Source: Chlorobiota bacterium
Lineage (GTDB): Bacteria > Bacteroidota > Ignavibacteria > Kapaibacteriales > NICIL-2
Length of the DNA stretch: 64,000 nt
Assembly: GCA_026415505.1 (NCBI GenBank)
Contig: JAOAGY010000032.1
Coordinates: 124,001 to 188,000, forward strand
Direction: 5' to 3'
Positions 1 to 64,000 of this stretch are shown here, piece by piece. Within the stretch, counting starts at the first letter, position 1. Each line of letters starts with the position of its first letter. Both the position numbers and the translations under genes were made by a program. The notes under the pieces are model-generated. The model worked only from the letters and a program-made list of their open reading frames with translations. It searched no databases and was not told the origin of the DNA.

Positions 1-211
1 CCTCGATACGTGCACAATGAACGATGAGTGGATTGTCGTGCGGACGTCCTTTGACTTGAAATATCTGCTCGATGGCGCGCTCGTCGCCAATACGTGCAGC
101 CAGTCCGTAAACGGTCTCAGTTGGAATAGCGACCAGCTTGCCTTCACGCAAAAGCGATGCAGCACGCTCGATGTCGTCCGGTTTCGATGCATCCAATCGA
201 AGTGTCGTCAT
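1..211 (-). CDS. tsaC: Threonylcarbamoyl-AMP synthase (TsaC/Sua5 family), 3' end cut by the window edge
   Basis: The reverse strand from an ATG at 211 reads about 70 residues of a YrdC/Sua5-type protein before the window ends. Visible hallmarks are PTETVYGLAAR near residue 30 and VKGRPHDNPL near residue 55, the nucleotide- and threonine-binding signatures of the family. The enzyme makes threonylcarbamoyl-AMP from threonine, bicarbonate and ATP for the t6A37 modification of ANN-decoding tRNAs. It starts only 7 bases after the stop of the peptide-binding lipoprotein gene, so it is probably the last visible member of a gatA-lipoprotein-tsaC operon. Whether it is the short TsaC or long Sua5 form cannot be told because the C-terminus is outside. 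Confidence 0.88.
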   Translation of the reverse strand, partial: MTTLRLDASKPDDIERAASLLREGKLVAIPTETVYGLAARIGDERAIEQIFQVKGRPHDNPLIVHCARIE

Positions 212-218
212 GGAGTTC

Positions 219-1955
219 TCACCAAGCGAACCACACGTGCTTCAGGATCGGTCGCGCCATCGGATCGAGCGGGTAATTCCGCACGTAGCGGTGCACCAGT
301 CGGTAGTGATTTTCGTAGAACAGCATCGCAGCCGGAGCGTCGCGCATGATGAGTCGTTCGGCTGCAGCATACAGCGACAACCGTGTGTTGGGATCGGTGG
401 TTGTTGTCGCGCGTGTCAGCAGGGCAGTCACAGTATCGTTCTTGTATCGCGTACTATTGGGATAGCTCGGTGCCGCCGTGTCCGCAGGGACATAGCGACC
501 ATCGAACAGGCTCAAGAAGTTTTCGACGTCGGGGTAGTCGCCGTACCATCGTGTTCCCCACATGCTGAGCTGCCCGCGTTCAGCCATGTCGAGAAATTGT
601 GCCAACTGGACGGTTTCGATCCGAACGTTTAGACCGAGGTGTTCTGCAAGCATCGCTTGAATCGCCTCGGCAACCTGTACCAACCGGGGTTCGGGATAGA
701 TCGTTAGAACAATATCGCGCAGTCCCTGGCGTGCAAATGCCGTCTGTGAAAAGAGTCGTCGTGCACGTTCGGGATCGAAGGAATAGCCTGGAATTGTCGA
801 GATGTCGTAGTTGGCGAGCACCGGCGGTGTGACACCGTGTTCCGCGGGTGCATAGGGAGAGTTGCGTGCAACAAAACGAACGATGCGCTCGCGATCGATA
901 GCCCAGGAAATTGCACGGCGGAGTTGTACTTCTGTAAACGGTTCGGTCGCACAGTTGAAGTCGATAAACCACGTCAATAGTGCTGGGCAAACTTGCAGAC
1001 TGCAAGAGTAGTTCGCGCGCAAGCGACGTGTGCGGGTATCGAGCAGGACGTCGAAGAACTCTGTCGGTAGTGAATACGATTCGTCGAGATGCCCGTCGAG
1101 AAACTCCCGCAGTTGAACTTTGTCGTCTTTGACGAAGCTAATGAAAACCGAGTCGAGGTAGGGCAGGCGATTACCCCAACGATCATGCTGCCAGTACCGC
1201 TGGTTGCGGACGAGCAGCATCCCGTAATCATCTTTCCACCACACCAGACGAAACGGTCCCGTTCCCACCGGATGGCGGAAAAAGTCGTTGCCGTAATATT
1301 CGACAGCTTCACGGGGGACAACACACGCAAACGCATTAGCCAGCTGCAGGAGGAATGGGGCATAGGGCCGTTCGAGTTCGATAACGAGCGTCGAATCGTT
1401 CGGGGCGACGATGCCGGTGATCGTCGTTACTGTGGTATCGCCTCGTGTTCGGGCAGTATAGTACTGTGTCGCTCCTCGCACTTTGTCTTTGAAAATCCAA
1501 AATGCTGTTGTCCGCGCCAATGGGTCGCACGCGCGAGTGAGCGAATAGACAACATCGCGGGCTGTCATCGTTCGTCCGCGTCCACTGGGGAAGCATGGAT
1601 CGTCGTGGAAGACGACATCAGTGCGAAGGTGAAACGTGTATCGCAGACCATCCGGAGAAATTTCCCATGCCCGTGCCAATTCCGGTTGCGGCTGCAAGAG
1701 CGAATCGAACGTGATGAGCCGGTCGAACACCTGGAGTGCAATATCATCGGCTAACTTGCTGGTGATGAGCACCGGATCGAGTCCGTTCGGATTGCCGCGC
1801 AACATGTTGATGCGATACATGCCACCATATCGCACACCGCCGCTTGCTGGACGGAGGCTGTGTACGGTAGTTCGGTTCTTGCAGGACGTAATTGACGCTG
1901 CCAATACCGAACCAGCAAGCAGCAGCGCGGCTATCCGGCTCGGTCGGACAAGCAT
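219..1955 (-). CDS. Peptide/solute-binding lipoprotein of ABC transporter family 5 (DppA/OppA-like)
   Basis: The 578-residue product begins with a basic n-region and hydrophobic stretch ending in a lipobox (ITSC, Cys25), so it should be a lipid-anchored periplasmic protein. The body has the family 5 binding-protein pattern: GLDPVLITSKLADDIALQVFDRL near the start, a YTFHLRTDVVFHDD block, VGTGPFRLVWW, and a late domain with AISWAIDRERIVRF. Known members deliver oligopeptides, dipeptides or nickel complexes to a permease, but none of the permease or ATPase genes lies in this window, so the substrate is unknown. Its start overlaps the end of gatA by 25 bases, implying co-transcription with it. 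Confidence 0.88.
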   Translation of the reverse strand: MLVRPSRIAALLLAGSVLAASITSCKNRTTVHSLRPASGGVRYGGMYRINMLRGNPNGLDPVLITSKLADDIALQVFDRLITFDSLLQPQPELARAWEISPDGLRYTFHLRTDVVFHDDPCFPSGRGRTMTARDVVYSLTRACDPLARTTAFWIFKDKVRGATQYYTARTRGDTTVTTITGIVAPNDSTLVIELERPYAPFLLQLANAFACVVPREAVEYYGNDFFRHPVGTGPFRLVWWKDDYGMLLVRNQRYWQHDRWGNRLPYLDSVFISFVKDDKVQLREFLDGHLDESYSLPTEFFDVLLDTRTRRLRANYSCSLQVCPALLTWFIDFNCATEPFTEVQLRRAISWAIDRERIVRFVARNSPYAPAEHGVTPPVLANYDISTIPGYSFDPERARRLFSQTAFARQGLRDIVLTIYPEPRLVQVAEAIQAMLAEHLGLNVRIETVQLAQFLDMAERGQLSMWGTRWYGDYPDVENFLSLFDGRYVPADTAAPSYPNSTRYKNDTVTALLTRATTTTDPNTRLSLYAAAERLIMRDAPAAMLFYENHYRLVHRYVRNYPLDPMARPILKHVWFAW

Positions 1956-3364
1956 CGTTCGATGTCGTGAGCGATACGGAGCAAGTAATCGTCGGCATTC
2001 AGCGGTGCCTGAAGCTGGATGCCGATCGGGAGTCTATCCGACGATCGCCCTGCCGGGATGCTCAACGCCGGTAATCCAGCCAGATTTGCCGATACCGTCA
2101 ACACATCGTTGAGGTACATCGCAAGCGGATCGCTGATTTTCTCACCGATTCGGAAAGCCGGCGTCGGGGTCGTCGGAAGAATCACAGCGTCACACCGAGC
2201 GAAAATGTCTCGGTAGTTCTCGACGATCCACCGCCGCGCGCGCTGTGCCTTGCCGTAGAACGCTTCGTAGTAGCCAGCAGAGAGAACATAGGTGCCGAGC
2301 ATAATTCGTCGCCTGACCTCAGGACCGAATCCCACTGTCCGGGTGGCGGTTACGATGTCCTCGCCGTCGGTATCGGCGCGAAAACCGTACCGTATGCCAT
2401 CGTAGCGTGCTAAGTTCGACGATGCTTCGGCAGTAGCCAAGATGTAGTACGTCGGTATCCATGCGTCGATGGAGAAGAAGTCAACCTCGACGGTCGAGTA
2501 ACCGTGGGCGCGAAGACGATCGAGGACGTCCTCGTATGTGCGGCGCACATCACTGCTGACGCTATCGAGAATGGCTTTGCCAACGACGCCGAGTCGTGCA
2601 CGTTGTTCGGAGATCGCAAAGGGCGAAGGCGCTGCCTCGATGGGCGGTAGGTGTGAGGTTGTGCTGTCATGTGGGTCATGTCCCGAAATGACGCTTGCTA
2701 CGAGGGCTGCATCGGATACGGAACGAGTTAGTGGTCCGATCTGATCGAGCGACGATGCAAATGCGACCAATCCAAAACGGCTCACGCGGCCGTAGGATGG
2801 CTTGAAGCCGACTACACCACAGAAGGCAGCGGGCTGACGTATCGAACCCCCCGTATCCGATCCGAGTGCGGTATGCGCCATTCCTGCTGCTACAGCAATT
2901 GCTGAGCCGCCCGACGAGCCTCCTGGCACAAATTCTGGGTTGTGCGGATTTCGAGCAACGCTGTAAAACGAATTTTCGTTCGACGAGCCCATTGCGAACT
3001 CGTCGAGATTGGTTTTACCAATGATGATTGCGCCGGCTTCCTGAATTCGTTCGACCACTGTTGCGTCGTACACGGGCAGGAACGAATCGAGCATTCGAGA
3101 CGCACACGTGGTACGAATTCCGCGTGTGGATATGTTGTCCTTGATTGCGACAATCATTCCTTCCAGCGGTCGGGGGGTGCTGTTGCGAAAACGGCGATCG
3201 CTTTCCTCGGCGGCGTGACGCGCTCGATCGGCGCAGACGGTGATAAAAGCGCCGAGATGTTCGTTGATGCGAATGGCTTCGAGCGCACGCTCGACCTCGT
3301 CTACACAGCACGTCGTTCCATCGAGTACGCGCTGGCGAAAAAGAGTGTATGTTTCCGTTACCAT
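1931..3364 (-). CDS. gatA: Aspartyl/glutamyl-tRNA(Asn/Gln) amidotransferase subunit A
   Basis: The 477-residue protein is a full-length amidase-signature enzyme. The catalytic Ser-cisSer-Lys triad is readable: Lys75 in VAIKDNIS, Ser150 in GGSSGGSA and Ser174 in SDTGGSIRQPA. GatA releases ammonia from glutamine and passes it to GatB, which amidates Glu-tRNA(Gln) or Asp-tRNA(Asn). Length and the FKPSYGRVSRFGLVAFASSLDQIGP block fit GatA better than generic amidases. The partners gatB and gatC are not in the window. The start is an ATG at 3364; the gene is followed without a gap by the binding-protein gene. Confidence 0.95.
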   Translation of the reverse strand: MVTETYTLFRQRVLDGTTCCVDEVERALEAIRINEHLGAFITVCADRARHAAEESDRRFRNSTPRPLEGMIVAIKDNISTRGIRTTCASRMLDSFLPVYDATVVERIQEAGAIIIGKTNLDEFAMGSSNENSFYSVARNPHNPEFVPGGSSGGSAIAVAAGMAHTALGSDTGGSIRQPAAFCGVVGFKPSYGRVSRFGLVAFASSLDQIGPLTRSVSDAALVASVISGHDPHDSTTSHLPPIEAAPSPFAISEQRARLGVVGKAILDSVSSDVRRTYEDVLDRLRAHGYSTVEVDFFSIDAWIPTYYILATAEASSNLARYDGIRYGFRADTDGEDIVTATRTVGFGPEVRRRIMLGTYVLSAGYYEAFYGKAQRARRWIVENYRDIFARCDAVILPTTPTPAFRIGEKISDPLAMYLNDVLTVSANLAGLPALSIPAGRSSDRLPIGIQLQAPLNADDYLLRIAHDIERCLSDRAG

Positions 3365-3441
3365 GCAGTGGAGTCGCTATACATTGAGATTCGAACGACG
3401 GGAAATACACGTGTGCTCTACCTCGTAGGGTGCACAGCGGT

Positions 3442-3720
3442 TCACTGTTTGTTCTGGTTGCCTTCCGGTGATTCGATCGCCTGTGGCAGGCGTACCAACG
3501 TTTCGCCGACGATGCGAGATTCGTCGCTGAGTGGTTGCACCTGTTCAGCGACAGCGGTATTGATTTGCCGCACCTGCTCGACGAGTTCTTCCTGTGCCTT
3601 ACGGACTTTTTGGACGCCTTTCCCGATCAGTTGAGCGACTTCGGGAATCTTTTTCGGACCGAACAACAGCAACACGACGAGCAGAATCAGTAGCAGTTCA
3701 CCGCCACCGATGTCGAACAT
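3442..3720 (-). CDS. Sec-independent (Tat) translocase protein, TatA/TatB-like, 92 aa
   Basis: The product starts MFDIGGGELLLILLVVLLLFGPKKIPEVAQLIGKG: a short transmembrane helix, the FGPKKIPE hinge and an amphipathic helix, as in TatA/TatB proteins of the twin-arginine translocase. The tail (residues 40-92) is charged and helical with many Glu/Gln. The MFDIG opening is TatB-like while FGPKKIPE is common in TatA, so I leave the subunit undecided. It lies 3 bases downstream of a second Tat protein gene. No tatC is present in the window. Confidence 0.85.
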   Translation of the reverse strand: MFDIGGGELLLILLVVLLLFGPKKIPEVAQLIGKGVQKVRKAQEELVEQVRQINTAVAEQVQPLSDESRIVGETLVRLPQAIESPEGNQNKQ

Positions 3721-3723
3721 TGC

Positions 3724-3903
3724 TTATTGGGCGTCGTGTTTATCGTTCTGTGGTTGGCTCGGCTGACCGCTGGCTGCCTGCTTGAATTCGCGGATGCCCG
3801 CGCCGAGTCCCCGCATAAGTTCGGGGATTTTGCGCCCGCCGAATATGAGCAGTGCGACCAGTAATATCACCAGCCATTCCATTCCGCCAGGGAGACCGAA
3901 CAT
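3724..3903 (-). CDS. tatA: Sec-independent protein translocase TatA, 59 aa
   Basis: From ATG 3903 the gene encodes a 59-residue protein with an N-terminal membrane helix (residues 9-21), the hinge [14 protein letters not shown] and a short charged amphipathic tail ending in NDKHDAQ. This is the pore-forming TatA pattern for export of folded twin-arginine substrates. I chose ATG 3903 because a GAGGT sits 7 bases upstream and the upstream in-frame extension would overlap the end of purQ and break the short TatA N-terminus. It is immediately followed by the larger TatA/B-like gene. Confidence 0.85.
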
Positions 3904-3940
3904 GGCAAATACCTCGGTTGATGGTTGAACTCGCACGCTA

Positions 3941-4645
3941 TTAGACACCGACGTTCTCGAAATAGTGCACGAGCGATCGAAAGATGCCGCATCCATCCTC
4001 GCTGCCGAGAAGCGCTTGGCAAGCCCGCTCCGGATGAGGCATCAGACCGACAACATTGCCAGCGCGATTGCTGATTCCGGCAATATTGTTCGCCGAGCCA
4101 TTGGGATTTGCTTCGAGCGTGACGGCGCCATTGGGGTCGGTGTAGCGAAAGACGACCTGACCATTGGCTTCCAATTCTTCCAAGACGTCGGGCGATGCAT
4201 AGTACCGACCTTCGCCGTGAGCAATCGGAAGGGAAAGCAACTGACCGTGAGCGAGTACCGATGTGAACGGCGTCGAAGTACTTTCGACTCGGACGAACAC
4301 GCGACGGCAGATGAATCGTTGTTGGGCGTTGCGCAGTAGTGCGCCGGGAAGCAATCCAGCCTCGGTGAGAATTTGAAATCCGTTGCAGATACCGAGTACG
4401 GGTTTGCCTCGCTCCGCAAAACGAGCGACCTCCGGCATGATGCGTGAAAACCGTGCGATTGCACCGCTGCGGAGATAATCGCCATAGGAAAAACCACCGG
4501 GCAAGACAACGCACTCGATGTCCGAAGGAATTGCGCGGTCTCCATGCCAAAGAAACTCCGCCTCGAGACCGTCGGTTATGCTGGCAGCATAGAAAGCATC
4601 CCGGTCGCAATTCGAACCCGGGAACACGACGATGCCTACTTTCAT
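3941..4645 (-). CDS. purQ: Phosphoribosylformylglycinamidine synthase, glutaminase subunit PurQ
   Basis: This 234-residue class I glutamine amidotransferase supplies ammonia to the FGAM synthase complex (step 4 of purine synthesis) together with PurS and PurL. The nucleophile is Cys87 in GICNGFQIL; the start [28 protein letters not shown] and the C-terminal PHPER motif containing the catalytic His and Glu are all present. The ATG overlaps the stop of purS in an ATGA, suggesting translational coupling. The large subunit purL is not in the window. Confidence 0.95.
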
Positions 4646-4899
4646 GCAGTTTCCTCCAGCGCAATGGTATAATCTTCGACGACGGGGTTAGCGAGCAATT
4701 GCTGGCTCATTTGAGCGCATCGCTCCTGCGCAGTCTGTTCATCTGGAGCATCGAGGTCCAGTGTGATGTGCTTACCGATTCGTACATGCCGTACCTCCGA
4801 AAATCCGAGCGAGTGCAATGCATGTTCGACGGTTTTACCCTGGACGTCGAGTATTGCAGGGCGGAGGGTGACGGTGATCGTTGCGCGGTACTGTGGCAT
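4642..4899 (-). CDS. purS: Phosphoribosylformylglycinamidine synthase, PurS subunit
   Basis: A small protein of about 85 residues with the PurS pattern [21 protein letters not shown] followed by [20 protein letters not shown]. PurS bridges PurQ and PurL in the three-part FGAM synthase of non-proteobacterial species. An in-frame TTG at 4911 would add four residues, but the ATG at 4899 aligns better with known PurS starts; neither has ideal Shine-Dalgarno spacing (a GAGG lies 13 bases before the ATG). It overlaps purQ by four bases. Confidence 0.92.
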
Positions 4900-4907
4900 C
4901 GTTATTG

Positions 4908-5675
4908 TCAATCCTCGAAATCTTCGAATGCGAGTCGTTCTTGTGCGCGCTGGCGCAATAGCCGGACGGCGTGACGGACAGCGCCTTGGAGAATGTACGT
5001 GATCATGAGAGGAAACACAAGCAATCCACCGCTGACGATAGCGATAACTATGCCGCCGACGAACGCGATCGTAAACACCGGACGTTTGGCGATCGCTTTT
5101 GCCGTCGGACGCGGTATATTGTCGTATCGAATCCTGCTGACCATCGCTGCAGCAGTGACGACCACTGCAAAATTAGTAGTCACTTCGATCCACTCCGACG
5201 GCACACGTCCTGGCAGAAGGCAAAACACACCGTAGGAAACGAGAGTGAGTGCAGCAGCGGGAATCGGCAATCCGCGGAAGTAGAGCTTGTCTTCCAGCGA
5301 TGTCAACTCCACGTTGAACCGTGCCAAGCGATACGCTCCTGCCATCGCAGGCAACGCAGCAAGAAGTAATCCCGCTGGACCGTGGTCGCGATAGCAGAGT
5401 ACGTACAACATCACAGATGGCGCAATGCCAAACGACACGACATCGCAGAGCGAATCGAGTTCGACACCGAGTTCACTGGCGGCTCGTATCCACCGAGCTA
5501 CGATACCATCGAGCATATCGAAAATCGCCGCAGCCGCAACGTACATTCCGCCAATGTACACCGCAACGCTGTTGTCGAGTCCATGGGCAAAATGAACAAT
5601 GGCTAAAAAGCCACTGAAGAGGTTTCCCAGCGTAAACAAATTCGGGATGATCGAACGTGTCACGCGCAGCGTCAT
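4908..5675 (-). CDS. pssA: CDP-diacylglycerol--serine O-phosphatidyltransferase
   Basis: A 255-residue polytopic membrane protein of the CDP-alcohol phosphatidyltransferase family. The signature DGx2ARx8Gx3Dx3D is visible as DGIVARWIRAASELGVELD followed by SLCD. It makes phosphatidylserine from CDP-diacylglycerol and serine, and sits directly downstream (25 bases) of phosphatidylserine decarboxylase, so the pair forms the phosphatidylethanolamine branch. The C-terminal third holds several hydrophobic segments. Confidence 0.94.
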   Translation of the reverse strand: MTLRVTRSIIPNLFTLGNLFSGFLAIVHFAHGLDNSVAVYIGGMYVAAAAIFDMLDGIVARWIRAASELGVELDSLCDVVSFGIAPSVMLYVLCYRDHGPAGLLLAALPAMAGAYRLARFNVELTSLEDKLYFRGLPIPAAALTLVSYGVFCLLPGRVPSEWIEVTTNFAVVVTAAAMVSRIRYDNIPRPTAKAIAKRPVFTIAFVGGIVIAIVSGGLLVFPLMITYILQGAVRHAVRLLRQRAQERLAFEDFED

Positions 5676-5700
5676 ACCAGGCTGTGAACCGATAGTGTGA

Positions 5701-6360
5701 TCATGGCAGTTCGGCGATGATAGTTTCGGCAGCCCGGACGCGATCGCCTACCCCGACTGTGATCCTTGAGCCGGTCGGGAGAAAAACATCCATGCGTGAC
5801 CCGAACTTCATCATCCCGAACCGCTCACCCGCTTGCACTGTGTCGCCGACCTTCGTATCGAAGACGATTCGTCGAGCCAGAATACCCGTGATTTGGCGGA
5901 AGAACACACGCCCACGCATCGTTCGAACACCGATCGAAGAACGCTCGTTCAGCTCGGAGCTTTTCGGGTGCCATGCAACGAGATATGTGCCCGGATGATA
6001 ACGCACGTACTCGACGATACCGCTGACGGGATAGCGGTTGACATGGACATCGAGCGGTGACAGGAAAATACTTATCCGAATAGCTGCTTCGCCGAGATAT
6101 TCGGATTCGACCACCTCGGCGATTTGCACAACTCGTCCATCAGCCGGGGAGAAAACAGCGCCATCTCCGTGCGGTGGTACAGTACGCTCAGGATCGCGAA
6201 AAAACCAGAACGCAAACGCGATTGTCACAGCTGCGATACCGCCGAGCAGGATAGCGACAGCGGTGTGGCTGCGCAGCAAATACGCGACCACTCCGATGGC
6301 TATACCGATCCCGACAAGGACAAAAAAGTTGTCGTAACCGTAACGGGTGACGATACTCAC
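5701..6360 (-). CDS. psd: Phosphatidylserine decarboxylase (short, archaeal-type)
   Basis: Converts phosphatidylserine to phosphatidylethanolamine. The protein has two early hydrophobic segments, the FFRDPER and FSPADGRVV motifs, and MKFGSRMDVFLP near the C-terminus, where self-cleavage between Gly and Ser creates the pyruvoyl group. I place the start at GTG 6360 (219 aa), because that matches the usual length of the short-form enzymes; the open frame continues upstream to 6582, but the extra 74 residues look unrelated and would run into dnaN. Function and pairing with pssA are clear; the start is inferred. Confidence 0.9.
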   Translation of the reverse strand: MSIVTRYGYDNFFVLVGIGIAIGVVAYLLRSHTAVAILLGGIAAVTIAFAFWFFRDPERTVPPHGDGAVFSPADGRVVQIAEVVESEYLGEAAIRISIFLSPLDVHVNRYPVSGIVEYVRYHPGTYLVAWHPKSSELNERSSIGVRTMRGRVFFRQITGILARRIVFDTKVGDTVQAGERFGMMKFGSRMDVFLPTGSRITVGVGDRVRAAETIIAELP

Positions 6361-6531
6361 GTTCGATACTCGCAAGAAGTCAGTTCGTAATTTGCAGTCC
6401 GCAATACCGTCGAGATACGGTGCACTCGATGACGGTTTGGAGGACCGACCTGCATGGATGCTTATCAGTTTCAAAACTACGGTCCGTACGGTGCACGTTA
6501 CCACTTTGTCGAACACTGAGCCGAGTTGATC

Positions 6532-7629
6532 ATGCACATTGCACACACGACGATCTCGGATTTGGTCACTGCTCTCGGTCACGTTATTCCTGCTGTGCCG
6601 CCGAAATCAACGCTCTTCGTCCTCGAACACATCTTGCTCGATGCCGACGGCGACATGCTCGAACTCACGGCAACGGACACCGAGCTTGCAATCACCGCAA
6701 AACTTGCGGCGCATATTACGAGCAGCGGGAAAGTCCTCGTGCCTGCACGCAAGTTCTACGACATCGCTCGCGCATTGCCAGACGATGCATCGTGCGAGCT
6801 TGCTCTAAGCGACGGCTTCATCGTGATCAAAACAGCATCGGGACATTATCGCTTGCCTACGCTCGATGCAGGCGAGTTCCCGGAGTTGCCACATGCCGAG
6901 CATGCACAGACGGTGACAATCAGCGCAAGCGATGCACAGCTCATCGCAACGAGTGTGGCGTATGCTGCGACGACTGAACAATACCGACCTGCAATGACCG
7001 GAGTCAAATTCGAGATCGGACCAGAGTTCATTGCAGTCGCAACCGACGGCTACAGGCTCGCAACGGTCTCGATGCCGGTCGGATCGAGTGGAAGCCAGAT
7101 CGAAGCGATCGTGCCTGCTCGTGTCGTCGAACTCTTAGCGAAAGCCGAGTCCGATGTCACGATCGGGCTCGGCAAAACGCATGCTCTCATCGAAAGCGAT
7201 GGTCAGCGCATCGTTACCAGACTCATTGACGAAGCCTATCCACAATGGCGCAACGTGCTCCCATCCAGTAGCGACAAGTTCGCTACGCTCGATCGTCAAG
7301 TGCTGCTGAAAGCACTCCGGCGTGTGGCGCTGCTCGCGAGCAACACAAGTCAGCTTGTCCGCTTTCGGTTCGATGGTACAAACCTCGTTCTTATCGTCAC
7401 CGATGCGGATACTGGCGCTCATGCCGAAGAGGCTCTCGAATGCGAGTACACCGGCGAGCCGATCGAGATCGGTTTCAACAGCAAGTACATCATCGAAGCA
7501 CTCGCACACCTGCCGAGCCAGCGTGTGACGATGGCAATGACTGCACCATCGCGTGCAGCGCTCATCACACCTGCCGAGCAAACGCCGGTATCGATCGCGA
7601 AGCTTGTCATGCCAATGAGGATCGGTTGA
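6532..7629 (+). CDS. dnaN: DNA polymerase III beta subunit (sliding clamp)
   Basis: A 365-residue protein with the three-domain clamp pattern: FVLEHILLDADGDMLELTATDTELAI in domain I, PAMTGVKFEIGPEFIAVATDGYRLA in domain II, and a C-terminal tail ending KLVMPMRIG, close to the usual VMPMR(L/I) end. It encircles DNA and tethers polymerase III. ATG 6532 is used rather than the in-frame TTG 6526. Unlike the common dnaA-dnaN-recF order, here the clamp gene is flanked by psd (divergent) and a sugar-kinase gene, so the replication origin is not implied by this locus. Confidence 0.96.
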   Translation: MHIAHTTISDLVTALGHVIPAVPPKSTLFVLEHILLDADGDMLELTATDTELAITAKLAAHITSSGKVLVPARKFYDIARALPDDASCELALSDGFIVIKTASGHYRLPTLDAGEFPELPHAEHAQTVTISASDAQLIATSVAYAATTEQYRPAMTGVKFEIGPEFIAVATDGYRLATVSMPVGSSGSQIEAIVPARVVELLAKAESDVTIGLGKTHALIESDGQRIVTRLIDEAYPQWRNVLPSSSDKFATLDRQVLLKALRRVALLASNTSQLVRFRFDGTNLVLIVTDADTGAHAEEALECEYTGEPIEIGFNSKYIIEALAHLPSQRVTMAMTAPSRAALITPAEQTPVSIAKLVMPMRIG

Positions 7630-7644
7630 CGCTGGTTCTTACCG

Positions 7645-8625
7645 ATGACTTCGATGCATCGTGTCGCGATTGGATTCGATGTCGGCGGAACGACGATCAA
7701 AGCCGGGGTCGTCGCTTCCGATGTCGGCGGAAAAATCGAAATCGTGGCATCGGCAGACGTTGCGACCGATGCACTGAGTGCACCCTCGGAATTCGTCGAA
7801 CTCGTTGCCGATCAATGCCGAAAGTTCTGCATTGCGTATCCTGAGATCGAGGCGGTCGGTGTGGGATTCCCCTCGTGTGTCGCATGGGAGGCTGGAACGG
7901 TCTCGAAGCCGCCGAACATTCGATGGTGGAGCCAGGATGATTATCCGCTCAGAGACATTCTCTGCGCTCAGATAGGCTTGCCCGTTTCGCTCGATAACGA
8001 TGCCAATGTCGCTGCGTTTGCCGAGCTACAGGTCGGCGTCGGGCGCTCGCTACGGTCGTTTTTGTTGGTGACGCTCGGAACCGGTGTCGGTGGAGCGCTT
8101 GTTCTCGATCGCAAGCTCTATCGCGGTGATCGCGGCGGCGCCGGTGAAATCGGACACATGATTTATGAACCCACAGTGCCGCCTCAAAACCCGATGTGGC
8201 GAACAGGCATTCTCGAAGCATACATTGGACGCGATGCTATCGTTGCGCGTGCTCGCCAGATTCTTGGACGAGATCCTTCATCGGCACTGTCACAGCTCGG
8301 AGACGCACTCGATGTCGCTGAGATCGGCGCTGCTGCGCGTGCAGGAGATCGTGTTGCCGTCGAAACGATCATCGAAACGGCGCACATCTTCGGTATCGGT
8401 TTGGCATCGGCACTCGCTCTCATCGGTATCGAACACGTCGTCGTCACCGGTGGTATCGCCGGACTGCCGCCATTATTCTACGAGGAAACGCTTGCTACAC
8501 TCCGCCAGCGTGCGATTCCAACCATTGCCGAACGCGTTATGCTCTATCGCTCTCCATTGGGACAAACAGCGGGAATCATCGGTGCGGCGTTGCTTGCACT
8601 CTCGCACGCTGCGGCGTCTGTATGA
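7645..8625 (+). CDS. ROK-family kinase (glucokinase-like) lacking the zinc cysteines
   Basis: A 326-residue protein with the ROK/ASKHA fold signatures: ATP-phosphate loop GFDVGGTTIKAG at the start, LDNDANVAAFAE carrying the catalytic Asp, LGTGVGGALVLD, and GEIGHM. Family members phosphorylate glucose or N-acetyl sugars. In most of them GH is followed by CxCGxxGCxE, which binds zinc; here that stretch reads NPMWRTGILE, so all three cysteines are replaced while the Glu is kept. The gene starts 15 bases after dnaN. Substrate cannot be assigned from sequence; glucokinase is the default guess. Confidence 0.85.
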   Translation: MTSMHRVAIGFDVGGTTIKAGVVASDVGGKIEIVASADVATDALSAPSEFVELVADQCRKFCIAYPEIEAVGVGFPSCVAWEAGTVSKPPNIRWWSQDDYPLRDILCAQIGLPVSLDNDANVAAFAELQVGVGRSLRSFLLVTLGTGVGGALVLDRKLYRGDRGGAGEIGHMIYEPTVPPQNPMWRTGILEAYIGRDAIVARARQILGRDPSSALSQLGDALDVAEIGAAARAGDRVAVETIIETAHIFGIGLASALALIGIEHVVVTGGIAGLPPLFYEETLATLRQRAIPTIAERVMLYRSPLGQTAGIIGAALLALSHAAASV

Positions 8626-8628
8626 CGC

Positions 8629-8636
8629 TATTTTCG
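8629..8636 (+). promoter_or_regulatory. Promoter -7 element (TATTTTCG) upstream of uvrA
   Basis: TATTTTCG lies 47 bases before the uvrA ATG and matches the element found before recN, lipA and the SRP RNA in this window. No good upstream TTTG partner is seen, so this is a weaker case. Confidence 0.4.
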
Positions 8637-8683
8637 AGGTTATATCGGAACGAAATTCTGCATATCCCATCTATTGCTAAGCG

Positions 8684-11611
8684 ATGCTCGACGGCATCAC
8701 ACGTACATCGGAGTGGCTCGATCGCATCCGTATCATCGGTGCGCGTGAACACAATCTCAAGAATATCAGCATCGAACTGCCGCGCGATCGTTTCATCGTC
8801 GTTACAGGCGTGTCGGGGTCAGGAAAATCCTCGTTGGCGTTCGATACACTCTACGCAGAAGGACAGCGACGCTACGTTATGTGCCTATCACCTTATGCCC
8901 GACAGTTTCTCGGTGTTTTGCGCAAACCCGATGTCGATAGCATCGAAGGGATCTCGCCAGCGATCAGCATCGAACAAAAGTCCAGCGGCTTTACACCACG
9001 TTCGACAGTCGGAACGGTCACGGAGATTTACGATTACTTGCGGCTGCTCTATGCACGAGTTGGTACGCAGTACTGCCCCGATTGCGATGTCCCGGTCGAG
9101 CGGACTTCCACCGATGAGATAGTCGCAGCTCTCATGAGCGTCGAAGTTGGCACACCCATAGAAATTCTTGCTCCGTTGGTGGTGGGACGCAAGGGTCATT
9201 ATCGCGAGTTGTTCGCTTCGCTTGCACGGAGTGGTTTTTCGCGGGTTCGTGTGGATGGCGAACATCGGGAGATCACCGATGGCATGATGCTCGATCGCTA
9301 TAAGATCCACACGATCGAACTCGTTGTCGATCGAATCATCTCGGCACCGACAAGCGGTCGGCGCTTGACAGAAAGCATCGAGTTAGCGCTTCGAATGGGG
9401 CAGGGACGACTGATCGCCGTACTCGGTTCCGATCGAGAGCGCACCTATAGCACGGCGTATTCATGTCCCTCGTGTGGGCGTGGCTTCGATCCACCCGCAC
9501 CGAATTCATTCTCGTTCAACTCTCCCTACGGATGGTGCACTGGGTGCGAGGGAATGGGATACCGTGAAGATTTTTTGATCGAGCGCATCGTTGACGATCC
9601 GAATCGCTCGATCGCCGATGGTGGTATCGCGATACTCGGTCCTCGTCGGCAAACGCTCCTGTGGAAACAAGTTGCCACATATTGTGAGCGCGAACGAATT
9701 CGGCTCGACGAACCCATTGCGACGATCCCGCCCGACAAACTCCGCACATTGCTTTTCGGAAACGAAAAGGGACGGTCGAATCGGCTCGTGCTCGAGCTCG
9801 ATAGCAACGGTGATCGGTTCTTCGTCGAACACGAGTTCCACGGCATTCTTCCCACGTTTCGTCATCAGCTCGAAACGACAAGCTCGGCAAAGGTGCGCAG
9901 TTGGATTGCATCGTTCATGGGAGTAGTCCGCTGCCCGGAATGCGATGGTGAGCGGCTGCGCAGAGAAAGTCGGGTAGTGCGAGTGGCGGGCTATCGTCTG
10001 CCAGAGATCGTCTGTTGGGACATCGGGCATCTTCGCCGATGGGTCGAACAGTTACGCTTGGAATTGACCGAGCGCCAGTGGACAATCGCACAGCCCGTCG
10101 TTGCAGAAATCCAGCAGCGGTTGTCGTTCCTTGCCGATGTCGGTTTGGAGTACCTGTCGCTGGATCGTTCAGCACGAACGCTGAGCGGTGGCGAATCTCA
10201 ACGCATACGCCTGGCATCTCAAATCGGTACTGGTTTAGTCGGTGTTCTCTATGTTCTCGATGAGCCGAGCATCGGTCTTCATCCACGCGACAATCGAGCG
10301 CTCATTGCATCGCTGGAACGTTTGCGGGATCTCGGCAACACTGTCGTCGTCGTCGAACACGATCGTGAAACGATGTTAGCCGCCGATCTCTTGGTCGACC
10401 TCGGTCCTCGTGCTGGTATTCATGGCGGGCAGGTGCTCTTTATCGAGCAACCTCAGCGATTGGCAGCACTGCCAACTGCGGCGCGAGAGCAATCACTTAC
10501 TGCGCAGTATCTACTGGGAATGCGCCGAATTGCAGTGCCGTCAGAGCGGCGCAGTGGCAACGGTCAGTGGCTCGTCATCGAAGGCGCATCAGGGCACAAT
10601 CTACGCGATGTAACGCTCCGAATTCCGCTCGGTCGGTTCGTGTGTGTGACTGGTGTATCGGGATCGGGGAAATCCTCGCTCGTGCTCGATACACTCTATC
10701 CGTTGCTGAGCAATCTCTTGCATCGCACATCGCTTCCTGTCCTGCCGCACCGTCGCATCGTCGGCATCGAACATCTCGATAAGGTCATCGAGATTGACCA
10801 AAGTCCGATCGGCAAAACGCCGCGTTCGAATCCTGCGACGTACACAGGTGTGTTCACGCTCATTCGGCAACATTACGCGATGCTTCCCGAAGCACGCATA
10901 CGAGGCTACACTCCAGGACGCTTTTCGTTCAACGTCCAGGGCGGCCGCTGCGAAGCATGCGAGGGCGCCGGATTGCAGCGGATCGAGATGAACTTTCTCC
11001 CCGAAGTGTACGTGCGTTGCGAAGAGTGCGGCGGAAGGCGGTACAATACGGAAACGCTGAGCGTAAAGTACAAAGGGAAGTCAATCGCCGATGTTCTTGA
11101 TATGACCGTCGAAGAAGCCCTCGACTTTTTTGCGGACATTCCGGCAATTCGACGGAAACTCGATGTCCTTGCACAAGTCGGACTCGGATACATCACGCTC
11201 GGACAACAAGCACCGACTTTGAGCGGCGGTGAGGCACAACGTCTCAAACTCGCAACCGAGCTGGCGCGTACCAGCACCGGTAAAACACTTTACGTCCTCG
11301 ACGAGCCAACAACAGGTCTCCATTTCGAAGACATTCGTATTCTGCTCGAATTGCTGCACAGACTCGTTGAACGTGGCAACACTGTTGTCGTTATCGAGCA
11401 CAATCTCGACGTCGTCAAATGTGCCGATTGGGTCGTCGATCTCGGACCTGGTGGCGGTCCGAAGGGAGGAACGATCGTCGCCGAGGGTACTCCGGAGGCG
11501 ATCGCATCCGATCCGCACTCGCTGACGGGATTGTACTTGCGGCAGGAACTCGATGGGCGAACAGAAATACCGAACAAACGTCGCCGGCGCAACAAAGAGC
11601 GCGCTGCGTAG
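8684..11611 (+). CDS. uvrA: Excinuclease ABC subunit A
   Basis: A 975-residue UvrA with all expected parts: first Walker A GVSGSGKSSLAFDTLYAEGQRRY, the UvrB-binding region with its zinc cysteines (CPDC... near residue 128), the second zinc module (CPSCGRGF/CTGCEGMGY), CPECDGERL, signature LSGGESQRIRLASQIG, second Walker A GVSGSGKSSLVLDTLYP, third zinc finger CEACEGAG/CEECGGRRY and LSGGEAQRLKLATELA. It scans DNA for bulky damage and loads UvrB. Slightly longer than the usual 940 residues, partly from a charged C-terminal tail (KRRRRNKERAA). UvrB and UvrC are not in the window. Confidence 0.97.
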   Translation: MLDGITRTSEWLDRIRIIGAREHNLKNISIELPRDRFIVVTGVSGSGKSSLAFDTLYAEGQRRYVMCLSPYARQFLGVLRKPDVDSIEGISPAISIEQKSSGFTPRSTVGTVTEIYDYLRLLYARVGTQYCPDCDVPVERTSTDEIVAALMSVEVGTPIEILAPLVVGRKGHYRELFASLARSGFSRVRVDGEHREITDGMMLDRYKIHTIELVVDRIISAPTSGRRLTESIELALRMGQGRLIAVLGSDRERTYSTAYSCPSCGRGFDPPAPNSFSFNSPYGWCTGCEGMGYREDFLIERIVDDPNRSIADGGIAILGPRRQTLLWKQVATYCERERIRLDEPIATIPPDKLRTLLFGNEKGRSNRLVLELDSNGDRFFVEHEFHGILPTFRHQLETTSSAKVRSWIASFMGVVRCPECDGERLRRESRVVRVAGYRLPEIVCWDIGHLRRWVEQLRLELTERQWTIAQPVVAEIQQRLSFLADVGLEYLSLDRSARTLSGGESQRIRLASQIGTGLVGVLYVLDEPSIGLHPRDNRALIASLERLRDLGNTVVVVEHDRETMLAADLLVDLGPRAGIHGGQVLFIEQPQRLAALPTAAREQSLTAQYLLGMRRIAVPSERRSGNGQWLVIEGASGHNLRDVTLRIPLGRFVCVTGVSGSGKSSLVLDTLYPLLSNLLHRTSLPVLPHRRIVGIEHLDKVIEIDQSPIGKTPRSNPATYTGVFTLIRQHYAMLPEARIRGYTPGRFSFNVQGGRCEACEGAGLQRIEMNFLPEVYVRCEECGGRRYNTETLSVKYKGKSIADVLDMTVEEALDFFADIPAIRRKLDVLAQVGLGYITLGQQAPTLSGGEAQRLKLATELARTSTGKTLYVLDEPTTGLHFEDIRILLELLHRLVERGNTVVVIEHNLDVVKCADWVVDLGPGGGPKGGTIVAEGTPEAIASDPHSLTGLYLRQELDGRTEIPNKRRRRNKERAA

Positions 11612-11616
11612 TTTTG
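11609..11616 (+). promoter_or_regulatory. Promoter -7 element (TAGTTTTG) upstream of etfB
   Basis: TAGTTTTG overlaps the uvrA stop codon and fits TAnnTTTG exactly, 30 bases before the etfB start. It suggests etfBA has its own promoter. No TTTG was found at the expected upstream distance. Confidence 0.45.
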
Positions 11617-11646
11617 CACGTCCGATGTTTACTCATGTTTGTCCCG

Positions 11647-12390
11647 ATGAATATTCTCGTTTGCATTTCCTACGTTCCCGATACAGCAGCAAAGATTAGT
11701 ACAATTGCCGATGGCTCAGCGCTTCAACTCGACGGAGTCAAGTACATCCTCAACCCCTACGACGAGTTTGCTATCGAAGAAGCGCTACGCCAGCGTGAAA
11801 AACATGGCGGAACAGTCGTTGCCTTGACCGTCGGCTCAGAGTCAGCCAAAGAAATTCTCCGAACCGCACTGGCAATGGGTGCCGATCGTGCGGCGATCGT
11901 ACCGTCCTCGTCGCTCGATTCGTTCGGTGTTGCTGTCAATATCGCAGCCTATGCTCGAACGATGAACGCCGACTTGGTATTGATGGGTCGTCAGAGCATT
12001 GATCACGATTCGTTCCAGATGGCGAGCACAGTCGCCGCATTGCTCGATCTACCGTCCATCTCGGTCGTATCGAAGCTCGATATTTCAGATTCGACTGTAC
12101 GTGCCGAACGCGACATCGAGGGTGGCAAGGAAATACTCGAAGCAACCTTACCGATCGTCATCAGTGTCCAGAAGGGTATCAACGAACCGCGCTATCCGAA
12201 GCTGCCCGACATCATGAAAGCAAAATCGAAGCCGATTGAGGTGGTCGAAATCCAAACCGCTCCTCCTCGAGTGGAGATGTTTCAATTTTCTGTCCCACAG
12301 CTCAAACGGCTCGGCAAAATCTTCGGCGACAGCGATGAAGAGATCGCTGAATTCGTCCGTCTTCTGCACGAAGAAGCCAAGGTCATCTGA
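11647..12390 (+). CDS. etfB: Electron transfer flavoprotein, beta subunit
   Basis: The product (247 aa from ATG 11647) opens MNILVCISYVPDTAAKI and contains LNPYDEFAIEEALRQRE, TVGSESAKEILRTALAMGADRA and GRQSIDHDSFQ, the AMP/FAD-site pattern of EtfB. With EtfA it accepts electrons from acyl-CoA dehydrogenases. An ATG 12 bases upstream (11635) is in frame, but the inner ATG matches family starts. It is followed by etfA after 36 bases. The acyl-CoA dehydrogenase at 50.7 kb is a plausible electron donor. Confidence 0.95.
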   Translation: MNILVCISYVPDTAAKISTIADGSALQLDGVKYILNPYDEFAIEEALRQREKHGGTVVALTVGSESAKEILRTALAMGADRAAIVPSSSLDSFGVAVNIAAYARTMNADLVLMGRQSIDHDSFQMASTVAALLDLPSISVVSKLDISDSTVRAERDIEGGKEILEATLPIVISVQKGINEPRYPKLPDIMKAKSKPIEVVEIQTAPPRVEMFQFSVPQLKRLGKIFGDSDEEIAEFVRLLHEEAKVI

Positions 12391-12426
12391 AGTTATTCGA
12401 AGTCGAACATACTTTCCGGAATCTCG

Positions 12427-13395
12427 ATGTCAACAGTAGCGGTTTACGTCGAACAGCGTAGCGGCATCATCAAACGTCCGACGTTCGAAGCACTCACGGC
12501 AGCGCGGTCACTATCGGAGCGCGTTGTCGCTCTCAGCATCGGAGCGTGCGATGCGGAAATGCTCGGCGCTTATGGTGCGACGGAGGTCGTTGTAGTCGAA
12601 CATCCGCTCTTACGAGAGTACTCGTCACAAGCAGTCGCTGTGGCATTGGCGCAGTACCTTCGATCGTCAGATATTCGAACGCTGCTCGTCGGCGGTACAG
12701 CACAAGGGAAAGAACTCGCGCCTCGAATTGCTGTTCTCGTCGAGGCTGGATACATGCCCGATTGTATCGAGCTGTCCAGCGATGGCAACGCAATCGTCGC
12801 TGTCCGTCCTCTGTATGCTGGCAAAGTGCGTGCAGCGGTACGACCGCTCACCGATCGAGTCGTTGTAGCGCTTCGTCCCAACATGTTTACGGCTCGAACA
12901 ACCGAATCTGCTGCGATACCATCCGTCAGTACATTCTCGCCAACGATCGAAGATCGAGACCGCAGAGTCGTCCTCAAAGAGATTATCCGCAACGAAGGCA
13001 AGCTCGATGTACTCGAAGCAGACATCGTTGTTTCGGGGGGACGTGGTATGAAGGGTCCAGAGCATTTCGTGCTCATCGAGCAGTTAGCATCTGCGCTCGG
13101 AGGTGCGGTCGGTGCTTCTCGTGCTGTCGTCGATGCTGGATGGCGCCCCCACAGCGAACAAGTTGGACAAACGGGTAAAACCGTTTCGCCGAACCTCTAT
13201 ATCGCCTGTGGTATTAGCGGAGCGGTTCAACATCTAGCGGGGATGTCGTCGTCGAAAGTTATTGCGGCGATCAACAAGGACAAAGACGCGCCCATATTCA
13301 AGGTCGCTGATTACGGCATCGTCGGTGATGTGTTCGAGGTCATTCCGAAACTCATCGAGAAAATCAAAGCGATCAAGCAGGCAGCGACGTCGTAA
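12427..13395 (+). CDS. etfA: Electron transfer flavoprotein, alpha subunit
   Basis: A 322-residue protein whose C-terminal half carries the FAD-binding EtfA signature: GGRGMKGPEHF, AVGASRAVVDAGWRPHSEQVGQTGKTVSPNLYIACGISGAVQHLAGM, INKDKDAPIFKVADYGIVGD. It forms the heterodimer with EtfB and hands electrons to ETF:quinone oxidoreductase, which is not in the window. The stand-alone two-subunit form and lack of a ferredoxin or FixC neighbour argue for the classical rather than the bifurcating type, though sequence alone does not settle this. Confidence 0.95.
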   Translation: MSTVAVYVEQRSGIIKRPTFEALTAARSLSERVVALSIGACDAEMLGAYGATEVVVVEHPLLREYSSQAVAVALAQYLRSSDIRTLLVGGTAQGKELAPRIAVLVEAGYMPDCIELSSDGNAIVAVRPLYAGKVRAAVRPLTDRVVVALRPNMFTARTTESAAIPSVSTFSPTIEDRDRRVVLKEIIRNEGKLDVLEADIVVSGGRGMKGPEHFVLIEQLASALGGAVGASRAVVDAGWRPHSEQVGQTGKTVSPNLYIACGISGAVQHLAGMSSSKVIAAINKDKDAPIFKVADYGIVGDVFEVIPKLIEKIKAIKQAATS

Positions 13396-13400
13396 TTTTG
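13393..13400 (+). promoter_or_regulatory. Promoter -7 element (TAATTTTG) upstream of the bifunctional nuclease gene
   Basis: TAATTTTG overlaps the etfA stop codon and fits TAnnTTTG exactly, 31 bases before the next start codon. Confidence 0.45.
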
Positions 13401-13431
13401 CGCCGAACGACAGGTTCTGGTAGCGATTCGT

Positions 13432-14070
13432 ATGGCAAAAGTGGAAGTGGAAATACTCGGTCTGTCCGCGAGCACCGGTAGCAACGGCGCCTACGCCCTC
13501 ATATTGAAGGAAGTAGATGGCGAGCGGCGCTTGCCAATCGTGATCGGTGCTCCAGAGGCACAGGCAATCGCTGCCGAGTTGGAAGATGTTCGCCCGACTC
13601 GTCCGATGACACACGATTTGCTCAAAAACATCATCGAAAAAGCGGGCGGCACTGTCAGTGAGGTTTGCATTGTGGATTTGCGCGAAAGCATTTTTTACGC
13701 GCAGATCACGATCGAAGGACTCGATTTGCAAGTCGATGCACGTCCGAGCGACGCCATCGCATTGGCAGTACGGTTCAAAGCGCCGATTTATGTCATGGAC
13801 ACAGTGCTCGATGAAGCAGGTGTCGTGCCTGAGTCGGAAGAAGAATTCGCCGACGACGATGACGATGAAGACGAGGACGATCTGATGCGGCTGTTGCAGC
13901 AGCATGAGGAGAGCGAACCGGAACCCCCGCAATCGGTCGAGCGACGACGTCCTGGATCGCGGCTCGATCAGCTCCGTCGTGAACTCGACCAAGCGATTCG
14001 GGAAGAAGATTACGAACGTGCCGCGCGCATTCGAGACGAGATTCGCCGACTCGAAGGCTCCGAACGATAA
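13432..14070 (+). CDS. Bifunctional nuclease domain (DUF151) protein with C-terminal UVR motif
   Basis: A 212-residue protein in three parts. Residues 1-125 are the BFN/DUF151 fold (VEVEILGLSAS, GERRLPIVIGAPEAQAIA, RPMTHDL, VDARPSDAIALAVR). Residues 138-170 are an acidic, low-complexity linker with a run of Asp/Glu. Residues 177-212 form a UvrB/UvrC-type helical hairpin (QLRRELDQAIREEDYERAARIRDEIRRLE). The family has reported nuclease activity in plants and occurs widely in Bacteroidota and Actinobacteria; the UVR motif is typical of the Chlorobi/Bacteroidota version and suggests contact with the Uvr machinery. It is followed at 5 bases by a tRNA gene and probably shares its transcript. Confidence 0.85.
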   Translation: MAKVEVEILGLSASTGSNGAYALILKEVDGERRLPIVIGAPEAQAIAAELEDVRPTRPMTHDLLKNIIEKAGGTVSEVCIVDLRESIFYAQITIEGLDLQVDARPSDAIALAVRFKAPIYVMDTVLDEAGVVPESEEEFADDDDDEDEDDLMRLLQQHEESEPEPPQSVERRRPGSRLDQLRRELDQAIREEDYERAARIRDEIRRLEGSER

Positions 14071-14074
14071 TGTA

Positions 14075-14148
14075 GCCGAGGTAGCTCAGTAGGTTAGAGC
14101 AGCGGAATCATAATCCGCGTGTCGGGGGTTCGAATCCCTCCCTCGGCA
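14075..14148 (+). tRNA. tRNA-Met (anticodon CAU)
   Basis: A 74-base cloverleaf folds completely: acceptor GCCGAGG/CCTCGGC (7 pairs), D arm with TAGCTCAGTAGGTTAGAGCA, anticodon stem GCGGA/TCCGC around loop ATCATAA (anticodon CAT at 14109-14111), T stem GGGGG/CCCTC with loop TTCGAAT, discriminator A. CCA is not encoded. The acceptor is fully paired at 1-72 and the anticodon stem lacks GGG/CCC, so it is not the initiator. Elongator Met is most likely; a lysidine-modified tRNA-Ile2 also has a CAU anticodon and cannot be excluded. Confidence 0.9.
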
Positions 14149-14153
14149 CTCCC

Positions 14154-14185
14154 AGCAGCGCAGCCCATGCTGGGGCTGCGCTGCT
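14154..14185 (+). terminator. 13-bp perfect hairpin after tRNA-Met
   Basis: AGCAGCGCAGCCC pairs perfectly with GGGCTGCGCTGCT across a 6-base loop, five bases after the tRNA. There is no T tract behind it, so it may be a processing or 3'-end stability hairpin rather than a strict intrinsic terminator. Confidence 0.6.
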
Positions 14186-14214
14186 GCGTCCGATCCCGAC
14201 CATAGCTTCCACGA

Positions 14215-15456
14215 ATGAGACATCTCCTGCACTTGCAGCCCGCATCACGATTGGAGGATGCGTTCTTTACGTCGTACCGCGCAGGCGATAAGCTGGTGAG
14301 CTTCTTCGGTGACTCGCACCCATATTATGCTGGCAGCGTCGTCAAAGCAATGGCAAGCGCTCGGAATGGCTATCGCCATATTGCTCGTTTGTTCGCCGAC
14401 GATATCGCTGCTGCTGAACACTGTGCCGATAGCGAAGCTGCAGATGAACACCTGCAATTGTTTTTCGATCGATTGAAGCACGACTACACCGCAACCGTCG
14501 TCCGCATCGAGCGTCTGACGCCGACGATCGTCGAGCTTGTGGTTCGTGCCCCCGCTGCAGCGCGTAAATTCCGTCCAGGTCAGTTCTACCGCTTGCAGAA
14601 TTACGCTGCACAAGCGCCGATCGCGGCTGGACACCGTCTTGTGATGGAGGCGCTGGCAATGACCGGTGCATGGACCGATCCGGACGCTGGATTGCTTTCG
14701 ATGATCGCTCTGGAAGTGGGTGCTTCGACACGGATGATCTCTCACTTGCGCGAGGGGGAACGTGTCGTCGTCATGGGACCAACCGGGACACCGACCGAAA
14801 TTCCAGAGAACGAAAACGTGCTTCTCTGCGGTGGCGGATTGGGCAACGCTGTTTTATTCTCGATCGCACATGCACTCAAGTCTCGCGGATGCCGCGTGAT
14901 CTACTTTGCTGGCTATCGCAATGGGCGCGATGTTTTCAAAATGAGCAACATCGAAGCCGCTACTGATCAAATCGTCTGGTGCACCGATGCCGGAAATCCA
15001 ATCACTCCACGTCGTCAGCAGGATCGGCATTGGCGCGGGACGATCATCGAAGCAATGGTTGCATATCATCGTGGGGCATTAGGCGAACGACTCGTGCCAT
15101 TCGAAACTGTCCAGAGGATAATCGCGATCGGAAGCGACGGGATGATGAACGCGGTCAGGCAGGCTCGCTATACGGTGCTGCGGGATGCGTTCGGTCCTCA
15201 CGTCGCGATCGGTTCGATCAACTCGCCGATGCAGTGCATGATGAAGGAAATCTGTGCGCAATGTTTGCAAAAACATCGTGACCCACTCACCGGTCGCGAA
15301 CTCGTTCCGGTCTTCTCCTGTTTCAACCAGGATCAAGAACTCGATCGTGTGGATTTCGACAATCTCCACGACCGGCTCAGTATGAATTCCGTTCTCGAAA
15401 AACTCGGTCACTCGTGGCTCGAATACCTGCTCAGTTACGAGCAATCCATCGGTTGA
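14215..15456 (+). CDS. PyrK/ferredoxin-reductase-like flavoprotein with [2Fe-2S] motif
   Basis: A 413-residue protein. Residues 95-300 have the ferredoxin-NADP reductase layout: FAD-site FRPGQFYRLQNY, then LREGERVVVMGPTGTP and the NAD(P)-loop LLCGGGLGNAVLFSIAHAL. Residues 341-369 hold Cys341, Cys347, Cys350 and Cys369 (Cx5Cx2Cx18C), the arrangement used for the [2Fe-2S] cluster of PyrK-type electron-transfer subunits. Residues 20-60 (FFGDSHPYYAGSVVKAMASARNGY) resemble, from memory, the linker of long GltD-like oxidoreductases, so this may be the C-terminal half of such a fusion now standing alone. Upstream is a tRNA and hairpin, with no dihydroorotate dehydrogenase or GltD-like partner nearby. 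Electron acceptor unknown. Confidence 0.75.
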   Translation: MRHLLHLQPASRLEDAFFTSYRAGDKLVSFFGDSHPYYAGSVVKAMASARNGYRHIARLFADDIAAAEHCADSEAADEHLQLFFDRLKHDYTATVVRIERLTPTIVELVVRAPAAARKFRPGQFYRLQNYAAQAPIAAGHRLVMEALAMTGAWTDPDAGLLSMIALEVGASTRMISHLREGERVVVMGPTGTPTEIPENENVLLCGGGLGNAVLFSIAHALKSRGCRVIYFAGYRNGRDVFKMSNIEAATDQIVWCTDAGNPITPRRQQDRHWRGTIIEAMVAYHRGALGERLVPFETVQRIIAIGSDGMMNAVRQARYTVLRDAFGPHVAIGSINSPMQCMMKEICAQCLQKHRDPLTGRELVPVFSCFNQDQELDRVDFDNLHDRLSMNSVLEKLGHSWLEYLLSYEQSIG

Positions 15457-15477
15457 ATCACACTCGATTGCTGTCTC

Positions 15478-17010
15478 ATGTCCAATTATTCGATGGAACC
15501 GCGTCGGGCATACGAGCAGGCGGTGCAGATCATGCAAACCGCAAGTGATCTTGCTGCCGCTGCAGCATTGCTCGGGTGGGACCAGGAAACCTACATGCCA
15601 CCGCGTGCCGCCGACGCTCGTGCAGAACAACTTGCAACGCTGAGCGCATTGGTGCATTCGACACTCACCAGCAACGATGCCCGCGAGTTGGCTTACTACT
15701 TCGAATCTGCCGACTCACTCGACGGCGAACTCGACGATACCGAAAAACGCATCGCCAAGCTGTTCGCCCGTGAAGTGCAACGCGCTGCAAAACTGCCCGA
15801 TGAATTTGTGCGCCGCAAAGCCCGCACGACATCGCTTGCGCAAGAAGCGTGGAAACGTGCACGTGCCGAATCGTCGTTCGAATTGTTCAGCGATCATCTC
15901 CGCCGAGTCGTGGATGTGATGATCGAAGAAGCCACGATACGTGGCTATACCGAACACCCTTACGATGCCCTGCTCGACATCTACGAGCCCGGTGCAACTG
16001 TACGGCAGCTCGACCCAATTTTCGATCGCTTGGAACGGGCGACTGCTGACCTGCTCGATGCCGTCGCTCGCTCTGGGATCGAACCATCCGACGATGTGCT
16101 GCATGCGCATTATCCTGCATCTGCGCAAGTAACCGCAGCTCGCCGCATCGTCGAGGCTATGGGATTCGACTTTGCGGCTGGTCGCGTCGATCTGTCGGCG
16201 CATCCGTTCTGCACGTCGTTTTCGGTTTCCGATGTTCGACTAACGACGCGGATCAACGAGCACGACATTCGCGCGTGTCTCTTCGGACTCATCCACGAAG
16301 CTGGGCATGGACTCTACGAGCAAGGTATCTCGCCGCGTTTGGAACGGACGCTTGCGCGAGACGGTGCTTCGATGGGGATTCATGAATCGCAATCGCTGTT
16401 TTGGGAAAACATCGTCGCTCGTTCGGAAGAGTTTTGGTACTGGGCGCTACCGGTGCTTCGCGAATATTTCCCGGAACAGCTCGGAAAAACCACGCCCGAT
16501 CAGATGTATGCGGCAATCAATCGCGTCCGTCCTTCGCTCATCCGCATCGAAGCCGATGAGATTACGTACAACTTGCACATCGTGCTCCGTTATCGCATCG
16601 AGAAAGACCTCATCGCCGAACGAATAAAGGTCGAGGATATTCCGATGATGTGGAACGAAGCCGTCAAAAGCTCGCTCGGCATCGAGGTGCCCGATGATGC
16701 TCATGGTTGCTTGCAGGACATTCATTGGTCGTTCGGTGGCTTGGGGTACTTTCCAAGCTATACGCTCGGTAAACTCTACGCTGCGATGTTCCGGACAGCG
16801 TTGCTCGACCAAATGCCAGAAGCACCGTCGCTCGTTCGTCGTGGAGAATTCGGACCGATACGTCAGTGGTTGCGCGCCGCAATTCACCAATGGGGACGGA
16901 CATTCGAACCCGCCGAACTCGTTCACCGCGTAACGGGACGTTCGCTGACAGAGGAAGACTTCGTCGCTTATGCGTGGTCGAAAGTGCGGCGCATTTATGG
17001 AGATGTTTGA
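15478..17010 (+). CDS. Metallocarboxypeptidase, M32 family (carboxypeptidase Taq-like)
   Basis: A 510-residue, mostly helical zinc carboxypeptidase. The HExxH site is His273-Glu274...His277 in LIHEAGHGLYEQG, and the third ligand is Glu303 in GIHESQSLFWEN. Other family blocks are LGWDQETYMPPRAADARAEQLA near the start and DEITYNLHIVLRYRIEKDL. Members trim C-terminal residues except proline from peptides in the cytosol. Starts 22 bases after the reductase gene; length is normal for the family. Confidence 0.95.
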   Translation: MSNYSMEPRRAYEQAVQIMQTASDLAAAAALLGWDQETYMPPRAADARAEQLATLSALVHSTLTSNDARELAYYFESADSLDGELDDTEKRIAKLFAREVQRAAKLPDEFVRRKARTTSLAQEAWKRARAESSFELFSDHLRRVVDVMIEEATIRGYTEHPYDALLDIYEPGATVRQLDPIFDRLERATADLLDAVARSGIEPSDDVLHAHYPASAQVTAARRIVEAMGFDFAAGRVDLSAHPFCTSFSVSDVRLTTRINEHDIRACLFGLIHEAGHGLYEQGISPRLERTLARDGASMGIHESQSLFWENIVARSEEFWYWALPVLREYFPEQLGKTTPDQMYAAINRVRPSLIRIEADEITYNLHIVLRYRIEKDLIAERIKVEDIPMMWNEAVKSSLGIEVPDDAHGCLQDIHWSFGGLGYFPSYTLGKLYAAMFRTALLDQMPEAPSLVRRGEFGPIRQWLRAAIHQWGRTFEPAELVHRVTGRSLTEEDFVAYAWSKVRRIYGDV

Positions 17011-17038
17011 CTGGCAATAGTCGGGCGCTGTATTTTTG
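17006..17038 (+). promoter_or_regulatory. Bacteroidota-type promoter (TTTG-N21-TATTTTTG) for tRNA-Thr
   Basis: TTTG at 17006-17009, a 21-base spacer and TATTTTTG at 17031-17038 match the TTTG/TAnnTTTG consensus described for the primary sigma factor of Bacteroides and relatives. It ends 13 bases before the mature tRNA 5' end. This is the best-formed promoter in the window. Confidence 0.7.
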
Positions 17039-17051
17039 CAGCCGAAACAGT

Positions 17052-17124
17052 GCCAACATAGCTCAGCTGGTAGAGCAGCTCACTCGTAATGAGCAGGTCA
17101 CCGGTTCGAGTCCGGTTGTTGGCT
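17052..17124 (+). tRNA. tRNA-Thr (anticodon CGU)
   Basis: A 73-base cloverleaf: acceptor GCCAACA/TGTTGGC, D arm TAGCTCAGCTGGTAGAGCA, anticodon stem GCTCA/TGAGC with loop CTCGTAA (anticodon CGT, reads ACG), T arm ACCGG-TTCGAGT-CCGGT, discriminator T. CCA is not encoded. It has its own promoter and an intrinsic terminator four bases downstream, so it is a single-gene transcription unit. Confidence 0.95.
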
Positions 17125-17127
17125 CCC

Positions 17128-17160
17128 CGCCCGAAGTAAAAGCTTCGGGCGTCTTTTTTT
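17128..17160 (+). terminator. Rho-independent terminator after tRNA-Thr
   Basis: CGCCCGAAG pairs with CTTCGGGCG over a 6-base loop and is followed by TCTTTTTTT. A textbook intrinsic terminator. Confidence 0.92.
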
Positions 17161-17205
17161 GCTGTGCAACATTTGTTCAGCATCTGCGTAGCTTGCACAT
17201 GAACA

Positions 17206-19296
17206 ATGGCACAGCCTGACCAGATACCCAACCATGCAACGATGTCGTTGCCAATAGCATCGCTATTTGCTGTCCTTGCGACGCTGGCGGGACTTCACGT
17301 TTTACTTGCTTCGGCTCGACTGTCGCTCGTCGAATGGCTGCCGCCATGGGTCAGCACGACCATTCAACTGCTCGATGGTTTCGTGTCTGCTGCGGCGGTA
17401 GCTCTCCTGGCATGGATTGTAGTTCGGACAAGTGCTCCGCGAGAGCTGCCTCGTCCCGAGCGTATCGTTTCGTGGTTGCGATGGTCGTCGTTAGCATCCA
17501 TTGCTGTTGTCGCAATGCCGATACCGGAATCGGAGAGTATCGGCGCAGCAGTTCTGCGCATTCTCGTCGGGGGCGCGATACTGGCAGCAGCCGCTTGGAA
17601 TACTTACGTGCTGCTACGCATCGTCCGTGGCTATCGCGTGCTTCAGACGCCATTGTTGCTGCGGAGTATCGCGTTGTTGATGGTTGCGACGTTGGTTGTA
17701 CGGTGGATCGAAGAAATCGTTGGTGCCGGAGCGTTCGATGCAGTGTACGTATTCGGTGGGATTGCTGTCAGTGTGATCGTTTTCGTCCTGGCACGGCGTC
17801 GCCGCTGGCTGATGCTACTTCCGCGCGAAGTAAGGCGGAGTATCGGTAAGTGGTCTCTGGTGACACTACTGTTTGCTACCATTGCTTGCGGTACGATCTT
17901 CGATCGGAGCAGTATCCATTCGCAAACGCTTCGAAGTTGGCTCGTCGGTAGCGATATAGTTGTTGGCAAGCTGTTTCTCATGACTGCGGTCTATGCCGGT
18001 GTCGCGTTTGCGACTGTGTTGATGGCACGTAGTGCAACCGATCGAAAGACCTACGAGTTCGATGCCATCACATTTTTCAATCGTGTCGTAGCTGAGCATG
18101 CAGAACCGCAGCGCCTCTACGACACGGTGACGGCGCTTGCTGTCGCTCTCAGCGATGCAACAGCAGCGTGGCTCTTGGTGTACGACAAGAGCAGCGCAAC
18201 CTGGGGGATGGTCTCCTGTGCAGGCATCAGCGACCATCGTGCGGCTGCACTCGAAATCGAGAGAAATCTCTCGCTAAACTCGATGCAGGAACCGCTGGTT
18301 GTTCCCAATTTGCGCGACGACGAGCGATTCTACCGCATTGCGCGTTCGGTCGAGTCATACGCTCAATCATTGATGGTGATTCCACTGCGGGAGGACGACG
18401 AACCCAGTGGTGCAGTGGTCGTCGTCAGCAATAAAGCATATGCATTCGAGCATAGCGATGTAGAGTCGCTTGCTGCATTTGTTCCGTCGGTCATCATCGC
18501 GTTGGCTAACCAGCGTTTACTGCACACGGCGATCGAACGCGAGCGATTGCGGCGCGAGTTGATGCTCGGCCGTGAAATCCAGCAACGCCTTCTCCCGACG
18601 GCGATACCACATCTGAATGGTTGGGAAGTCGTCGGGTGGTGGGAGCCAGCACATGAAGTCGGTGGTGACTATTTCGACTACTTCCGATTCGCCGATGGAA
18701 CAGTCTGCGTTCTTGTCGCCGACGTGAGCGGGAAAGGCATCGGCGCAGCATTCTACATGGCTAAATTGAAAGGCATTTGTTTAGCATCCGCACTGGTATC
18801 CCAGTCGCTACGCGAGTTCGTTATCCGCATTCATCGTGCGCTCGATGGCGTCCTCGAACCGCGCGTTTATATCTCGCTTGCTGCGGTCGGGATTCGACCC
18901 GACGGTACGCTCAGTATCATTCGTGCTGGACATCCGCCACCGATTGCAGTAGGAAACGACGGACGAACGCACCTCTATTTGCCGAGAGGCATTGCAATTG
19001 GATTGGTCCCGACGGAGCAGTTTGCAGCGATCATCGAGGAAGCGGTCGTCGAGCCGCGAAGGTTCGATCGGCTGGTCTTGGTAACCGACGGTGTCACCGA
19101 AGCAGGATTGGTGTACGACCGTGAATTGGGCATTGCAGGTGTTCGCGAGATTATCGAACAATGTTGTCACGCAACGACTGCAGCAACCATGCTCGATCAA
19201 ATACGCAGTGGACTTGCCGACAGAACTGGACAAGCATTGTCTGCAGACGATATGACATTGGTTGTAATGCGACGTCTCACTTCACATGACACATAA
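17206..19296 (+). CDS. Membrane-bound SpoIIE/PP2C-type serine phosphatase with GAF domain (RsbU-like)
   Basis: A 696-residue protein. The first 275 residues contain about seven hydrophobic segments. Residues 280-440 look like a GAF domain (EPQRLYDTVTALAVALSDATAAWLLVYD). From residue 448 there is a linker helix LRRELMLGREIQQRLLP, and then the SpoIIE phosphatase fold with metal-binding Asp residues in EVGGDYFDYFRF and VADVSGKGIGAAFYMA, and LVLVTDGVTEA. Such enzymes dephosphorylate STAS anti-anti-sigma proteins; the next gene encodes one. The STAS gene begins 3 bases after the stop. The signal sensed is unknown. Confidence 0.9.
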   Translation: MAQPDQIPNHATMSLPIASLFAVLATLAGLHVLLASARLSLVEWLPPWVSTTIQLLDGFVSAAAVALLAWIVVRTSAPRELPRPERIVSWLRWSSLASIAVVAMPIPESESIGAAVLRILVGGAILAAAAWNTYVLLRIVRGYRVLQTPLLLRSIALLMVATLVVRWIEEIVGAGAFDAVYVFGGIAVSVIVFVLARRRRWLMLLPREVRRSIGKWSLVTLLFATIACGTIFDRSSIHSQTLRSWLVGSDIVVGKLFLMTAVYAGVAFATVLMARSATDRKTYEFDAITFFNRVVAEHAEPQRLYDTVTALAVALSDATAAWLLVYDKSSATWGMVSCAGISDHRAAALEIERNLSLNSMQEPLVVPNLRDDERFYRIARSVESYAQSLMVIPLREDDEPSGAVVVVSNKAYAFEHSDVESLAAFVPSVIIALANQRLLHTAIERERLRRELMLGREIQQRLLPTAIPHLNGWEVVGWWEPAHEVGGDYFDYFRFADGTVCVLVADVSGKGIGAAFYMAKLKGICLASALVSQSLREFVIRIHRALDGVLEPRVYISLAAVGIRPDGTLSIIRAGHPPPIAVGNDGRTHLYLPRGIAIGLVPTEQFAAIIEEAVVEPRRFDRLVLVTDGVTEAGLVYDRELGIAGVREIIEQCCHATTAATMLDQIRSGLADRTGQALSADDMTLVVMRRLTSHDT

Positions 19297-19299
19297 CCG

Positions 19300-19662
19300 A
19301 TGGAACAAGCATTCCGAACGCACGTGGAAGATTGCGACGATGGCGTGACCATCGTTGAGTTGCATGGTTACCTCGATGCATCTACAGCGTTTCAACTCGA
19401 TGAACTTTTCGGTGCGTTGCACGATCGAGGTGTGCAGCGCATTGTTGTCGAGTGTTCTGGGCTGGAGTACATTTCCAGCGCAGGGCTGGGCGTCTTCATG
19501 GCTCACATCGAACCATTCCGAGCGGCAGGAGGCGACATTCGATTCTGCGCTCTCAACGATCGAATCACGATGATCGTCGAGATGCTGGGTTTCCCACACA
19601 TATTTCGTTTTTATCCTGACCGCGAACGCGCCGTCGAGTCATATCGTGCCGAGTTACAATGA
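19300..19662 (+). CDS. STAS-domain anti-sigma factor antagonist (RsbV/SpoIIAA-like)
   Basis: A 120-residue single STAS domain: VTIVELHGYLDASTAFQLDE, RIVVECSGLEYISSAGLGVFMAH. By alignment with RsbV/SpoIIAA the phosphorylated residue should be Ser60 in ISSAGLG. It would be phosphorylated by the downstream RsbW-like kinase (4-base overlap) and dephosphorylated by the upstream SpoIIE-type enzyme, giving a complete partner-switching module. Confidence 0.92.
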   Translation: MEQAFRTHVEDCDDGVTIVELHGYLDASTAFQLDELFGALHDRGVQRIVVECSGLEYISSAGLGVFMAHIEPFRAAGGDIRFCALNDRITMIVEMLGFPHIFRFYPDRERAVESYRAELQ

Positions 19663-20084
19663 GCAGTGACATTGCACGCTCCGATACGGAGACCTTCGAT
19701 GGGCGCTTGGAGGAATTAGCGCGCATTCGCTCGTTCATCGAGCAACAATGTCGCCGATTCGGTGTACCGGAGCGGACGGCGTGGGCATTGGTGATTGCGT
19801 GCGACGAAATCTGCTCGAATATTATTCGGCATGGTTATCGTTTGCAACCAGGCGGTAGGATTCGTGTCTGTGTTCACTGCGACGATATCGGCTGTACAGT
19901 CGAGCTTCGCGATACTTCGCCGCCATTCGATCCGACACGATCTATCGAGCACAACCGCATACAGTTGACTGTCGGCGGACACGGGCTGTATCTTGCCAAT
20001 CGCGCGGCAGCGATTACCTACGTACCAGCAGACGCTCCAGACAAGGAAAATCTCACGCGCATTGCAGTCACGTTCGACCGATGA
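19659..20084 (+). CDS. RsbW-like serine kinase / anti-sigma factor (HATPase_c)
   Basis: A 141-residue GHKL-type ATPase domain. The N box is DEICSNIIRHGY with the catalytic Glu and the Mg-binding Asn; the G1-type motif is DTSPPFDP and the G2 motif GGHGLYLA. RsbW-type kinases bind a sigma factor or another output partner and phosphorylate the STAS antagonist. No sigma factor gene is adjacent, so the output partner is unidentified. The stop lies 14 bases from the convergent stop of the Rrf2 gene. Confidence 0.9.
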   Translation: MSSDIARSDTETFDGRLEELARIRSFIEQQCRRFGVPERTAWALVIACDEICSNIIRHGYRLQPGGRIRVCVHCDDIGCTVELRDTSPPFDPTRSIEHNRIQLTVGGHGLYLANRAAAITYVPADAPDKENLTRIAVTFDR

Positions 20085-20098
20085 ACGGCAATCTCGCG

Positions 20099-20593
20099 TT
20101 ATTTGCTCTCGCGGCGAGGCGCCATCAATCGTCCATCTTCGAACGTTGCGTTGGCGACAAGATCGGCGAGAGTACGATCGCGAATAACGTCGAAGATGCG
20201 CTGGCGGATTTTTTCCCACTCGTAGTGGAGGGGACAAGGATGATCAGGGCTGCACTTTTCGTAGCCGATGACGCAATCGGTCACGTATTGCAAGTTGTCC
20301 ACTGAACGTGCGACGTCGAGTACCGTTATCTCGCGCGGATCACGAGCGAGACGAATTCCACCGCCCGGACCTTTTGTCGATGCAACAAGACCCGCACGAG
20401 TGAGGTCCTGGACAAGCTTAGCCAGGAAGTAGTACGGCATGCCGTGCGCATCGGCAATCTCTTTGGTTTGAACAAATCCGTGACGCGCACGGTTCGTCTC
20501 GGACTTCTTAGCCGATTTCGTTTCGTCGAGCCATCGTTTGGCTAAGTAGAGCATCGCTTGAATAGCATATTCGGAAGCTCGCGAGAATATCAT
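20099..20593 (-). CDS. Rrf2-family transcriptional regulator with three-cysteine (Fe-S) motif
   Basis: A 164-residue Rrf2/IscR-type protein: MIFSRASEYAIQAMLYLA, a winged helix with TKEIADAHGMPYYFLAKLVQDLTRAGLVASTKGPGGGIRLA, and a cysteine cluster DCVIGYEKCSPDHPC (Cx6Cx5C), the usual place for a [2Fe-2S] or [4Fe-4S] cluster. There is a basic insert of about 15 residues (KSAKKSETNRAR) between helix 1 and the DNA-binding helix. It is transcribed divergently from dnaB; the 107-base spacer could hold its operator, but no clear palindrome was seen. Probably a sensor of Fe-S status, redox or NO. Confidence 0.92.
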   Translation of the reverse strand: MIFSRASEYAIQAMLYLAKRWLDETKSAKKSETNRARHGFVQTKEIADAHGMPYYFLAKLVQDLTRAGLVASTKGPGGGIRLARDPREITVLDVARSVDNLQYVTDCVIGYEKCSPDHPCPLHYEWEKIRQRIFDVIRDRTLADLVANATFEDGRLMAPRRESK

Positions 20594-20700
20594 AGCCTCT
20601 AATGAGCATGATGCAACAGTAGCAATACAAATTTAGACTATTAGCTCGAATTCCGTGTGTGCTATTTTGGTACGCGGCACAATCATCTACACAATCGGCG

Positions 20701-22155
20701 ATGTTTGCCCAAGAAGACTACGGATACCCACTCGAAAAAATTCTCGGTGCACAGCGCCAGCGCAGTGCTACAAGTGAAAGCCCACTGCTCAGCGGTAAAA
20801 CACCGCCTCACTCGACCGAAGCCGAGGTTGCACTGTTGGGTTCGATGTTTCTCGATCGCTCAGCGATCGCGCGTACGATCGAGATACTCGATCCGTCGGC
20901 GTTCTATCACGATCAGCATCGCAAGATTTACGAAGCGATTCTGTCGTTGTTCGAGCGAGGAGTGCCAGTGGATACTGTTACCGTAGCCGACGAACTACGG
21001 CGACGCGGGCATCTGGAATATGTCGGTGGCAGTGCAAAACTGGTATCAATCGCGACGAACGTCGTATCCAGTGCTGCTGCCGAACATCACGCACGTATTG
21101 TTCTGGAACGCTCACTCAAGCGACAGTTGCTGCAAACGGCAGCACGGATTGTCGAGCAGTCGTTGGAAGATTCTTCCGATGCACTCGAGCTGATAGACCG
21201 AGCTGAGAGCGAAATCTTCGCGCTGGCTGAAAAACGGCTCGGTAAATCTTATTCGAGTATCAATCGGCTGGCACGTGCGACGTTCGAGATGATCTCCCGG
21301 CTGCAGGAACGCGGCTTGGAGCACGGCATATCGGGTGTTCCTACTGGATTTGTCAAGCTCGACGAATTGCTCGGCGGGTTGCAGCGATCCGATTTGATCA
21401 TCATTGCTGCACGTCCTTCGATGGGAAAAACAGCGCTGGCACTGAGTATGGCTCGCAACATCGCAGTCGAGTTCAAATTACCCGTCGGCTTTTTCTCGAT
21501 CGAAATGTCGGGGATTCAGATTGTTATGCGCCTGCTCAGTGCAGAAGCGAAAGTCAATGCTCACTCGATTCGTACCGGTCGGCTCAGTCACGACGAGATG
21601 AACAAGATCGTCAAAACAATCGGGCGTATCGCCGATGCGCCGATCTTCATTGACGATTCACCATCGCTGACGTTGATGGAACTACGAGCGAAAGCACGTC
21701 GGCTCAAAGCCGAGCACGACGTTCAAGCAATCTTTGTTGACTACCTCCAATTGGTGCACGCACCAAAGGCGGAGAGCCGCGAACGTGAAATCTCGATCAT
21801 TTCGCGGACGCTCAAGCAAATCGCGAAAGAACTCGATTTGCCAGTTGTAGCGCTGGCGCAGCTCAATCGAAGTGTCGAGTCGCGAGCCGATAAACGTCCC
21901 ATGCTCTCGGACCTGCGCGAATCGGGTTCGATCGAGCAAGATGCCGACGTCGTGATGTTCGTGACGAGACCGGAGGTGTACGAAATCGCTACATACGACG
22001 ATGGTTCGCCGACCGAAGGTACCGCCGAACTCATTATCGCCAAACAACGCAACGGACCGATCGGGACAATCCGAACGGCATACCTCAAAGACTTCGCGCG
22101 ATTCGAAAACTTGGCGCTGAGCTTTGACGAGCCGATCAGCCCAGTGAGTTTTTAG
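20701..22155 (+). CDS. dnaB: Replicative DNA helicase DnaB
   Basis: A 484-residue hexameric helicase from ATG 20701. The N-terminal domain has PPHSTEAEVALLGSMFLDRSA; the RecA-like domain has Walker A ARPSMGKTALALSMA, Walker B IFVDYLQLVHAP, the H3 region LNRSVESRADKRPMLSDLRESGSIEQDADVV and the C-terminal arginine-finger region. A GTG at 20659 is in frame but the added residues do not look like a DnaB start. No intein is present. It unwinds DNA ahead of the fork. Confidence 0.96.
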   Translation: MFAQEDYGYPLEKILGAQRQRSATSESPLLSGKTPPHSTEAEVALLGSMFLDRSAIARTIEILDPSAFYHDQHRKIYEAILSLFERGVPVDTVTVADELRRRGHLEYVGGSAKLVSIATNVVSSAAAEHHARIVLERSLKRQLLQTAARIVEQSLEDSSDALELIDRAESEIFALAEKRLGKSYSSINRLARATFEMISRLQERGLEHGISGVPTGFVKLDELLGGLQRSDLIIIAARPSMGKTALALSMARNIAVEFKLPVGFFSIEMSGIQIVMRLLSAEAKVNAHSIRTGRLSHDEMNKIVKTIGRIADAPIFIDDSPSLTLMELRAKARRLKAEHDVQAIFVDYLQLVHAPKAESREREISIISRTLKQIAKELDLPVVALAQLNRSVESRADKRPMLSDLRESGSIEQDADVVMFVTRPEVYEIATYDDGSPTEGTAELIIAKQRNGPIGTIRTAYLKDFARFENLALSFDEPISPVSF

Positions 22156-22159
22156 TGCG

Positions 22160-24184
22160 TCACTCAAGTTGCGCAGCCACCGACGATGGCAAAGGTGCCT
22201 TTTGGAGGAAAGCAGTGAAGTCCTCTTCGCTCGGCGTGTAGGTTGCAGTCGCAACGACTGAACCGTTTGGTGCGATGATAACGTAAAAGGGAAGCAGCGT
22301 CGAACCGAATCGTTCTTGCTGGAGACGTTTGTAATATTCGTCTCGCTGATTGTTACGGCGATCGGTAAATGCGCGAACCAAAATCATGCGCTCCATGTAC
22401 CGACGCACCGATGGCTTGGTGAACATGTTTTTTTCCATCCATCGGCAATTTGTACAACTGACACCGGTGAAGTCAACGAAAACCGGAATGTTGTGCGTTT
22501 TGGCTGCTCGGAGTGCTGCGTCGAGATCGTCGGTCCACTGACCGACAACCGGTGCTGTGACAGTGACGGTTTCGGAACGAGGGGCGGTGCGTGTTCGCGC
22601 GGATTCGACGTACACGAAGGCTTCGAGCGGTCCGACCGATCCATCGAACATCCCCTGAACAAGGTACAGGGTCAACGCAAGAAATGACGCTGCAATGGTC
22701 GCTCGCAGTCCGCCGACGTATTCGAGCGGTGTATCGAGTTTGGTTCGAAACAGACCGAGAACGTATGCGGCAATGAGCAACGTACATGCAGCCCAGATCG
22801 CCAAAACAAACTCACGAGACAGAAGACCGATACCGAGTATGCTATCAACTCGCGCCAGGTAACTGACGGCAAAAGCGATTTCGATGAACGCAAACGATAC
22901 TTTCAAATGGTTCATCCAAACGCCCGATCTCGGCAGCCGATGCAAAGCACCAGGAAACATCGCCAGCAAAAAGAACGGCACAGCAAAAACCCCGGCATAC
23001 ACTGTCATTGCAATCAGCGGACGGAACCACTCGCCACCAGCAGCCATTTTCCCGATGATGTCAACAAACGGCACCGTGCATGTGAACGATGTCAACGAGA
23101 ATACCATGCCCATCAAAAACGACGAACGATAACCATGCACGCGTGCCGATTCGCGATTGAGCGCATTGATCCATCGTGCAGGCAATCGAAGTTCGTACAT
23201 GCCGAACAGATTGCCCGCGATGACAAGAAAAAGCAACGCCATCGCGAGATTGAGCCATGGGTTCGTAGCGATGTCCCGTCCGGCAGTAGCACCGAAAAAG
23301 AGCGCGGCTACTGCGCCGAATACGATGAATGTACTCATGATCCCCACTGAATACACCGCTGAATCGAGTATCGGGCGCGTGTGCTCTTTTTCGGCACGCT
23401 TGGAAAAGTAGGACACGGTGATCGGGATCATAGGATAAACGCATGGCATCAACCACGACCCGACACCGAGCGCGATTGCTAATGCGAGAAGCCCCAGAAA
23501 CGAATCCTCCGCCGACGTTCGCGATGATGCGCGAGGTGCTGTGGCGTTGGATTCGATTGCCGGCGGTTCTGTTGTGGTTTTCGACGCAGAGTTGTTCAGT
23601 GTTGCAGAATCACGGGGCGACTCGGTCCCAGCAGCAGCTCGAACAGCGAGCTCGAACGGGAGGGCAATTTCTTCGGGTGGTAGGCAATTTTGGTTCGTAC
23701 ATAGCTGGTGATAAACTCGCAGCGTGTCTCGATGTGATCCGTGTGGTAGTCTGCCGACGAGTACCGGGATAGCAAAGCGAACAGTGCCTTTGAGCTTATG
23801 GACATTGATCTCGAACGCCGAGTCGTACTCCATGTGGGGAGCTGGTGAAATACCGATTCGACGTTCGAGTATTTTCAAATGCGGAGATGAGAGTGAAAAC
23901 TCGGTGCGTTGTGGTCCGACGCCATCGGCATTGAGATACTTTTCGATGCCGTATGTGTGCCAACCTTTCTCGATTTGAACTCGGATCGAGAGAATGATTG
24001 TGTCGCCGGGAGCGGCTGTGATACGCTGCGGTGACAATGTCCAATGTGCGGGTAAATCACGACCATGTGCGAGAGTACTCGACGCGAGCGATAAAAGTGC
24101 AAACAGCAGCAGCGGAAACAGTCGTTGCTGCCATAGCGAAACGTTGGAAGAAGTAGCAGCATTAGGCAAATTGTCGCAATTCAT
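22160..24184 (-). CDS. dsbD: Thiol:disulfide interchange protein DsbD
   Basis: A three-part membrane protein of about 674 residues. After a signal peptide comes the periplasmic alpha domain with CTNQNCLPPEE (Cx4C). The central eight-helix domain has one redox cysteine in SWLMPCVYPMIPITVSYFSK and the other in TSFTCTVPFVD. The C-terminal thioredoxin-like domain has VSCTNCRWMEKNMF (CxxC). It passes electrons from cytosolic thioredoxin to periplasmic partners. I use ATG 24184, which gives a normal signal peptide; an in-frame ATG at 24259 would add 25 residues in front. Its stop is only 5 bases from the dnaB stop, with no terminator between. Confidence 0.94.
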   Translation of the reverse strand: MNCDNLPNAATSSNVSLWQQRLFPLLLFALLSLASSTLAHGRDLPAHWTLSPQRITAAPGDTIILSIRVQIEKGWHTYGIEKYLNADGVGPQRTEFSLSSPHLKILERRIGISPAPHMEYDSAFEINVHKLKGTVRFAIPVLVGRLPHGSHRDTLRVYHQLCTNQNCLPPEEIALPFELAVRAAAGTESPRDSATLNNSASKTTTEPPAIESNATAPRASSRTSAEDSFLGLLALAIALGVGSWLMPCVYPMIPITVSYFSKRAEKEHTRPILDSAVYSVGIMSTFIVFGAVAALFFGATAGRDIATNPWLNLAMALLFLVIAGNLFGMYELRLPARWINALNRESARVHGYRSSFLMGMVFSLTSFTCTVPFVDIIGKMAAGGEWFRPLIAMTVYAGVFAVPFFLLAMFPGALHRLPRSGVWMNHLKVSFAFIEIAFAVSYLARVDSILGIGLLSREFVLAIWAACTLLIAAYVLGLFRTKLDTPLEYVGGLRATIAASFLALTLYLVQGMFDGSVGPLEAFVYVESARTRTAPRSETVTVTAPVVGQWTDDLDAALRAAKTHNIPVFVDFTGVSCTNCRWMEKNMFTKPSVRRYMERMILVRAFTDRRNNQRDEYYKRLQQERFGSTLLPFYVIIAPNGSVVATATYTPSEEDFTAFLQKAPLPSSVAAQLE

Positions 24185-24607
24185 GCAATGCTGAACGAAG
24201 TGGAATTCCTTCGGCTGCTGAATCGGTAAATCTGCTGGTCGTGTCGTGAGTGTATTCATCGCTTGAAACGGAACGGTTCGACAAGGTTACTCATCGTAGC
24301 TATACAGCATACGAGTTGCGGTGCATGGGTGAAGCTGGCAATAGCATGTTTGGCTGGACTTGTGTCAGGTATCAAGTTCGAGCTGTTGGATGCATGAAAG
24401 TTGACCCTGATTCGTTCCTTTGTGCGTAGAAACGAAAATACCCGATAGCATAGTGCGGCGATCGGTAGAAACACTGATTTTCGGTTCTATCCCTTGTAGA
24501 AAATATTTTGTCTCTGTATGTTTGTACCCAGCACACGATGTCCAACCAAACATCAGCATCGTTGAGAGGATTCTGATACTGCATGTCGAGTATTGACGAC
24601 TGATTGA
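24185..24607. other. Divergent intergenic region between dsbD and porU
   Basis: About 420 bases (350 if dsbD starts at 24259) of lower G+C than the flanking genes. The only structure I can support is a promoter-like pair for porU at 24493-24524. No RNA gene, strong inverted repeat or convincing small ORF was seen. Confidence 0.5.
24493..24524 (+). promoter_or_regulatory. Candidate promoter (CTTG-N20-TATGTTTG) for porU-porV
   Basis: TATGTTTG at 24517-24524 is an exact TAnnTTTG, and CTTG at 24493-24496 lies 20 bases upstream, near the ideal TTTG. It sits 83 bases before the porU ATG, leaving a fairly long leader. Confidence 0.5.
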
Positions 24608-27600
24608 ATGCGTTGCGCAGTGCTTTGGCGTTTGTGCCAGTGGATTGTCGGGTGGATGGTATCGTGTGCCGTGGCGGCTACTGACGTGGTCGCCAACCAA
24701 CCGAAGACAGACAATCCGTTCCGAGTCATTTGTTATAGCGCCGATGAACTTGTTGTCGAGTGTCGGTTACCGCCGTACCGGCTCGACACAATCGTAACCG
24801 TCGGTGGCTGGCGCACTATCTATCCGCGGGTTGAGGGGGAGTGTAGTGTCGGATCGAGGATTGCTGGTGTCCCGATGGCTCAGTATCTCGACGCGATGAT
24901 CGCTGTACCATCAACCCAAATAGAGTGGTCGCTTACGATTGAAAACACGAGCGTGAAGTGGTACAGTCTGCCACTTGTTCCGTATCCCGAAGCCGATCGT
25001 GCGCCGGAGCAGGAACGTTTACGGTTCGTTATCAACCCCGATCGTTACGCCAAACATTCGATTACAGATGTAGCGTTTTCTGTGGCTGGTATAAGCCGTG
25101 GGATTCCATTGGGACGTTTACGCGTTCCGGTGATAGACTACGACCCGACGAGTAATCGTACTCGCATCATCGAGCGCTGCACGCTTCGCATTCGATTCCG
25201 GAAGGTGAGTGCAATCGCTACGAGTAGAGCAGACACTCGATTGCCAATCTTGAACTGGCAACAACTCCAACTCTGGATGACCTCAGCGAAAGCACCAGTA
25301 TCACAGCGCCGCGCGACTCCATTCGTGTTCGCTACCGACGCGCCCTTTGTGCAGGTTTCGGTCGGTGAAGAGGGAATCTACGCGATAAGTGCTGACCAAC
25401 TTGCCTCGCTCGGCATTCGCATACCTACTGATCTTGTGCCAACGATCAAGCTCTACGGATACGGTGGTCGTCCACTCTCCGAAAAACCTTCGGACGGAAG
25501 TCAGAATACTCCGGTGGAGCAACCGATTCTTGTCGAAACGAACCCCGATGGAACTCTCCGTTCGATTGTCTTCTACGCTGAAGGACCACGAGGATTTGCC
25601 TACGATCAGCAGCTTCGGCGATGGCGTCGATACGTCAACCCATATACGACGAAAACGAGTTATCTCCTCACATGGGGTGGAGCGCCTGGCAAGCGGCTCG
25701 AACCCAAGCCACTGCCAGATGGTCCTGTTACGGCAACACCACAGTACTTCATCCAACGATTACTCCTCGAGACCGATCGCACCAATGCATACACGTCTCC
25801 GAGCGGACGCCGATGGCTTGGGGACCCTTTCGATGCGACGACGGGAATTACCATTACCACACCGTTACCGGGCTTAGCGCCGAACGGTTCGATGGTTGAA
25901 TATGCCGTCTGTGTTGCACATCGAGATGACAAAAGCGCCCTCATCGGTATTGCAGAGCATGGGACACCGTTGCGGACTCTGTCTCTTCCCGGACGTGGAT
26001 TCCAGTATAGCGAGTATGTATCAATTTTTGACACAGTTCGAGCGCCGATCGAGTTATACTCGGACGGTCGCATGGTCCTGCGTCTCACATATTCCAATGC
26101 AGCGAATCCTGTTGCGGTTGGTCTGCTTGATTATATCGAGGTACACTATCCTGCATTGCTTACAGCACAAGCCAATGCGCTCCACATTTACACAGAACCG
26201 ACCGATACGGGGAATGTCGAATATTCGGTCGGTGGGTTTAGTGGAACGCCGCTGTGTTTGGACGTCACCGATCCATCCCGTCCGCAACTGTGTCGGAACG
26301 TTTCGATGGTGCAGCAACAAGCCCTCTTCCGTGTAGCGCTCGATAGTACGCAACGGGTTCGTCCGCGTCAGTTCTACATCAGTGCAGAGCGGCGTCGAGC
26401 CGAACTGTCGCTCGTCGAGGTTGGCGATGCTCGAAATCCTGCTCTTGCAGCCGACTTGATCGTGATTGCTCCAAAATCGTTTTTACCGAGTGCAACCGCG
26501 TATGCGCAGTACCGAACGAGGCAATCGCATATCGGAGTCGTAGTCATGCCGATCGAACACATTTTCACCGCGTTTGCTGCGGGAGCACCGGACCCGACGG
26601 CTGTTCGTGATTTCATTGCATTCGCGTACTTCAATTGGCAGCAACGTCCGCGGTACGTGCTTTTTTGGGGGGATGGGCATTACGATTATCGTGGGATCAC
26701 AACGACAGCACCCAACTGGATCCCACCGTATGAAAATGACAACGTCGAGCAAGCGATCGGCACACCCTACGATTGGTCATATGCAGACGACACCTTCGTA
26801 ACCGAAGATTACTTCGGCTGCGTTGATGGGGACGATCCTATTATGGATGTTGCCATTGGTCGCTTGCCGATCGTAACGGATGCCATCGGGCAACAGATCG
26901 CAGAAAAAATTCGTTCGTACGAAACGCGTTCGGCGCGCGACTCTTGGCAAACGACCGTAACTCTGGTCGCCGATGACGGTCCAACGTCGAACGGTCGGAG
27001 TGACGGTGCGATTCACGTCAATTCGTCGGAGGTGCTCTCGAAAGTTATCACCGATCGCCTACCAGCGATGATTCAGCGGAAGGTGTACTTGCCGGAGTTT
27101 CCGCTTGTAGCCGGTGCCGGGGACAATCGTAAACCTTCTGCGTCTGAGGCGATGCTCTCGATTATCAATGGTCAAGGAACGCTGCTGCTCAATTGGATGG
27201 GGCACGGCAATCCGCGAGTCTGGGCTCACGAGCAGGTTTTCGATCGCGATCGGACTATACCGCTTCTCCGCAATAGCGATAAGAACTTTTTCTTGATTGC
27301 CGCCACGTGTGATTTTTCGCGGTTCGATATGACCGATGCACAAAGCGGCGGGGAAGCGATCCTTCAATGGACTCTCGGAGGTGCGATCGGTGTCTTTTCT
27401 GCGGCACGGGTCGTGTACACGATCGGCAACGAATCAATCAGTCGGCGATTCTACGAAGAATTATCGGAACGAAACTCTGACGGGACGTATCGCACATTGG
27501 GCGACATCATGCTCGCCATCAAACAAACGGCATTCGGTAGCAATGACCAGCGCTATTTGCTCTTAGGCGATCCGTCGTTACGATTGCAGCTGCCACGCAT

Positions 27601-28696
27601 GGTTGTGACGATAGATTCGATTGATGCAAATGCGACCAACGATACTGCGATGATCGATGTGTGCTCGCTCTCTCGGTTGCGTATTACCGGCTCGGTCCGC
27701 GATCCTCTCACTGGTCAGCGGCTCGATACGTTCAATGGGATGGCTGTCGTATCGCTCTTCGATCCCGATATTCAGTTGCGTATTCAAGATCAGAGTGCAC
27801 TCGCACTGTACGGCGATGCAACCTACTATCAATTTTGGAAGCTCGGAGGTATGCTCCATCGTGGAACGTACACGGTGTCCCAGGGAGTGTGGCAAGCAGA
27901 GTTCATCGTTCCAAAAGATGTGACGCTCAGTAGCGATCGGTGCCGAATCCATACATTTACTTTCGACACCGCCGACTCGCTCGACGGCATGGGAGTAAGC
28001 CGCTCGCTCCGAATCGACTGTGTCAGCCTGACTTCCGTCGAAGATCGAACCGGTCCAACGATCGGCATCTACCTCGATTCGCGCAGATTCCAACCTGGCG
28101 ACATTGTCAGGAGTACGCCCGTTCTCATTGTCGATCTGTGGGATGAATCGGGTATCAACACGACAGGTATCGGTATTGGACACAAGATTGAGGCGTGGGT
28201 GGACGATAATCTCGATGCACTCGATCTAACCGAATTTTTCGAAACATCTCCGTCCGACTCGCGCGGCGGTACGGCACAAAAACAACTGTCAGGTTTGACT
28301 CCAGGCGTTCACAGTATCCGCGTCCGCGCTTGGGATGTGTGGAACAACTACAGCGAAGCTCGAACATGGTTCCTCGTCAGTACAAACGATTCGATTATCC
28401 AAACCGGTTGGGTCACTGTCGCCCCTCAGCCGTTCAGCGACAATGTGACGATAACCTACAATCACAACCAAAGTACACCAGTAACAGCGCGATTGAGTAT
28501 CGCTCAACTAGACGGGCGCCTTGTTTGGCAGCACGAAGCGATCCCGACGGACGTCCATAGTACCAGCTTCGCGTGGGATGGACGCTCGGAGGAGGGCTAT
28601 AGCTTGCCTGCGGGCGTGTACTCGTTCACGATCGAAATCGCTAATCAATTCGGTTCGCGAGCTGTTATTCGTGGTTTTCTCGTGAAAATTCAGTGA
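24608..28696 (+). CDS. porU: Type IX secretion system sortase PorU (C25 gingipain-type peptidase)
   Basis: A 1362-residue secreted protein with an N-terminal signal peptide. Residues 610-1000 form a C25 peptidase domain: FVLFWGDGHYDY-like block (YVLFWGDGHYDYRG), catalytic His866 in NWMGHGNPRVWAHE and Cys901 in AATCDFSRFD, 35 residues apart as in gingipains. The last ~95 residues are a beta-sandwich with PQPFSDNVTI and SLPAGVYSFTIE, the type A sorting-domain/FlgD-like fold. PorU removes C-terminal sorting domains from T9SS cargo and attaches it to the cell surface. PorV, its carrier partner, is the next gene, 22 bases away. No other T9SS gene is in the window. Confidence 0.92.
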   Translation: MRCAVLWRLCQWIVGWMVSCAVAATDVVANQPKTDNPFRVICYSADELVVECRLPPYRLDTIVTVGGWRTIYPRVEGECSVGSRIAGVPMAQYLDAMIAVPSTQIEWSLTIENTSVKWYSLPLVPYPEADRAPEQERLRFVINPDRYAKHSITDVAFSVAGISRGIPLGRLRVPVIDYDPTSNRTRIIERCTLRIRFRKVSAIATSRADTRLPILNWQQLQLWMTSAKAPVSQRRATPFVFATDAPFVQVSVGEEGIYAISADQLASLGIRIPTDLVPTIKLYGYGGRPLSEKPSDGSQNTPVEQPILVETNPDGTLRSIVFYAEGPRGFAYDQQLRRWRRYVNPYTTKTSYLLTWGGAPGKRLEPKPLPDGPVTATPQYFIQRLLLETDRTNAYTSPSGRRWLGDPFDATTGITITTPLPGLAPNGSMVEYAVCVAHRDDKSALIGIAEHGTPLRTLSLPGRGFQYSEYVSIFDTVRAPIELYSDGRMVLRLTYSNAANPVAVGLLDYIEVHYPALLTAQANALHIYTEPTDTGNVEYSVGGFSGTPLCLDVTDPSRPQLCRNVSMVQQQALFRVALDSTQRVRPRQFYISAERRRAELSLVEVGDARNPALAADLIVIAPKSFLPSATAYAQYRTRQSHIGVVVMPIEHIFTAFAAGAPDPTAVRDFIAFAYFNWQQRPRYVLFWGDGHYDYRGITTTAPNWIPPYENDNVEQAIGTPYDWSYADDTFVTEDYFGCVDGDDPIMDVAIGRLPIVTDAIGQQIAEKIRSYETRSARDSWQTTVTLVADDGPTSNGRSDGAIHVNSSEVLSKVITDRLPAMIQRKVYLPEFPLVAGAGDNRKPSASEAMLSIINGQGTLLLNWMGHGNPRVWAHEQVFDRDRTIPLLRNSDKNFFLIAATCDFSRFDMTDAQSGGEAILQWTLGGAIGVFSAARVVYTIGNESISRRFYEELSERNSDGTYRTLGDIMLAIKQTAFGSNDQRYLLLGDPSLRLQLPRMVVTIDSIDANATNDTAMIDVCSLSRLRITGSVRDPLTGQRLDTFNGMAVVSLFDPDIQLRIQDQSALALYGDATYYQFWKLGGMLHRGTYTVSQGVWQAEFIVPKDVTLSSDRCRIHTFTFDTADSLDGMGVSRSLRIDCVSLTSVEDRTGPTIGIYLDSRRFQPGDIVRSTPVLIVDLWDESGINTTGIGIGHKIEAWVDDNLDALDLTEFFETSPSDSRGGTAQKQLSGLTPGVHSIRVRAWDVWNNYSEARTWFLVSTNDSIIQTGWVTVAPQPFSDNVTITYNHNQSTPVTARLSIAQLDGRLVWQHEAIPTDVHSTSFAWDGRSEEGYSLPAGVYSFTIEIANQFGSRAVIRGFLVKIQ

Positions 28697-28718
28697 TCAC
28701 TATTTGGAGGTTACATCG

Positions 28719-29783
28719 ATGAAACTCCTGGCATCAAAACATATCGCGATTGCTGCGCTGCTCCTGTGTGGATCGGCGGTAATGCTGCATGCTCAAGCAG
28801 GCGGTTCTGCTGTTCCGTTCCTGCTCATTTCACCCGATGCGCGAGCCAGTGGCATGGGCGAGTGCGGCACGGCAATTGCCGACAACCTGTACGCTGTCCA
28901 CTGGAACACTGCCGGACTTGGATTCCAGAAGAATCAGCAAGTGGCGCTTTCGTTCTCCCGGTGGCTGCCGCAATTCAATGCGGATCTGTTCTACAGCTAC
29001 GGTACCTATGGGCGCTATTTCGAGTCGCTCGATGGGATGGTCGCAGTGAATTTCATCTTGATGAACCTCGGTCAATTCGAGCGACGCGACATCAACGGGA
29101 ATAAGCTCGGTACATTTCGCTCGAATGAATTCGCTATCGGGTTGTCATACGGAACGTTGATTGCCGACGACCTTGGCGCGGGCGTGCAACTTCGGTACAT
29201 TCAATCGAATCTGGCACCAGCACAACCAGGTCAAACAGCTCCCGGCGTTGGCGTCAGTGGTGGTTTCGATTTCGGCTTGCTTTGGAAACCGACACAGCTC
29301 GACATTGCGGGAATGGACCTCGGTTCGAAGCTCGCTCTTGGCTTCAATTTGCAGAATGTCGGACCAAAAATGACCTATCGTAGCGAAGCGGACCCTCTGC
29401 CGACAATGCTCAAACTTGGCATTGCTGTCAACCTTGTGCGAGACGAATTCAACGACCTCACGCTCGCATTCGATCTCGGCAAACTGCTCGTGCGGCGCGA
29501 TCAATTTGGCTCCGATCCGCTTCCGAGATCATTCGTAACTGCTTGGCAGAACCCAGGAGTAGAAACAGCGATCGGTGCTGAATACTGGTACGAAAAAGTC
29601 ATTGCACTCCGAGCCGGCTATTTCGGCGAGCCGACAAGAATCGGTGGACGGCGGTTTTGGACCTTTGGTGCGGGAGTGCGTTATGACATCTTCACGCTCG
29701 ATTTCAGCTTTATCAACACCATCGAGCAGAATCATCCCCTTGCCAACACGATGCGATTTTCCTTGCTGGTCAACTGGGATTGA
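28719..29783 (+). CDS. porV: Type IX secretion system outer-membrane protein PorV
   Basis: A 354-residue beta-barrel protein (FadL/PorV-like) with a clear signal peptide cut after HAQA. Family features include FLLISPDARASGMGECGTAIADN near the mature N-terminus, repeated amphipathic strands, and an end with aromatic residues (FSLLVNWD). PorV shuttles cargo from the translocon to PorU. The ATG at 28719 has an unusually strong GGAGGT Shine-Dalgarno 7 bases upstream, which decides the start over the in-frame TTG at 28704. It is co-transcribed with porU and ends at a strong hairpin. Confidence 0.92.
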   Translation: MKLLASKHIAIAALLLCGSAVMLHAQAGGSAVPFLLISPDARASGMGECGTAIADNLYAVHWNTAGLGFQKNQQVALSFSRWLPQFNADLFYSYGTYGRYFESLDGMVAVNFILMNLGQFERRDINGNKLGTFRSNEFAIGLSYGTLIADDLGAGVQLRYIQSNLAPAQPGQTAPGVGVSGGFDFGLLWKPTQLDIAGMDLGSKLALGFNLQNVGPKMTYRSEADPLPTMLKLGIAVNLVRDEFNDLTLAFDLGKLLVRRDQFGSDPLPRSFVTAWQNPGVETAIGAEYWYEKVIALRAGYFGEPTRIGGRRFWTFGAGVRYDIFTLDFSFINTIEQNHPLANTMRFSLLVNWD

Positions 29784-29802
29784 TTCGTAACTTTGCCATG
29801 CC

Positions 29803-29824
29803 GTTTGTACTGAAGTGTACAAAC
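29803..29824. repeat. 8-bp perfect inverted repeat downstream of porV
   Basis: GTTTGTAC and GTACAAAC flank a 6-base loop, followed by AAAATG. It may be a weak terminator or a protein-binding palindrome; it precedes a stronger hairpin by 8 bases. Confidence 0.5.
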
Positions 29825-29832
29825 AAAATGCG

Positions 29833-29862
29833 CAGGGCGTAGCGGTTTGTCGCTACGTCCTG
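29833..29862. terminator. Two-way hairpin between the convergent porV and CBS-enzyme genes
   Basis: CAGGGCGTAGCG pairs with CGCTACGTCCTG (12 pairs, one G-T) over a 6-base loop. The right arm contains the stop codon of the minus-strand PLP enzyme. T-rich flanks on both sides (TGTTTATG on plus, ATTTTGTTTG on minus) suggest termination in both directions. Confidence 0.7.
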
Positions 29863-31223
29863 TTTATGTATTCGTACGCATCCTCACGCGTAATGATGCC
29901 GGTAGGATAGCCGTAGAGTGTGACGATCAGTGCTGGGACGTCGCACAATCGATGGCGGATATCGTCGAATGGAGCATGAGAGTCGATCGAGGGTAAGGGT
30001 GGTTCCATGTACTCGGTAATCGGCGACAAGAGCGCAGCCGAATCACGAAGTACAGCGTGGAGCAAACTCGATTTATTCGCTGTTCCGATGACAGTGTGAA
30101 TATCGAGAACCGGGGCGCGGTCGAGGTCATAACGTTCGAGCAGCTCCAATGCATCGGCGAGATTCGCCGTCGCTGTAACACTCACCAGTCCGGGTATCAG
30201 CGCACGGTTCCGCTTGCGTTCCAATATCCGACCAGCAGTGATGACGTCGTCGAGTTGCAACTGTTGGGCGTTGAGCCACTCCTCGGAGTGGTGTTTGCTC
30301 AAATAGCGTTCTCCTGTATCGCAGATGATCGTGACGATGCATGCATCGGCTGGCAACTTCTTGGCGATACGTAGCGCGACAGCGACGTTCATTCCCGATG
30401 AACCACCACAAAAAATTCCTTCCTCGCGGGCAAGTCTCCGCGCGGTCGCAAATGATTCACGATCGCTGACGAGTTCGATCTCATCAATGAGCGATAAATC
30501 CAGGTTCGCTGGAATGCGATCCTGTCCCACACCCTCGACCAAGTACGGTGTGCCTTCGGCGAGCGTCCCCGTTTCTTTGTACATTTTGATGATCGAACCT
30601 ATCGGATCGGCTGCGATCACACGAACCGATGGATTTTGTTCCTTCAAAAATCGTGCTGTCCCTGTGATCGTACCGCCTGTACCCATGCCAGCGATAAAAT
30701 GGGTAACGCGTCCATCCGTTTGCCGCCAAATTTCCGGTCCTGTCGTTTCGTAGTGGGCTTGGCTATTTGCCGGGTTGTCGTATTGATTGAACAGCACGGC
30801 ATTGGGGATCGTCTTGCTCAGTTCGATCGCAATGTTGACGTAGTAGTCGGGAGAGGTCGGTTTTGCAAGCGAAGTTGTGATGATAACATCGGCGCCGAGA
30901 GCCTTCAGATAGCGCACACGCTCCTGGGAAGCTTTGTCGGTTGTCACAAACAGGCATCGGTATCCTTTGACTGCAGCGGCGAGCGCGATACCGATTCCAG
31001 TGTTGCCACTGGTCGCTTCGATGATGAGTCCGCCGGGTTTGAGACGACCGTCACGCTCAGCCGCTTCGATCATCGCAACACCGATTCTGTCCTTGATAGA
31101 ACCTCCCGGATTGCGTGTTTCGAGTTTGACGAAGATAGGCGGCTCGACATTCCTGGCAATGCGGTTGAGTTTGATCAGCGGTGTTTCGCCGATGAGTTCG
31201 AGTATGCTGTTACGGTAGTCCAT
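29853..31223 (-). CDS. Cystathionine beta-synthase / cysteine synthase-type PLP enzyme with tandem CBS domains
   Basis: A 456-residue protein. Residues 1-325 are a fold-type II PLP enzyme: LIGETPLIKLNRI, PLP lysine in NPGGSIKDRIG, EATSGNTGIGIAL, phosphate-binding GTGGTITGTARF, and FCGGSSGMNVAVAL. Residues 335-456 are two CBS domains (LVSVTATANLADALELLERYDLDRAPVLD...). This architecture is that of cystathionine beta-synthase, which joins serine and homocysteine, but bacterial members can also act as cysteine synthases. The CBS pair probably senses an adenosyl ligand. It is the last gene of the kbl-to-cbs run and starts 6 bases after the exporter gene. Confidence 0.92.
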   Translation of the reverse strand: MDYRNSILELIGETPLIKLNRIARNVEPPIFVKLETRNPGGSIKDRIGVAMIEAAERDGRLKPGGLIIEATSGNTGIGIALAAAVKGYRCLFVTTDKASQERVRYLKALGADVIITTSLAKPTSPDYYVNIAIELSKTIPNAVLFNQYDNPANSQAHYETTGPEIWRQTDGRVTHFIAGMGTGGTITGTARFLKEQNPSVRVIAADPIGSIIKMYKETGTLAEGTPYLVEGVGQDRIPANLDLSLIDEIELVSDRESFATARRLAREEGIFCGGSSGMNVAVALRIAKKLPADACIVTIICDTGERYLSKHHSEEWLNAQQLQLDDVITAGRILERKRNRALIPGLVSVTATANLADALELLERYDLDRAPVLDIHTVIGTANKSSLLHAVLRDSAALLSPITEYMEPPLPSIDSHAPFDDIRHRLCDVPALIVTLYGYPTGIITREDAYEYINRT

Positions 31224-31229
31224 CGTATT

Positions 31230-33026
31230 TCATCGAGCAGTGGTTGTGACTTCGAGGAGTTGTTCCAGTTGTTGCCGTTCGTGAAGAGTGCGATAGTAAC
31301 GGTTCGATTCGATTAGCTCGTAGTGGGTACCTGATGCGGCGATTTGTCCGTCGTCAAATACAATGATCCGGTCGCAATGTTCGATGCTCGATATACGGTG
31401 CGAGACGATCAGCGTTGTGCACTGAAGTCGCCGCAGATGGTCGAGGATGTGATGTTCGGTTGCAGTGTCAACGGCGCTCAGGGCATCGTCGAGGAGAAGT
31501 ATCGCCGGAGAGCCGATCAATGCACGTGCGATTGCCAGTCGTTGCCGTTGCCCGCCAGAGAGAAGAATGCCTCGTTCTCCGACAACCGTGTTCAATCCAT
31601 CGGGGAAACGAGATATCTCGTCGGCGATAGCGGCAGCTTCGAGTGCTCGCATGATAGCAGCTTCGTCTGCTGCTGGATTGCCGACGCGAATGTTCTCTGC
31701 AATCGTCATCGAGAACAAGAACGGCTCTTGAGGAACCATCCGAACCAGTGCTCGGAGATCGTCTGCGCTGATATTCGGGAGTGGAATTCCACCGATGGTT
31801 ATTGAACCACTATCGGGATCGTACAGTCGCGCAATCAAGCGGAGGAGAGTGCTTTTGCCACTGCCGATCGGTCCAACGATACCGATGTGCATCCCCTCTT
31901 CGATTCGAAGCGATACACCGCGTAGGACCGGCCGAGTGGTATTGTTGTATGCAAACGTGACACCGCGACATTCCAGCGCGCGCGAGCGTATTTGTCCTGT
32001 AGTGATTGTGGGGAAACGAACATCCGGTGTCGCATCGAAGATCGTGTAGAGTCGGTCGAGAGATGCAGCCGATCGCTGAACGATGCCACTGACCCAACCT
32101 ATCGCAGCAACAGGCCAGATGAGTTGCCCGATGTAGATGAAAAACTGCGTTAGATTCCCCACCGTCAACGTTCCGTTGAGGACACGATAGCCACCGAAGA
32201 GCAACACCAATAGTTGGGACGAACCAACAAGCACCATCATCGAAGGCATGAACAACGCTTGGAGACGCGCCAGACGGAGATTGTGCGATACGTAGCTCGT
32301 GCTCATGTCAGCGAAACGGTCTTCTTCGTGTCGTTCGCGCGCGTAGGCTCGCAGTATCCGGATGCCGGAGAACGCTTCCTGTGCCGAGCGCGTCAATTCG
32401 CTGAACTGCTCTTGAACGCGGCGAGACGCTGTGTAGATGCGCTTCCCGATCGCGTATGTTGTCCATGCGATGATCGGAAGCGGCAACAAAGCAACAACGG
32501 TGGTCAGCGCATCGAGACTGACCATGAGCGCAAGTACGAAGGCAAACGTCGTCACTGTGTTGGCAGAATACATGATAGCCGGTCCGAGAAATTCTCGCAC
32601 CGCAGAAATGTCGTTGGTCGCATGTGCCATCAAGACACCGGTTGGCATCTGGTCATAGAATCGTTGGCTTTGCCGTTCGAGCGCGGTCAAAAAATCTCGC
32701 CGCAACTCGTACTCGATCTTCCGCGAGGCAACGATGATTGTCTTGCGCGTAGCGAACATGAAGAGCCCGCTACCGACAGTGAGCAAGAGTATCACGAGGA
32801 CCTTATCGACAATCGCTGAATGCGTCGCGGCACCGCTGGCGATCAAGTCAACAGCTTGTCCGATAAGTCGCGGATACAGTGCCGAACAGACGTTCGATAG
32901 GGTTACGAAGAGACCTCCGAGTACGAGCCTGGCTTTGTACGGCGCCAGGTACTGACGCGCCAACCTCCGAAAGTTCGATAGCCCCGCTCTTTGTTGTGGA
33001 GGACTGTTGCTATCCTGAATTGGCAT
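31230..33026 (-). CDS. ABC exporter, fused permease and ATPase (MsbA/MdlB-like)
   Basis: A 598-residue half-transporter from ATG 33026. Six membrane segments fill residues 30-310, with the exporter motif SQRFYDQMPTGVLMAHATNDISAVREFLGP. The ATPase has Walker A GPIGSGKSTLL, Q loop MVPQEPFLFSMTIAENI, signature LSGGQRQRLAIARAL, Walker B ILLLDDALSAVD and the switch His in IVSHRIS. It should act as a homodimer exporting lipid or drug-like molecules; substrate unknown. The frame extends upstream, but that part overlaps the aldolase gene. It starts 5 bases after the aldolase stop. Confidence 0.93.
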   Translation of the reverse strand: MPIQDSNSPPQQRAGLSNFRRLARQYLAPYKARLVLGGLFVTLSNVCSALYPRLIGQAVDLIASGAATHSAIVDKVLVILLLTVGSGLFMFATRKTIIVASRKIEYELRRDFLTALERQSQRFYDQMPTGVLMAHATNDISAVREFLGPAIMYSANTVTTFAFVLALMVSLDALTTVVALLPLPIIAWTTYAIGKRIYTASRRVQEQFSELTRSAQEAFSGIRILRAYARERHEEDRFADMSTSYVSHNLRLARLQALFMPSMMVLVGSSQLLVLLFGGYRVLNGTLTVGNLTQFFIYIGQLIWPVAAIGWVSGIVQRSAASLDRLYTIFDATPDVRFPTITTGQIRSRALECRGVTFAYNNTTRPVLRGVSLRIEEGMHIGIVGPIGSGKSTLLRLIARLYDPDSGSITIGGIPLPNISADDLRALVRMVPQEPFLFSMTIAENIRVGNPAADEAAIMRALEAAAIADEISRFPDGLNTVVGERGILLSGGQRQRLAIARALIGSPAILLLDDALSAVDTATEHHILDHLRRLQCTTLIVSHRISSIEHCDRIIVFDDGQIAASGTHYELIESNRYYRTLHERQQLEQLLEVTTTAR

Positions 33027-33031
33027 AGTAC

Positions 33032-34102
33032 TCAGGCGATAGTAACGTCGGGCGATAGATACACATCCTGGATAGCATTGAGCAAAGCGATGCCTTCCGA
33101 CATCGGACGCTGAAATGCTTTGCGCCCAGAGATGAGTCCAGCTCCACCGGCACGTTTGTTGATGACCGCTGTCCAGACCGCTTCGAAGAGATCGTTTTTC
33201 CCCGACGGTCCGCCGCTGTTGATGAGCGCGATTTTGCCCATGTAGCAGTTTGCCACTTGATAGCGGCACAGGTCGATGGGGTGATCGCTCGAAAGCTGAT
33301 CGTATATACGTTTGTCGAATTTGCCGTAGCTTATGCCACCAGAGTTGAGCGCAAGGTAACCGCCATTGTTTTCCGGCAACTTTTGCTTGACGATGTCCGC
33401 TTCGATCGTTGCGCCGAGATAGTTTGCCTGCCCGGTCAAATCAGCGCTCACGTGATAATCGGCGTCTTTTGTTTTGAATGCACTGTTGCGGAGATAGCAC
33501 CAGAGCACTGTCGCCATTCCGAGTTCGTGAGCCAATGCGAACGCCTGGCTGATTTCTTGGATTTGACGTGTGCTCTCCGGCGAACCGAAGTATATCGTCG
33601 CACCGATCGCTGCAGCCCCCATGTCGTATGCCTGTTCGACTTTGCCGAAGAGAATTTGATCGTATTTGTTCGGATAACTGAGCAGCTCGTTGTGATTGAT
33701 CTTGACGATGAACGGTATCTTGTGGGCGTACTTCCGTGCGCACAATCCAAGCACACCGAACGTCGAGGCGACAGCGTTGCAGCCCCCTTCGATCGCGAGT
33801 TCTACGATACGCTCGGGATCGAAATACGCCGGGTTGGCTGCAAATGAAGCACCAGCACTGTGTTCGACGCCTTGGTCAACAGGGAGAATCGAAAGGTAGC
33901 CAGTACCGGCTAGCCGCCCGGTCGAATAAATGCGCTGCAAGTTTCCGAGCACACGATTCGAACGATCGCTCGGACCGAAAATTCGTTCGATCCAATCGGG
34001 TGATGGTATGGAGAGCATCTCCTTGGGTATTGTCGTGCAGCGATGTTCGAGAAGATACGCTGCTCGATCACCGAGAATCTCGACGATGCGTCCGATGCTC
34101 AT
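33032..34102 (-). CDS. fbaB: Class I fructose-bisphosphate aldolase (FbaB/DhnA type)
   Basis: The 356-residue product closely follows E. coli FbaB throughout: [52 protein letters not shown], the Schiff-base/active-site region [29 protein letters not shown], and [15 protein letters not shown]. It splits fructose 1,6-bisphosphate, or makes it in gluconeogenesis. I use ATG 34102, which aligns with the E. coli start; the open frame continues upstream to a TTG at 34177 without a family counterpart. It lies between a LolC/E-type permease and an ABC exporter gene, an arrangement without obvious pathway logic. Confidence 0.93.
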
Positions 34103-34187
34103 GGGAAAACGAAGACGGTTGTTCAACACGTTACTGAAGCGGTTCTCGATAGAAGAAAACAGAGAACTTATTGCCAAATTACCGAAT

Positions 34188-35393
34188 TTACTTGATGCGG
34201 AGAATACTCAGCGGGCTGATACGAGTGGCTGCATATGCTGGTATCGTCGTGACTGCCACGGTGAGCACAACAACGATCGACGCGACAAGTGCGGCATGTT
34301 GCCAGTGCGGCTCGATCGGCAGGCGATCGAGAAAGTACACTGTTCCATCGAGCCGTATCAATCCGAACGTGTGCTGCGCCCACGAGAACATTCCAGCGAT
34401 GATCGCACCGATTCCATAGCCGATAACTCCTGACCAGATGCCGTAGAGTGCGATCATCGAAATCAGATCGGAACGGGACAGCCCGAGCACGCGCAGGATC
34501 GCTATAGCATTCCGACGCTCGACCAGTGCCACAAACAACAACGTCAGCACATTGAACGCCGCAACGATGCTCAAAATCCCGATAATGATCGGAATGGGGC
34601 GCTTTTGCATTGCGATCCAGGTGAACATTGCGGGGAAGCGGTCGCGATAAACACGAATGTACAGTGTCCTGCCAAACAGTGAATCGAGTTGATGTGCGAT
34701 CGCATCGGAGGAATGGATGTCGCTCGACCAAATACCCAGTCCCGTCGGCATAAACATCCCACCTGAAAGCCGACTCATCAGTGACCAAGGAGCCAGAACG
34801 ATGGATTCATCCAGTTGCCACATCCCGCTTTCGTAAATCGCACCGACAGGCATGCGCACAGTCGTCGGTAGTGTACTTGTTCGTTCTGCCCCATAACCAG
34901 CAAGCAATAGGACAACCGAATCGCCAGCTCTAACGCCGAGCCGTTCTGCGAGTGGTCGCCCGATCGCCAAGGTATTGCCGGTACGATGCCAGTTGCCTAA
35001 ATGCAGTGCAGTGATCCGTTCTGTAACGGCAGGTGTATCGGAGTGGACAATTGCTGCCTCGACATTACCGCGATGGACAAGAACTGCTTCAAATTCAGTG
35101 TAGGCTGTGACTCGCTCGATCGCAGGATTGATTCCCAAAAGAGTCTGTATCCACTGCGAGGGGGAGGTGCGTGTGTCTGCCCGAAGAAATTGAGCATCGA
35201 CGTGAGCGACGAACAGTCCCACTTTGCGTTCCAATTCATGCTCGAAACCCTCAAGTACTGCCAATGCGATCAGCAATGCAGCGCTGCTGAGTGCAACGCT
35301 CCCGATAGCGATTGCATAAGTGAACGAAAGGAATCGCGTGCGGTGTCCGCCGAAAATGCGTCGGGCTAATTCGATGCGTTGAGAAAAGTTCAT
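34188..35393 (-). CDS. LolC/LolE-type ABC transporter permease
   Basis: A 401-residue protein with the lipoprotein-releasing permease layout: one N-terminal membrane helix after [28 protein letters not shown], a periplasmic domain of about 240 residues, then three membrane helices in the FtsX domain ([38 protein letters not shown] and a C-terminal [11 protein letters not shown]). Known homologues extract outer-membrane lipoproteins with the ATPase LolD, which is not found here. It overlaps the dehydrogenase gene upstream by four bases. Confidence 0.87.
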
Positions 35394-36271
35394 CCTTTCG
35401 GATTGTCGTACGAATAGAAACCCCGTCCCGTCTTGCGACCGAGCAGTCCAGCTTCAACGTATGCTCGCTGAAGAGGAGAAGGTCGAAAACGCGGCTCGAA
35501 GTAGTACTGTTCGTAGATGGATTCAGTCACGCGCAAGTTGACGTCGTTGCCGATGAGATCCATCAAACGAAATGGTCCCATGCGAAAACCTGCGCTTTCC
35601 ATGAGCCTGTCAACTTGATCGAACGTAGCAGCGCCTTCTGTGACGAGTCTCAATGCCTCGTTGTAGTAGTTCCTCACCACGCGATTGACAACGAAACCCG
35701 GTACATCACTGACAACGATCGGTACCTTGCCGAGTTGGCGTATCAGAAGCAGTGTTTGCTCGACAGTGACACTCTCTGTTCGCAACGATGGCACGATCTC
35801 GACGAGCTTCATCACGTGTGCTGGGTTGAAAAAGTGGATACCGAGAAACCGCCCCGGATTCTTCAGTGGAGCTGCCAGTGAATTGATCGAGATCGAGGAC
35901 GTGTTCGTGCCCAGTATTGCCGTCGGAGAGATAACCGATTCAAGCTCGGACAACACGGCAATTTTCACAGCACGGTCCTCGATGACCGATTCGATGACGA
36001 TGGTTGCATCAGCGTGGATGCTCGCGCTGGTAGCAAGTCCGAGCAAACGGCGACGTGCATCCATGGCTTGTTCGGCGGAGATGCGTTGCTTGGCGATCAT
36101 CGCATCGAGTTGTTCGGCGATGTATCGTTCGGCTTTGTCGAGTGCCTCCGTTGTTGTGTCGCTCAGCGTTACTGAACATCCGCCCACCAAGCATGCGAGT
36201 GCGATCCCGCGTCCCATCGTACCTGCGCCGACGATGCCGAGTTTTGTTTCAACCATTGCTGTATCCGACAT
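35390..36271 (-). CDS. 3-hydroxybutyryl-CoA / 3-hydroxyacyl-CoA dehydrogenase
   Basis: A 293-residue stand-alone dehydrogenase. NAD site LGIVGAGTMGRGIALACLVGG; GTNTSSISINSLA; catalytic His in GIHFFNPAHVMKLVEIV; SDVPGFVVNRVVRNYYNEALRLVTEG; and the C-terminal dimerisation domain ending TGRGFYSYD. It oxidises 3-hydroxyacyl-CoA to 3-ketoacyl-CoA, or the reverse in butyrate or polyester metabolism. Its start overlaps the kbl stop by one base. With ETF and the acyl-CoA dehydrogenase in this window it fits acyl-CoA or amino-acid degradation. Confidence 0.94.
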   Translation of the reverse strand: MSDTAMVETKLGIVGAGTMGRGIALACLVGGCSVTLSDTTTEALDKAERYIAEQLDAMIAKQRISAEQAMDARRRLLGLATSASIHADATIVIESVIEDRAVKIAVLSELESVISPTAILGTNTSSISINSLAAPLKNPGRFLGIHFFNPAHVMKLVEIVPSLRTESVTVEQTLLLIRQLGKVPIVVSDVPGFVVNRVVRNYYNEALRLVTEGAATFDQVDRLMESAGFRMGPFRLMDLIGNDVNLRVTESIYEQYYFEPRFRPSPLQRAYVEAGLLGRKTGRGFYSYDNPKG

Positions 36272-37473
36272 TAGCCAATCACCCCATATTTGCGTCCGAC
36301 ACGGGCGAAAGCTTCGAGTGCGCGGTCGAGGTGCTCGCGCGTATGTGCAGCCGAGATCTGAACACGAATACGAGCTTGACCCTTCGGAACGACGGGATAG
36401 AAAAAGCCGACGACATAGATGCCTTCTTCCAACATGCTGCGTGCGAAATCTTGAGAGAGCTTAGCGTCGTAGAGCATGATAGGGACGATAGGGTGATTGC
36501 CTGGCTTGACGTCGAAACCCAGCGCAACCATATGAGAGCGGAAGTATTCGGTGTTCTTCTCGAGGCGATCGCGCAGCTCGGTCGTTTCGGACAACAGACG
36601 GAATACGGCGAGACTGGCACCGACAATACTCGGTGGAAGCGAATTCGAAAACAGGTATGGACGTGAGCGCTGTCGCAGCATTTCGATGATCTCTTTGCGC
36701 CCAGTCGTAAAACCGCCGATGCCACCGCCGAGCGCTTTGCCTAACGTGCCGGTGATGATGTCCACTCGTCCAGTGACATTACAATGCTCGACGACGCCTC
36801 GTCCGTTTTTGCCCATGAATCCCATCGAATGGCATTCGTCAACCATGACGAGAGCTTCGTAGCGTTCCGCAAGATCGCAGATACGGTCGAGCGGTGCGAT
36901 CGTACCATCCATCGAAAACACCGCATCGGTTGCGATCACAATGTGGCGTGCACCTTCGCTCCGTGCACGGCGAAGATTGTCTTCCAAGTCGTTCATATCG
37001 CATGTTCGGTAGCGATAGCGTCGGGCTTTGCACAGCCGGATACCGTCAATAATCGAAGCATGGTTGAGTTCGTCGCTGATGATCGCATCCGCCTCCGCAA
37101 AGAGCGGCTCGAAGACACCCCCATTTGCATCGAAGCATGCAGCATAGAGAATGGTATCGTCGGTGCGGCAGAACTCAGCGATTGTACGCTCCAATGCTTT
37201 GTGCAAATCCTGGGTGCCGCAGATAAATCGAACACTCGACATGCCGAACCCGTGCGAGTCAAGCGCTTCTTTGGCAGCAGCGATAACCTTCGGATGCGAT
37301 GAAAGTCCCAGATAGTTGTTTGCACAAAAGTTCAACACCGGCTTGTCAATACCCTCGACTCGGATTTCAGGACCTTGCGGCGTTGTGATGATGCGCTCTT
37401 CCTTGTAGAGTCCGGCTTGGCGAATAGAATCGAGTTCAGAGCGGAGATACTCAACAAAACTGCTCGAAAGCAT
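36271..37473 (-). CDS. kbl: 2-amino-3-ketobutyrate CoA ligase (glycine C-acetyltransferase)
   Basis: A 400-residue PLP enzyme of the alpha-oxoamine synthase family: NFCANNYLGLSSHPKV, GMSSVRFICGTQDLHKALE, DELNHASIIDGIRLCKA, VMVDECHSMGFMGKNGRG and the PLP lysine in GTLGKALGGGIGG. The close match in the FICGTQ and DELNHASIIDGIR segments favours Kbl over 8-amino-7-oxononanoate or 5-aminolevulinate synthase. It splits 2-amino-3-ketobutyrate to glycine and acetyl-CoA. The usual partner, threonine dehydrogenase, is not adjacent. An in-frame GTG at 37479 would add two residues. Confidence 0.93.
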   Translation of the reverse strand: MLSSSFVEYLRSELDSIRQAGLYKEERIITTPQGPEIRVEGIDKPVLNFCANNYLGLSSHPKVIAAAKEALDSHGFGMSSVRFICGTQDLHKALERTIAEFCRTDDTILYAACFDANGGVFEPLFAEADAIISDELNHASIIDGIRLCKARRYRYRTCDMNDLEDNLRRARSEGARHIVIATDAVFSMDGTIAPLDRICDLAERYEALVMVDECHSMGFMGKNGRGVVEHCNVTGRVDIITGTLGKALGGGIGGFTTGRKEIIEMLRQRSRPYLFSNSLPPSIVGASLAVFRLLSETTELRDRLEKNTEYFRSHMVALGFDVKPGNHPIVPIMLYDAKLSQDFARSMLEEGIYVVGFFYPVVPKGQARIRVQISAAHTREHLDRALEAFARVGRKYGVIG

Positions 37474-37505
37474 CGGCACAATAACGAAAAGACGACATTC
37501 GGTTG

Positions 37506-37513
37506 CAAAAGTA
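37506..37513 (-). promoter_or_regulatory. Promoter -7 element (TACTTTTG) upstream of kbl
   Basis: Reading the minus strand, TACTTTTG is an exact TAnnTTTG, 33 bases before the kbl ATG, in the gap after mnmA. It marks the likely start of the kbl-hbd-lolC-fbaB-exporter-cbs transcript. Confidence 0.5.
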
Positions 37514-37529
37514 GCAACCGATTACGTAC

Positions 37530-38630
37530 TCACTGCCAACGTTGAGAAATGACGCCACCGCCGACCACATCGTCGCCTTCGTAAAGCACCACTGACTGAC
37601 CGGGGGTGATAGCGCGACGCGGCGACTCGAACTCGACGTGCAGCTGGTTATCTTCATCGAGCCAACACAATGCTGACGCGCCTTCGTCCTTGTAGCGGAT
37701 CTTTACATCGAACGTCATCGGACTATCGAGATGAGCATACTTGATCATATTGACCGAGTGTGCGACTAATCTCCGATGGTACAACTCTTCTTCCGTTCCG
37801 ACGACGACTGCGCGATCTTCTGGGATGATGTCGAGAACGTAGAGCGGTTCTGGGGATGCAATGCCCAATCCGCGACGTTGCCCGATCGTGTAGAATGGAT
37901 AGCCATGATGTTCGCCGACTACACGTCCGTTGTGAATGATAGGACCGCTCGTCCGGGCACTTTCGGGCACAGTGTCTCGGAGAAACCGAGCGTAATCGTT
38001 ATCGGGAACGAAGCAGAGCTCGTATGATTCGCGCTTGTGTGCGATTGCGATGCCGCGTCGTTCGAGATAATTCCGCGTTTCGTCTTTTGTCCACTCGGCG
38101 AGCGGAAATAGTGTTCGCGCCAGTTGTTCTTGCGTCAATGCCCAGAGAGCATACGATTGGTCCTTGCGGCGATCGTGTCCACGCGAGAGGATGAAACGTC
38201 CGCTGGATTGGTCGCGACGTATCCGTGCATAGTGACCTGTGGCGATATAGGCAGCTCCGAGCGCATTAGCCTTGCGGAGTAGCTCGCCCCACTTGATGTG
38301 CCGATTGCATTGAACACAGGGGTTGGGGGTTCTGCCATGCATGTATTCGGTAGTGAAGTACTCGATGACATGTGATTTGAACGGCATCGTAAAGTCAACG
38401 ATGTAATGAGGTATCCCCAGTTGCATCGCCACTCGTCGTGCATCGTTGATCCCATCGAGTGAGCAACACGACGACTCATTGCCGATGTTGCCGCCAGTGG
38501 TATCGTAGTTATACGTTTTGATCGTTATGCCGATGACCTCGTAGCCTTGTTCGACAAGCAGCGCTGCAACTGCGGATGAATCTACGCCACCGCTCATGCC
38601 GACAAGGACACGTCGTTCGCTGAGTTTCAT
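37530..38630 (-). CDS. mnmA: tRNA-specific 2-thiouridylase MnmA
   Basis: A 366-residue enzyme that thiolates U34 of tRNA-Glu, -Gln and -Lys. PP-loop VLVGMSGGVDSSAVAALL at the N-terminus; first catalytic cysteine in GRTPNPCVQCNRHIKWG; TGHYARI; second cysteine in ESYELCFVPDNDYARF; C-terminal domain with YTIGQRRGLGI. An extra stretch around residues 45-62 (DTTGGNIGNESSCCSLDGINDARRV) carries the SCC motif of long-type MnmA. It stops 57 bases before the kbl ATG, with a promoter element in the gap. Confidence 0.95.
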   Translation of the reverse strand: MKLSERRVLVGMSGGVDSSAVAALLVEQGYEVIGITIKTYNYDTTGGNIGNESSCCSLDGINDARRVAMQLGIPHYIVDFTMPFKSHVIEYFTTEYMHGRTPNPCVQCNRHIKWGELLRKANALGAAYIATGHYARIRRDQSSGRFILSRGHDRRKDQSYALWALTQEQLARTLFPLAEWTKDETRNYLERRGIAIAHKRESYELCFVPDNDYARFLRDTVPESARTSGPIIHNGRVVGEHHGYPFYTIGQRRGLGIASPEPLYVLDIIPEDRAVVVGTEEELYHRRLVAHSVNMIKYAHLDSPMTFDVKIRYKDEGASALCWLDEDNQLHVEFESPRRAITPGQSVVLYEGDDVVGGGVISQRWQ

Positions 38631-38635
38631 CGTCC

Positions 38636-38695
38636 AGGAGGATGTTGACCATGTGCATAGACGCAGTGCACATGAAAATCATGCTGCCTGCCTGA
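38636..38695 (+). other. Strong Shine-Dalgarno followed by a 14-codon ORF ahead of folC (possible leader peptide)
   Basis: AGGAGG at 38636-38641 is followed after nine bases by ATG 38651 and a short frame (MCIDAVHMKIMLPA) ending TGA at 38695, 31 bases before folC. Almost no other gene here has such a good ribosome site, so a translated leader is possible. It could equally be chance, since no attenuator hairpin is evident. Confidence 0.25.
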
Positions 38696-38726
38696 ATTTT
38701 GCGCTCGGTCTATAGTGGCTTTTCCT

Positions 38727-40010
38727 ATGCGTGAAATACTTGACAAACTCTACAGTCTTCAACGACGCGGCATCGTCCCAGGTCTGGAGCGTGTTCGCAC
38801 TATGCTCGATCGTTTGGGCAATCCGCACCAGTCCTTGCGTGCTTTTCATATCGCCGGGACGAATGGGAAAGGTACTGTCTCTAGCGTGATGGCTTCGATT
38901 CTCTTGGAAGCAGGAGAGCAGGTCGGTCTTTACACATCACCGCATATCCGGTCTTTCAACGAGCGGATTCGCATCAATGGCGCGCCGATTAGCGATGGAG
39001 AACTGATCGAATTGTATCGTCAAGTGGAACAGATGGCAGATGACGTTCATGCGACCTTTTTTGAAATTACAACTGTTATGGCATTATCAAAATTCCACAA
39101 CTCAACCTCCACATGCGTACTCGAATGTGGTTTAGGTGGCCGCTTCGATGCAACCAATGTCGTTCGACCACAGATTGCCATCATTACGAGTATTGACTAC
39201 GACCATCGTGAGTGGCTCGGTGATACGCTCGAAAAAATTGCTTTCGAGAAGGCTGGAATCATCAAGAGCGATGTTTCCAGCATCATCGGTGAACCGAGAG
39301 CAGAACTCCGAGCAATTTTTCAGCATCGAGCACAGCAAGTAGGCGCAGGGGAGATATTCTTTCTCGACGACATCGAATGGAGGTACGAAATTCTCGAACA
39401 TCGGATCGAAGGTATGCAGGTTGCCTTGAAGATTGGGGAGTGGTCTTGCGAGAAACTTTTTATCCCGTTGCACGGTGAGCACCAGATTCGTAACGTCGTG
39501 ATCGCATTGCTCGCCTTACAGCAGTATTGGAAAAATCATAGTGAAGTCCACTTCGATCCTGCCATTGTTGAAAGGGGACTACGCAAGCTCGTCATCAATA
39601 GCGGGCTTCGTGCCCGAATCGAAGTTGTTCGACATGATCCACTTCTGGTATTCGATGTCGCTCACAATCCTGCCGGTTGTCGAGCGTTGGTCCAAGTTAT
39701 CGGGAAGTATCCCTTTCCTCCGCAGTGGAATGTAGTCTTTGGCGTGATGCAGGACAAAGATTATCGAGAGATGTTAGCGATACTGGCACCGGTTACCAAG
39801 AGATTTTTCTTTGCCGAGCCACGAACAGAACGTGCCCGTTCAAGCTCGGACCTCCTTGCTGCTGCACGGGAACTGGGGATTCATGCAAATAAATATCCAC
39901 AAGTTTCGGACGCCTTGACCTCAGCGATTGCAACGGGAGAACCGACTATTTGCGTTGGATCATTCTTCACGATTGACGAAGCGTTTGATGTACTCGATGA
40001 GCTGCGTTAG
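38727..40010 (+). CDS. folC: Bifunctional folylpolyglutamate synthase / dihydrofolate synthase
   Basis: A 427-residue Mur-ligase-fold enzyme. ATP site FHIAGTNGKGTVSSVMASIL, YTSPHIRSFNERIRING, ECGLGGRFDATNVV, ITSIDYDHREWLGDTLEKIAFEKAGIIK and VFDVAHNPAG. It adds glutamate to dihydropteroate and to folates. The start is ATG 38727; an in-frame GTG at 38715 is an alternative. It may use a promoter around GAATTTTG (38694-38701, one mismatch to TAnnTTTG). Its 3' end overlaps a small convergent ORF. Confidence 0.94.
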   Translation: MREILDKLYSLQRRGIVPGLERVRTMLDRLGNPHQSLRAFHIAGTNGKGTVSSVMASILLEAGEQVGLYTSPHIRSFNERIRINGAPISDGELIELYRQVEQMADDVHATFFEITTVMALSKFHNSTSTCVLECGLGGRFDATNVVRPQIAIITSIDYDHREWLGDTLEKIAFEKAGIIKSDVSSIIGEPRAELRAIFQHRAQQVGAGEIFFLDDIEWRYEILEHRIEGMQVALKIGEWSCEKLFIPLHGEHQIRNVVIALLALQQYWKNHSEVHFDPAIVERGLRKLVINSGLRARIEVVRHDPLLVFDVAHNPAGCRALVQVIGKYPFPPQWNVVFGVMQDKDYREMLAILAPVTKRFFFAEPRTERARSSSDLLAAARELGIHANKYPQVSDALTSAIATGEPTICVGSFFTIDEAFDVLDELR

Positions 40011-40211
40011 AATGACCGCTGTTTTTCGAATGAGGCGGTCGAATTCATCGCTATCATTGTTCGGTTCTGGAATAGCCGGTCGGAGTTGCACTACCTGGGG
40101 CATACCCAAACGACCGCTCCCGCTGTAAGCCGCATTCATGATTCCTGCGAGCACAAGCACAAGGACGATTGCCATTGCAAGCCTACGCTTCCGTCTGGAT
40201 CGAATCGCCAT
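39960..40211 (-). CDS. Small membrane-anchored hypothetical protein (83 aa)
   Basis: Unrecognised. From ATG 40211 the frame gives a basic start (MAIRSRRKRRLAMA), one hydrophobic helix of about 14 residues (IVLVLVLAGIMNAA), a Pro-rich segment, and a helical charged C-terminus (LIRKTAVILTQLIEYIKRFVNREE). The positive-inside order suits a type II anchored or exported peptide. Its last 51 bases overlap the end of folC tail to tail, which lowers confidence. No family assignment is offered. Confidence 0.4.
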   Translation of the reverse strand: MAIRSRRKRRLAMAIVLVLVLAGIMNAAYSGSGRLGMPQVVQLRPAIPEPNNDSDEFDRLIRKTAVILTQLIEYIKRFVNREE

Positions 40212-40260
40212 GTGACATCGCACGCGAAAACCTGTTCGACTGCGAAATTAGCGTCACACG

Positions 40261-40268
40261 TAATTTTG
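40261..40268 (+). promoter_or_regulatory. Promoter -7 element (TAATTTTG) for the gamma-carbonic anhydrase-udg-ddl-kinase operon
   Basis: An exact TAnnTTTG match 25 bases before ATG 40294, in a short intergenic stretch that begins a four-gene overlapping operon. Confidence 0.5.
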
Positions 40269-40293
40269 TCTGCGCAGCGGCAATGGAGCGGCA

Positions 40294-40866
40294 ATGCCAG
40301 TTGAATGCGACATGAGTAGAATGCAACCGATAATACTCCCGTACAACAACGTTTATCCGGTGCTCGACCCGACAACTCTGCTGCTGCCCGGTTGCGTTGT
40401 TGTTGGCGATGTTGTCATCGGTGAACGATCGTCGGTGTGGTTCAACTGCGTTGTTCGCGGAGATGTACACTCGATCCGCATCGGCTCGCGGACAAATATT
40501 CAGGATTTGACCATGCTCCATGTGACAAACGGTAGGTTTCCTTTGACTATCGGCGACGATGTAACGATCGGGCATCGTGCTATTGTCCACGGTTGCACGA
40601 TCGAATCGAACGTCCTCGTCGGCATGGGTGCGATATTACTCGATGGCAGCATCGTCGGATCTGGCTCCATAGTCGCCGCAGGAGCGGTTGTGCGCGAAGG
40701 TCAGCACATTCCCCCCGGCGTACTTGCCGCGGGAGTTCCAGCGAAAATTGTGCGGCAACTCAGCGAAGATGAACGGGATGCTATCCCTCGTATCGCCGCG
40801 CAGTACGTCGAATATGCCGAACGGTACCGTAGCATTTTCGTTTCGACGGTCGAGGTGAGTAGATGA
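40294..40866 (+). CDS. Gamma-carbonic anhydrase-like hexapeptide-repeat protein
   Basis: A 190-residue left-handed beta-helix protein of the YrdA/PaaY/CaiE type. The repeats include VVVGDVVIGERSSVWFNCVVRGDVHSIRIGSRTNIQD. The three zinc histidines of gamma-carbonic anhydrases are present (TMLHVT, IGHRAIVHGC), as are the conserved Arg in VVRGD and Gln in NIQD. Bacterial homologues are often inactive or weakly active as carbonic anhydrases, so the activity is uncertain. ATG 40294 has a GGAG at good spacing; ATGs at 40312 and 40321 are also possible. It overlaps the glycosylase gene by four bases. Confidence 0.88.
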   Translation: MPVECDMSRMQPIILPYNNVYPVLDPTTLLLPGCVVVGDVVIGERSSVWFNCVVRGDVHSIRIGSRTNIQDLTMLHVTNGRFPLTIGDDVTIGHRAIVHGCTIESNVLVGMGAILLDGSIVGSGSIVAAGAVVREGQHIPPGVLAAGVPAKIVRQLSEDERDAIPRIAAQYVEYAERYRSIFVSTVEVSR

Positions 40867-41720
40867 ACAATCAACAGGGACGTTTAGTGCTCGACGCGGC
40901 ATTGGCGCATCTGACGCATCTCGACACTGTATCGGGCAGTTTTGTACTCGCAGTGCAAGCGCATCCGATTCATTCATCCATATCCCAAGGTGACACCCCT
41001 AAGGCGCCCGGCAGGATTGCAGAGGTAGAGAGAAAAAATTTGCCGTCTCGATCGTCCCATCGCATTGCGTTGCCTCCTTTTCAACGTCCCAGCGATATGT
41101 TCTCCGATGGCTCCGATTTTACCTCCGCGCAGACACTCGATGAACTCTACGAGCGGATTCATACGTGCACCAAGTGTCCACTGGGTGCAACGCGCACCAA
41201 ATTCGTTTTCGGTACCGGTAGTCCAAACGCCGAAATCGTTTTCATCGGTGAAGCACCCGGTGCGGACGAAGACCTACAAGGTGAGCCATTTGTCGGACGT
41301 GCTGGGCAGCTCCTGACGAAGATTTTAGCAGCGATTGGATTTTCTCGACAAGACGTCTATATCTGCAACATTCTCAAATGCAGACCGCCAAACAACCGTA
41401 AACCGCTGCCCAGCGAAGTCGAACAGTGCGAACCGTATCTGTACAAACAGCTCGCACTCATCAATCCAGTGTTCATCGTTGCTCTTGGTGCGACAGCAGC
41501 AGAAACACTGCTCCGACGCAAAATCAAAATGATGGAAGCTCGCGGGCAATGGTACGACTTCTATGGTGCACGGTTGTTGGTGACATACCACCCGGCGGCA
41601 TTATTACGCAACCCAGAACTCAAACGCGATACGTGGGTGGATGTCCAACGCCTCCGCAGTGCCTACGATGCGTACCGCAGTAGTGGTATTCTCCCCGAAC
41701 CAACCGTCCATAGTGCATGA
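40863..41720 (+). CDS. Uracil-DNA glycosylase, family 4 (Fe-S)
   Basis: A 285-residue protein. The catalytic part starts near residue 90: [89 protein letters not shown] and [12 protein letters not shown]. Cys pairs before GATR and around NILKC...EQC bind the [4Fe-4S] cluster; GEAPG is the family 4 active-site motif. It removes uracil from DNA. About 80 N-terminal residues have no recognised domain and are rich in Ser, Pro and Arg; an internal ATG (MFSDGSD) could be an alternative start, but the 4-base overlap with the upstream gene supports the longer form. Confidence 0.92.
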
Positions 41721-42724
41721 AACGTATTGCTGTCTTGATGGGTGGGATTTCACCCGAACGATACGTCTCGTATCGTAGTGGTTGGGCTGTTGCCGACGCG
41801 CTCGTGCGGCTCGGCTACGACGTTCGCCGACTCGATCCAGCTTATGGCGAACATTGTATCATCGAGACAATGCCCGACATTCCAGACCGCGCGCCAAGTG
41901 CCGAGGAATTGGGTCGCTTCGAACCTCGCAACTACATTGCCTGCGTGACCAGTTCACACCTAACTGAATGTGATGTCGTCGTCAACATGCTGCACGGACC
42001 CTACGGCGAGGACGGCATCGTACAAACGCTGTTGGAGCTCTGCGGTATTCGGTATGTGGGCAGCAATGCGCTCGCCTGTCGGCTCGCGATGGACAAAGCC
42101 AGAGCAAAGCTGCTCTTTGCAGCCAGCGGCATCCCGACACCAGCATGGACAACGGTCGAGCGCGACACACAGCTCACGACCGAGTACCTCGACGAGCTTC
42201 GCGATCAGTTTCGCCGCGGGATAGTCGTCAAGCCTAATTGCGGAGGCTCCACAATCGGTCTGAGTATCGTAACGAGCGGGAATCTCGACGATATCGAACA
42301 CGCGCTGCACCGTGCATGGGCATACGATCGAACAGCACTCGTCGAATCGTACGTGCCCGGACGCGAGGTCACCGTTGCTGTTGTCGCCGATGCAGCACTA
42401 CCGATCGTCGAGATTGTCCCACGTGACGGATTCTACGACTACGCGCACAAATACACCAGCGGCGCCAGCGAATACATTGTTCCCGCCGATCTGGATGATG
42501 CGTTGGCAGAATTCATTCGAACACTTGCGCTATCGGCTCATCAAGTGCTTGGGTGTAGCGGAATCACACGCACCGACTTTCGCCTCGACAGCGATGGGCA
42601 GCCATGGTGCCTCGAACTCAACACCATTCCCGGCATGACGGAAACAAGCTTAGTACCCAAAGCTGCTCGTGCTGCCGGCATATCGTTCGACGACCTGTGT
42701 CGTTTACTCATCGAGACGAACTAA
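41717..42724 (+). CDS. ddl: D-alanine--D-alanine ligase
   Basis: A 335-residue ATP-grasp enzyme that makes the D-Ala-D-Ala end of peptidoglycan precursors. Readable motifs are VLMGGISPERYVSYRSG, NMLHGPYGEDGIVQTLLEL, MDKARAKLLFAASGIPTP, VVKPNCGGSTIGLSIV and the metal-binding end GITRTDFRLDSDGQPWCLELNTIPGMTETSLVPKAA. The usual HGxxGEDG reads HGPYGEDG. It overlaps the glycosylase gene by four bases and the kinase gene by one. Confidence 0.94.
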   Translation: MKRIAVLMGGISPERYVSYRSGWAVADALVRLGYDVRRLDPAYGEHCIIETMPDIPDRAPSAEELGRFEPRNYIACVTSSHLTECDVVVNMLHGPYGEDGIVQTLLELCGIRYVGSNALACRLAMDKARAKLLFAASGIPTPAWTTVERDTQLTTEYLDELRDQFRRGIVVKPNCGGSTIGLSIVTSGNLDDIEHALHRAWAYDRTALVESYVPGREVTVAVVADAALPIVEIVPRDGFYDYAHKYTSGASEYIVPADLDDALAEFIRTLALSAHQVLGCSGITRTDFRLDSDGQPWCLELNTIPGMTETSLVPKAARAAGISFDDLCRLLIETN

Positions 42725-43785
42725 TGTCCAGACGACTGCAACTGATCGGTTTCGGGAATGCACTCGTTGACATCGAATTTTCGATCGACGATGAAACGCT
42801 GAAGCAAACCAGCTTGCGAAAAAGTGGTATGACGCTCGCCGATGCGCCAACGCAGCGGGCATTGCTCGATCGATTACTCGCGGTGCATTCAGGAAAACTC
42901 TGCAGCGGTGGTTCCGCTGCGAACACGATTGTCGCTTTCTCACAATTTGGCGGCACTGCGGGCTATATTTCCGCACTCGGTGTTGACCAGCACGGTGACT
43001 TTTTCGCTGGCGAATTCGATGCGCTCGGAATAGCGCTTTTTGCACCGCGTATCAGTGGCGAGCATACAGGTACGTGTATCGTGCTCGTTACTCCAGACGG
43101 TGAGCGCACCATGCAGACCTGCCTTGCTGCCAGCGATTGTTTCGAACGATCCATGCTCGAGCCGCGCTGGTTCGATCATGCCGAATGGTTCTACGTGGAA
43201 GGATACAAACTGACCAGTCCCCATGGGGCTGATGCTGCTGCCCAGGCGATACACTATGCTCGCCGACGTGACGTGCCGGTCGCGTTGAGTTTATCGGATG
43301 CCTTTGTCGTAACGACGTGTCGCGACATTCTGGTCGAGATACTCGCACATGTTGATTTGCTCTTTTGTAACGACCGTGAAGCTCGTGCGTTCGTCGGCAC
43401 CGACAACGTCGAAGAAGCCTATTCGGAACTGTGCCAGTGGGTACCGAACCTGGCGTTCACACTCGGTCCAAACGGTTCGATTGTTCGCGTCGGGGGGAAG
43501 GCAGCGCGTATCCCTGCCTATCCTGCTCGTGTTGTGGACACCAATGGAGCCGGTGATATGTACGCAGGAGCATTTCTCTATGGTATTCTCCATGGTTGGG
43601 ACATCGAGCGTGCCGGTCGGGCTGCTTCGTATGCAGCCGCACGAATCGTCGAGCAATATGGCGCTCGTTACCATGGAGATCATAGACTACTGCTCGGCGA
43701 CGGTCGAATTTTGACTCAGTGTGACGACCCCTCGGTGGAAGGAACATCATTTGAACCAAACGAGGCAAGAATTTCTCCGAGCTGA
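42724..43785 (+). CDS. PfkB-family kinase (adenosine kinase-like)
   Basis: A 353-residue ribokinase-fold enzyme. Opening LQLIGFGNALVDIEF, CSGGSAANTIVAFSQFGGTAGYISALGVDQHGDFFAGEFDALGI, and the anion-hole/catalytic-base motif DTNGAGDMYAGAFLYGIL. Bacteroidota/Chlorobi proteins with the GNALVDIE start are usually annotated as adenosine or sugar kinases; the exact nucleoside or sugar is not decided by sequence. The ATG overlaps the ddl stop codon. The 3' end overlaps the convergent dacB gene by 70 bases. Confidence 0.88.
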   Translation: MSRRLQLIGFGNALVDIEFSIDDETLKQTSLRKSGMTLADAPTQRALLDRLLAVHSGKLCSGGSAANTIVAFSQFGGTAGYISALGVDQHGDFFAGEFDALGIALFAPRISGEHTGTCIVLVTPDGERTMQTCLAASDCFERSMLEPRWFDHAEWFYVEGYKLTSPHGADAAAQAIHYARRRDVPVALSLSDAFVVTTCRDILVEILAHVDLLFCNDREARAFVGTDNVEEAYSELCQWVPNLAFTLGPNGSIVRVGGKAARIPAYPARVVDTNGAGDMYAGAFLYGILHGWDIERAGRAASYAAARIVEQYGARYHGDHRLLLGDGRILTQCDDPSVEGTSFEPNEARISPS

Positions 43786-45362
43786 TTTTCGAGCTGTTTG
43801 TACAGCCCCACGTTGTTGCCGTTCCAGATTACCGCAAACACGAAGCGTTCACCGTTCGATGCGCGAACGATGCCTGCCAGACCGCTCACATTACGGTGGG
43901 TCCCCGTCTTGGCTCGCAGATTGCCCTCTGCCGGTGTTCGGCGCATTCGCCTTGTGAGTGTACCATCTTCACCGGCAACCGCGAGTGTGCCAAAGAATGA
44001 CTCGCTCCATGGTTGGTGTGCGCAGTACCGCAAAAGACCGACGAGCGAACTTGCCGTTGCACGATTGCGACGCGATAAACCTGAGCCGTCGTAGAGAAGC
44101 ACACCGCCGCCATGACCGTCCAATCCGACTGAATCGAGCAACGCAACGACGCTGCGATATGCATTGACGTTGCATTGGGAGTTGCCCGAGCAGTATGCGC
44201 CGAGGATTTTCATCACATGTTCTGCAATGAAGTTGTCGCTGTTTTTATTGCAGAGCATCACCAAGTCGCGGAGTGGTCGTTCCCAACTTGCGAGCCGACG
44301 AACAGTATTTGGCGCTGCACCTTTGCCGATACCGCCTTCGACCGCTATGCCAGTGGCAGATAAACTCTGCTTGAACGCACCTGCAACGACAAGTGGCGGA
44401 TCGAGCATCGTGACCGTAAACGAGACACTCGAATTCGGACGAGGCATGCCGAAGACGCGGATCTCCTGCACTCCGTCGCTCCGCAGCGAGGAACTGATCT
44501 TCACCGGCTGGAGCGAAACACCAACGGTTCGGCGACGAGTGCGGTGACGTATAACAAGACGGTCGCCGTATCGCTGGCGGCGATGGAGCTGTCGCGTGCG
44601 CCGACGCGGCTCGGATGGCGCAGTACGCACTGGCAATGAGGTCCACGTCGTCGCGATTGCATCGCTCGATGGCAAACTGCGTACCCTCACGGAAGTACCG
44701 CGCCCGCGTGTGACGACCACAGTCAACCGATTGCCTTCGATACCGAGTGCAGATATCGGCGGCAGATTCTCCATACGCTCGTCATCGCCGCTGTACTGTT
44801 GACGATCCACGATCGGATCGAAATACGTCGCATCGGCAATGATTGACCCGCGAATGCGCCGAATACCGAGCGTTCGCAGCTTGTCCGCGAGTGCTTCCAA
44901 TTCGCTGAGCGTAAGCAAACAATCGCCGTGACCGATCACATAAAGATCGCCCTCGACCGTACCGTTGGTAATTGTGCCATTGGTGGCGACGACCGTTTGA
45001 ATCGAGTACTCCGGACCCATTGTGGCGAATGCAGCAGCAGTGTAGTAGAGTTTCGTCAGCGAAGCGGGGGTGAGCCTTTCGTCGCCGCCGCGAGCGAAAA
45101 TCATCGTGTCACGATCGAGCGACCAGACCATCAGCCCTAATCGTGTTGTGCGTAGCTGAGGCGATGATAGCAAGTTGGAAATTTCCCGCGATAGGGCTGC
45201 GTAGTTGCTCGCTCCTGGATTTGTTTGTCGTGCAGTCGAAGTGTCGGTGCTGTTGAGTCCTTCCGAGGGTAATGCTGTGACCAGCATCAATTGGGCGATC
45301 GCGATCCATCGCCAAATGGTGTGCAGTAGGCTCCGGTGTCGCTCTTGTCGGTCGCTGCTCAT
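43716..45362 (-). CDS. dacB: D-alanyl-D-alanine carboxypeptidase/endopeptidase (PBP4, S13 family)
   Basis: A 548-residue protein from ATG 45362, with a signal peptide (WRWIAIAQLMLVTALPSEG). Class C penicillin-binding motifs: Ser101-x-x-Lys104 in TPASLTKLYYT, SDN in NKNSDNFIAEHVMK and KTG in LRAKTGTHRNVSG. It trims or cuts peptidoglycan cross-links in the periplasm. The inserted domain has an Arg-rich stretch around residues 310-345 that looks odd but is in frame and flanked by good family sequence. The start touches the rseP stop. The open frame runs further upstream, but that part only mirrors rseP. Confidence 0.9.
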   Translation of the reverse strand: MSSDRQERHRSLLHTIWRWIAIAQLMLVTALPSEGLNSTDTSTARQTNPGASNYAALSREISNLLSSPQLRTTRLGLMVWSLDRDTMIFARGGDERLTPASLTKLYYTAAAFATMGPEYSIQTVVATNGTITNGTVEGDLYVIGHGDCLLTLSELEALADKLRTLGIRRIRGSIIADATYFDPIVDRQQYSGDDERMENLPPISALGIEGNRLTVVVTRGRGTSVRVRSLPSSDAIATTWTSLPVRTAPSEPRRRTRQLHRRQRYGDRLVIRHRTRRRTVGVSLQPVKISSSLRSDGVQEIRVFGMPRPNSSVSFTVTMLDPPLVVAGAFKQSLSATGIAVEGGIGKGAAPNTVRRLASWERPLRDLVMLCNKNSDNFIAEHVMKILGAYCSGNSQCNVNAYRSVVALLDSVGLDGHGGGVLLYDGSGLSRRNRATASSLVGLLRYCAHQPWSESFFGTLAVAGEDGTLTRRMRRTPAEGNLRAKTGTHRNVSGLAGIVRASNGERFVFAVIWNGNNVGLYKQLENQLGEILASFGSNDVPSTEGSSH

Positions 45363-46732
45363 CACCGCGTCAGGTCGTTGTAGAAAACGATCACCATCAG
45401 CGCGAGTATGAGTGCAACGCCGATCTGCTGATAGACGATTTTCACTTTTGCCGACAGTTCTCGTCCGAGTGCACCTTCGACGAGCACCAACACCAGATGT
45501 CCGCCGTCGAGTGCAGGAATCGGCAAAGCATTCATCACAGCGAGTGTGAGCGAGAGCATCGCCATAAAACCGATAAACGCTGCAGCGCCGATGTCTGCAC
45601 TCTGGTTCGCCATACGGGCGATCATGATCGGACCGCCTGCCGATTGTTTGAGCGATTGCTCGCCGGTGATGAGCAATCCCACTGAGCGAACGAACAGTAC
45701 CGTGTACGACCATAACTGCTCAGCAGCAATGCCGGCAGCTTCGAACACTGAATACCGCGTATGAACGATTCGACCAGTGATTGCGTTGCTAACTTGAATG
45801 CCGATTTTGCCGTCGTCGTCAGGTACGACGGTTGTGCGGTGAATCCCATCGAAGCGCTTGTACACCAGAAGCACGGGGACATTCTTGCGAGTTTGGAGTA
45901 GCTCGATGAGGTGTTCGACCGATGCGATCGGAATACCGTCGAGCGAGAGCAGGGTATCCCCCGAAGCCAGACCGGCACGACCAGCAGGACGCAACGTCTC
46001 GACGCCGAGAACAAGGGGACGCATGCCATCGGGTATGATGCCCAGATCGGGACGCGACACGAGCAAGTGTCGAAGCGCGCGTGATTCCAACGTCAAGGTG
46101 GTGTCACGACCGTTCCGGCGAACGACGACATTCACATCCCGACTGTACGCGATGCGTGCAAGATGCCGCAGAAACTCTGCAAACGAACCGATCTGGTAGC
46201 GATCCACGCGGACGATTTCATCGCCGGCACGAAAGCCGAGCTGCTCGGCAGGCGAATTACGCACAACGTATGCAATCGTGCGTGTGTCGAGTTCGCTCTT
46301 GCCTACAGCCAGTGTCGTTACCAGCAGCAGGGCGTACGCGAACACGACGTTCATGACAATGCCGCCGACGATCATGAGCACTTTTTGCCAGGTCCGTTTT
46401 GCGCGAAACTCCCATGGCTGAGGCGGACTATTCACAGCCGCGCTGTCGAAGCTCTCGTCTATCATCCCTGCGATTTTCACATAGCCACCGATGGGGAGCA
46501 ACGAGACTCGATAATCGGTGAAGCCATCAGCCGGACGACCGTGTGCGAGCGGACCCCACGAGAAACCGTGCGATTTGCTCCAACCGAAAAGACGAGGTCC
46601 CATGCCGATGCTGAAAATCTCTGTTCGTGTTCCCGTTGCTTTCGCAGCAAGGAAATGTCCCAGCTCGTGTACGAGGATCAACGGCACGATTGCCAGAACG
46701 AAATAGCCTATCGTCTGCAGCGTTTCCATCAT
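45362..46732 (-). CDS. rseP: Site-2 intramembrane metalloprotease RseP (M50)
   Basis: A 456-residue membrane protease. Zinc site His22-Glu23...His26 in LVHELGHFLAAKATG, the third ligand in LPIPALDGGHLVL, the membrane-reentrant SLLPIGGYVKIAGM, and two PDZ segments (NSPAEQLGFRAGDEIVRVD and LRPAGRAGLASGDTLLSLD). It cleaves anti-sigma factors or leftover signal peptides inside the membrane. The operon order rng-dxr-rseP-dacB is tight, with overlapping stops and starts. ATGs at 46732 and 46729 are equivalent. Confidence 0.94.
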   Translation of the reverse strand: MMETLQTIGYFVLAIVPLILVHELGHFLAAKATGTRTEIFSIGMGPRLFGWSKSHGFSWGPLAHGRPADGFTDYRVSLLPIGGYVKIAGMIDESFDSAAVNSPPQPWEFRAKRTWQKVLMIVGGIVMNVVFAYALLLVTTLAVGKSELDTRTIAYVVRNSPAEQLGFRAGDEIVRVDRYQIGSFAEFLRHLARIAYSRDVNVVVRRNGRDTTLTLESRALRHLLVSRPDLGIIPDGMRPLVLGVETLRPAGRAGLASGDTLLSLDGIPIASVEHLIELLQTRKNVPVLLVYKRFDGIHRTTVVPDDDGKIGIQVSNAITGRIVHTRYSVFEAAGIAAEQLWSYTVLFVRSVGLLITGEQSLKQSAGGPIMIARMANQSADIGAAAFIGFMAMLSLTLAVMNALPIPALDGGHLVLVLVEGALGRELSAKVKIVYQQIGVALILALMVIVFYNDLTR

Positions 46733-47892
46733 GTGCGCTGCACATGTTGTGAGACAATCTGGCTCGCCGTATGACGAGCGAGTCTATCGTATTCGATGAG
46801 CGCCTCCAAAGACGTTGCTTCACTCGGTGCGATTGCATCGAGCGTCTGCTCGATGACGTGCGGTATGGTAGTGAAAGCGATTTGTCGCTGCAAATATGCA
46901 GCCACGGCAATTTCGTCGGCTGCGTTGAGAACGGCGGTCGCCGCTCCGCCGGCTACGAGCGCCTCGTATGCCAACCGGAGACATGGGAAGCGTGCGACAT
47001 CGGGCTGCTCGAAGTCGAGCCGAGATAGCGATTGCCAGGAAATTCGCGGCAGCTCCGTCGGTTGTCGTTGGGGATACGTCAACGCATAATGGATAGGCAA
47101 TCGCATATCGGGAACACCGAGCTGGGCTTTGACCGAACCATCACGGAATTCGACCAGCGAATGAACGATGCTTTGCGGATGGACCAGCACGGCGATCTGC
47201 TCGGCAGCCAGACCGAACAACCAATGTGCTTCGATGACTTCGAACCCTTTGTTCATGAGCGTTGCCGAGTCAATGGTGATCTTGGCACCCATGGACCATG
47301 TGGGATGTTGGAGCGCCTGTTCCGGTGTGACACAAGCGAGTTCATGGGGCGACAACCCGCGAAATGGTCCACCGCTGGCAGTAAGAATGACGCGCTCGAC
47401 CGATTCGATGTTCTCGCCGACGATGCATTGCAAGATTGCACTGTGTTCGCTGTCAACGGCGAGTATCGGCGAACCACGCTCGCGGGCGCGTTCTGTGATA
47501 AGCTCGCCAGCGACGACGAGTGTTTCTTTGTTCGCCAGAGCGATGGTCGCACCACGTTCGATCGCTGCGAGCGTCGGTTCGACACCTGCGAAACCGACCA
47601 TCGCAGCCAGTACAATGTCGTTTTCTGCCCATGCAGCAGCAGCGAGAATCCCTTCGCTGCCGCAGAGGACCGGTCCCTGAAACGATGACGATCGGCGAAA
47701 CTGGCAATAGGCTTCCTCCGAGCAAATCGCGACTCCATACGGACGGAATCGTTCTACTTGTTGTGCCAAAAGTTCGACGTTGGTATTGGTCGTCAAAAAT
47801 CCGATGCGTATTTCTGGATGGTACGCAGCGATGACGTCGAGCGCTTGGCGTCCGATCGAGCCGGTCGCACCGAGTATCGTCAAAGTTTTCAT
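46729..47892 (-). CDS. dxr: 1-deoxy-D-xylulose 5-phosphate reductoisomerase
   Basis: The 387-residue enzyme makes 2-C-methyl-D-erythritol 4-phosphate in the MEP isoprenoid pathway. NADPH loop LGATGSIGRQALDVI; ALANKETLVVAGELI; metal and substrate site AVDSEHSAILQCI, LTASGGPFRG and DSATLMNKGFEVIEAHWLFG; VHPQSIVHSLVEFRDGS. Complete length. It overlaps rng by four bases upstream and rseP downstream; the dxr-rseP link is widespread in bacteria. Confidence 0.96.
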   Translation of the reverse strand: MKTLTILGATGSIGRQALDVIAAYHPEIRIGFLTTNTNVELLAQQVERFRPYGVAICSEEAYCQFRRSSSFQGPVLCGSEGILAAAAWAENDIVLAAMVGFAGVEPTLAAIERGATIALANKETLVVAGELITERARERGSPILAVDSEHSAILQCIVGENIESVERVILTASGGPFRGLSPHELACVTPEQALQHPTWSMGAKITIDSATLMNKGFEVIEAHWLFGLAAEQIAVLVHPQSIVHSLVEFRDGSVKAQLGVPDMRLPIHYALTYPQRQPTELPRISWQSLSRLDFEQPDVARFPCLRLAYEALVAGGAATAVLNAADEIAVAAYLQRQIAFTTIPHVIEQTLDAIAPSEATSLEALIEYDRLARHTASQIVSQHVQRT

Positions 47893-49508
47893 GCCAACTG
47901 TACCGACGCTGTGATGTCTTTACCTGTGCGCTGCGACACGATGCGGAACGAATGTTGGGGAAGCGACGGGTCCGGTTCCAAACGTAAGCGCACAAAATGC
48001 CGCAGCATCAATCGAACCAACCGACTGAGCGAACCGTCGCTGAGGTATTCGGCGATTGTCGGATGAACGCGTACAATGAGCCGTCGTTCGTGCGCTGTTT
48101 TCTTGTACCGTGCCAGCCAACGGTCGAGCTTCCCGGCGATACTCGATCGGTTATCGATCCGGCCGAGACCGCCGCAGGTGGGACACTGTTCGGTGAGCCA
48201 TTCGAAGAGATTTTGTCGAACACGCTGACGGGTCAATTGCAGCAGACCCAGCTCGGTGATGGGGTAGATCACAGTTTTCGCGCGATCGCGACGCAACAAC
48301 TGTCGCATGTGGTTGAGCAGCTGTTGCCGGTGCTTGGAGTGCTTCATATCGATGAAGTCAACGATGATAATGCCGCCGACGTCGCGCAATCGCAGTTGCC
48401 GTGCGATCGCATCGGCAGCTTCGAGATTGGTTCGAAGCGCGTTCATCTCTTGTTCGGCATCGGTCGTCGCACGGCCTGTGTTGACGTCAATGACGAGCAT
48501 AGCTTCGGTATGGTCGAACACGATCGAGCCACCACTGGGCAGAGGAAGCGTGCGTGCAGTAATCGTGCGGAGTTGTTCGGTGATGCCGACATGCTCGAAA
48601 AGCGGTTCGCTACCGCTGTAGAGCTGAAGTCTCGGTAGTAAGTCCGGGTCGGTCTCAGCCAAGTACGTCTCGATCGTCCGATAGAGGCGGCTACTGTCAA
48701 CGACGATTCGCTCGACGGTAGGTGTCAAAAGATCGCGAACGATGCTGCTGGCGATATTTTCTTCGCGGTAGAGAAGACCCGGTTTTTGGCGTGTTGCCAA
48801 CGTTTGTTCGATCCGCCGCCATTGGGAAAGGAGTGCATCCCAATCGCGTTTGAGGTCGTGCTCGGTTTGATTCTCCGCAGCAGTGCGAATGATACAACCC
48901 GCACCCTGAGGAAGAACGCTCCGCGCCAGTGCGCGAAGTCGTCTTCGCTCGGCTTGCGAGGTGATTTTGCGAGAAATCCCGATGACATTCTCGAAGGGTA
49001 GTAGTACAACGTATCTGCCGGGCAATGTTATGCGTGTCGTCACACGGACGCCTTTTGTCGCGTATGCTTCACGAATGACCTGAACCAATACCAATTGACG
49101 CGGTTGGAGATTGATGACGACATTTCCGGATCGCTTCGTTTGGAATATCGGTTTCGACCGTGAACGTTGCCGCGGCTGTTCGAGTCGCAGAGCTTCGCGT
49201 GCTGCCGGTGATAACTGCTCTGCATCTGCTGTGACGAGTGTACCGTCACTGTCGTCTTCGGTCTCGTAGTGTTCTTCGAGCGACGTGTCCACATCGGAAA
49301 AGTGGAGGAAGGCGTCCTGCTCCAAACCGATGTCAATGAAGGCGGCATTCATCCCTTGCACGATTTTCTCGACACGCCCCAGAAAAATACTTCCCACCAA
49401 ACGCTCACGATCGGGAACGTCGGCAAAGTATTCGACCACTTCGCCGTGCTCGGTGATCGCGATCTGTGTTTCGTCGAGCGAATGGCTCATGTAGATGACC
49501 TGTTTCAT
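47889..49508 (-). CDS. rng: Ribonuclease G
   Basis: A 539-residue RNase E/G-family endonuclease from ATG 49508. N-terminal S1 domain with GSIFLGRVEKIVQGMNAAFIDIGLEQDAFLHFSDV, interrupted by an acidic insert and an Arg/Ser/Gln-rich insert (residues 75-125). The DNase I-like catalytic core has FDHTEAMLVIDVNTGRATTDAEQEMNALRTNLEAADAIARQLRLRDVGGIIIVDFIDM, and the zinc link is EQCPTCGGLGRI. It lacks the long C-terminal scaffold of RNase E. It matures 16S rRNA and turns over mRNA. The SRP RNA gene ends 32 bases upstream on the same strand. Confidence 0.94.
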   Translation of the reverse strand: MKQVIYMSHSLDETQIAITEHGEVVEYFADVPDRERLVGSIFLGRVEKIVQGMNAAFIDIGLEQDAFLHFSDVDTSLEEHYETEDDSDGTLVTADAEQLSPAAREALRLEQPRQRSRSKPIFQTKRSGNVVINLQPRQLVLVQVIREAYATKGVRVTTRITLPGRYVVLLPFENVIGISRKITSQAERRRLRALARSVLPQGAGCIIRTAAENQTEHDLKRDWDALLSQWRRIEQTLATRQKPGLLYREENIASSIVRDLLTPTVERIVVDSSRLYRTIETYLAETDPDLLPRLQLYSGSEPLFEHVGITEQLRTITARTLPLPSGGSIVFDHTEAMLVIDVNTGRATTDAEQEMNALRTNLEAADAIARQLRLRDVGGIIIVDFIDMKHSKHRQQLLNHMRQLLRRDRAKTVIYPITELGLLQLTRQRVRQNLFEWLTEQCPTCGGLGRIDNRSSIAGKLDRWLARYKKTAHERRLIVRVHPTIAEYLSDGSLSRLVRLMLRHFVRLRLEPDPSLPQHSFRIVSQRTGKDITASVQLA

Positions 49509-49544
49509 ACGGTCTCTCGAACTGGCGGAATGGACGCGCAAAAT

Positions 49545-49645
49545 AAAAACGGCCAAGTTTGCCACGCGCACTCCACACTATCTGACCGTTGCTTTCTTCC
49601 GAACCTGGCGGAGTTGGGATAGGCGAAGCCGCATGGAACTTGACC
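49545..49645 (-). ncRNA. ffs: Signal recognition particle RNA (4.5S-type, small bacterial SRP)
   Basis: On the minus strand, 49608-49588 reads CCAGGTTCGGAAGAAAGCAAC, the universal SRP domain IV: a TTC-GGAA-GAA hairpin with the asymmetric CCAGG/AGCAAC internal loop that binds Ffh. Pairings extend outward: CCG/CGG, CTATC/GATAG, CCATGCG/CGCGTGG and GGTCAAGTT/AACTTGGCC (49645-49637 with 49559-49551), giving one long rod of about 95 nt. A run GTTTTTATTT follows at 49550-49541, as a terminator. A TATTTTCG promoter element lies 5 bases before the 5' end. It has no Alu domain, so it is the small form. Confidence 0.85.
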
Positions 49646-49650
49646 GCGTG

Positions 49651-49658
49651 CGAAAATA
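49651..49658 (-). promoter_or_regulatory. Promoter -7 element (TATTTTCG) for the SRP RNA
   Basis: Minus-strand TATTTTCG ends five bases before the predicted 5' end of the RNA. The same 10-mer context GTATTTTCGC occurs on the plus strand before lipA, 66 bases away, so the two promoters are arranged divergently. Confidence 0.6.
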
Positions 49659-49716
49659 CGGAAACAGCCTACCTCATCCAGGCACACCACGCGCTGCGCT
49701 GTTCTGTCAGTGGCAG

Positions 49717-49724
49717 TATTTTCG
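49717..49724 (+). promoter_or_regulatory. Promoter -7 element (TATTTTCG) for lipA
   Basis: TATTTTCG 27 bases before the lipA ATG, identical to the element of the divergent SRP RNA and of recN. Confidence 0.5.
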
Positions 49725-49751
49725 CATCATCGTTATTGTGTTGCATATTCA

Positions 49752-50630
49752 ATGATCGAGCTTCCCGTCCTCGAGCAATCCACTGACGATGTCGTTCGTC
49801 GTCCGCCATGGCTCAAAGTTCGCGCACCAGGCGGGGACACCTACGCACGGCTCAAAACGATGATGCGCTCGAAAGCGCTACATACCGTCTGCGAAGAAGC
49901 GCGCTGTCCTAACATCGCTGAATGTTGGGGCGCAGGAACTGCCACATTCATGATCGGCGGCGATACGTGCACTCGCTCGTGCGGCTTCTGTTCGGTCAAA
50001 ACAGGACGGCCGCTTCCAATCGACTGGGACGAACCTCGACGGGTTGCTGAAGCTGTCCATCAGATGCAGTTGATTCATTGCGTAATCACATCGGTCAACC
50101 GCGATGAACAACCCGACGGCGGTGCTCGTTTATGGGCGGAAACCATTCGCGCGGTGCGGTCGCTCAATCCGAACACAACAATCGAGGTGTTGATTCCAGA
50201 TTTCAAGGGCAATTTCGACGCTCTCCAGATCGTCCTCGATGCCGAACCCGATATCCTCGGACACAACACCGAAACAGTTCCGCGTTTATACCGTCGCGTG
50301 CGTCCACAAGGGAAGTACCACTGGACGCTCGATGTCCTTCGCTACGCCAAAGAGCAGGGCTTCCGCACCAAAAGCGGAATGATGCTCGGTTTGGGCGAAA
50401 CCAAAGAGGAAGTACTCGACGTGATGCGCGATCTACGAGCTGTCGGTTGTGATGTCTTGACGCTCGGGCAGTACTTGCAGCCGACGAAGAATCATCTGCC
50501 AGTCGAGCGATTCGTTCATCCCGACGAATTCGCCGAGTATCGCGACAGTGGGCTTGCGATGGGATTCCTCCACGTCGAATCCGGTCCACTGGTGAGAAGC
50601 TCCTACCATGCCGAACGGCACGTGCAGTGA
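49752..50630 (+). CDS. lipA: Lipoyl synthase
   Basis: A 292-residue radical SAM enzyme that inserts two sulfurs into octanoyl groups on lipoyl domains. The auxiliary cluster cysteines are in [13 protein letters not shown] (Cx4Cx5C) and the SAM-cluster cysteines in [10 protein letters not shown] (Cx3Cx2C). [32 protein letters not shown] and the final RSSYHAE(R) are family-typical; the closing Ser of RSSY is the residue that ligates the auxiliary cluster. ATG 49752 follows the promoter element. lipB is not nearby. Confidence 0.96.
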
Positions 50631-50755
50631 TGAGAGGCGATCGTTACATCCGCTCTGTCGTTGCCCCACTGGATCGTATGCTGCATTGCTGATTGTTATG
50701 TCGTGCGATTGCATTTCAGTACTACTGTCGTTCAAACAAACACACGAGGTCCGCT

Positions 50756-51925
50756 ATGCCATTCCGAGGCGTTGACTACTACAATCTCGACGAGCTTCTT
50801 TCGCTCGAAGAGCGCATGGTGCGCGACACGGTCAGAGATTTCGTCGAAAGCGAAGTCATTCCCATCATCGAAGATGCATTCCAGCGTGCATATTTCCCGA
50901 TGGAGCTAGTACCGAAAATGGCTCAGTTGGGATTGTTCGGCATGACGCTACCGCAAGAGTACGGTTGCGGTGGAATGAACAACGTGTGCTACGGGCTGGC
51001 AATGCAGGAGCTCGAGCGCGGCGATTCGGGGGTGCGGTCGTTCGCCTCGGTGCAAAGCTCACTGGTGATGTACCCCATCTACAAGTATGGTTCCGAAGAA
51101 CAACGGCGAAAGTGGTTGCCGCGATTGGCTCGTGCTGAGGCGATTGGATGTTTCGGGCTGACCGAACCCGATTACGGTTCCAATCCAGCCGGGATGATTA
51201 CAACGGCAAAGAGAATTGGTGGTGGTTACCTTCTCAATGGCGCCAAAATGTGGATCACCAACGGCTCGATCGCCGATGTCGCAGTCGTCTGGGCGAAGCT
51301 CGACGGTGAGATTCGCGGCTTTCTCGTCGAAAAGGGCATGAAAGGGTTCACTGCTCCTGAAATGCTCAACAAGCACTCACTGCGTGCATCGGTGACTTCC
51401 GAATTGATATTCCATGATGTCGAGATCCCCGAAGAGAACATGCTGCCCGGTGCCAAAGGGTTGAAAGCGCCGCTATCGTGTCTGACGCAAGCTCGCTACG
51501 GTATCGCTTGGGGGGCAATCGGTGCGGCAATGGCGTGCTACGATGCATCCGTCCAGTACGCGACGACACGCATACAGTTCGGCAAACCGATCGGCGCGTT
51601 CCAGTTGGTTCAGGAAAAACTTGCCTACATGCTTACCGAGATCACCAAAGGGCAACTTCTTTGCTGGCGATTGGCGAAACTCAAAGATGAAGAAAAACTC
51701 CGCCCACAACAGGTCTCGCTCGCCAAACGCAACAACGTTGCGATTGCGCTCGACATCGCGCGATTGGCTCGCGATCTCCATGGCGCCAATGGTATCACCA
51801 GCGAATATCCGGTCATGCGTCACATGCTCAATCTCGAATCGGTCAAAACCTACGAAGGAACGCACGACATTCACACGCTGATTCTGGGTGCTGACATTAC
51901 AGGCATCCCCGCCTTTGGCGAATGA
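50756..51925 (+). CDS. Acyl-CoA dehydrogenase, glutaryl-CoA dehydrogenase-like
   Basis: A 389-residue flavoprotein. GDSGVRSFASVQSSLVMYPIYKYGSEEQRRKWLP, CFGLTEPDYGSNPAGM, KMWITNGSIADVAVVWAK, and an end block DLHGANGITSEYPVMRHMLNLESVKTYEGTHDIHTLILG, with catalytic Glu367 in YEGTHD. These match glutaryl-CoA dehydrogenase more closely than the short-chain enzymes; that enzyme oxidises and decarboxylates glutaryl-CoA to crotonyl-CoA in lysine and tryptophan breakdown. Electrons go to ETF, encoded at 11.6-13.4 kb. ATG 50756 is chosen because GAGGT lies 6 bases upstream; the frame is open to 50693. Confidence 0.9.
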   Translation: MPFRGVDYYNLDELLSLEERMVRDTVRDFVESEVIPIIEDAFQRAYFPMELVPKMAQLGLFGMTLPQEYGCGGMNNVCYGLAMQELERGDSGVRSFASVQSSLVMYPIYKYGSEEQRRKWLPRLARAEAIGCFGLTEPDYGSNPAGMITTAKRIGGGYLLNGAKMWITNGSIADVAVVWAKLDGEIRGFLVEKGMKGFTAPEMLNKHSLRASVTSELIFHDVEIPEENMLPGAKGLKAPLSCLTQARYGIAWGAIGAAMACYDASVQYATTRIQFGKPIGAFQLVQEKLAYMLTEITKGQLLCWRLAKLKDEEKLRPQQVSLAKRNNVAIALDIARLARDLHGANGITSEYPVMRHMLNLESVKTYEGTHDIHTLILGADITGIPAFGE

Positions 51926-51930
51926 GCGCG

Positions 51931-51962
51931 TTGGATTCGTTCTGCACGACGCTGTATTTTCG
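51931..51962 (+). promoter_or_regulatory. Promoter (TTG-N21-TATTTTCG) for recN-phnC-phnE-guaD
   Basis: TTG at 51931-51933, a 21-base spacer and TATTTTCG at 51955-51962, ending 28 bases before the recN ATG. Confidence 0.55.
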
Positions 51963-51990
51963 TGCCGTCACTTGGTGAACCCAGCGCCGT

Positions 51991-53724
51991 ATGTTGCGCT
52001 CGCTACACGTCGAAAATTTTGCTGTCATCGAGAACGTCTCGCTCGAGTTCGGTCCGTCGTTCAATGTCATCACCGGCGAAACGGGGGCGGGGAAGTCGTT
52101 GTTGGTCGAGGCGGTGATGGCGGTGTTAGGAGATCGGGTCTCCAGCGACGTCGTCCGCAGTGGTGCTCATCGTGCCGTCGTCGAGGCGATTTTCGACATC
52201 GAGAGCAACGACCCCCTCCGCCGATTGATCGAACAAAGCGGTTACGAAAGTCCTGTCACTGGACAATTGCTCCTCCGTCGTGAAATCAGCAGCTCTGGCT
52301 CGCGAGCGTTCATCAACGACTCGCCTGCGCCGATTGGAATGATTCGCCAAATCGGCGAGCAACTCGTTGATTTCCACGGTCAACACGAACACCAATCGCT
52401 GCTCCGGGTGTCGCTCCACCGAGCATTGCTCGACAATGTCGGGGGACTCGATCGGCTCGTTGCAGAATACCGTCGTTGCCACGAGCAATTGACGGCACTC
52501 ATCGAACACTATCGCCGACTCCGCCAGCAAGAGCATCAACTCCGCAACGAGCAGGATTGGAAACGGTTTTTGCTCGACGAGATCGCCACCATTGCGCCAC
52601 AGGTAGGCGAGAAAGAAATGCTCGAAACAGAACTTCGACGCATCGAGCACAGCGAACAACTCTTCGAAGGTTCGGCGACAACTTACGGGCTACTCTACGG
52701 CGACGAGACCTCCGCTCACGATCTCCTGGTGCGTGCGCGAAACGTCGCCGAGCAATTAGCCGCATTCGACGACTATTTCCGTACAGTCGCAACCGAGCTG
52801 CGCGATCTTGTCATCCGTACCGACGAACTCGCAAAAGACATCCAGCGCTACAATGCGCAGTTGGATTTTTCGCCTGATCGGTCTCAGTTCATCCGCGAGC
52901 GACTCGTGCAGTTGGCACGCCTCGAAAAGCGATACGGTACGATCGAACATGCAATCGAACAGCGCCAGCAGCTCGAACGCGAATTAGCACTTGCGGAGAA
53001 TTTCGAGTTCGAGCTTGCACAGCTCCACGCAGCGATCGCAGCAAAACGCGCTGAGCTCGGTACTATCGGTGAACGATTGACGACCAAACGACGTCAGGTC
53101 GCACGGCGCATCGAGCGTACGATCGTGGACGTCCTGTCGCGACTCGGTATGCCCGATGCAACTTTCGATGTCGTCATCGAGCGCGACCATGTCAGCGAGC
53201 CGGATATTACCGATGTTGTCGCCGAGATCGATGGTCAATACTTCAGCGCTCATGACCATGGTCTCGACAACGTCGCCTTCTTCATCGCTACGAACAAAGG
53301 CGAACCGCCGGGACCGCTTCATCGCATTGTGTCGGGCGGTGAGGCATCTCGTGTAATGCTCGCGCTCAAGACGATCTTGGCAAAAAGCGACCGACTGCCG
53401 ATCCTCATTTTCGATGAGATCGACACCGGGGTCGGCGGTCGAATTGCTCATCGTGTCGGCGTCGCATTGGAAGAACTCAGCGCGTATCACCAAGTGATCG
53501 CAATCACGCACAATCCCCAGATTGCAGCGCGGGCGCACACGCACATTGTCGTCGAGAAGTGCACAGACGCCGATCGAACGACCGTCGCTGTGCACCTTGT
53601 CAGCGGTGCCGAGCGAATCGAGGAACTTGCAAAGCTCATCGCTGGCGAGTGTGTCACCGATGGTGCGCGGAAAACGGCTCGCGAACTTCTCGGCGATAGT
53701 TCCACCTTCGCCAATATGCCATGA
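51991..53724 (+). CDS. recN: DNA repair protein RecN
   Basis: A 577-residue SMC-like ATPase. Walker A GETGAGKSLLVEAVMAVLGDR near residue 30, FHGQHEHQSLL, a long coiled coil (residues 150-370), HRIVSGGEASRVMLALKTIL as ABC signature and LIFDEIDTGVGGRIAHRVG as Walker B, then VIAITHNPQIAARAHTHIVVEK. It acts in double-strand break repair. Its last four bases overlap the start of the phnC gene, an unusual coupling of repair and transport genes. Confidence 0.95.
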   Translation: MLRSLHVENFAVIENVSLEFGPSFNVITGETGAGKSLLVEAVMAVLGDRVSSDVVRSGAHRAVVEAIFDIESNDPLRRLIEQSGYESPVTGQLLLRREISSSGSRAFINDSPAPIGMIRQIGEQLVDFHGQHEHQSLLRVSLHRALLDNVGGLDRLVAEYRRCHEQLTALIEHYRRLRQQEHQLRNEQDWKRFLLDEIATIAPQVGEKEMLETELRRIEHSEQLFEGSATTYGLLYGDETSAHDLLVRARNVAEQLAAFDDYFRTVATELRDLVIRTDELAKDIQRYNAQLDFSPDRSQFIRERLVQLARLEKRYGTIEHAIEQRQQLERELALAENFEFELAQLHAAIAAKRAELGTIGERLTTKRRQVARRIERTIVDVLSRLGMPDATFDVVIERDHVSEPDITDVVAEIDGQYFSAHDHGLDNVAFFIATNKGEPPGPLHRIVSGGEASRVMLALKTILAKSDRLPILIFDEIDTGVGGRIAHRVGVALEELSAYHQVIAITHNPQIAARAHTHIVVEKCTDADRTTVAVHLVSGAERIEELAKLIAGECVTDGARKTARELLGDSSTFANMP

Positions 53725-54485
53725 AATTGCTCGAACTTCGACGATTATCGAAAGTCTATCCCAATGGAACACGTGCACTCGATTCGGTAACTCTTTCCGT
53801 CGATCGTGGCGAGTTCATCGCTGTGATCGGACTGAGCGGGTCGGGAAAATCTACCTTGCTCCGCTGTATCAATCGTTTGATCGAGCCGACCGATGGAACG
53901 ATTCTCTTCGACGGCTCGGATGTCACCCATATCACCGGAGAGCAACTCCGCCGCTATCGGAGTCGTATCGGCATGATCTTCCAACAATTCAATCTTGTCG
54001 GACGGTACTCGGTGTTGAGCAATGTACTCATGGGGGCACTCGGTTCGGTCGGGACGTTCGATTCGATCGTAGGTCGCTATCCGCCAGCTCTTCGGCAAAT
54101 GGCGCTTCGCAATCTCGAAATTGTCGGAATTGCCGACAAGGCACACGTGCGTGCCGATTCGCTTTCGGGCGGTCAACAACAGCGAGTCGCGATCGCACGC
54201 GCCCTGATGCAAGAACCACAACTTCTGCTCGCCGACGAGCCGGTCGCATCGCTCGATCCGGCAACATCGCACAGCGTGATGCGTTATCTCGGTTACATCA
54301 ATCGCGAGTTGGGAATGACCGTCGTTTGCAATCTCCATTTCCTGAGCCTCGTGCGCGAATACTCCACGCGAGCAGTAGCACTCAAAGCTGGCGTTGTCGT
54401 CTTCGATGGTTCTCCTGCCGAAATCGACCAGGAGTGGTTCCGCCACATTTACGGCGAGGACGCTGTTGAGGTCGAAATTCGATGA
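53721..54485 (+). CDS. phnC: ABC transporter ATPase, phosphonate type (PhnC)
   Basis: A 254-residue ATPase. Walker A GLSGSGKSTLLRCINRL, Q loop GMIFQQFNLVGRYSVLSNVLMGAL, signature LSGGQQQRVAIARALMQEPQLLLADEPVASLDP, then VCNLHFLSLVREYSTRAVALKAG, where the switch His takes the PhnC-type HFLSLVREY form. PhnC energises uptake of phosphonate, phosphite or phosphate esters. A permease gene follows after 43 bases; no phnD binding-protein gene is present, so the substrate is open. Confidence 0.88.
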   Translation: MKLLELRRLSKVYPNGTRALDSVTLSVDRGEFIAVIGLSGSGKSTLLRCINRLIEPTDGTILFDGSDVTHITGEQLRRYRSRIGMIFQQFNLVGRYSVLSNVLMGALGSVGTFDSIVGRYPPALRQMALRNLEIVGIADKAHVRADSLSGGQQQRVAIARALMQEPQLLLADEPVASLDPATSHSVMRYLGYINRELGMTVVCNLHFLSLVREYSTRAVALKAGVVVFDGSPAEIDQEWFRHIYGEDAVEVEIR

Positions 54486-54528
54486 AGGTACAGCCGATGC
54501 ATGGATACAACGTCGTACGCGCTACTCG

Positions 54529-55575
54529 ATGAGTAAGAACCGACACACGATAAAACAGAAAGCTCTGCAACTGTTGTTCGACTGGCTCGGTGGAGCGTAT
54601 CTGATCGCGACATTGCACCGTATCGTCTGGCGTGTCGTTCTGATCGGCGATTCCTTACCGGCTGCACATTCGACGCTCATTGCAAACGTACCGGATTGGG
54701 CGATCTACGCTCTGGCTGGTGTACTCATCGCTATTGCTGCGTCGGTGAGTGGTGCTTCGTTGGGTCTGCTTGTTCGTGGCGAACTATCCATTGGTTCATG
54801 GCAACGCGCCGCCGCACTGCATTGGGCATCGGCGCTGCTGGCGGTGACATTTGTCACCGGTTGGGTAGTGACCAATATTTCGCTCGTGGATATGTTCAGC
54901 GGAGAGCGGATCCATGCCGCTGGGCGCATTTTTTCGAGCTTGCTGACGCCACACTTTGCTATCTTACCACAAGCGCTCTCCGCGATCGTAGAAACGGTGT
55001 ACCTTGCATTCATGGCAACGGTATTGGCGCTTCCAGCATCGCTAGTGCTCTCGTTTTTGTCAGCGCGGAATTTGATGAAAGATAGCCTCTGGAAGCGATT
55101 CGTGTACACCGTGCTGCGAGCATTGACTAATTTTATTCGTTCGATCGAACCGCTCGTCTGGGCAGTCATTTTCACCGTCTGGGTGAAGGTCGGTCCATTC
55201 CCCGGCATGCTCGCGTTGATGGTGCACACGATCTCGTCGCTTGTCAAGCAGTATTCGGAACAAATCGAAGATATCGATCCCGGACCCGTCGAGGCAATCG
55301 CTTCGACCGGTGCTCGACCGCTACAAATTGTATGGTTCGGCGTCGTACCACAGGTAGCGATCCCGTTTCTCTCGTTTACAATCTACCGATGGGATATCAA
55401 CGTCCGGATGGCAACGGTCATCGGATTGGTCGGAGGTGGCGGTATTGGAACGATGCTGAATCAATACCAAATGCTGGCGCAATGGCATGAGGTGGGAACG
55501 ATTGTTTTGGTCATTGCGCTGGTCGTGTGGGTTATGGACTATGTTTCTGCGCGCATACGGGAGGCTCTCGTCTGA
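54529..55575 (+). CDS. phnE: ABC transporter permease, phosphonate type (PhnE)
   Basis: A 348-residue membrane protein with an extra N-terminal pair of hydrophobic segments and then the PhnE-type permease domain (from about residue 150). The EAA loop is DPGPVEAIASTGARPLQIVWFGVVPQVAIPFLSFTIYRWDINVRMATVIGLVGGGGIGTML. That motif is typical of PhnE, but also of related permeases of unassigned substrate. The start is ATG 54529; upstream sequence in the same frame lies inside phnC. The stop overlaps the start of the guanine deaminase gene (TGATG). Confidence 0.87.
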   Translation: MSKNRHTIKQKALQLLFDWLGGAYLIATLHRIVWRVVLIGDSLPAAHSTLIANVPDWAIYALAGVLIAIAASVSGASLGLLVRGELSIGSWQRAAALHWASALLAVTFVTGWVVTNISLVDMFSGERIHAAGRIFSSLLTPHFAILPQALSAIVETVYLAFMATVLALPASLVLSFLSARNLMKDSLWKRFVYTVLRALTNFIRSIEPLVWAVIFTVWVKVGPFPGMLALMVHTISSLVKQYSEQIEDIDPGPVEAIASTGARPLQIVWFGVVPQVAIPFLSFTIYRWDINVRMATVIGLVGGGGIGTMLNQYQMLAQWHEVGTIVLVIALVVWVMDYVSARIREALV

Positions 55576-56846
55576 TGTCTGAGCGACTGTATCGTGCAGC
55601 TGTTCTCCACGCGCTCGATCGGGAACGCATCGAGTTCATTCCTGATGGCTGCCTTGTCGTCGACAATGGTCGTATCCTCGCTTGTGGCGATTGTGCAACG
55701 ATCTTGAGTACCTATCCCTCGGCGCAGATTTTCGACTGGCGCGATAGCCTGCTGATCCCTGGTTTGGTCGATGCCCATGCACATTTGCCACAGTTGGGTG
55801 CAATCGGATGCGACCGTGAAGACCTATTGCGCTGGCTCGACGAGGTCATTTTTCCACACGAGGCACGATTTGCCGATATCGATTATACGCGCCGAATTGC
55901 TGAAGCATTTTTCCGGCGTGCGATTGCTGGAGGAACGACAACGCTGGCGGTTTATGCGCCGCCTCACGAAGATGCCGCCGATACTTGTTTTCGAGTTGCA
56001 GGACAGATCGGCATTCGTGTCCTGATGGGTATGACGCTGATGGACTCCAATGCGCCGGCTGCCTTGCTCACCGATGTTGACGAGGCAATAGCAGCAACCG
56101 ATCGTTTGGCATCACGGTGGCATGGTGTCGGACGGATCCAATATTGCATTACGCCGCGATTTGCTGGGAGCTGCTCTCGCGAATTACTCCGTCGCTGCGG
56201 CGATTTGGCAAAGCAAACAGGATTACCGATCCAAACACACCTGGCAGAGTCGCCAGCAGAGTTGCGTTTTGTTTCGGAGTTGTTTCCTGATTGTCCGGAC
56301 TATACGAGCGTGTACGAACGTGCTGGATTGATTACCGACCGGACAATCGTTGCGCATTGTGTTTACCTATCGTCGAGCGAGCTCGACCGCCTCGGTACAG
56401 CCAACGTTGCCATTGCTCATTGTCCGTTGTCGAATGTGTACCTGCAGAGCGGTCTGATGCCGCTGGTCGAGTATCTCGATCGTGCCGTGTTTCGCATCGG
56501 GTTGGGAACGGACATCGGTGCGGGATATGCGGCAAGCATACTCGACGAAGCACGGGCGGCGCGAGAGCAATCGAAGGTGCGCCGAATGTTCGGTCTGGCA
56601 ACTCGTATCGCTACGATGGAAGAAGCATTCTATCTGGCGACGCTCGGCGGTGCTACCGCTGTTGGATTGGCTGATACGATCGGCAACTTCGCTGTCGGGA
56701 AGTATGCCGATTTTGTACGAATCGAAATACCACCATATCGCGTTCCGACGACCGCGCAGCAAGCGCTCGAATTAGTGCTCTACACCGGGTCGGACAACAT
56801 CGTTGCCACTGCGATCGAAGGCGAACTTCTCTGGCAGCGAGTATAA
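55575..56846 (+). CDS. guaD: Guanine deaminase (amidohydrolase family)
   Basis: A 423-residue enzyme converting guanine to xanthine and ammonia. Metal ligands His68 and His70 in VDAHAHLPQ; LRWLDEVIFPHEARF; ITPRFAGSCSRELL; IQTHLAES; IVAHCVYLSS; HCPLSNVYLQSG; GTDIGAGYAAS and YLATLGGATAVGLADTIGNFAVGKYADFV. The FPxExRF, ITPRFA, CPxSNxYLxSGL and GTDIGAG segments match known GuaD proteins, which separates it from chlorohydrolases. It is the last gene of the recN-phnC-phnE-guaD run and converges on the tmRNA gene. Confidence 0.9.
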   Translation: MSERLYRAAVLHALDRERIEFIPDGCLVVDNGRILACGDCATILSTYPSAQIFDWRDSLLIPGLVDAHAHLPQLGAIGCDREDLLRWLDEVIFPHEARFADIDYTRRIAEAFFRRAIAGGTTTLAVYAPPHEDAADTCFRVAGQIGIRVLMGMTLMDSNAPAALLTDVDEAIAATDRLASRWHGVGRIQYCITPRFAGSCSRELLRRCGDLAKQTGLPIQTHLAESPAELRFVSELFPDCPDYTSVYERAGLITDRTIVAHCVYLSSSELDRLGTANVAIAHCPLSNVYLQSGLMPLVEYLDRAVFRIGLGTDIGAGYAASILDEARAAREQSKVRRMFGLATRIATMEEAFYLATLGGATAVGLADTIGNFAVGKYADFVRIEIPPYRVPTTAQQALELVLYTGSDNIVATAIEGELLWQRV

Positions 56847-56912
56847 ATCGCCACGATGTGCACACAATCGCAGACCCTTGAACTGTGGCGAACAAACCAG
56901 AATTTGCCATTG

Positions 56913-57308
56913 TGGAGGTGCCGGGGGTCGAACCCGGGTCCGAAGCACCAGTCGCGTAGCATCTCCATGCTCAGTCGCTCTTTCGGGTTTCGCTCGGTGC
57001 GGTTGCGGAGCGACACGCGCCGCCCGAGCTATCGTTCGAGTTTACCGTACCTGTAGCGGAACGATACGCTACTGGCACGAGCCATCAGGCTTTCGATGCT
57101 GCTTTCACACGCGTGATGGCGCACGTGCGAGCAGCAGGGAGTGGAGCTACGCTCGACACTACCCAGCAATGGTGCCGCTTTTAGGCAGCCATTGCGTAGC
57201 TGAACGAGTTGGCATTTTGCCATCGCTGGTTGTATTTACGAGCAGCACCAGCAAGCTCGGCATGCAGCTACGACGGCTGTCGTACTCCGTCGAATCCATG
57301 TCACCCCC
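56913..57308 (-). ncRNA. ssrA: Transfer-messenger RNA (tmRNA)
   Basis: Minus strand. The 5' end GGGGGTGACATGGATTCGAC and the 3' end GGGTTCGACCCCCGGCACCTCCA form the tRNA-like domain (acceptor GGGGGTG/CACCTCC with one G-T pair). CCA is not encoded, as for the two tRNAs. The tag frame at 57213-57181 reads GCC AAC TCG TTC AGC TAC GCA ATG GCT GCC TAA, giving ANSFSYAMAA. It rescues stalled ribosomes and marks the peptide for ClpXP-type proteases. The gene lies 65 bases after the shortened clpB and is about 396 nt long, so it is the one-piece form. Confidence 0.95.
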
Positions 57309-57373
57309 ATTTCGTTGCAAACGACGCAGAAAGGCGTCCACTATTTTCCAGCGTTACCGATCGACGCGAGCAT

Positions 57374-58687
57374 CTATCGGTGATCGTCGCCGTGCAGTTC
57401 GCGGAGCAGTGCTTGGCGTTCGATTTCCAACTGCCGAATCCGTCGCTCCAGTAGGTCGAGTTCTTCAGGGAGCGAATCGTTTTCCATCCGCAACTTGGCT
57501 GCTGCCTCGTCGATCAGATCGATCGCCTTATCGGGCAGGAATCGGTCGGTGATGTAGCGATGCGACAGTTGAGCCGCCGCAACAATCGCAGCATCGGTGA
57601 TGCGTACACCGTGATGTACTTCGTACCGCTCCTTCAACCCGCGTAGGATCGAAATTGTGTCTTCGACCGATGGCTCGCCCACGAAAACTTTCTGGAAACG
57701 ACGCTCGAGCGCCGGGTCTTTTTCGATGTACTTCTGGTATTCGTCCAGCGTAGTGGCTCCGATACACCGAAGCTCACCCCGAGCGAGCGCAGGCTTGAGA
57801 ATGTTAGCGGCATCCATGCTGCCCTGCGTGGCGCCGGCGCCAATAAGCGTATGTATTTCGTCGATGAACAAGATGATCTCACCGTTGGATTCGGCAACCT
57901 CTTTGACGACTGCCTTGAGTCGCTCCTCGAATTGCCCGCGGTAGCTTGTTCCGGCGACCAATGCACCCATGTCGAGTGCGACGATCGTTTTGGTCCGAAG
58001 CGGCTCGGGAACGTCTCCGGCGACGATACGCTGTGCGATACCTTCGACGATTGCAGTTTTACCGACGCCAGGTTCGCCGATCAGAACGGGGTTGTTCTTC
58101 GTGCGTCGCGAAAGCACTTGCAGTACACGGCGGATTTCGTCTTCACGCCCGATGACGGGGTCTATTTTGCCTTTGCGTGCTTCGTCGTTGAGATTTCGCC
58201 CGTATTTCTGCAACGCTTGGTATCGCTCTTCGGGATTTTGATCGGTGATGCGCGTATCCTTGCGAATCTCTCGAATGACTTTCAAAACGGCATCGCGAGA
58301 GACGTTCTGATCGAGCAATATTCGCTGAGCGACGGATTTCTCGGTCACCAATGCCAGCAACAAATGTTCGACGCTGACATACTCATCGCGCAACTGTTGA
58401 GCTTCGCGGAACGCTTGTTGGAGCACACTGCTCAGGGAGCTCGACAGGTACGTTTCACCGCCGGATACTTTCGGTAAGCGCTGGATTTCCTCAGCGACTT
58501 TTGTTTTGATGTACCCGACGTTGCCGCCGATTTTCCCGATGATCGTCGTTGCCAAGCCTTGTGAGTCTTCCAGCAGTGCTGCCAGAAGATGAACTGGCTC
58601 GAGAGATTGGTTCTCTGCCGCTATCGCGATCTCTTGTGCTCGCTGGAATGCTTCCTGCGACTTGAGTGTGAGTTTGTTGAAATTCAT
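57374..58687 (-). CDS. clpB: Shortened ClpB: N-domain and first ATPase domain only
   Basis: A 437-residue protein from ATG 58687. Residues 1-145 are the two-repeat Clp N-domain ([47 protein letters not shown]). Residues 155-400 are a complete AAA+ NBD1: [42 protein letters not shown], pore loop [17 protein letters not shown], Walker [15 protein letters not shown], and [16 protein letters not shown] with the arginine finger. It ends in [25 protein letters not shown], the start of the M-domain coil, then TAG. Normal ClpB is near 860 residues, so the rest of the M-domain and NBD2 are absent. Only 65 bases separate the stop from ssrA, so a frameshift cannot explain it. It may act alone, work with a separately encoded second half, or be a deletion product. 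Confidence 0.88.
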
Positions 58688-58805
58688 GACGAATCTACCT
58701 TGTAAGTGAACGTCGTGTATCGTTGGAGCGAGACATAACTGCCGCAGCGACGGCATGCGCTCGTTTAGAGTCGGGTGCAGAGACGATTACAGTTGCTCGT
58801 TAGCG

Positions 58806-59558
58806 TCAGAAACGTTCTTTGAGTCGTTCGAGCGCGTCGTGATCGGTCAAGTGAAAGCGGATCGGTGTAATCGCGATGAATCCTTGTTCGACGGCGACGT
58901 CGTCGGCGTTCGGATCGCTGTCGAGATGATTGTATGTGCCGGATAACCAGTAGTAGGGGCGCCCCATCGGGTCGAGCCGTTCATCGTATGTATCGTTCCA
59001 CATGCCTTGTCCCTGTCGAGTGATGCGGACGCCCTTGATGCGGTCTTCGGGCAACGGCGGCACGTTGACGTTGAGCAGTGTCGTCACTGGCAGCTCGAAG
59101 TCAGCGTAGCGTTCGACCAAGTATGCCGCAGTACGGGCAGCGACCGTGCAATCGGCATTTTCGTCGAACGAACCGAGAGATACCGCGATCGCTGGTATCC
59201 CCATGAGCATTGCTTCTGTGGCAGCCGATACCGTGCCTGAGTAAAGAACGTTGATCCCCGTGTTGTATCCGTGGTTGATACCCGATACGACGATATCCGG
59301 TCTTTTGTCGAGCAGTCGTGCGACGGCGAGCTTGACGCAATCGGCGGGTGTTCCGCTCACGGCAAAACCGAAGAATTGATCGTCGCGCCAGATTCGCGTG
59401 ACGCGAAGAGGCTCGCTGACAGTCAAGGCATGTCCGACGGCGCTCTGTTGACGGTCGGGTGCTACGACAGTCACAGTGCCGAGAGGACGCAACGCATGCA
59501 CGAGCGAGAGAATTCCCTGCGAAGTGATGCCGTCGTCGTTGGTGACGAGGATATTCAT
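58806..59558 (-). CDS. surE: 5'/3'-nucleotidase SurE
   Basis: A 250-residue metal-dependent nucleotidase. MNILVTNDDGITSQG with Asp8-Asp9 as metal ligands, PDRQQSAVGHALT with the third ligand Ser, and VSGINHGYNTGINVLYSGTVSAATEAMLMGIPAIAVSL. It removes phosphate from nucleoside monophosphates, mostly in stationary phase. It overlaps miaA by four bases and is the last gene of the phoH-cdaA-pcm-miaA-surE run. In other bacteria surE is often next to pcm; here miaA sits between them. Confidence 0.95.
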   Translation of the reverse strand: MNILVTNDDGITSQGILSLVHALRPLGTVTVVAPDRQQSAVGHALTVSEPLRVTRIWRDDQFFGFAVSGTPADCVKLAVARLLDKRPDIVVSGINHGYNTGINVLYSGTVSAATEAMLMGIPAIAVSLGSFDENADCTVAARTAAYLVERYADFELPVTTLLNVNVPPLPEDRIKGVRITRQGQGMWNDTYDERLDPMGRPYYWLSGTYNHLDSDPNADDVAVEQGFIAITPIRFHLTDHDALERLKERF

Positions 59559-60565
59559 GGTCTCTGTTCGATGAAAGTTGTACGTGCTGATTCGATGGTC
59601 GTGCAGGCAGCGGCGAATACATCGCTGCCGAACGATGGAAATACGGTGCCACAGTCAGTCGCATGCCGTAGCCATGTGTACTGACGCTTGGCGTAGTGTC
59701 GCGTCCGCAGTGCGGTGTGTTCGATGGCATCGGGGAGCGTCATCCGACCCTCGATCACGGCAATCGCTTCGGCATAACCAATTGTCTCGAACGCAGGCGC
59801 AGTCGGTTGGTAACCAGAATCGAGCAAGCGGCGTACTTCGTCGAGTAGTCCGCTGCGCCACATCGTGGTCGTGCGGTGCTCGATGCGACGGTACAAATGC
59901 TCTCGATTGGGCAACAGTGTCAACCGTACGACGTGCATCGGTGGCGGTTCGATGCGGTGCTGTCGCTGGGCAAGACTCAACGGGATGCCGTGTGTGTAGT
60001 AGAATTCCAATGCGCGAAGCAAGCGACGTGGGTTCCGATCGGAGTATCGAGCAGCACTTTCGGGATCTATCCTGGCGAGTTCTTCGTAGAGCGCATCACG
60101 TCCATCGCGAGCCAAACGATACTGTAGCTCGGAACGAATCGTTGGGGAGATGTCGCCAGGCTGCTCGAACAGACCCTCGACGATTGCTCGAACGTACAAG
60201 CCGCTGCCACCGACGACAAGCGGTATGTGACCGCGCCGGTGTATGTCGGCAATCCACTGCCAAGCGGCATGGGCGAACTCGCCAGCGCTGAGTCTGCGAT
60301 CCGGTGTGCATATGTCCACTCCATGGTAGCGATACCTGTGGCGCTCCTCTACTGGCGGCTTGGCTGTGCCGATGTCCAAACCCGACCAAACCTGGCGCGA
60401 ATCAGCCGAGATAATCTCCATCGGGAAAACGTCGGCGAGTCTGTGCGCAAGCTCTGTCTTCCCCGAAGCAGTAGGACCCTGCACGACGACGACGAGCGGT
60501 TCGTCGGCAGAGCGACAATCTTGCGTACCATGTGAGCCACTATCGCGCAACCGAATCTCTGTCAT
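59555..60565 (-). CDS. miaA: tRNA dimethylallyltransferase MiaA
   Basis: A 336-residue enzyme that adds a dimethylallyl group to A37 of UNN-decoding tRNAs. P-loop VVVQGPTASGKTELAHRLAD, SADSRQVWSGLDIGTAKP, PLVVGGSGLYVRAIVEGL, NPRRLLRALEFYYTHGIPLSL, IGYAEAIAVIEGRMTLPDAI and TRHYAKRQYTWLRH. ATG 60565 is chosen, overlapping pcm by 26 bases; an ATG at 60625 is also in frame but lies deep in pcm. Its dimethylallyl donor comes from the MEP pathway, in which dxr of this window acts. Confidence 0.93.
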   Translation of the reverse strand: MTEIRLRDSGSHGTQDCRSADEPLVVVVQGPTASGKTELAHRLADVFPMEIISADSRQVWSGLDIGTAKPPVEERHRYRYHGVDICTPDRRLSAGEFAHAAWQWIADIHRRGHIPLVVGGSGLYVRAIVEGLFEQPGDISPTIRSELQYRLARDGRDALYEELARIDPESAARYSDRNPRRLLRALEFYYTHGIPLSLAQRQHRIEPPPMHVVRLTLLPNREHLYRRIEHRTTTMWRSGLLDEVRRLLDSGYQPTAPAFETIGYAEAIAVIEGRMTLPDAIEHTALRTRHYAKRQYTWLRHATDCGTVFPSFGSDVFAAACTTIESARTTFIEQRP

Positions 60566-61205
60566 TGCTTGCTTGTGGGCGAACGAACGGAACGAAGCGG
60601 AATCGTTGTGCTGTCGCGAAAACATCGAATTCGGCGTCGCTGACTCTGGTGATCAAATACATGGCTTGGTCATCGCGCCCAACGGGGACAACCATTTTGC
60701 CTCCGATACAGAGTTGTCGTGCCAATTGCATTGGAATTTCCGGTGCGGCAGCAGTGACGATGATGCGGTCATATGGTGCGGCATCTTGGTATCCTTGCCA
60801 TCCGTCGCCGACGACGATTGTTGGGTGGTACCCTAATTCGCCGAGCAGTCGTCGGGCATGTTCGGCAAGTTGGCTGATGAGTTCGACACTCCAAACCTGT
60901 GCACCGAGCGCGCAGAGAATGGCGGTCTGGTAGCCGCTACCTGTGCCGATTTCGAGAACGCGACACCCAGGCTGTACGTCCAAAAGTTGCGTCATGTAGG
61001 CGACAGTGTAGGGCTGGGAAATCGTCTGACCGTGTCCTATTGGCAGTGAGGTATCCTCGTAGGCTCGGTGAATGAGCGATGGTGGTACAAAGCGTTCGCG
61101 CGGGACAGACTCGATCGCGGCGATAACGCGTTCGCCGATTCCGCGATGCCGGAGCGATTCGAGTAACTCAGTTTTCGACTCTTCCAGGATGTAGCGATGA
61201 CTCAT
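60540..61205 (-). CDS. pcm: Protein-L-isoaspartate O-methyltransferase
   Basis: A 221-residue SAM-dependent repair enzyme for isoaspartyl residues in aged proteins. VPRERFVPPSLIHRAYEDTSLPIGHGQTISQPYTVAYMTQLL, SAM loop VLEIGTGSGYQTAILCALG, GDGWQGYQDAAPYDRIIVTAAAPEIP and GGKMVVPVG. It overlaps cdaA by four bases on one side and miaA on the other. With surE in the same run it suggests a stationary-phase maintenance operon. Confidence 0.95.
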   Translation of the reverse strand: MSHRYILEESKTELLESLRHRGIGERVIAAIESVPRERFVPPSLIHRAYEDTSLPIGHGQTISQPYTVAYMTQLLDVQPGCRVLEIGTGSGYQTAILCALGAQVWSVELISQLAEHARRLLGELGYHPTIVVGDGWQGYQDAAPYDRIIVTAAAPEIPMQLARQLCIGGKMVVPVGRDDQAMYLITRVSDAEFDVFATAQRFRFVPFVRPQASNDRDSVAR

Positions 61206-62005
61206 AGTGCAGGTACATTCGTATCGGAACGTTCGAGCGACGGCTTCAGATGCTCCAACAATTGCTCACGCAGTGAAGCGATGGGAATCTCGCTGATCAA
61301 TCTGCCGCGATCGGCGAGCGAGACCGCGCCAGTCTCTTCCGACACAACGAGTGTGAGAACATCGGATTGCTCCGAGATACCGAGTGCTGCTCGGTGGCGG
61401 GTGCCGAGATTTCTCCCGGCATGTTTGCGTTGACTGCTCAGCGGAAGAATGCACCGCGCAGCGACGATCGTTGCACCCTCGATTACCACGGCGCCGTCGT
61501 GCAACGGTGAGCGCGGATTGAAGATGGAAACGAGCAGCTCCGACGAGACAATCGCTCGCAGTGGAACGCCCGTTTCGATGGTGACCTTGATATTCTGACC
61601 GCGTGTGAACACAATCAATGCACCGATGTGTTTCTCGGAGAGTTCTTTTGCAGCTTCGATGACTTCTTCGACCGTTTGAGTGATGCCACTGCGCGAGAAC
61701 ATCTGGAATAGTCGGGTCTGTGTCAGTTCGCTCAGCAAACGGCGAAGCTCAGGTTGGAACAAGACGATGAAGGCAATCAGCCAAATGCTCATCAGCGAGT
61801 TGATGATCCAACTGAGTGCCTTCATGTTCATGCTGCTGACAACCACCGATAGCGCCATCAAAGCCAGCAAGCCGAACAGTATCTGCACGGCGACGGTCGC
61901 ACGAAGCGAGCGGTACAGAATGTAAAAGAACGCTGTGACAATGACAATGTCGAGAATATCCACCAGCGTTACGCTGATGAATTCAATACGGAACAACTCG
62001 ATCAT
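61202..62005 (-). CDS. cdaA: Diadenylate cyclase CdaA (c-di-AMP synthase)
   Basis: A 267-residue protein: three N-terminal membrane helices (residues 10-85, with FFYILYRSLRATVAVQILFGLL), a coiled linker (QTVEEVIEAAKELSEKHIGALIVF), and a DAC domain with FNPRSPLHDGAVVIEG (DGA motif) and GTRHRAALGISEQSDVLTLVVSEETGAVSLA (RHR motif). These residues are the active site that condenses two ATP to c-di-AMP. The usual Firmicutes neighbours cdaR and glmM are absent; instead it is coupled by 4-base overlaps to phoH and pcm. Confidence 0.94.
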   Translation of the reverse strand: MIELFRIEFISVTLVDILDIVIVTAFFYILYRSLRATVAVQILFGLLALMALSVVVSSMNMKALSWIINSLMSIWLIAFIVLFQPELRRLLSELTQTRLFQMFSRSGITQTVEEVIEAAKELSEKHIGALIVFTRGQNIKVTIETGVPLRAIVSSELLVSIFNPRSPLHDGAVVIEGATIVAARCILPLSSQRKHAGRNLGTRHRAALGISEQSDVLTLVVSEETGAVSLADRGRLISEIPIASLREQLLEHLKPSLERSDTNVPAL

Positions 62006-63006
62006 GTCGGGGACTGCTCGTCGGAGAACTGTTGACCGGCTCGTTGATTCTCGCTTCGTTCGTATGCATCAATGATGTCCATTACCAGCCGGTGACGGAC
62101 GACGTCGCTTTTGTCGAAGTACACAAATTCGATTCCTTCGATGCCGCGCAAGACGTTCTGCACGTCGAGCAAGCCTGACTGAGATCGTGTGGAGAGGTCA
62201 ATCTGTGTGACGTCGCCAGTGACGATCGCCTTCGAGCCTTGCCCCAAGCGCGTCAAGAACATCTTCATTTGCCCGATCGTGGTGTTTTGCGCTTCGTCGA
62301 GAATAATGAACGCATTGTTGAGCGTTCGTCCTCGCATGTACGCCAGCGGGATAATCTCGATGATGTGCTTTTCGTTGAGATTCTTGAGCTTATCGGGGGC
62401 GACCATATCGGCAACCGCATCGAGCAGTGGTCGAAGGTAAGGATGAACTTTCTCGAACAAGTCGCCTGGCAAATAGCCGAGCGATTCTCCCGCTTCGACA
62501 GCCGGACGCGTCAAGACGATGCGCTGAACCTGATTTGCTCGAAGCGCAGCCAGCGCCATTGCAACTGCCAAATACGTCTTGCCGGTGCCTGCCGGTCCGA
62601 TCGCAAAAACGATATCTGCATTGGCGACCTTTTCGGCGTAGAAACGTTGGCGTTGCGTCCGCGGACGAATCGGGCCGCTGCGCCCCCAGACGATGATGTC
62701 GGTGGAGCTGTGGGCAGCTCCGCTGGCGGAGTATTGCCCTGCGGTACCATCGACGAGTTCGATGATCTCTTCAACATCGGTCGGCGTAAGCGTCCCTTTC
62801 CGCCGGAGCACGTAGAGCATCTCGCTGATGATGTTTTCCAGCTGGCGGATGTCGTCGGGGGTGCCGCGCAGTGACAGCGTGTTGTTGCGAAAAACTATTG
62901 TCGCTGGGAATCGGCTTTCGAGTAGTTGCAAGTGTGCATCGTTGGCGCCGAGCAGCGCTGCTGGATCGGTGTCGCCGATTTTGATGCGACGTTCGATATA
63001 CTCCAT
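62002..63006 (-). CDS. PhoH-family ATPase (PhoH-like protein)
   Basis: A 334-residue protein from ATG 63006. An N-terminal KH-like region (residues 1-85) is followed by the PhoH ATPase: IRPRTQRQRFYAEKVANADIVFAIGPAGTGKTYLAVAMALAAL, TRPAVEAGESLGYLPGDLFEKVHPYLRPLLDA, FIILDEAQNTTIGQMKMFLTRLGQGSKAIVTGDVTQIDL and a final VVRHRLVMDIIDAYE. The arrangement is that of YbeZ/PhoH proteins, thought to work with YbeY and RNA helicases in rRNA maturation. No ybeY is adjacent. It is the first gene of its run; TATATTTC at 63048-63041 on the minus strand may be part of the promoter. Confidence 0.92.
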   Translation of the reverse strand: MEYIERRIKIGDTDPAALLGANDAHLQLLESRFPATIVFRNNTLSLRGTPDDIRQLENIISEMLYVLRRKGTLTPTDVEEIIELVDGTAGQYSASGAAHSSTDIIVWGRSGPIRPRTQRQRFYAEKVANADIVFAIGPAGTGKTYLAVAMALAALRANQVQRIVLTRPAVEAGESLGYLPGDLFEKVHPYLRPLLDAVADMVAPDKLKNLNEKHIIEIIPLAYMRGRTLNNAFIILDEAQNTTIGQMKMFLTRLGQGSKAIVTGDVTQIDLSTRSQSGLLDVQNVLRGIEGIEFVYFDKSDVVRHRLVMDIIDAYERSENQRAGQQFSDEQSPT

Positions 63007-63112
63007 TGAGTCGTGAATTGATCGAGCAATGAATCGGAACGAAATATACAACGAACAGCACGTTCATAAAATGTACCGATACGTCGCTCGACGTGGAGGG
63101 TATCGAACGTAA

Positions 63113-63139
63113 GCAGGGCACGGGTACGCCGTGCCCTGC
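63113..63139. terminator. 11-bp hairpin downstream of the LysM lipoprotein gene
   Basis: GCAGGGCACGG and CCGTGCCCTGC pair perfectly over a 5-base loop, 36 bases after the stop of the minus-strand LysM gene. No T run follows, so it is a likely 3'-end structure but not a proven terminator. Confidence 0.55.
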
Positions 63140-63174
63140 AGCCACAGTCGAGCAACGAGAATGTGCGATACCGA

Positions 63175-64000
63175 TTACGGCTTCCGCTCGCCGCGTTCGG
63201 ATTGCTCAGTCGGAGTCGTCGGCTGTTGAGGAGCAGCATTGGATTGCGACTGCTCTTGCGCAGCCATCGCCTCACGCTTTTTGCGCCAGTAGCGACGTTC
63301 GGCACGCTTTTCTTCCGGTGTCAGCGGTCCCGGCGGTGGAACGTTCAGTTCCCATCCTGGGCGGATGATGTCGGGGTTACGGATGAGGTCGGTGTTCGCT
63401 TGCCAAATCTTCGGCCAATGGAATGGATCGCCGTACACGTCGCTTTGACCGGCGATATTCCACAGACAGTCTTTGGATTCGCTCCATGGACGCACAACGT
63501 ACTTACCCTTCCACGCAGGCTTACGGTCCATCAGCGACTGAATATCTCGTCGGGCGGCGATCATACGATCGAAAAATTCCGGAAGGACAGCAATTTTTTC
63601 GTTGCGCAGTCGGTTCCACTCCGCCGCGAGCGCATAGACTTCGTTGCGTCGTGGTTCGAAGTCGTTGTCGCTCAGCCCACGAAGTTCCCGGATACGCCCT
63701 TCGAGACGTCCGAGCCGTTCGCGGAATTGGTTGATCTGAGCATCGCTTGCGCCGATGAGGCGATTGTTTTCGTCCTGACACCGCTTCAGATCGCCGACAG
63801 CGGCGTTGAGACGTTCTTCCAGAGCCTTGACTTCGCCCTGCATTTTCTGCTCGTCATCTTCCAGTTTTCGAATACGCATGCGCCAGTCGTCGAGTCGGAG
63901 TATTGCCTCGTCGAACGTGAGCAGACTATCGGGCTTGCTTTCCGGAGCACGAACGACCTGAGACGATCCGCAGCTCATGATCGCAGCAGCACATGCGGCA
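63175..64000 (-). CDS. LysM-domain lipoprotein with coiled coil, 5' end outside the window
   Basis: The frame is open to the window edge; the readable N-terminus (...AAIMSCGSSQ) looks like the end of a lipoprotein signal peptide with the lipobox IMSC, so the true start lies upstream. After it come an acidic coiled coil of about 100 residues (RIRKLEDDEQKMQGEVKALEERL...), then a LysM module (YVVRPWSESKDCLWNIAGQ...DPFHWPKIWQANTDLIRNPDIIRPGWELNVP) and a Gln/Pro/Glu-rich tail. LysM domains bind peptidoglycan. Function beyond a cell-envelope structural role cannot be stated. Confidence 0.82.
   Translation of the reverse strand, partial: AACAAAIMSCGSSQVVRAPESKPDSLLTFDEAILRLDDWRMRIRKLEDDEQKMQGEVKALEERLNAAVGDLKRCQDENNRLIGASDAQINQFRERLGRLEGRIRELRGLSDNDFEPRRNEVYALAAEWNRLRNEKIAVLPEFFDRMIAARRDIQSLMDRKPAWKGKYVVRPWSESKDCLWNIAGQSDVYGDPFHWPKIWQANTDLIRNPDIIRPGWELNVPPPGPLTPEEKRAERRYWRKKREAMAAQEQSQSNAAPQQPTTPTEQSERGERKP

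Follow-up and report, generated by a model that had tools for sequence, protein, structure and literature searches.

The window, i.e. the whole stretch of 64,000 nucleotides that was analyzed, contains on its minus strand a small SRP RNA gene, the only one found in the genome; it probably heads a unit SRP RNA-rng-dxr-rseP operating via read-through or processing (Table 1). As a rule, the SRP RNA gene is regarded as a housekeeping gene that stands on its own. Within the order of this bacterium, SRP RNA and rng are often kept adjacent on the same strand, sometimes only a few bases apart, and for this reason they probably share one transcript. We observed the RNA and its one copy, the same-strand linkage to rng, a promoter-like box upstream of the RNA in the order, many intervening gaps that are too short for a promoter or carry no signal for one, and overlapping ORFs in the window. 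The linkage is a modest finding and apparently an unreported one; no report of it was found in the open-access literature searched, among the matches listed.

Table 1: Features of the SRP RNA-rng locus in the window.
Feature	Position	Strand	Length	Basis and remarks
rseP, RIP metalloprotease	45362..46732	-		TIGR00054, 263 bits; start overlaps dxr stop (ATGA)
dxr, 1-deoxy-D-xylulose-5-phosphate reductoisomerase	46729..47892	-		TIGR00243, 467 bits; start overlaps rng stop (ATGA)
rng, Rne/Rng-family ribonuclease	47889..49508	-	539 aa	TIGR00757, 465 bits (cut-off 326)
Gap from SRP RNA model end to rng start codon	49509..49547	-	39 nt	Genus alignment (n = 6), gap motif scan
U-tract TTTTTATTTT after the SRP terminal stem, intrinsic-terminator-like	49540..49549	-		Sequence
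Small bacterial SRP RNA gene with GGAA-capped Ffh site	49548..49645	-	98 nt	RF00169, fold, covariation
Putative -7 promoter element TATTTTCG	49651..49658	-		Pattern match; ends 5 nt before SRP RNA
lipA, lipoyl synthase, divergent neighbour	49752..50630	+		TIGR00510, 388 bits; outside conserved block

Identity of the SRP RNA Gene

SRP RNA and Ffh form the signal recognition particle. An earlier note on this DNA had proposed a complete small SRP RNA on the minus strand, with a GGAA-capped Ffh-binding hairpin and a T-rich end, and had named the Rfam model for small bacterial SRP RNAs as the appropriate check. The proposal was borne out in all these parts. In a cmscan of the window the model RF00169 (Bacteria_small_SRP, gathering score 40 bits) matched the minus strand at 49645-49548 over its full length (model positions 1-97 of 97) with 64.8 bits and an E-value of 4.8e-12. 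The same note had raised the question of a better SRP RNA elsewhere. RF00169 matched only once in the whole genome (2,293,146 bases, 99.27% complete), and a second SRP RNA was rejected on this basis. The Ffh-site core GGAAGNAAGCANC was found in the RNA of the window (locus L001), where the GGAA-capped, Ffh-binding-type hairpin reads CAGGTTCGGAAGAAAGCAAC. Folding of the minus strand from 49648 to 49540 gave -46.3 kcal/mol (z -4.55), and none of 200 shuffled sequences was equally stable.

The comparison with related sequences led to the same assignment. The core pattern was present in 142 of 154 SRP RNA loci, some genomes being counted twice. An alignment of 54 SRP RNAs, hand-chosen from the 106 of the order, showed at least one kept double change in 26 of the 32 consensus pairs. 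The genome also encodes one Ffh M-domain (PF02978, 123.9 bits). The feature is the ordinary small SRP RNA gene of this genome with nothing unusual in the RNA itself, and the interest of the locus lies in its genomic setting.

Some observations were made in passing. Unusual tips occurred in the SRP RNAs of loci L126, L130, L121, L016 and L143, that of L121 (genome G283) reading CCTAGCGG in the alignment, and no GGAA was present within the SRP RNA matches of genomes G451, G454, G275 and G310. Genome G410 gave a second SRP RNA match at a contig end (C102:2-100). A search of the window's genome for 16S rRNA gave no match. In the window, Rfam model RF00023 detected a tmRNA at 56910-57308 (minus strand, 151 bits) which was not reported by ARAGORN; the match terminates in CACAA and not in an encoded CCA.

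Genes Downstream of the SRP RNA

The SRP RNA lies between rng and lipA in a gap of 243 bases (rng ATG at 49508 to lipA ATG at 49752), as the earlier note had given it. We agree that protein-only annotation would hide the gene; an annotation that includes Rfam is expected to detect it. The note had further placed RNase G just downstream on the same strand. The position is correct, and the protein passes the cut-off of the Rne/Rng family. With the ribonuclease G equivalog model NF008689 it scored 349.7 bits and remained below the cut-off of 594; 'RNase G' is thus a loose name for the rng product. Since the stop codon of rng overlaps the start of dxr and the stop codon of dxr overlaps the start of rseP, rng-dxr-rseP looks like one operon. 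The position of rseP was examined in the window.

Conservation of the SRP RNA-rng Linkage

We searched 123 genomes of the order, obtained an SRP RNA match in 106 of them and used one locus from each. Rng was sought by tblastn on the oriented DNA beside the SRP RNA with a reach of 1.5-3 kb (approximately 780-860 nt of downstream DNA for G480, G482 and G407). In 71 of the 106 loci it was found downstream of the SRP RNA in the same orientation, and these 71 loci represent 8 of 10 family labels. All six loci of the family of the window (f1) and all six members of its own genus were linked. The other families contributed 6/12 (f2), 22/22 (f3), 24/45 (f4), 6/8 (f5), 0/1 (f6), 3/3 (f7), 0/5 (f56), 1/1 (f57) and 3/3 (f58) linked loci. 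With 46 nt of downstream sequence G431 was not assessable, and the linkage was absent from 34 of the 105 assessable loci. In the class outside the order, 10 of 27 sampled loci were linked (5/5 in f8, 2/2 in f10, 3/3 in f11 and 0/17 in others), and in the phylum outside the class none of 36 (16 + 20). These samples, taken from 64 matching genomes of the class and approximately 280 of the phylum, consist of better-scoring matches and are not random. All 81 Rng matches beside an SRP RNA were located on its strand. Among 61 named Rng loci of other groups (31-40% identity), 18 were scanned with Rfam and contained no SRP RNA.

The earlier note had remarked that read-through would join the SRP RNA to the rng message, and this remark gains weight from an arrangement kept in 71 of 106 loci of the order. 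The linkage is not obligatory, because it is absent from about a third of the assessable loci, including all five of f56, and because rng was present elsewhere in all 20 genomes tested out of the 35 without rng after the SRP RNA. A known RNA family near rng in these unlinked genomes was considered and rejected, as 20 loci gave no Rfam match at gathering score. The idea that long-gap members share a small gene in the interval from SRP RNA to rng was likewise rejected, since no such gene recurs in their ORF lists, compared by eye. Downstream of the SRP RNA in unlinked members, 6 of 7 scanned ORFs had Pfam matches (e.g., phosphorylase-superfamily, dihydrodipicolinate-synthase-family and SNF2-type helicase proteins), and the partner can therefore change. 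In the unlinked order members L109, L074, L111 and L089 the SRP RNA was located upstream of other genes of the same strand, in L109 at 22 nt from an ORF of the phosphorylase superfamily.

Seventeen of the 123 order genomes had no SRP RNA match. Seven of them lacked an rng match as well (G001, G399, G423, G437, G446, G341 and G476); among these, G399 comes from the unlinked family f56, and completeness is only 76-84% in G437, G446 and G476. In six others (G002, G412, G428, G463, G426 and G471) a contig edge truncates rng on its 5' side. The remaining four (G434, G445, G420 and G481) have rng with no SRP RNA beside it, and the genera of G434 and G481 include unlinked members. Absence of both genes and contig breaks between them are expected in draft genomes when SRP RNA and rng are neighbours. 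A true loss of SRP RNA in G001 and G002, which belong to the same family, was considered and is doubted: a contig end truncates rng of G002, and both genes are missing from G001, which makes an assembly gap the likelier cause. The comparison suggests that gaps in the assembly account for many of the SRP RNAs not found in draft genomes of the order.

Neighbourhood of the Linked Genes

The upstream side of the linked pair varies. Among the 71 linked order loci lipA was found in two. The nearest upstream ORFs, available for 69 of the 71, fell into 30 similarity clusters, none of which extended across two families, and even the six loci of the own genus had upstream ORFs of four clusters. One cluster was common to all 22 loci of f3 and another to nine loci of f4, and the loci of one family are consequently not independent. 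On the downstream side, dxr followed rng in 31 of the 41 linked order loci whose sequence extends 1,850 nt or more from the rng start (32/46 at a limit of 1,750 nt and 22/28 at 1,950 nt), in families f1, f2, f3, f4 and f58. Since the upstream ORFs differ between families and dxr is kept, the conserved block starts at the SRP RNA and extends downstream. The linkage thus outlasts its surroundings between families, and does so less within them.

Six loci of f4 (L125, L126, L130, L131, L118 and L054) were submitted to ARAGORN because their upstream DNA resembled a tRNA end. All six carry a tRNA-Arg(UCU) gene that precedes the SRP RNA by 13-20 nt in the same orientation; this suggests a longer joint transcript tRNA-SRP RNA-rng in these loci. 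In four of the six a -7-like box occurs right before rng. Of two further loci analyzed in this way, L109 (f2) has the tRNA-Arg(UCU) gene on the opposite strand, and L001 lacks it.

Promoter-Like Boxes

The -7 type promoter motif of Bacteroidota is TAnnTTTG. Both this motif and the distant matches of the Rng protein are consistent with the wider Bacteroidota; a group resembling Kapabacteria or Ignavibacteria is a guess. We searched for this motif with C allowed at the penultimate position (TAnnTTYG). A match was present in the 50 nt that precede the SRP RNA in 83 of the 106 order loci: 54 of 71 linked loci, where shuffles predict 3.2, and 29 of 35 unlinked ones, where they predict 2.1. In 46 of these 83 loci the box ends 5-6 nt before the RNA, a position that would place the transcription start at approximately the 5' end of the SRP RNA. 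Within the own genus TATTTT is invariant (6/6), in contrast to the DNA farther upstream, which aligns poorly. Three of the 71 linked and four of the 35 unlinked order loci have a box inside the SRP RNA. In the class outside the order a -7-like box preceded the RNA in none of 10 linked and in 3 of 17 unlinked loci; given its absence from the linked loci, the promoter argument is confined to the order. A pattern scan of the window locus revealed no sigma-70-type promoter on the minus strand.

Over the whole window, no enrichment of the pattern TAnnTTYG was seen (44 matches, 40.6 expected). Boxes reading TATTTTCG or TATTTTTG occur shortly before lipA (49717-49724), recN (51955-51962) and a tRNA-Thr gene (17031-17038), all on the plus strand. 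These would fit a genus-wide -7 element, with the reservation that the wider pattern shows no enrichment in the window. Two more stretches of this kind lie within the locus itself. A TATTTTGC-like stretch overlaps the U-tract in four of the six genus members, the window included, and TACGTTTG is located inside rng of the window 86 nt before dxr. Because of these two stretches, separate promoters may exist for rng or for dxr-rseP.

Terminator-Like Tract and Gap before rng

A pattern scan detected a terminator-like site that ends in the TTTTTATTTT tract and uses a small local stem of 5 pairs (49565-49549). The long terminal stem of the SRP RNA exceeds the loop limit of the scan and is therefore missed. 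In the same scan 8 terminator-like sites were found, compared with 2.4 from shuffles. A run of at least five T follows the SRP RNA in 66 of 71 linked and in 28 of 35 unlinked order loci. As these runs are kept equally in both groups, termination looks no weaker where rng follows. The predicted fold leaves the U-tract mostly unpaired.

The distance between the SRP RNA and the rng ATG was determined for 67 of the 71 linked order loci, an in-frame ATG near the aligned start being required. The median is 39 nt; 40 of the 67 gaps measure at most 45 nt and 15 measure at most 15 nt, which leaves no room for a promoter. In 9 of the 22 loci of f3 the gap is 6-8 nt long, and the AUG touches or adjoins the end of the U-run. 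If this AUG is the start codon in use, the message has to start inside the SRP RNA or ahead of it; in these short-gap species of f3 the rng message can hardly start anywhere else. Apart from the T tract, the gap shows no conserved promoter-like block in the alignment of the own genus (n = 6). In the genus of the window, an rng message that starts inside the SRP RNA or ahead of it is likewise likely, though not forced, in view of the TATTTTGC-like stretch over the U-tract and of TACGTTTG inside rng.

It is possible, above all where the gap is long, that SRP RNA and rng are independent neighbours. The RNA would then end at its terminator, rng would be transcribed from a promoter in the gap or overlapping the U-tract, and slow rearrangement would keep the two genes together. 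The retention of the T runs in linked loci fits such an arrangement, as does the absence of the linkage from part of the order. A -7-like box was indeed found in the gap (extended by 10 nt of the RNA) in 15 of the 67 linked order loci, with 6.6 expected; ten of the 15 belong to f4, among them G451-G454 with TATATTTG right before the AUG of rng. The upstream neighbour conserved throughout f3 (22/22) is also what slow rearrangement would give. However, the gaps of at most 15 nt are too short for a promoter, and the gap in the window genus lacks a conserved promoter-like block besides the T tract. Moreover, the upstream genes vary between families and within the own genus, while SRP RNA and rng stay together and dxr follows in most loci. 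We give independence of the two genes a limited chance of being correct.

Expression of the Proposed SRP RNA-rng Unit

The reading that we prefer, a unit headed by the SRP RNA, would work as follows. One promoter just upstream of the SRP RNA would start transcription at approximately its 5' end. The SRP hairpin and the U-tract would stop most transcripts and thereby yield the abundant RNA. A minority of the polymerases would read through, or a nuclease would cut the joint transcript, and the remaining transcript would serve as mRNA for rng, dxr and, in the window, rseP. The co-transcription, the leaky termination and the nuclease that would separate the products are inferred. The locus with an SRP RNA at the head of a ribonuclease operon would be a natural case of strong stable-RNA transcription feeding a low-level message by leaky termination. 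The lineage would also offer a case for self-control of an RNase E/G-type enzyme via a housekeeping RNA.

A further step can be imagined in which the whole SRP RNA acts as the 5' leader of the rng-dxr message of the order (including rseP in the window). The rng product or leader-bound Ffh might then set the amount of message, so that one leaky terminator would tie together SRP supply, RNA turnover and an operon for isoprenoid synthesis and a membrane protease. In species whose AUG comes right after the U-run, one single element would act as both SRP terminator and rng start site. We regard this proposal as speculative and unlikely.

A stronger form of the preferred explanation is a feedback loop. 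The rng product would cut the joint transcript in the U/A-rich gap, trim the 3' end of the SRP RNA and lower its own mRNA, and in this way couple SRP RNA maturation to the ribonuclease level. The partner gene does encode an enzyme of the RNase E/G family, the U-tract is mostly unpaired in the fold prediction, and E. coli RNase E provides a precedent for control through the own leader (excerpt of PMC10989929). Against this, the gap contains no conserved sequence besides the T tract. In addition, dxr is part of the conserved block, and the linkage may for this reason serve expression in general. Such a loop appears quite improbable to us. Practically no weight remains for the idea that the feature is a terminator or a chance hairpin instead of an SRP RNA: only the terminator-like T tract speaks for it, and it is excluded by the full-length RF00169 match and the covariation, together with the one copy and the GGAA core.

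Comparison with Known Systems

Returning to the proposed SRP RNA-headed unit, the RNA corresponds to the RF00169 type, i.e. 4.5S RNA encoded by ffs, in its full-length match, its long GGAA-capped hairpin and its one copy, and differs from it in the setting only.

Two known arrangements resemble this setting. The first is the autoregulation of E. coli RNase E, which according to an excerpt of PMC10989929 is controlled via its own 5' leader, the rne 5' UTR. By analogy, this could serve as the model if the rng enzyme acts on its own leader. In contrast to the rne leader, the leader would here be a complete housekeeping RNA.

The second one is the linkage of SRP RNA to dnaX. According to excerpts of PMC2704228 and PMC2573895, the gene immediately downstream of the 4.5S RNA in Candidatus Pelagibacter ubique and Sinorhizobium meliloti is dnaX, in the same orientation. 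In both systems an SRP RNA immediately precedes a protein gene of the same strand, and with these precedents the placement of an SRP RNA in front of a gene of its own strand is already known. Measured against the same excerpts, the locus described here differs in its partner, which is a gene of the RNase E/G family with dxr behind it (and rseP as well in the window), in the bacterial group, and in the AUG that abuts the U-run in part of f3. Thus, the rng-dxr partner and a terminator that runs into the start codon are a variant of a known arrangement.
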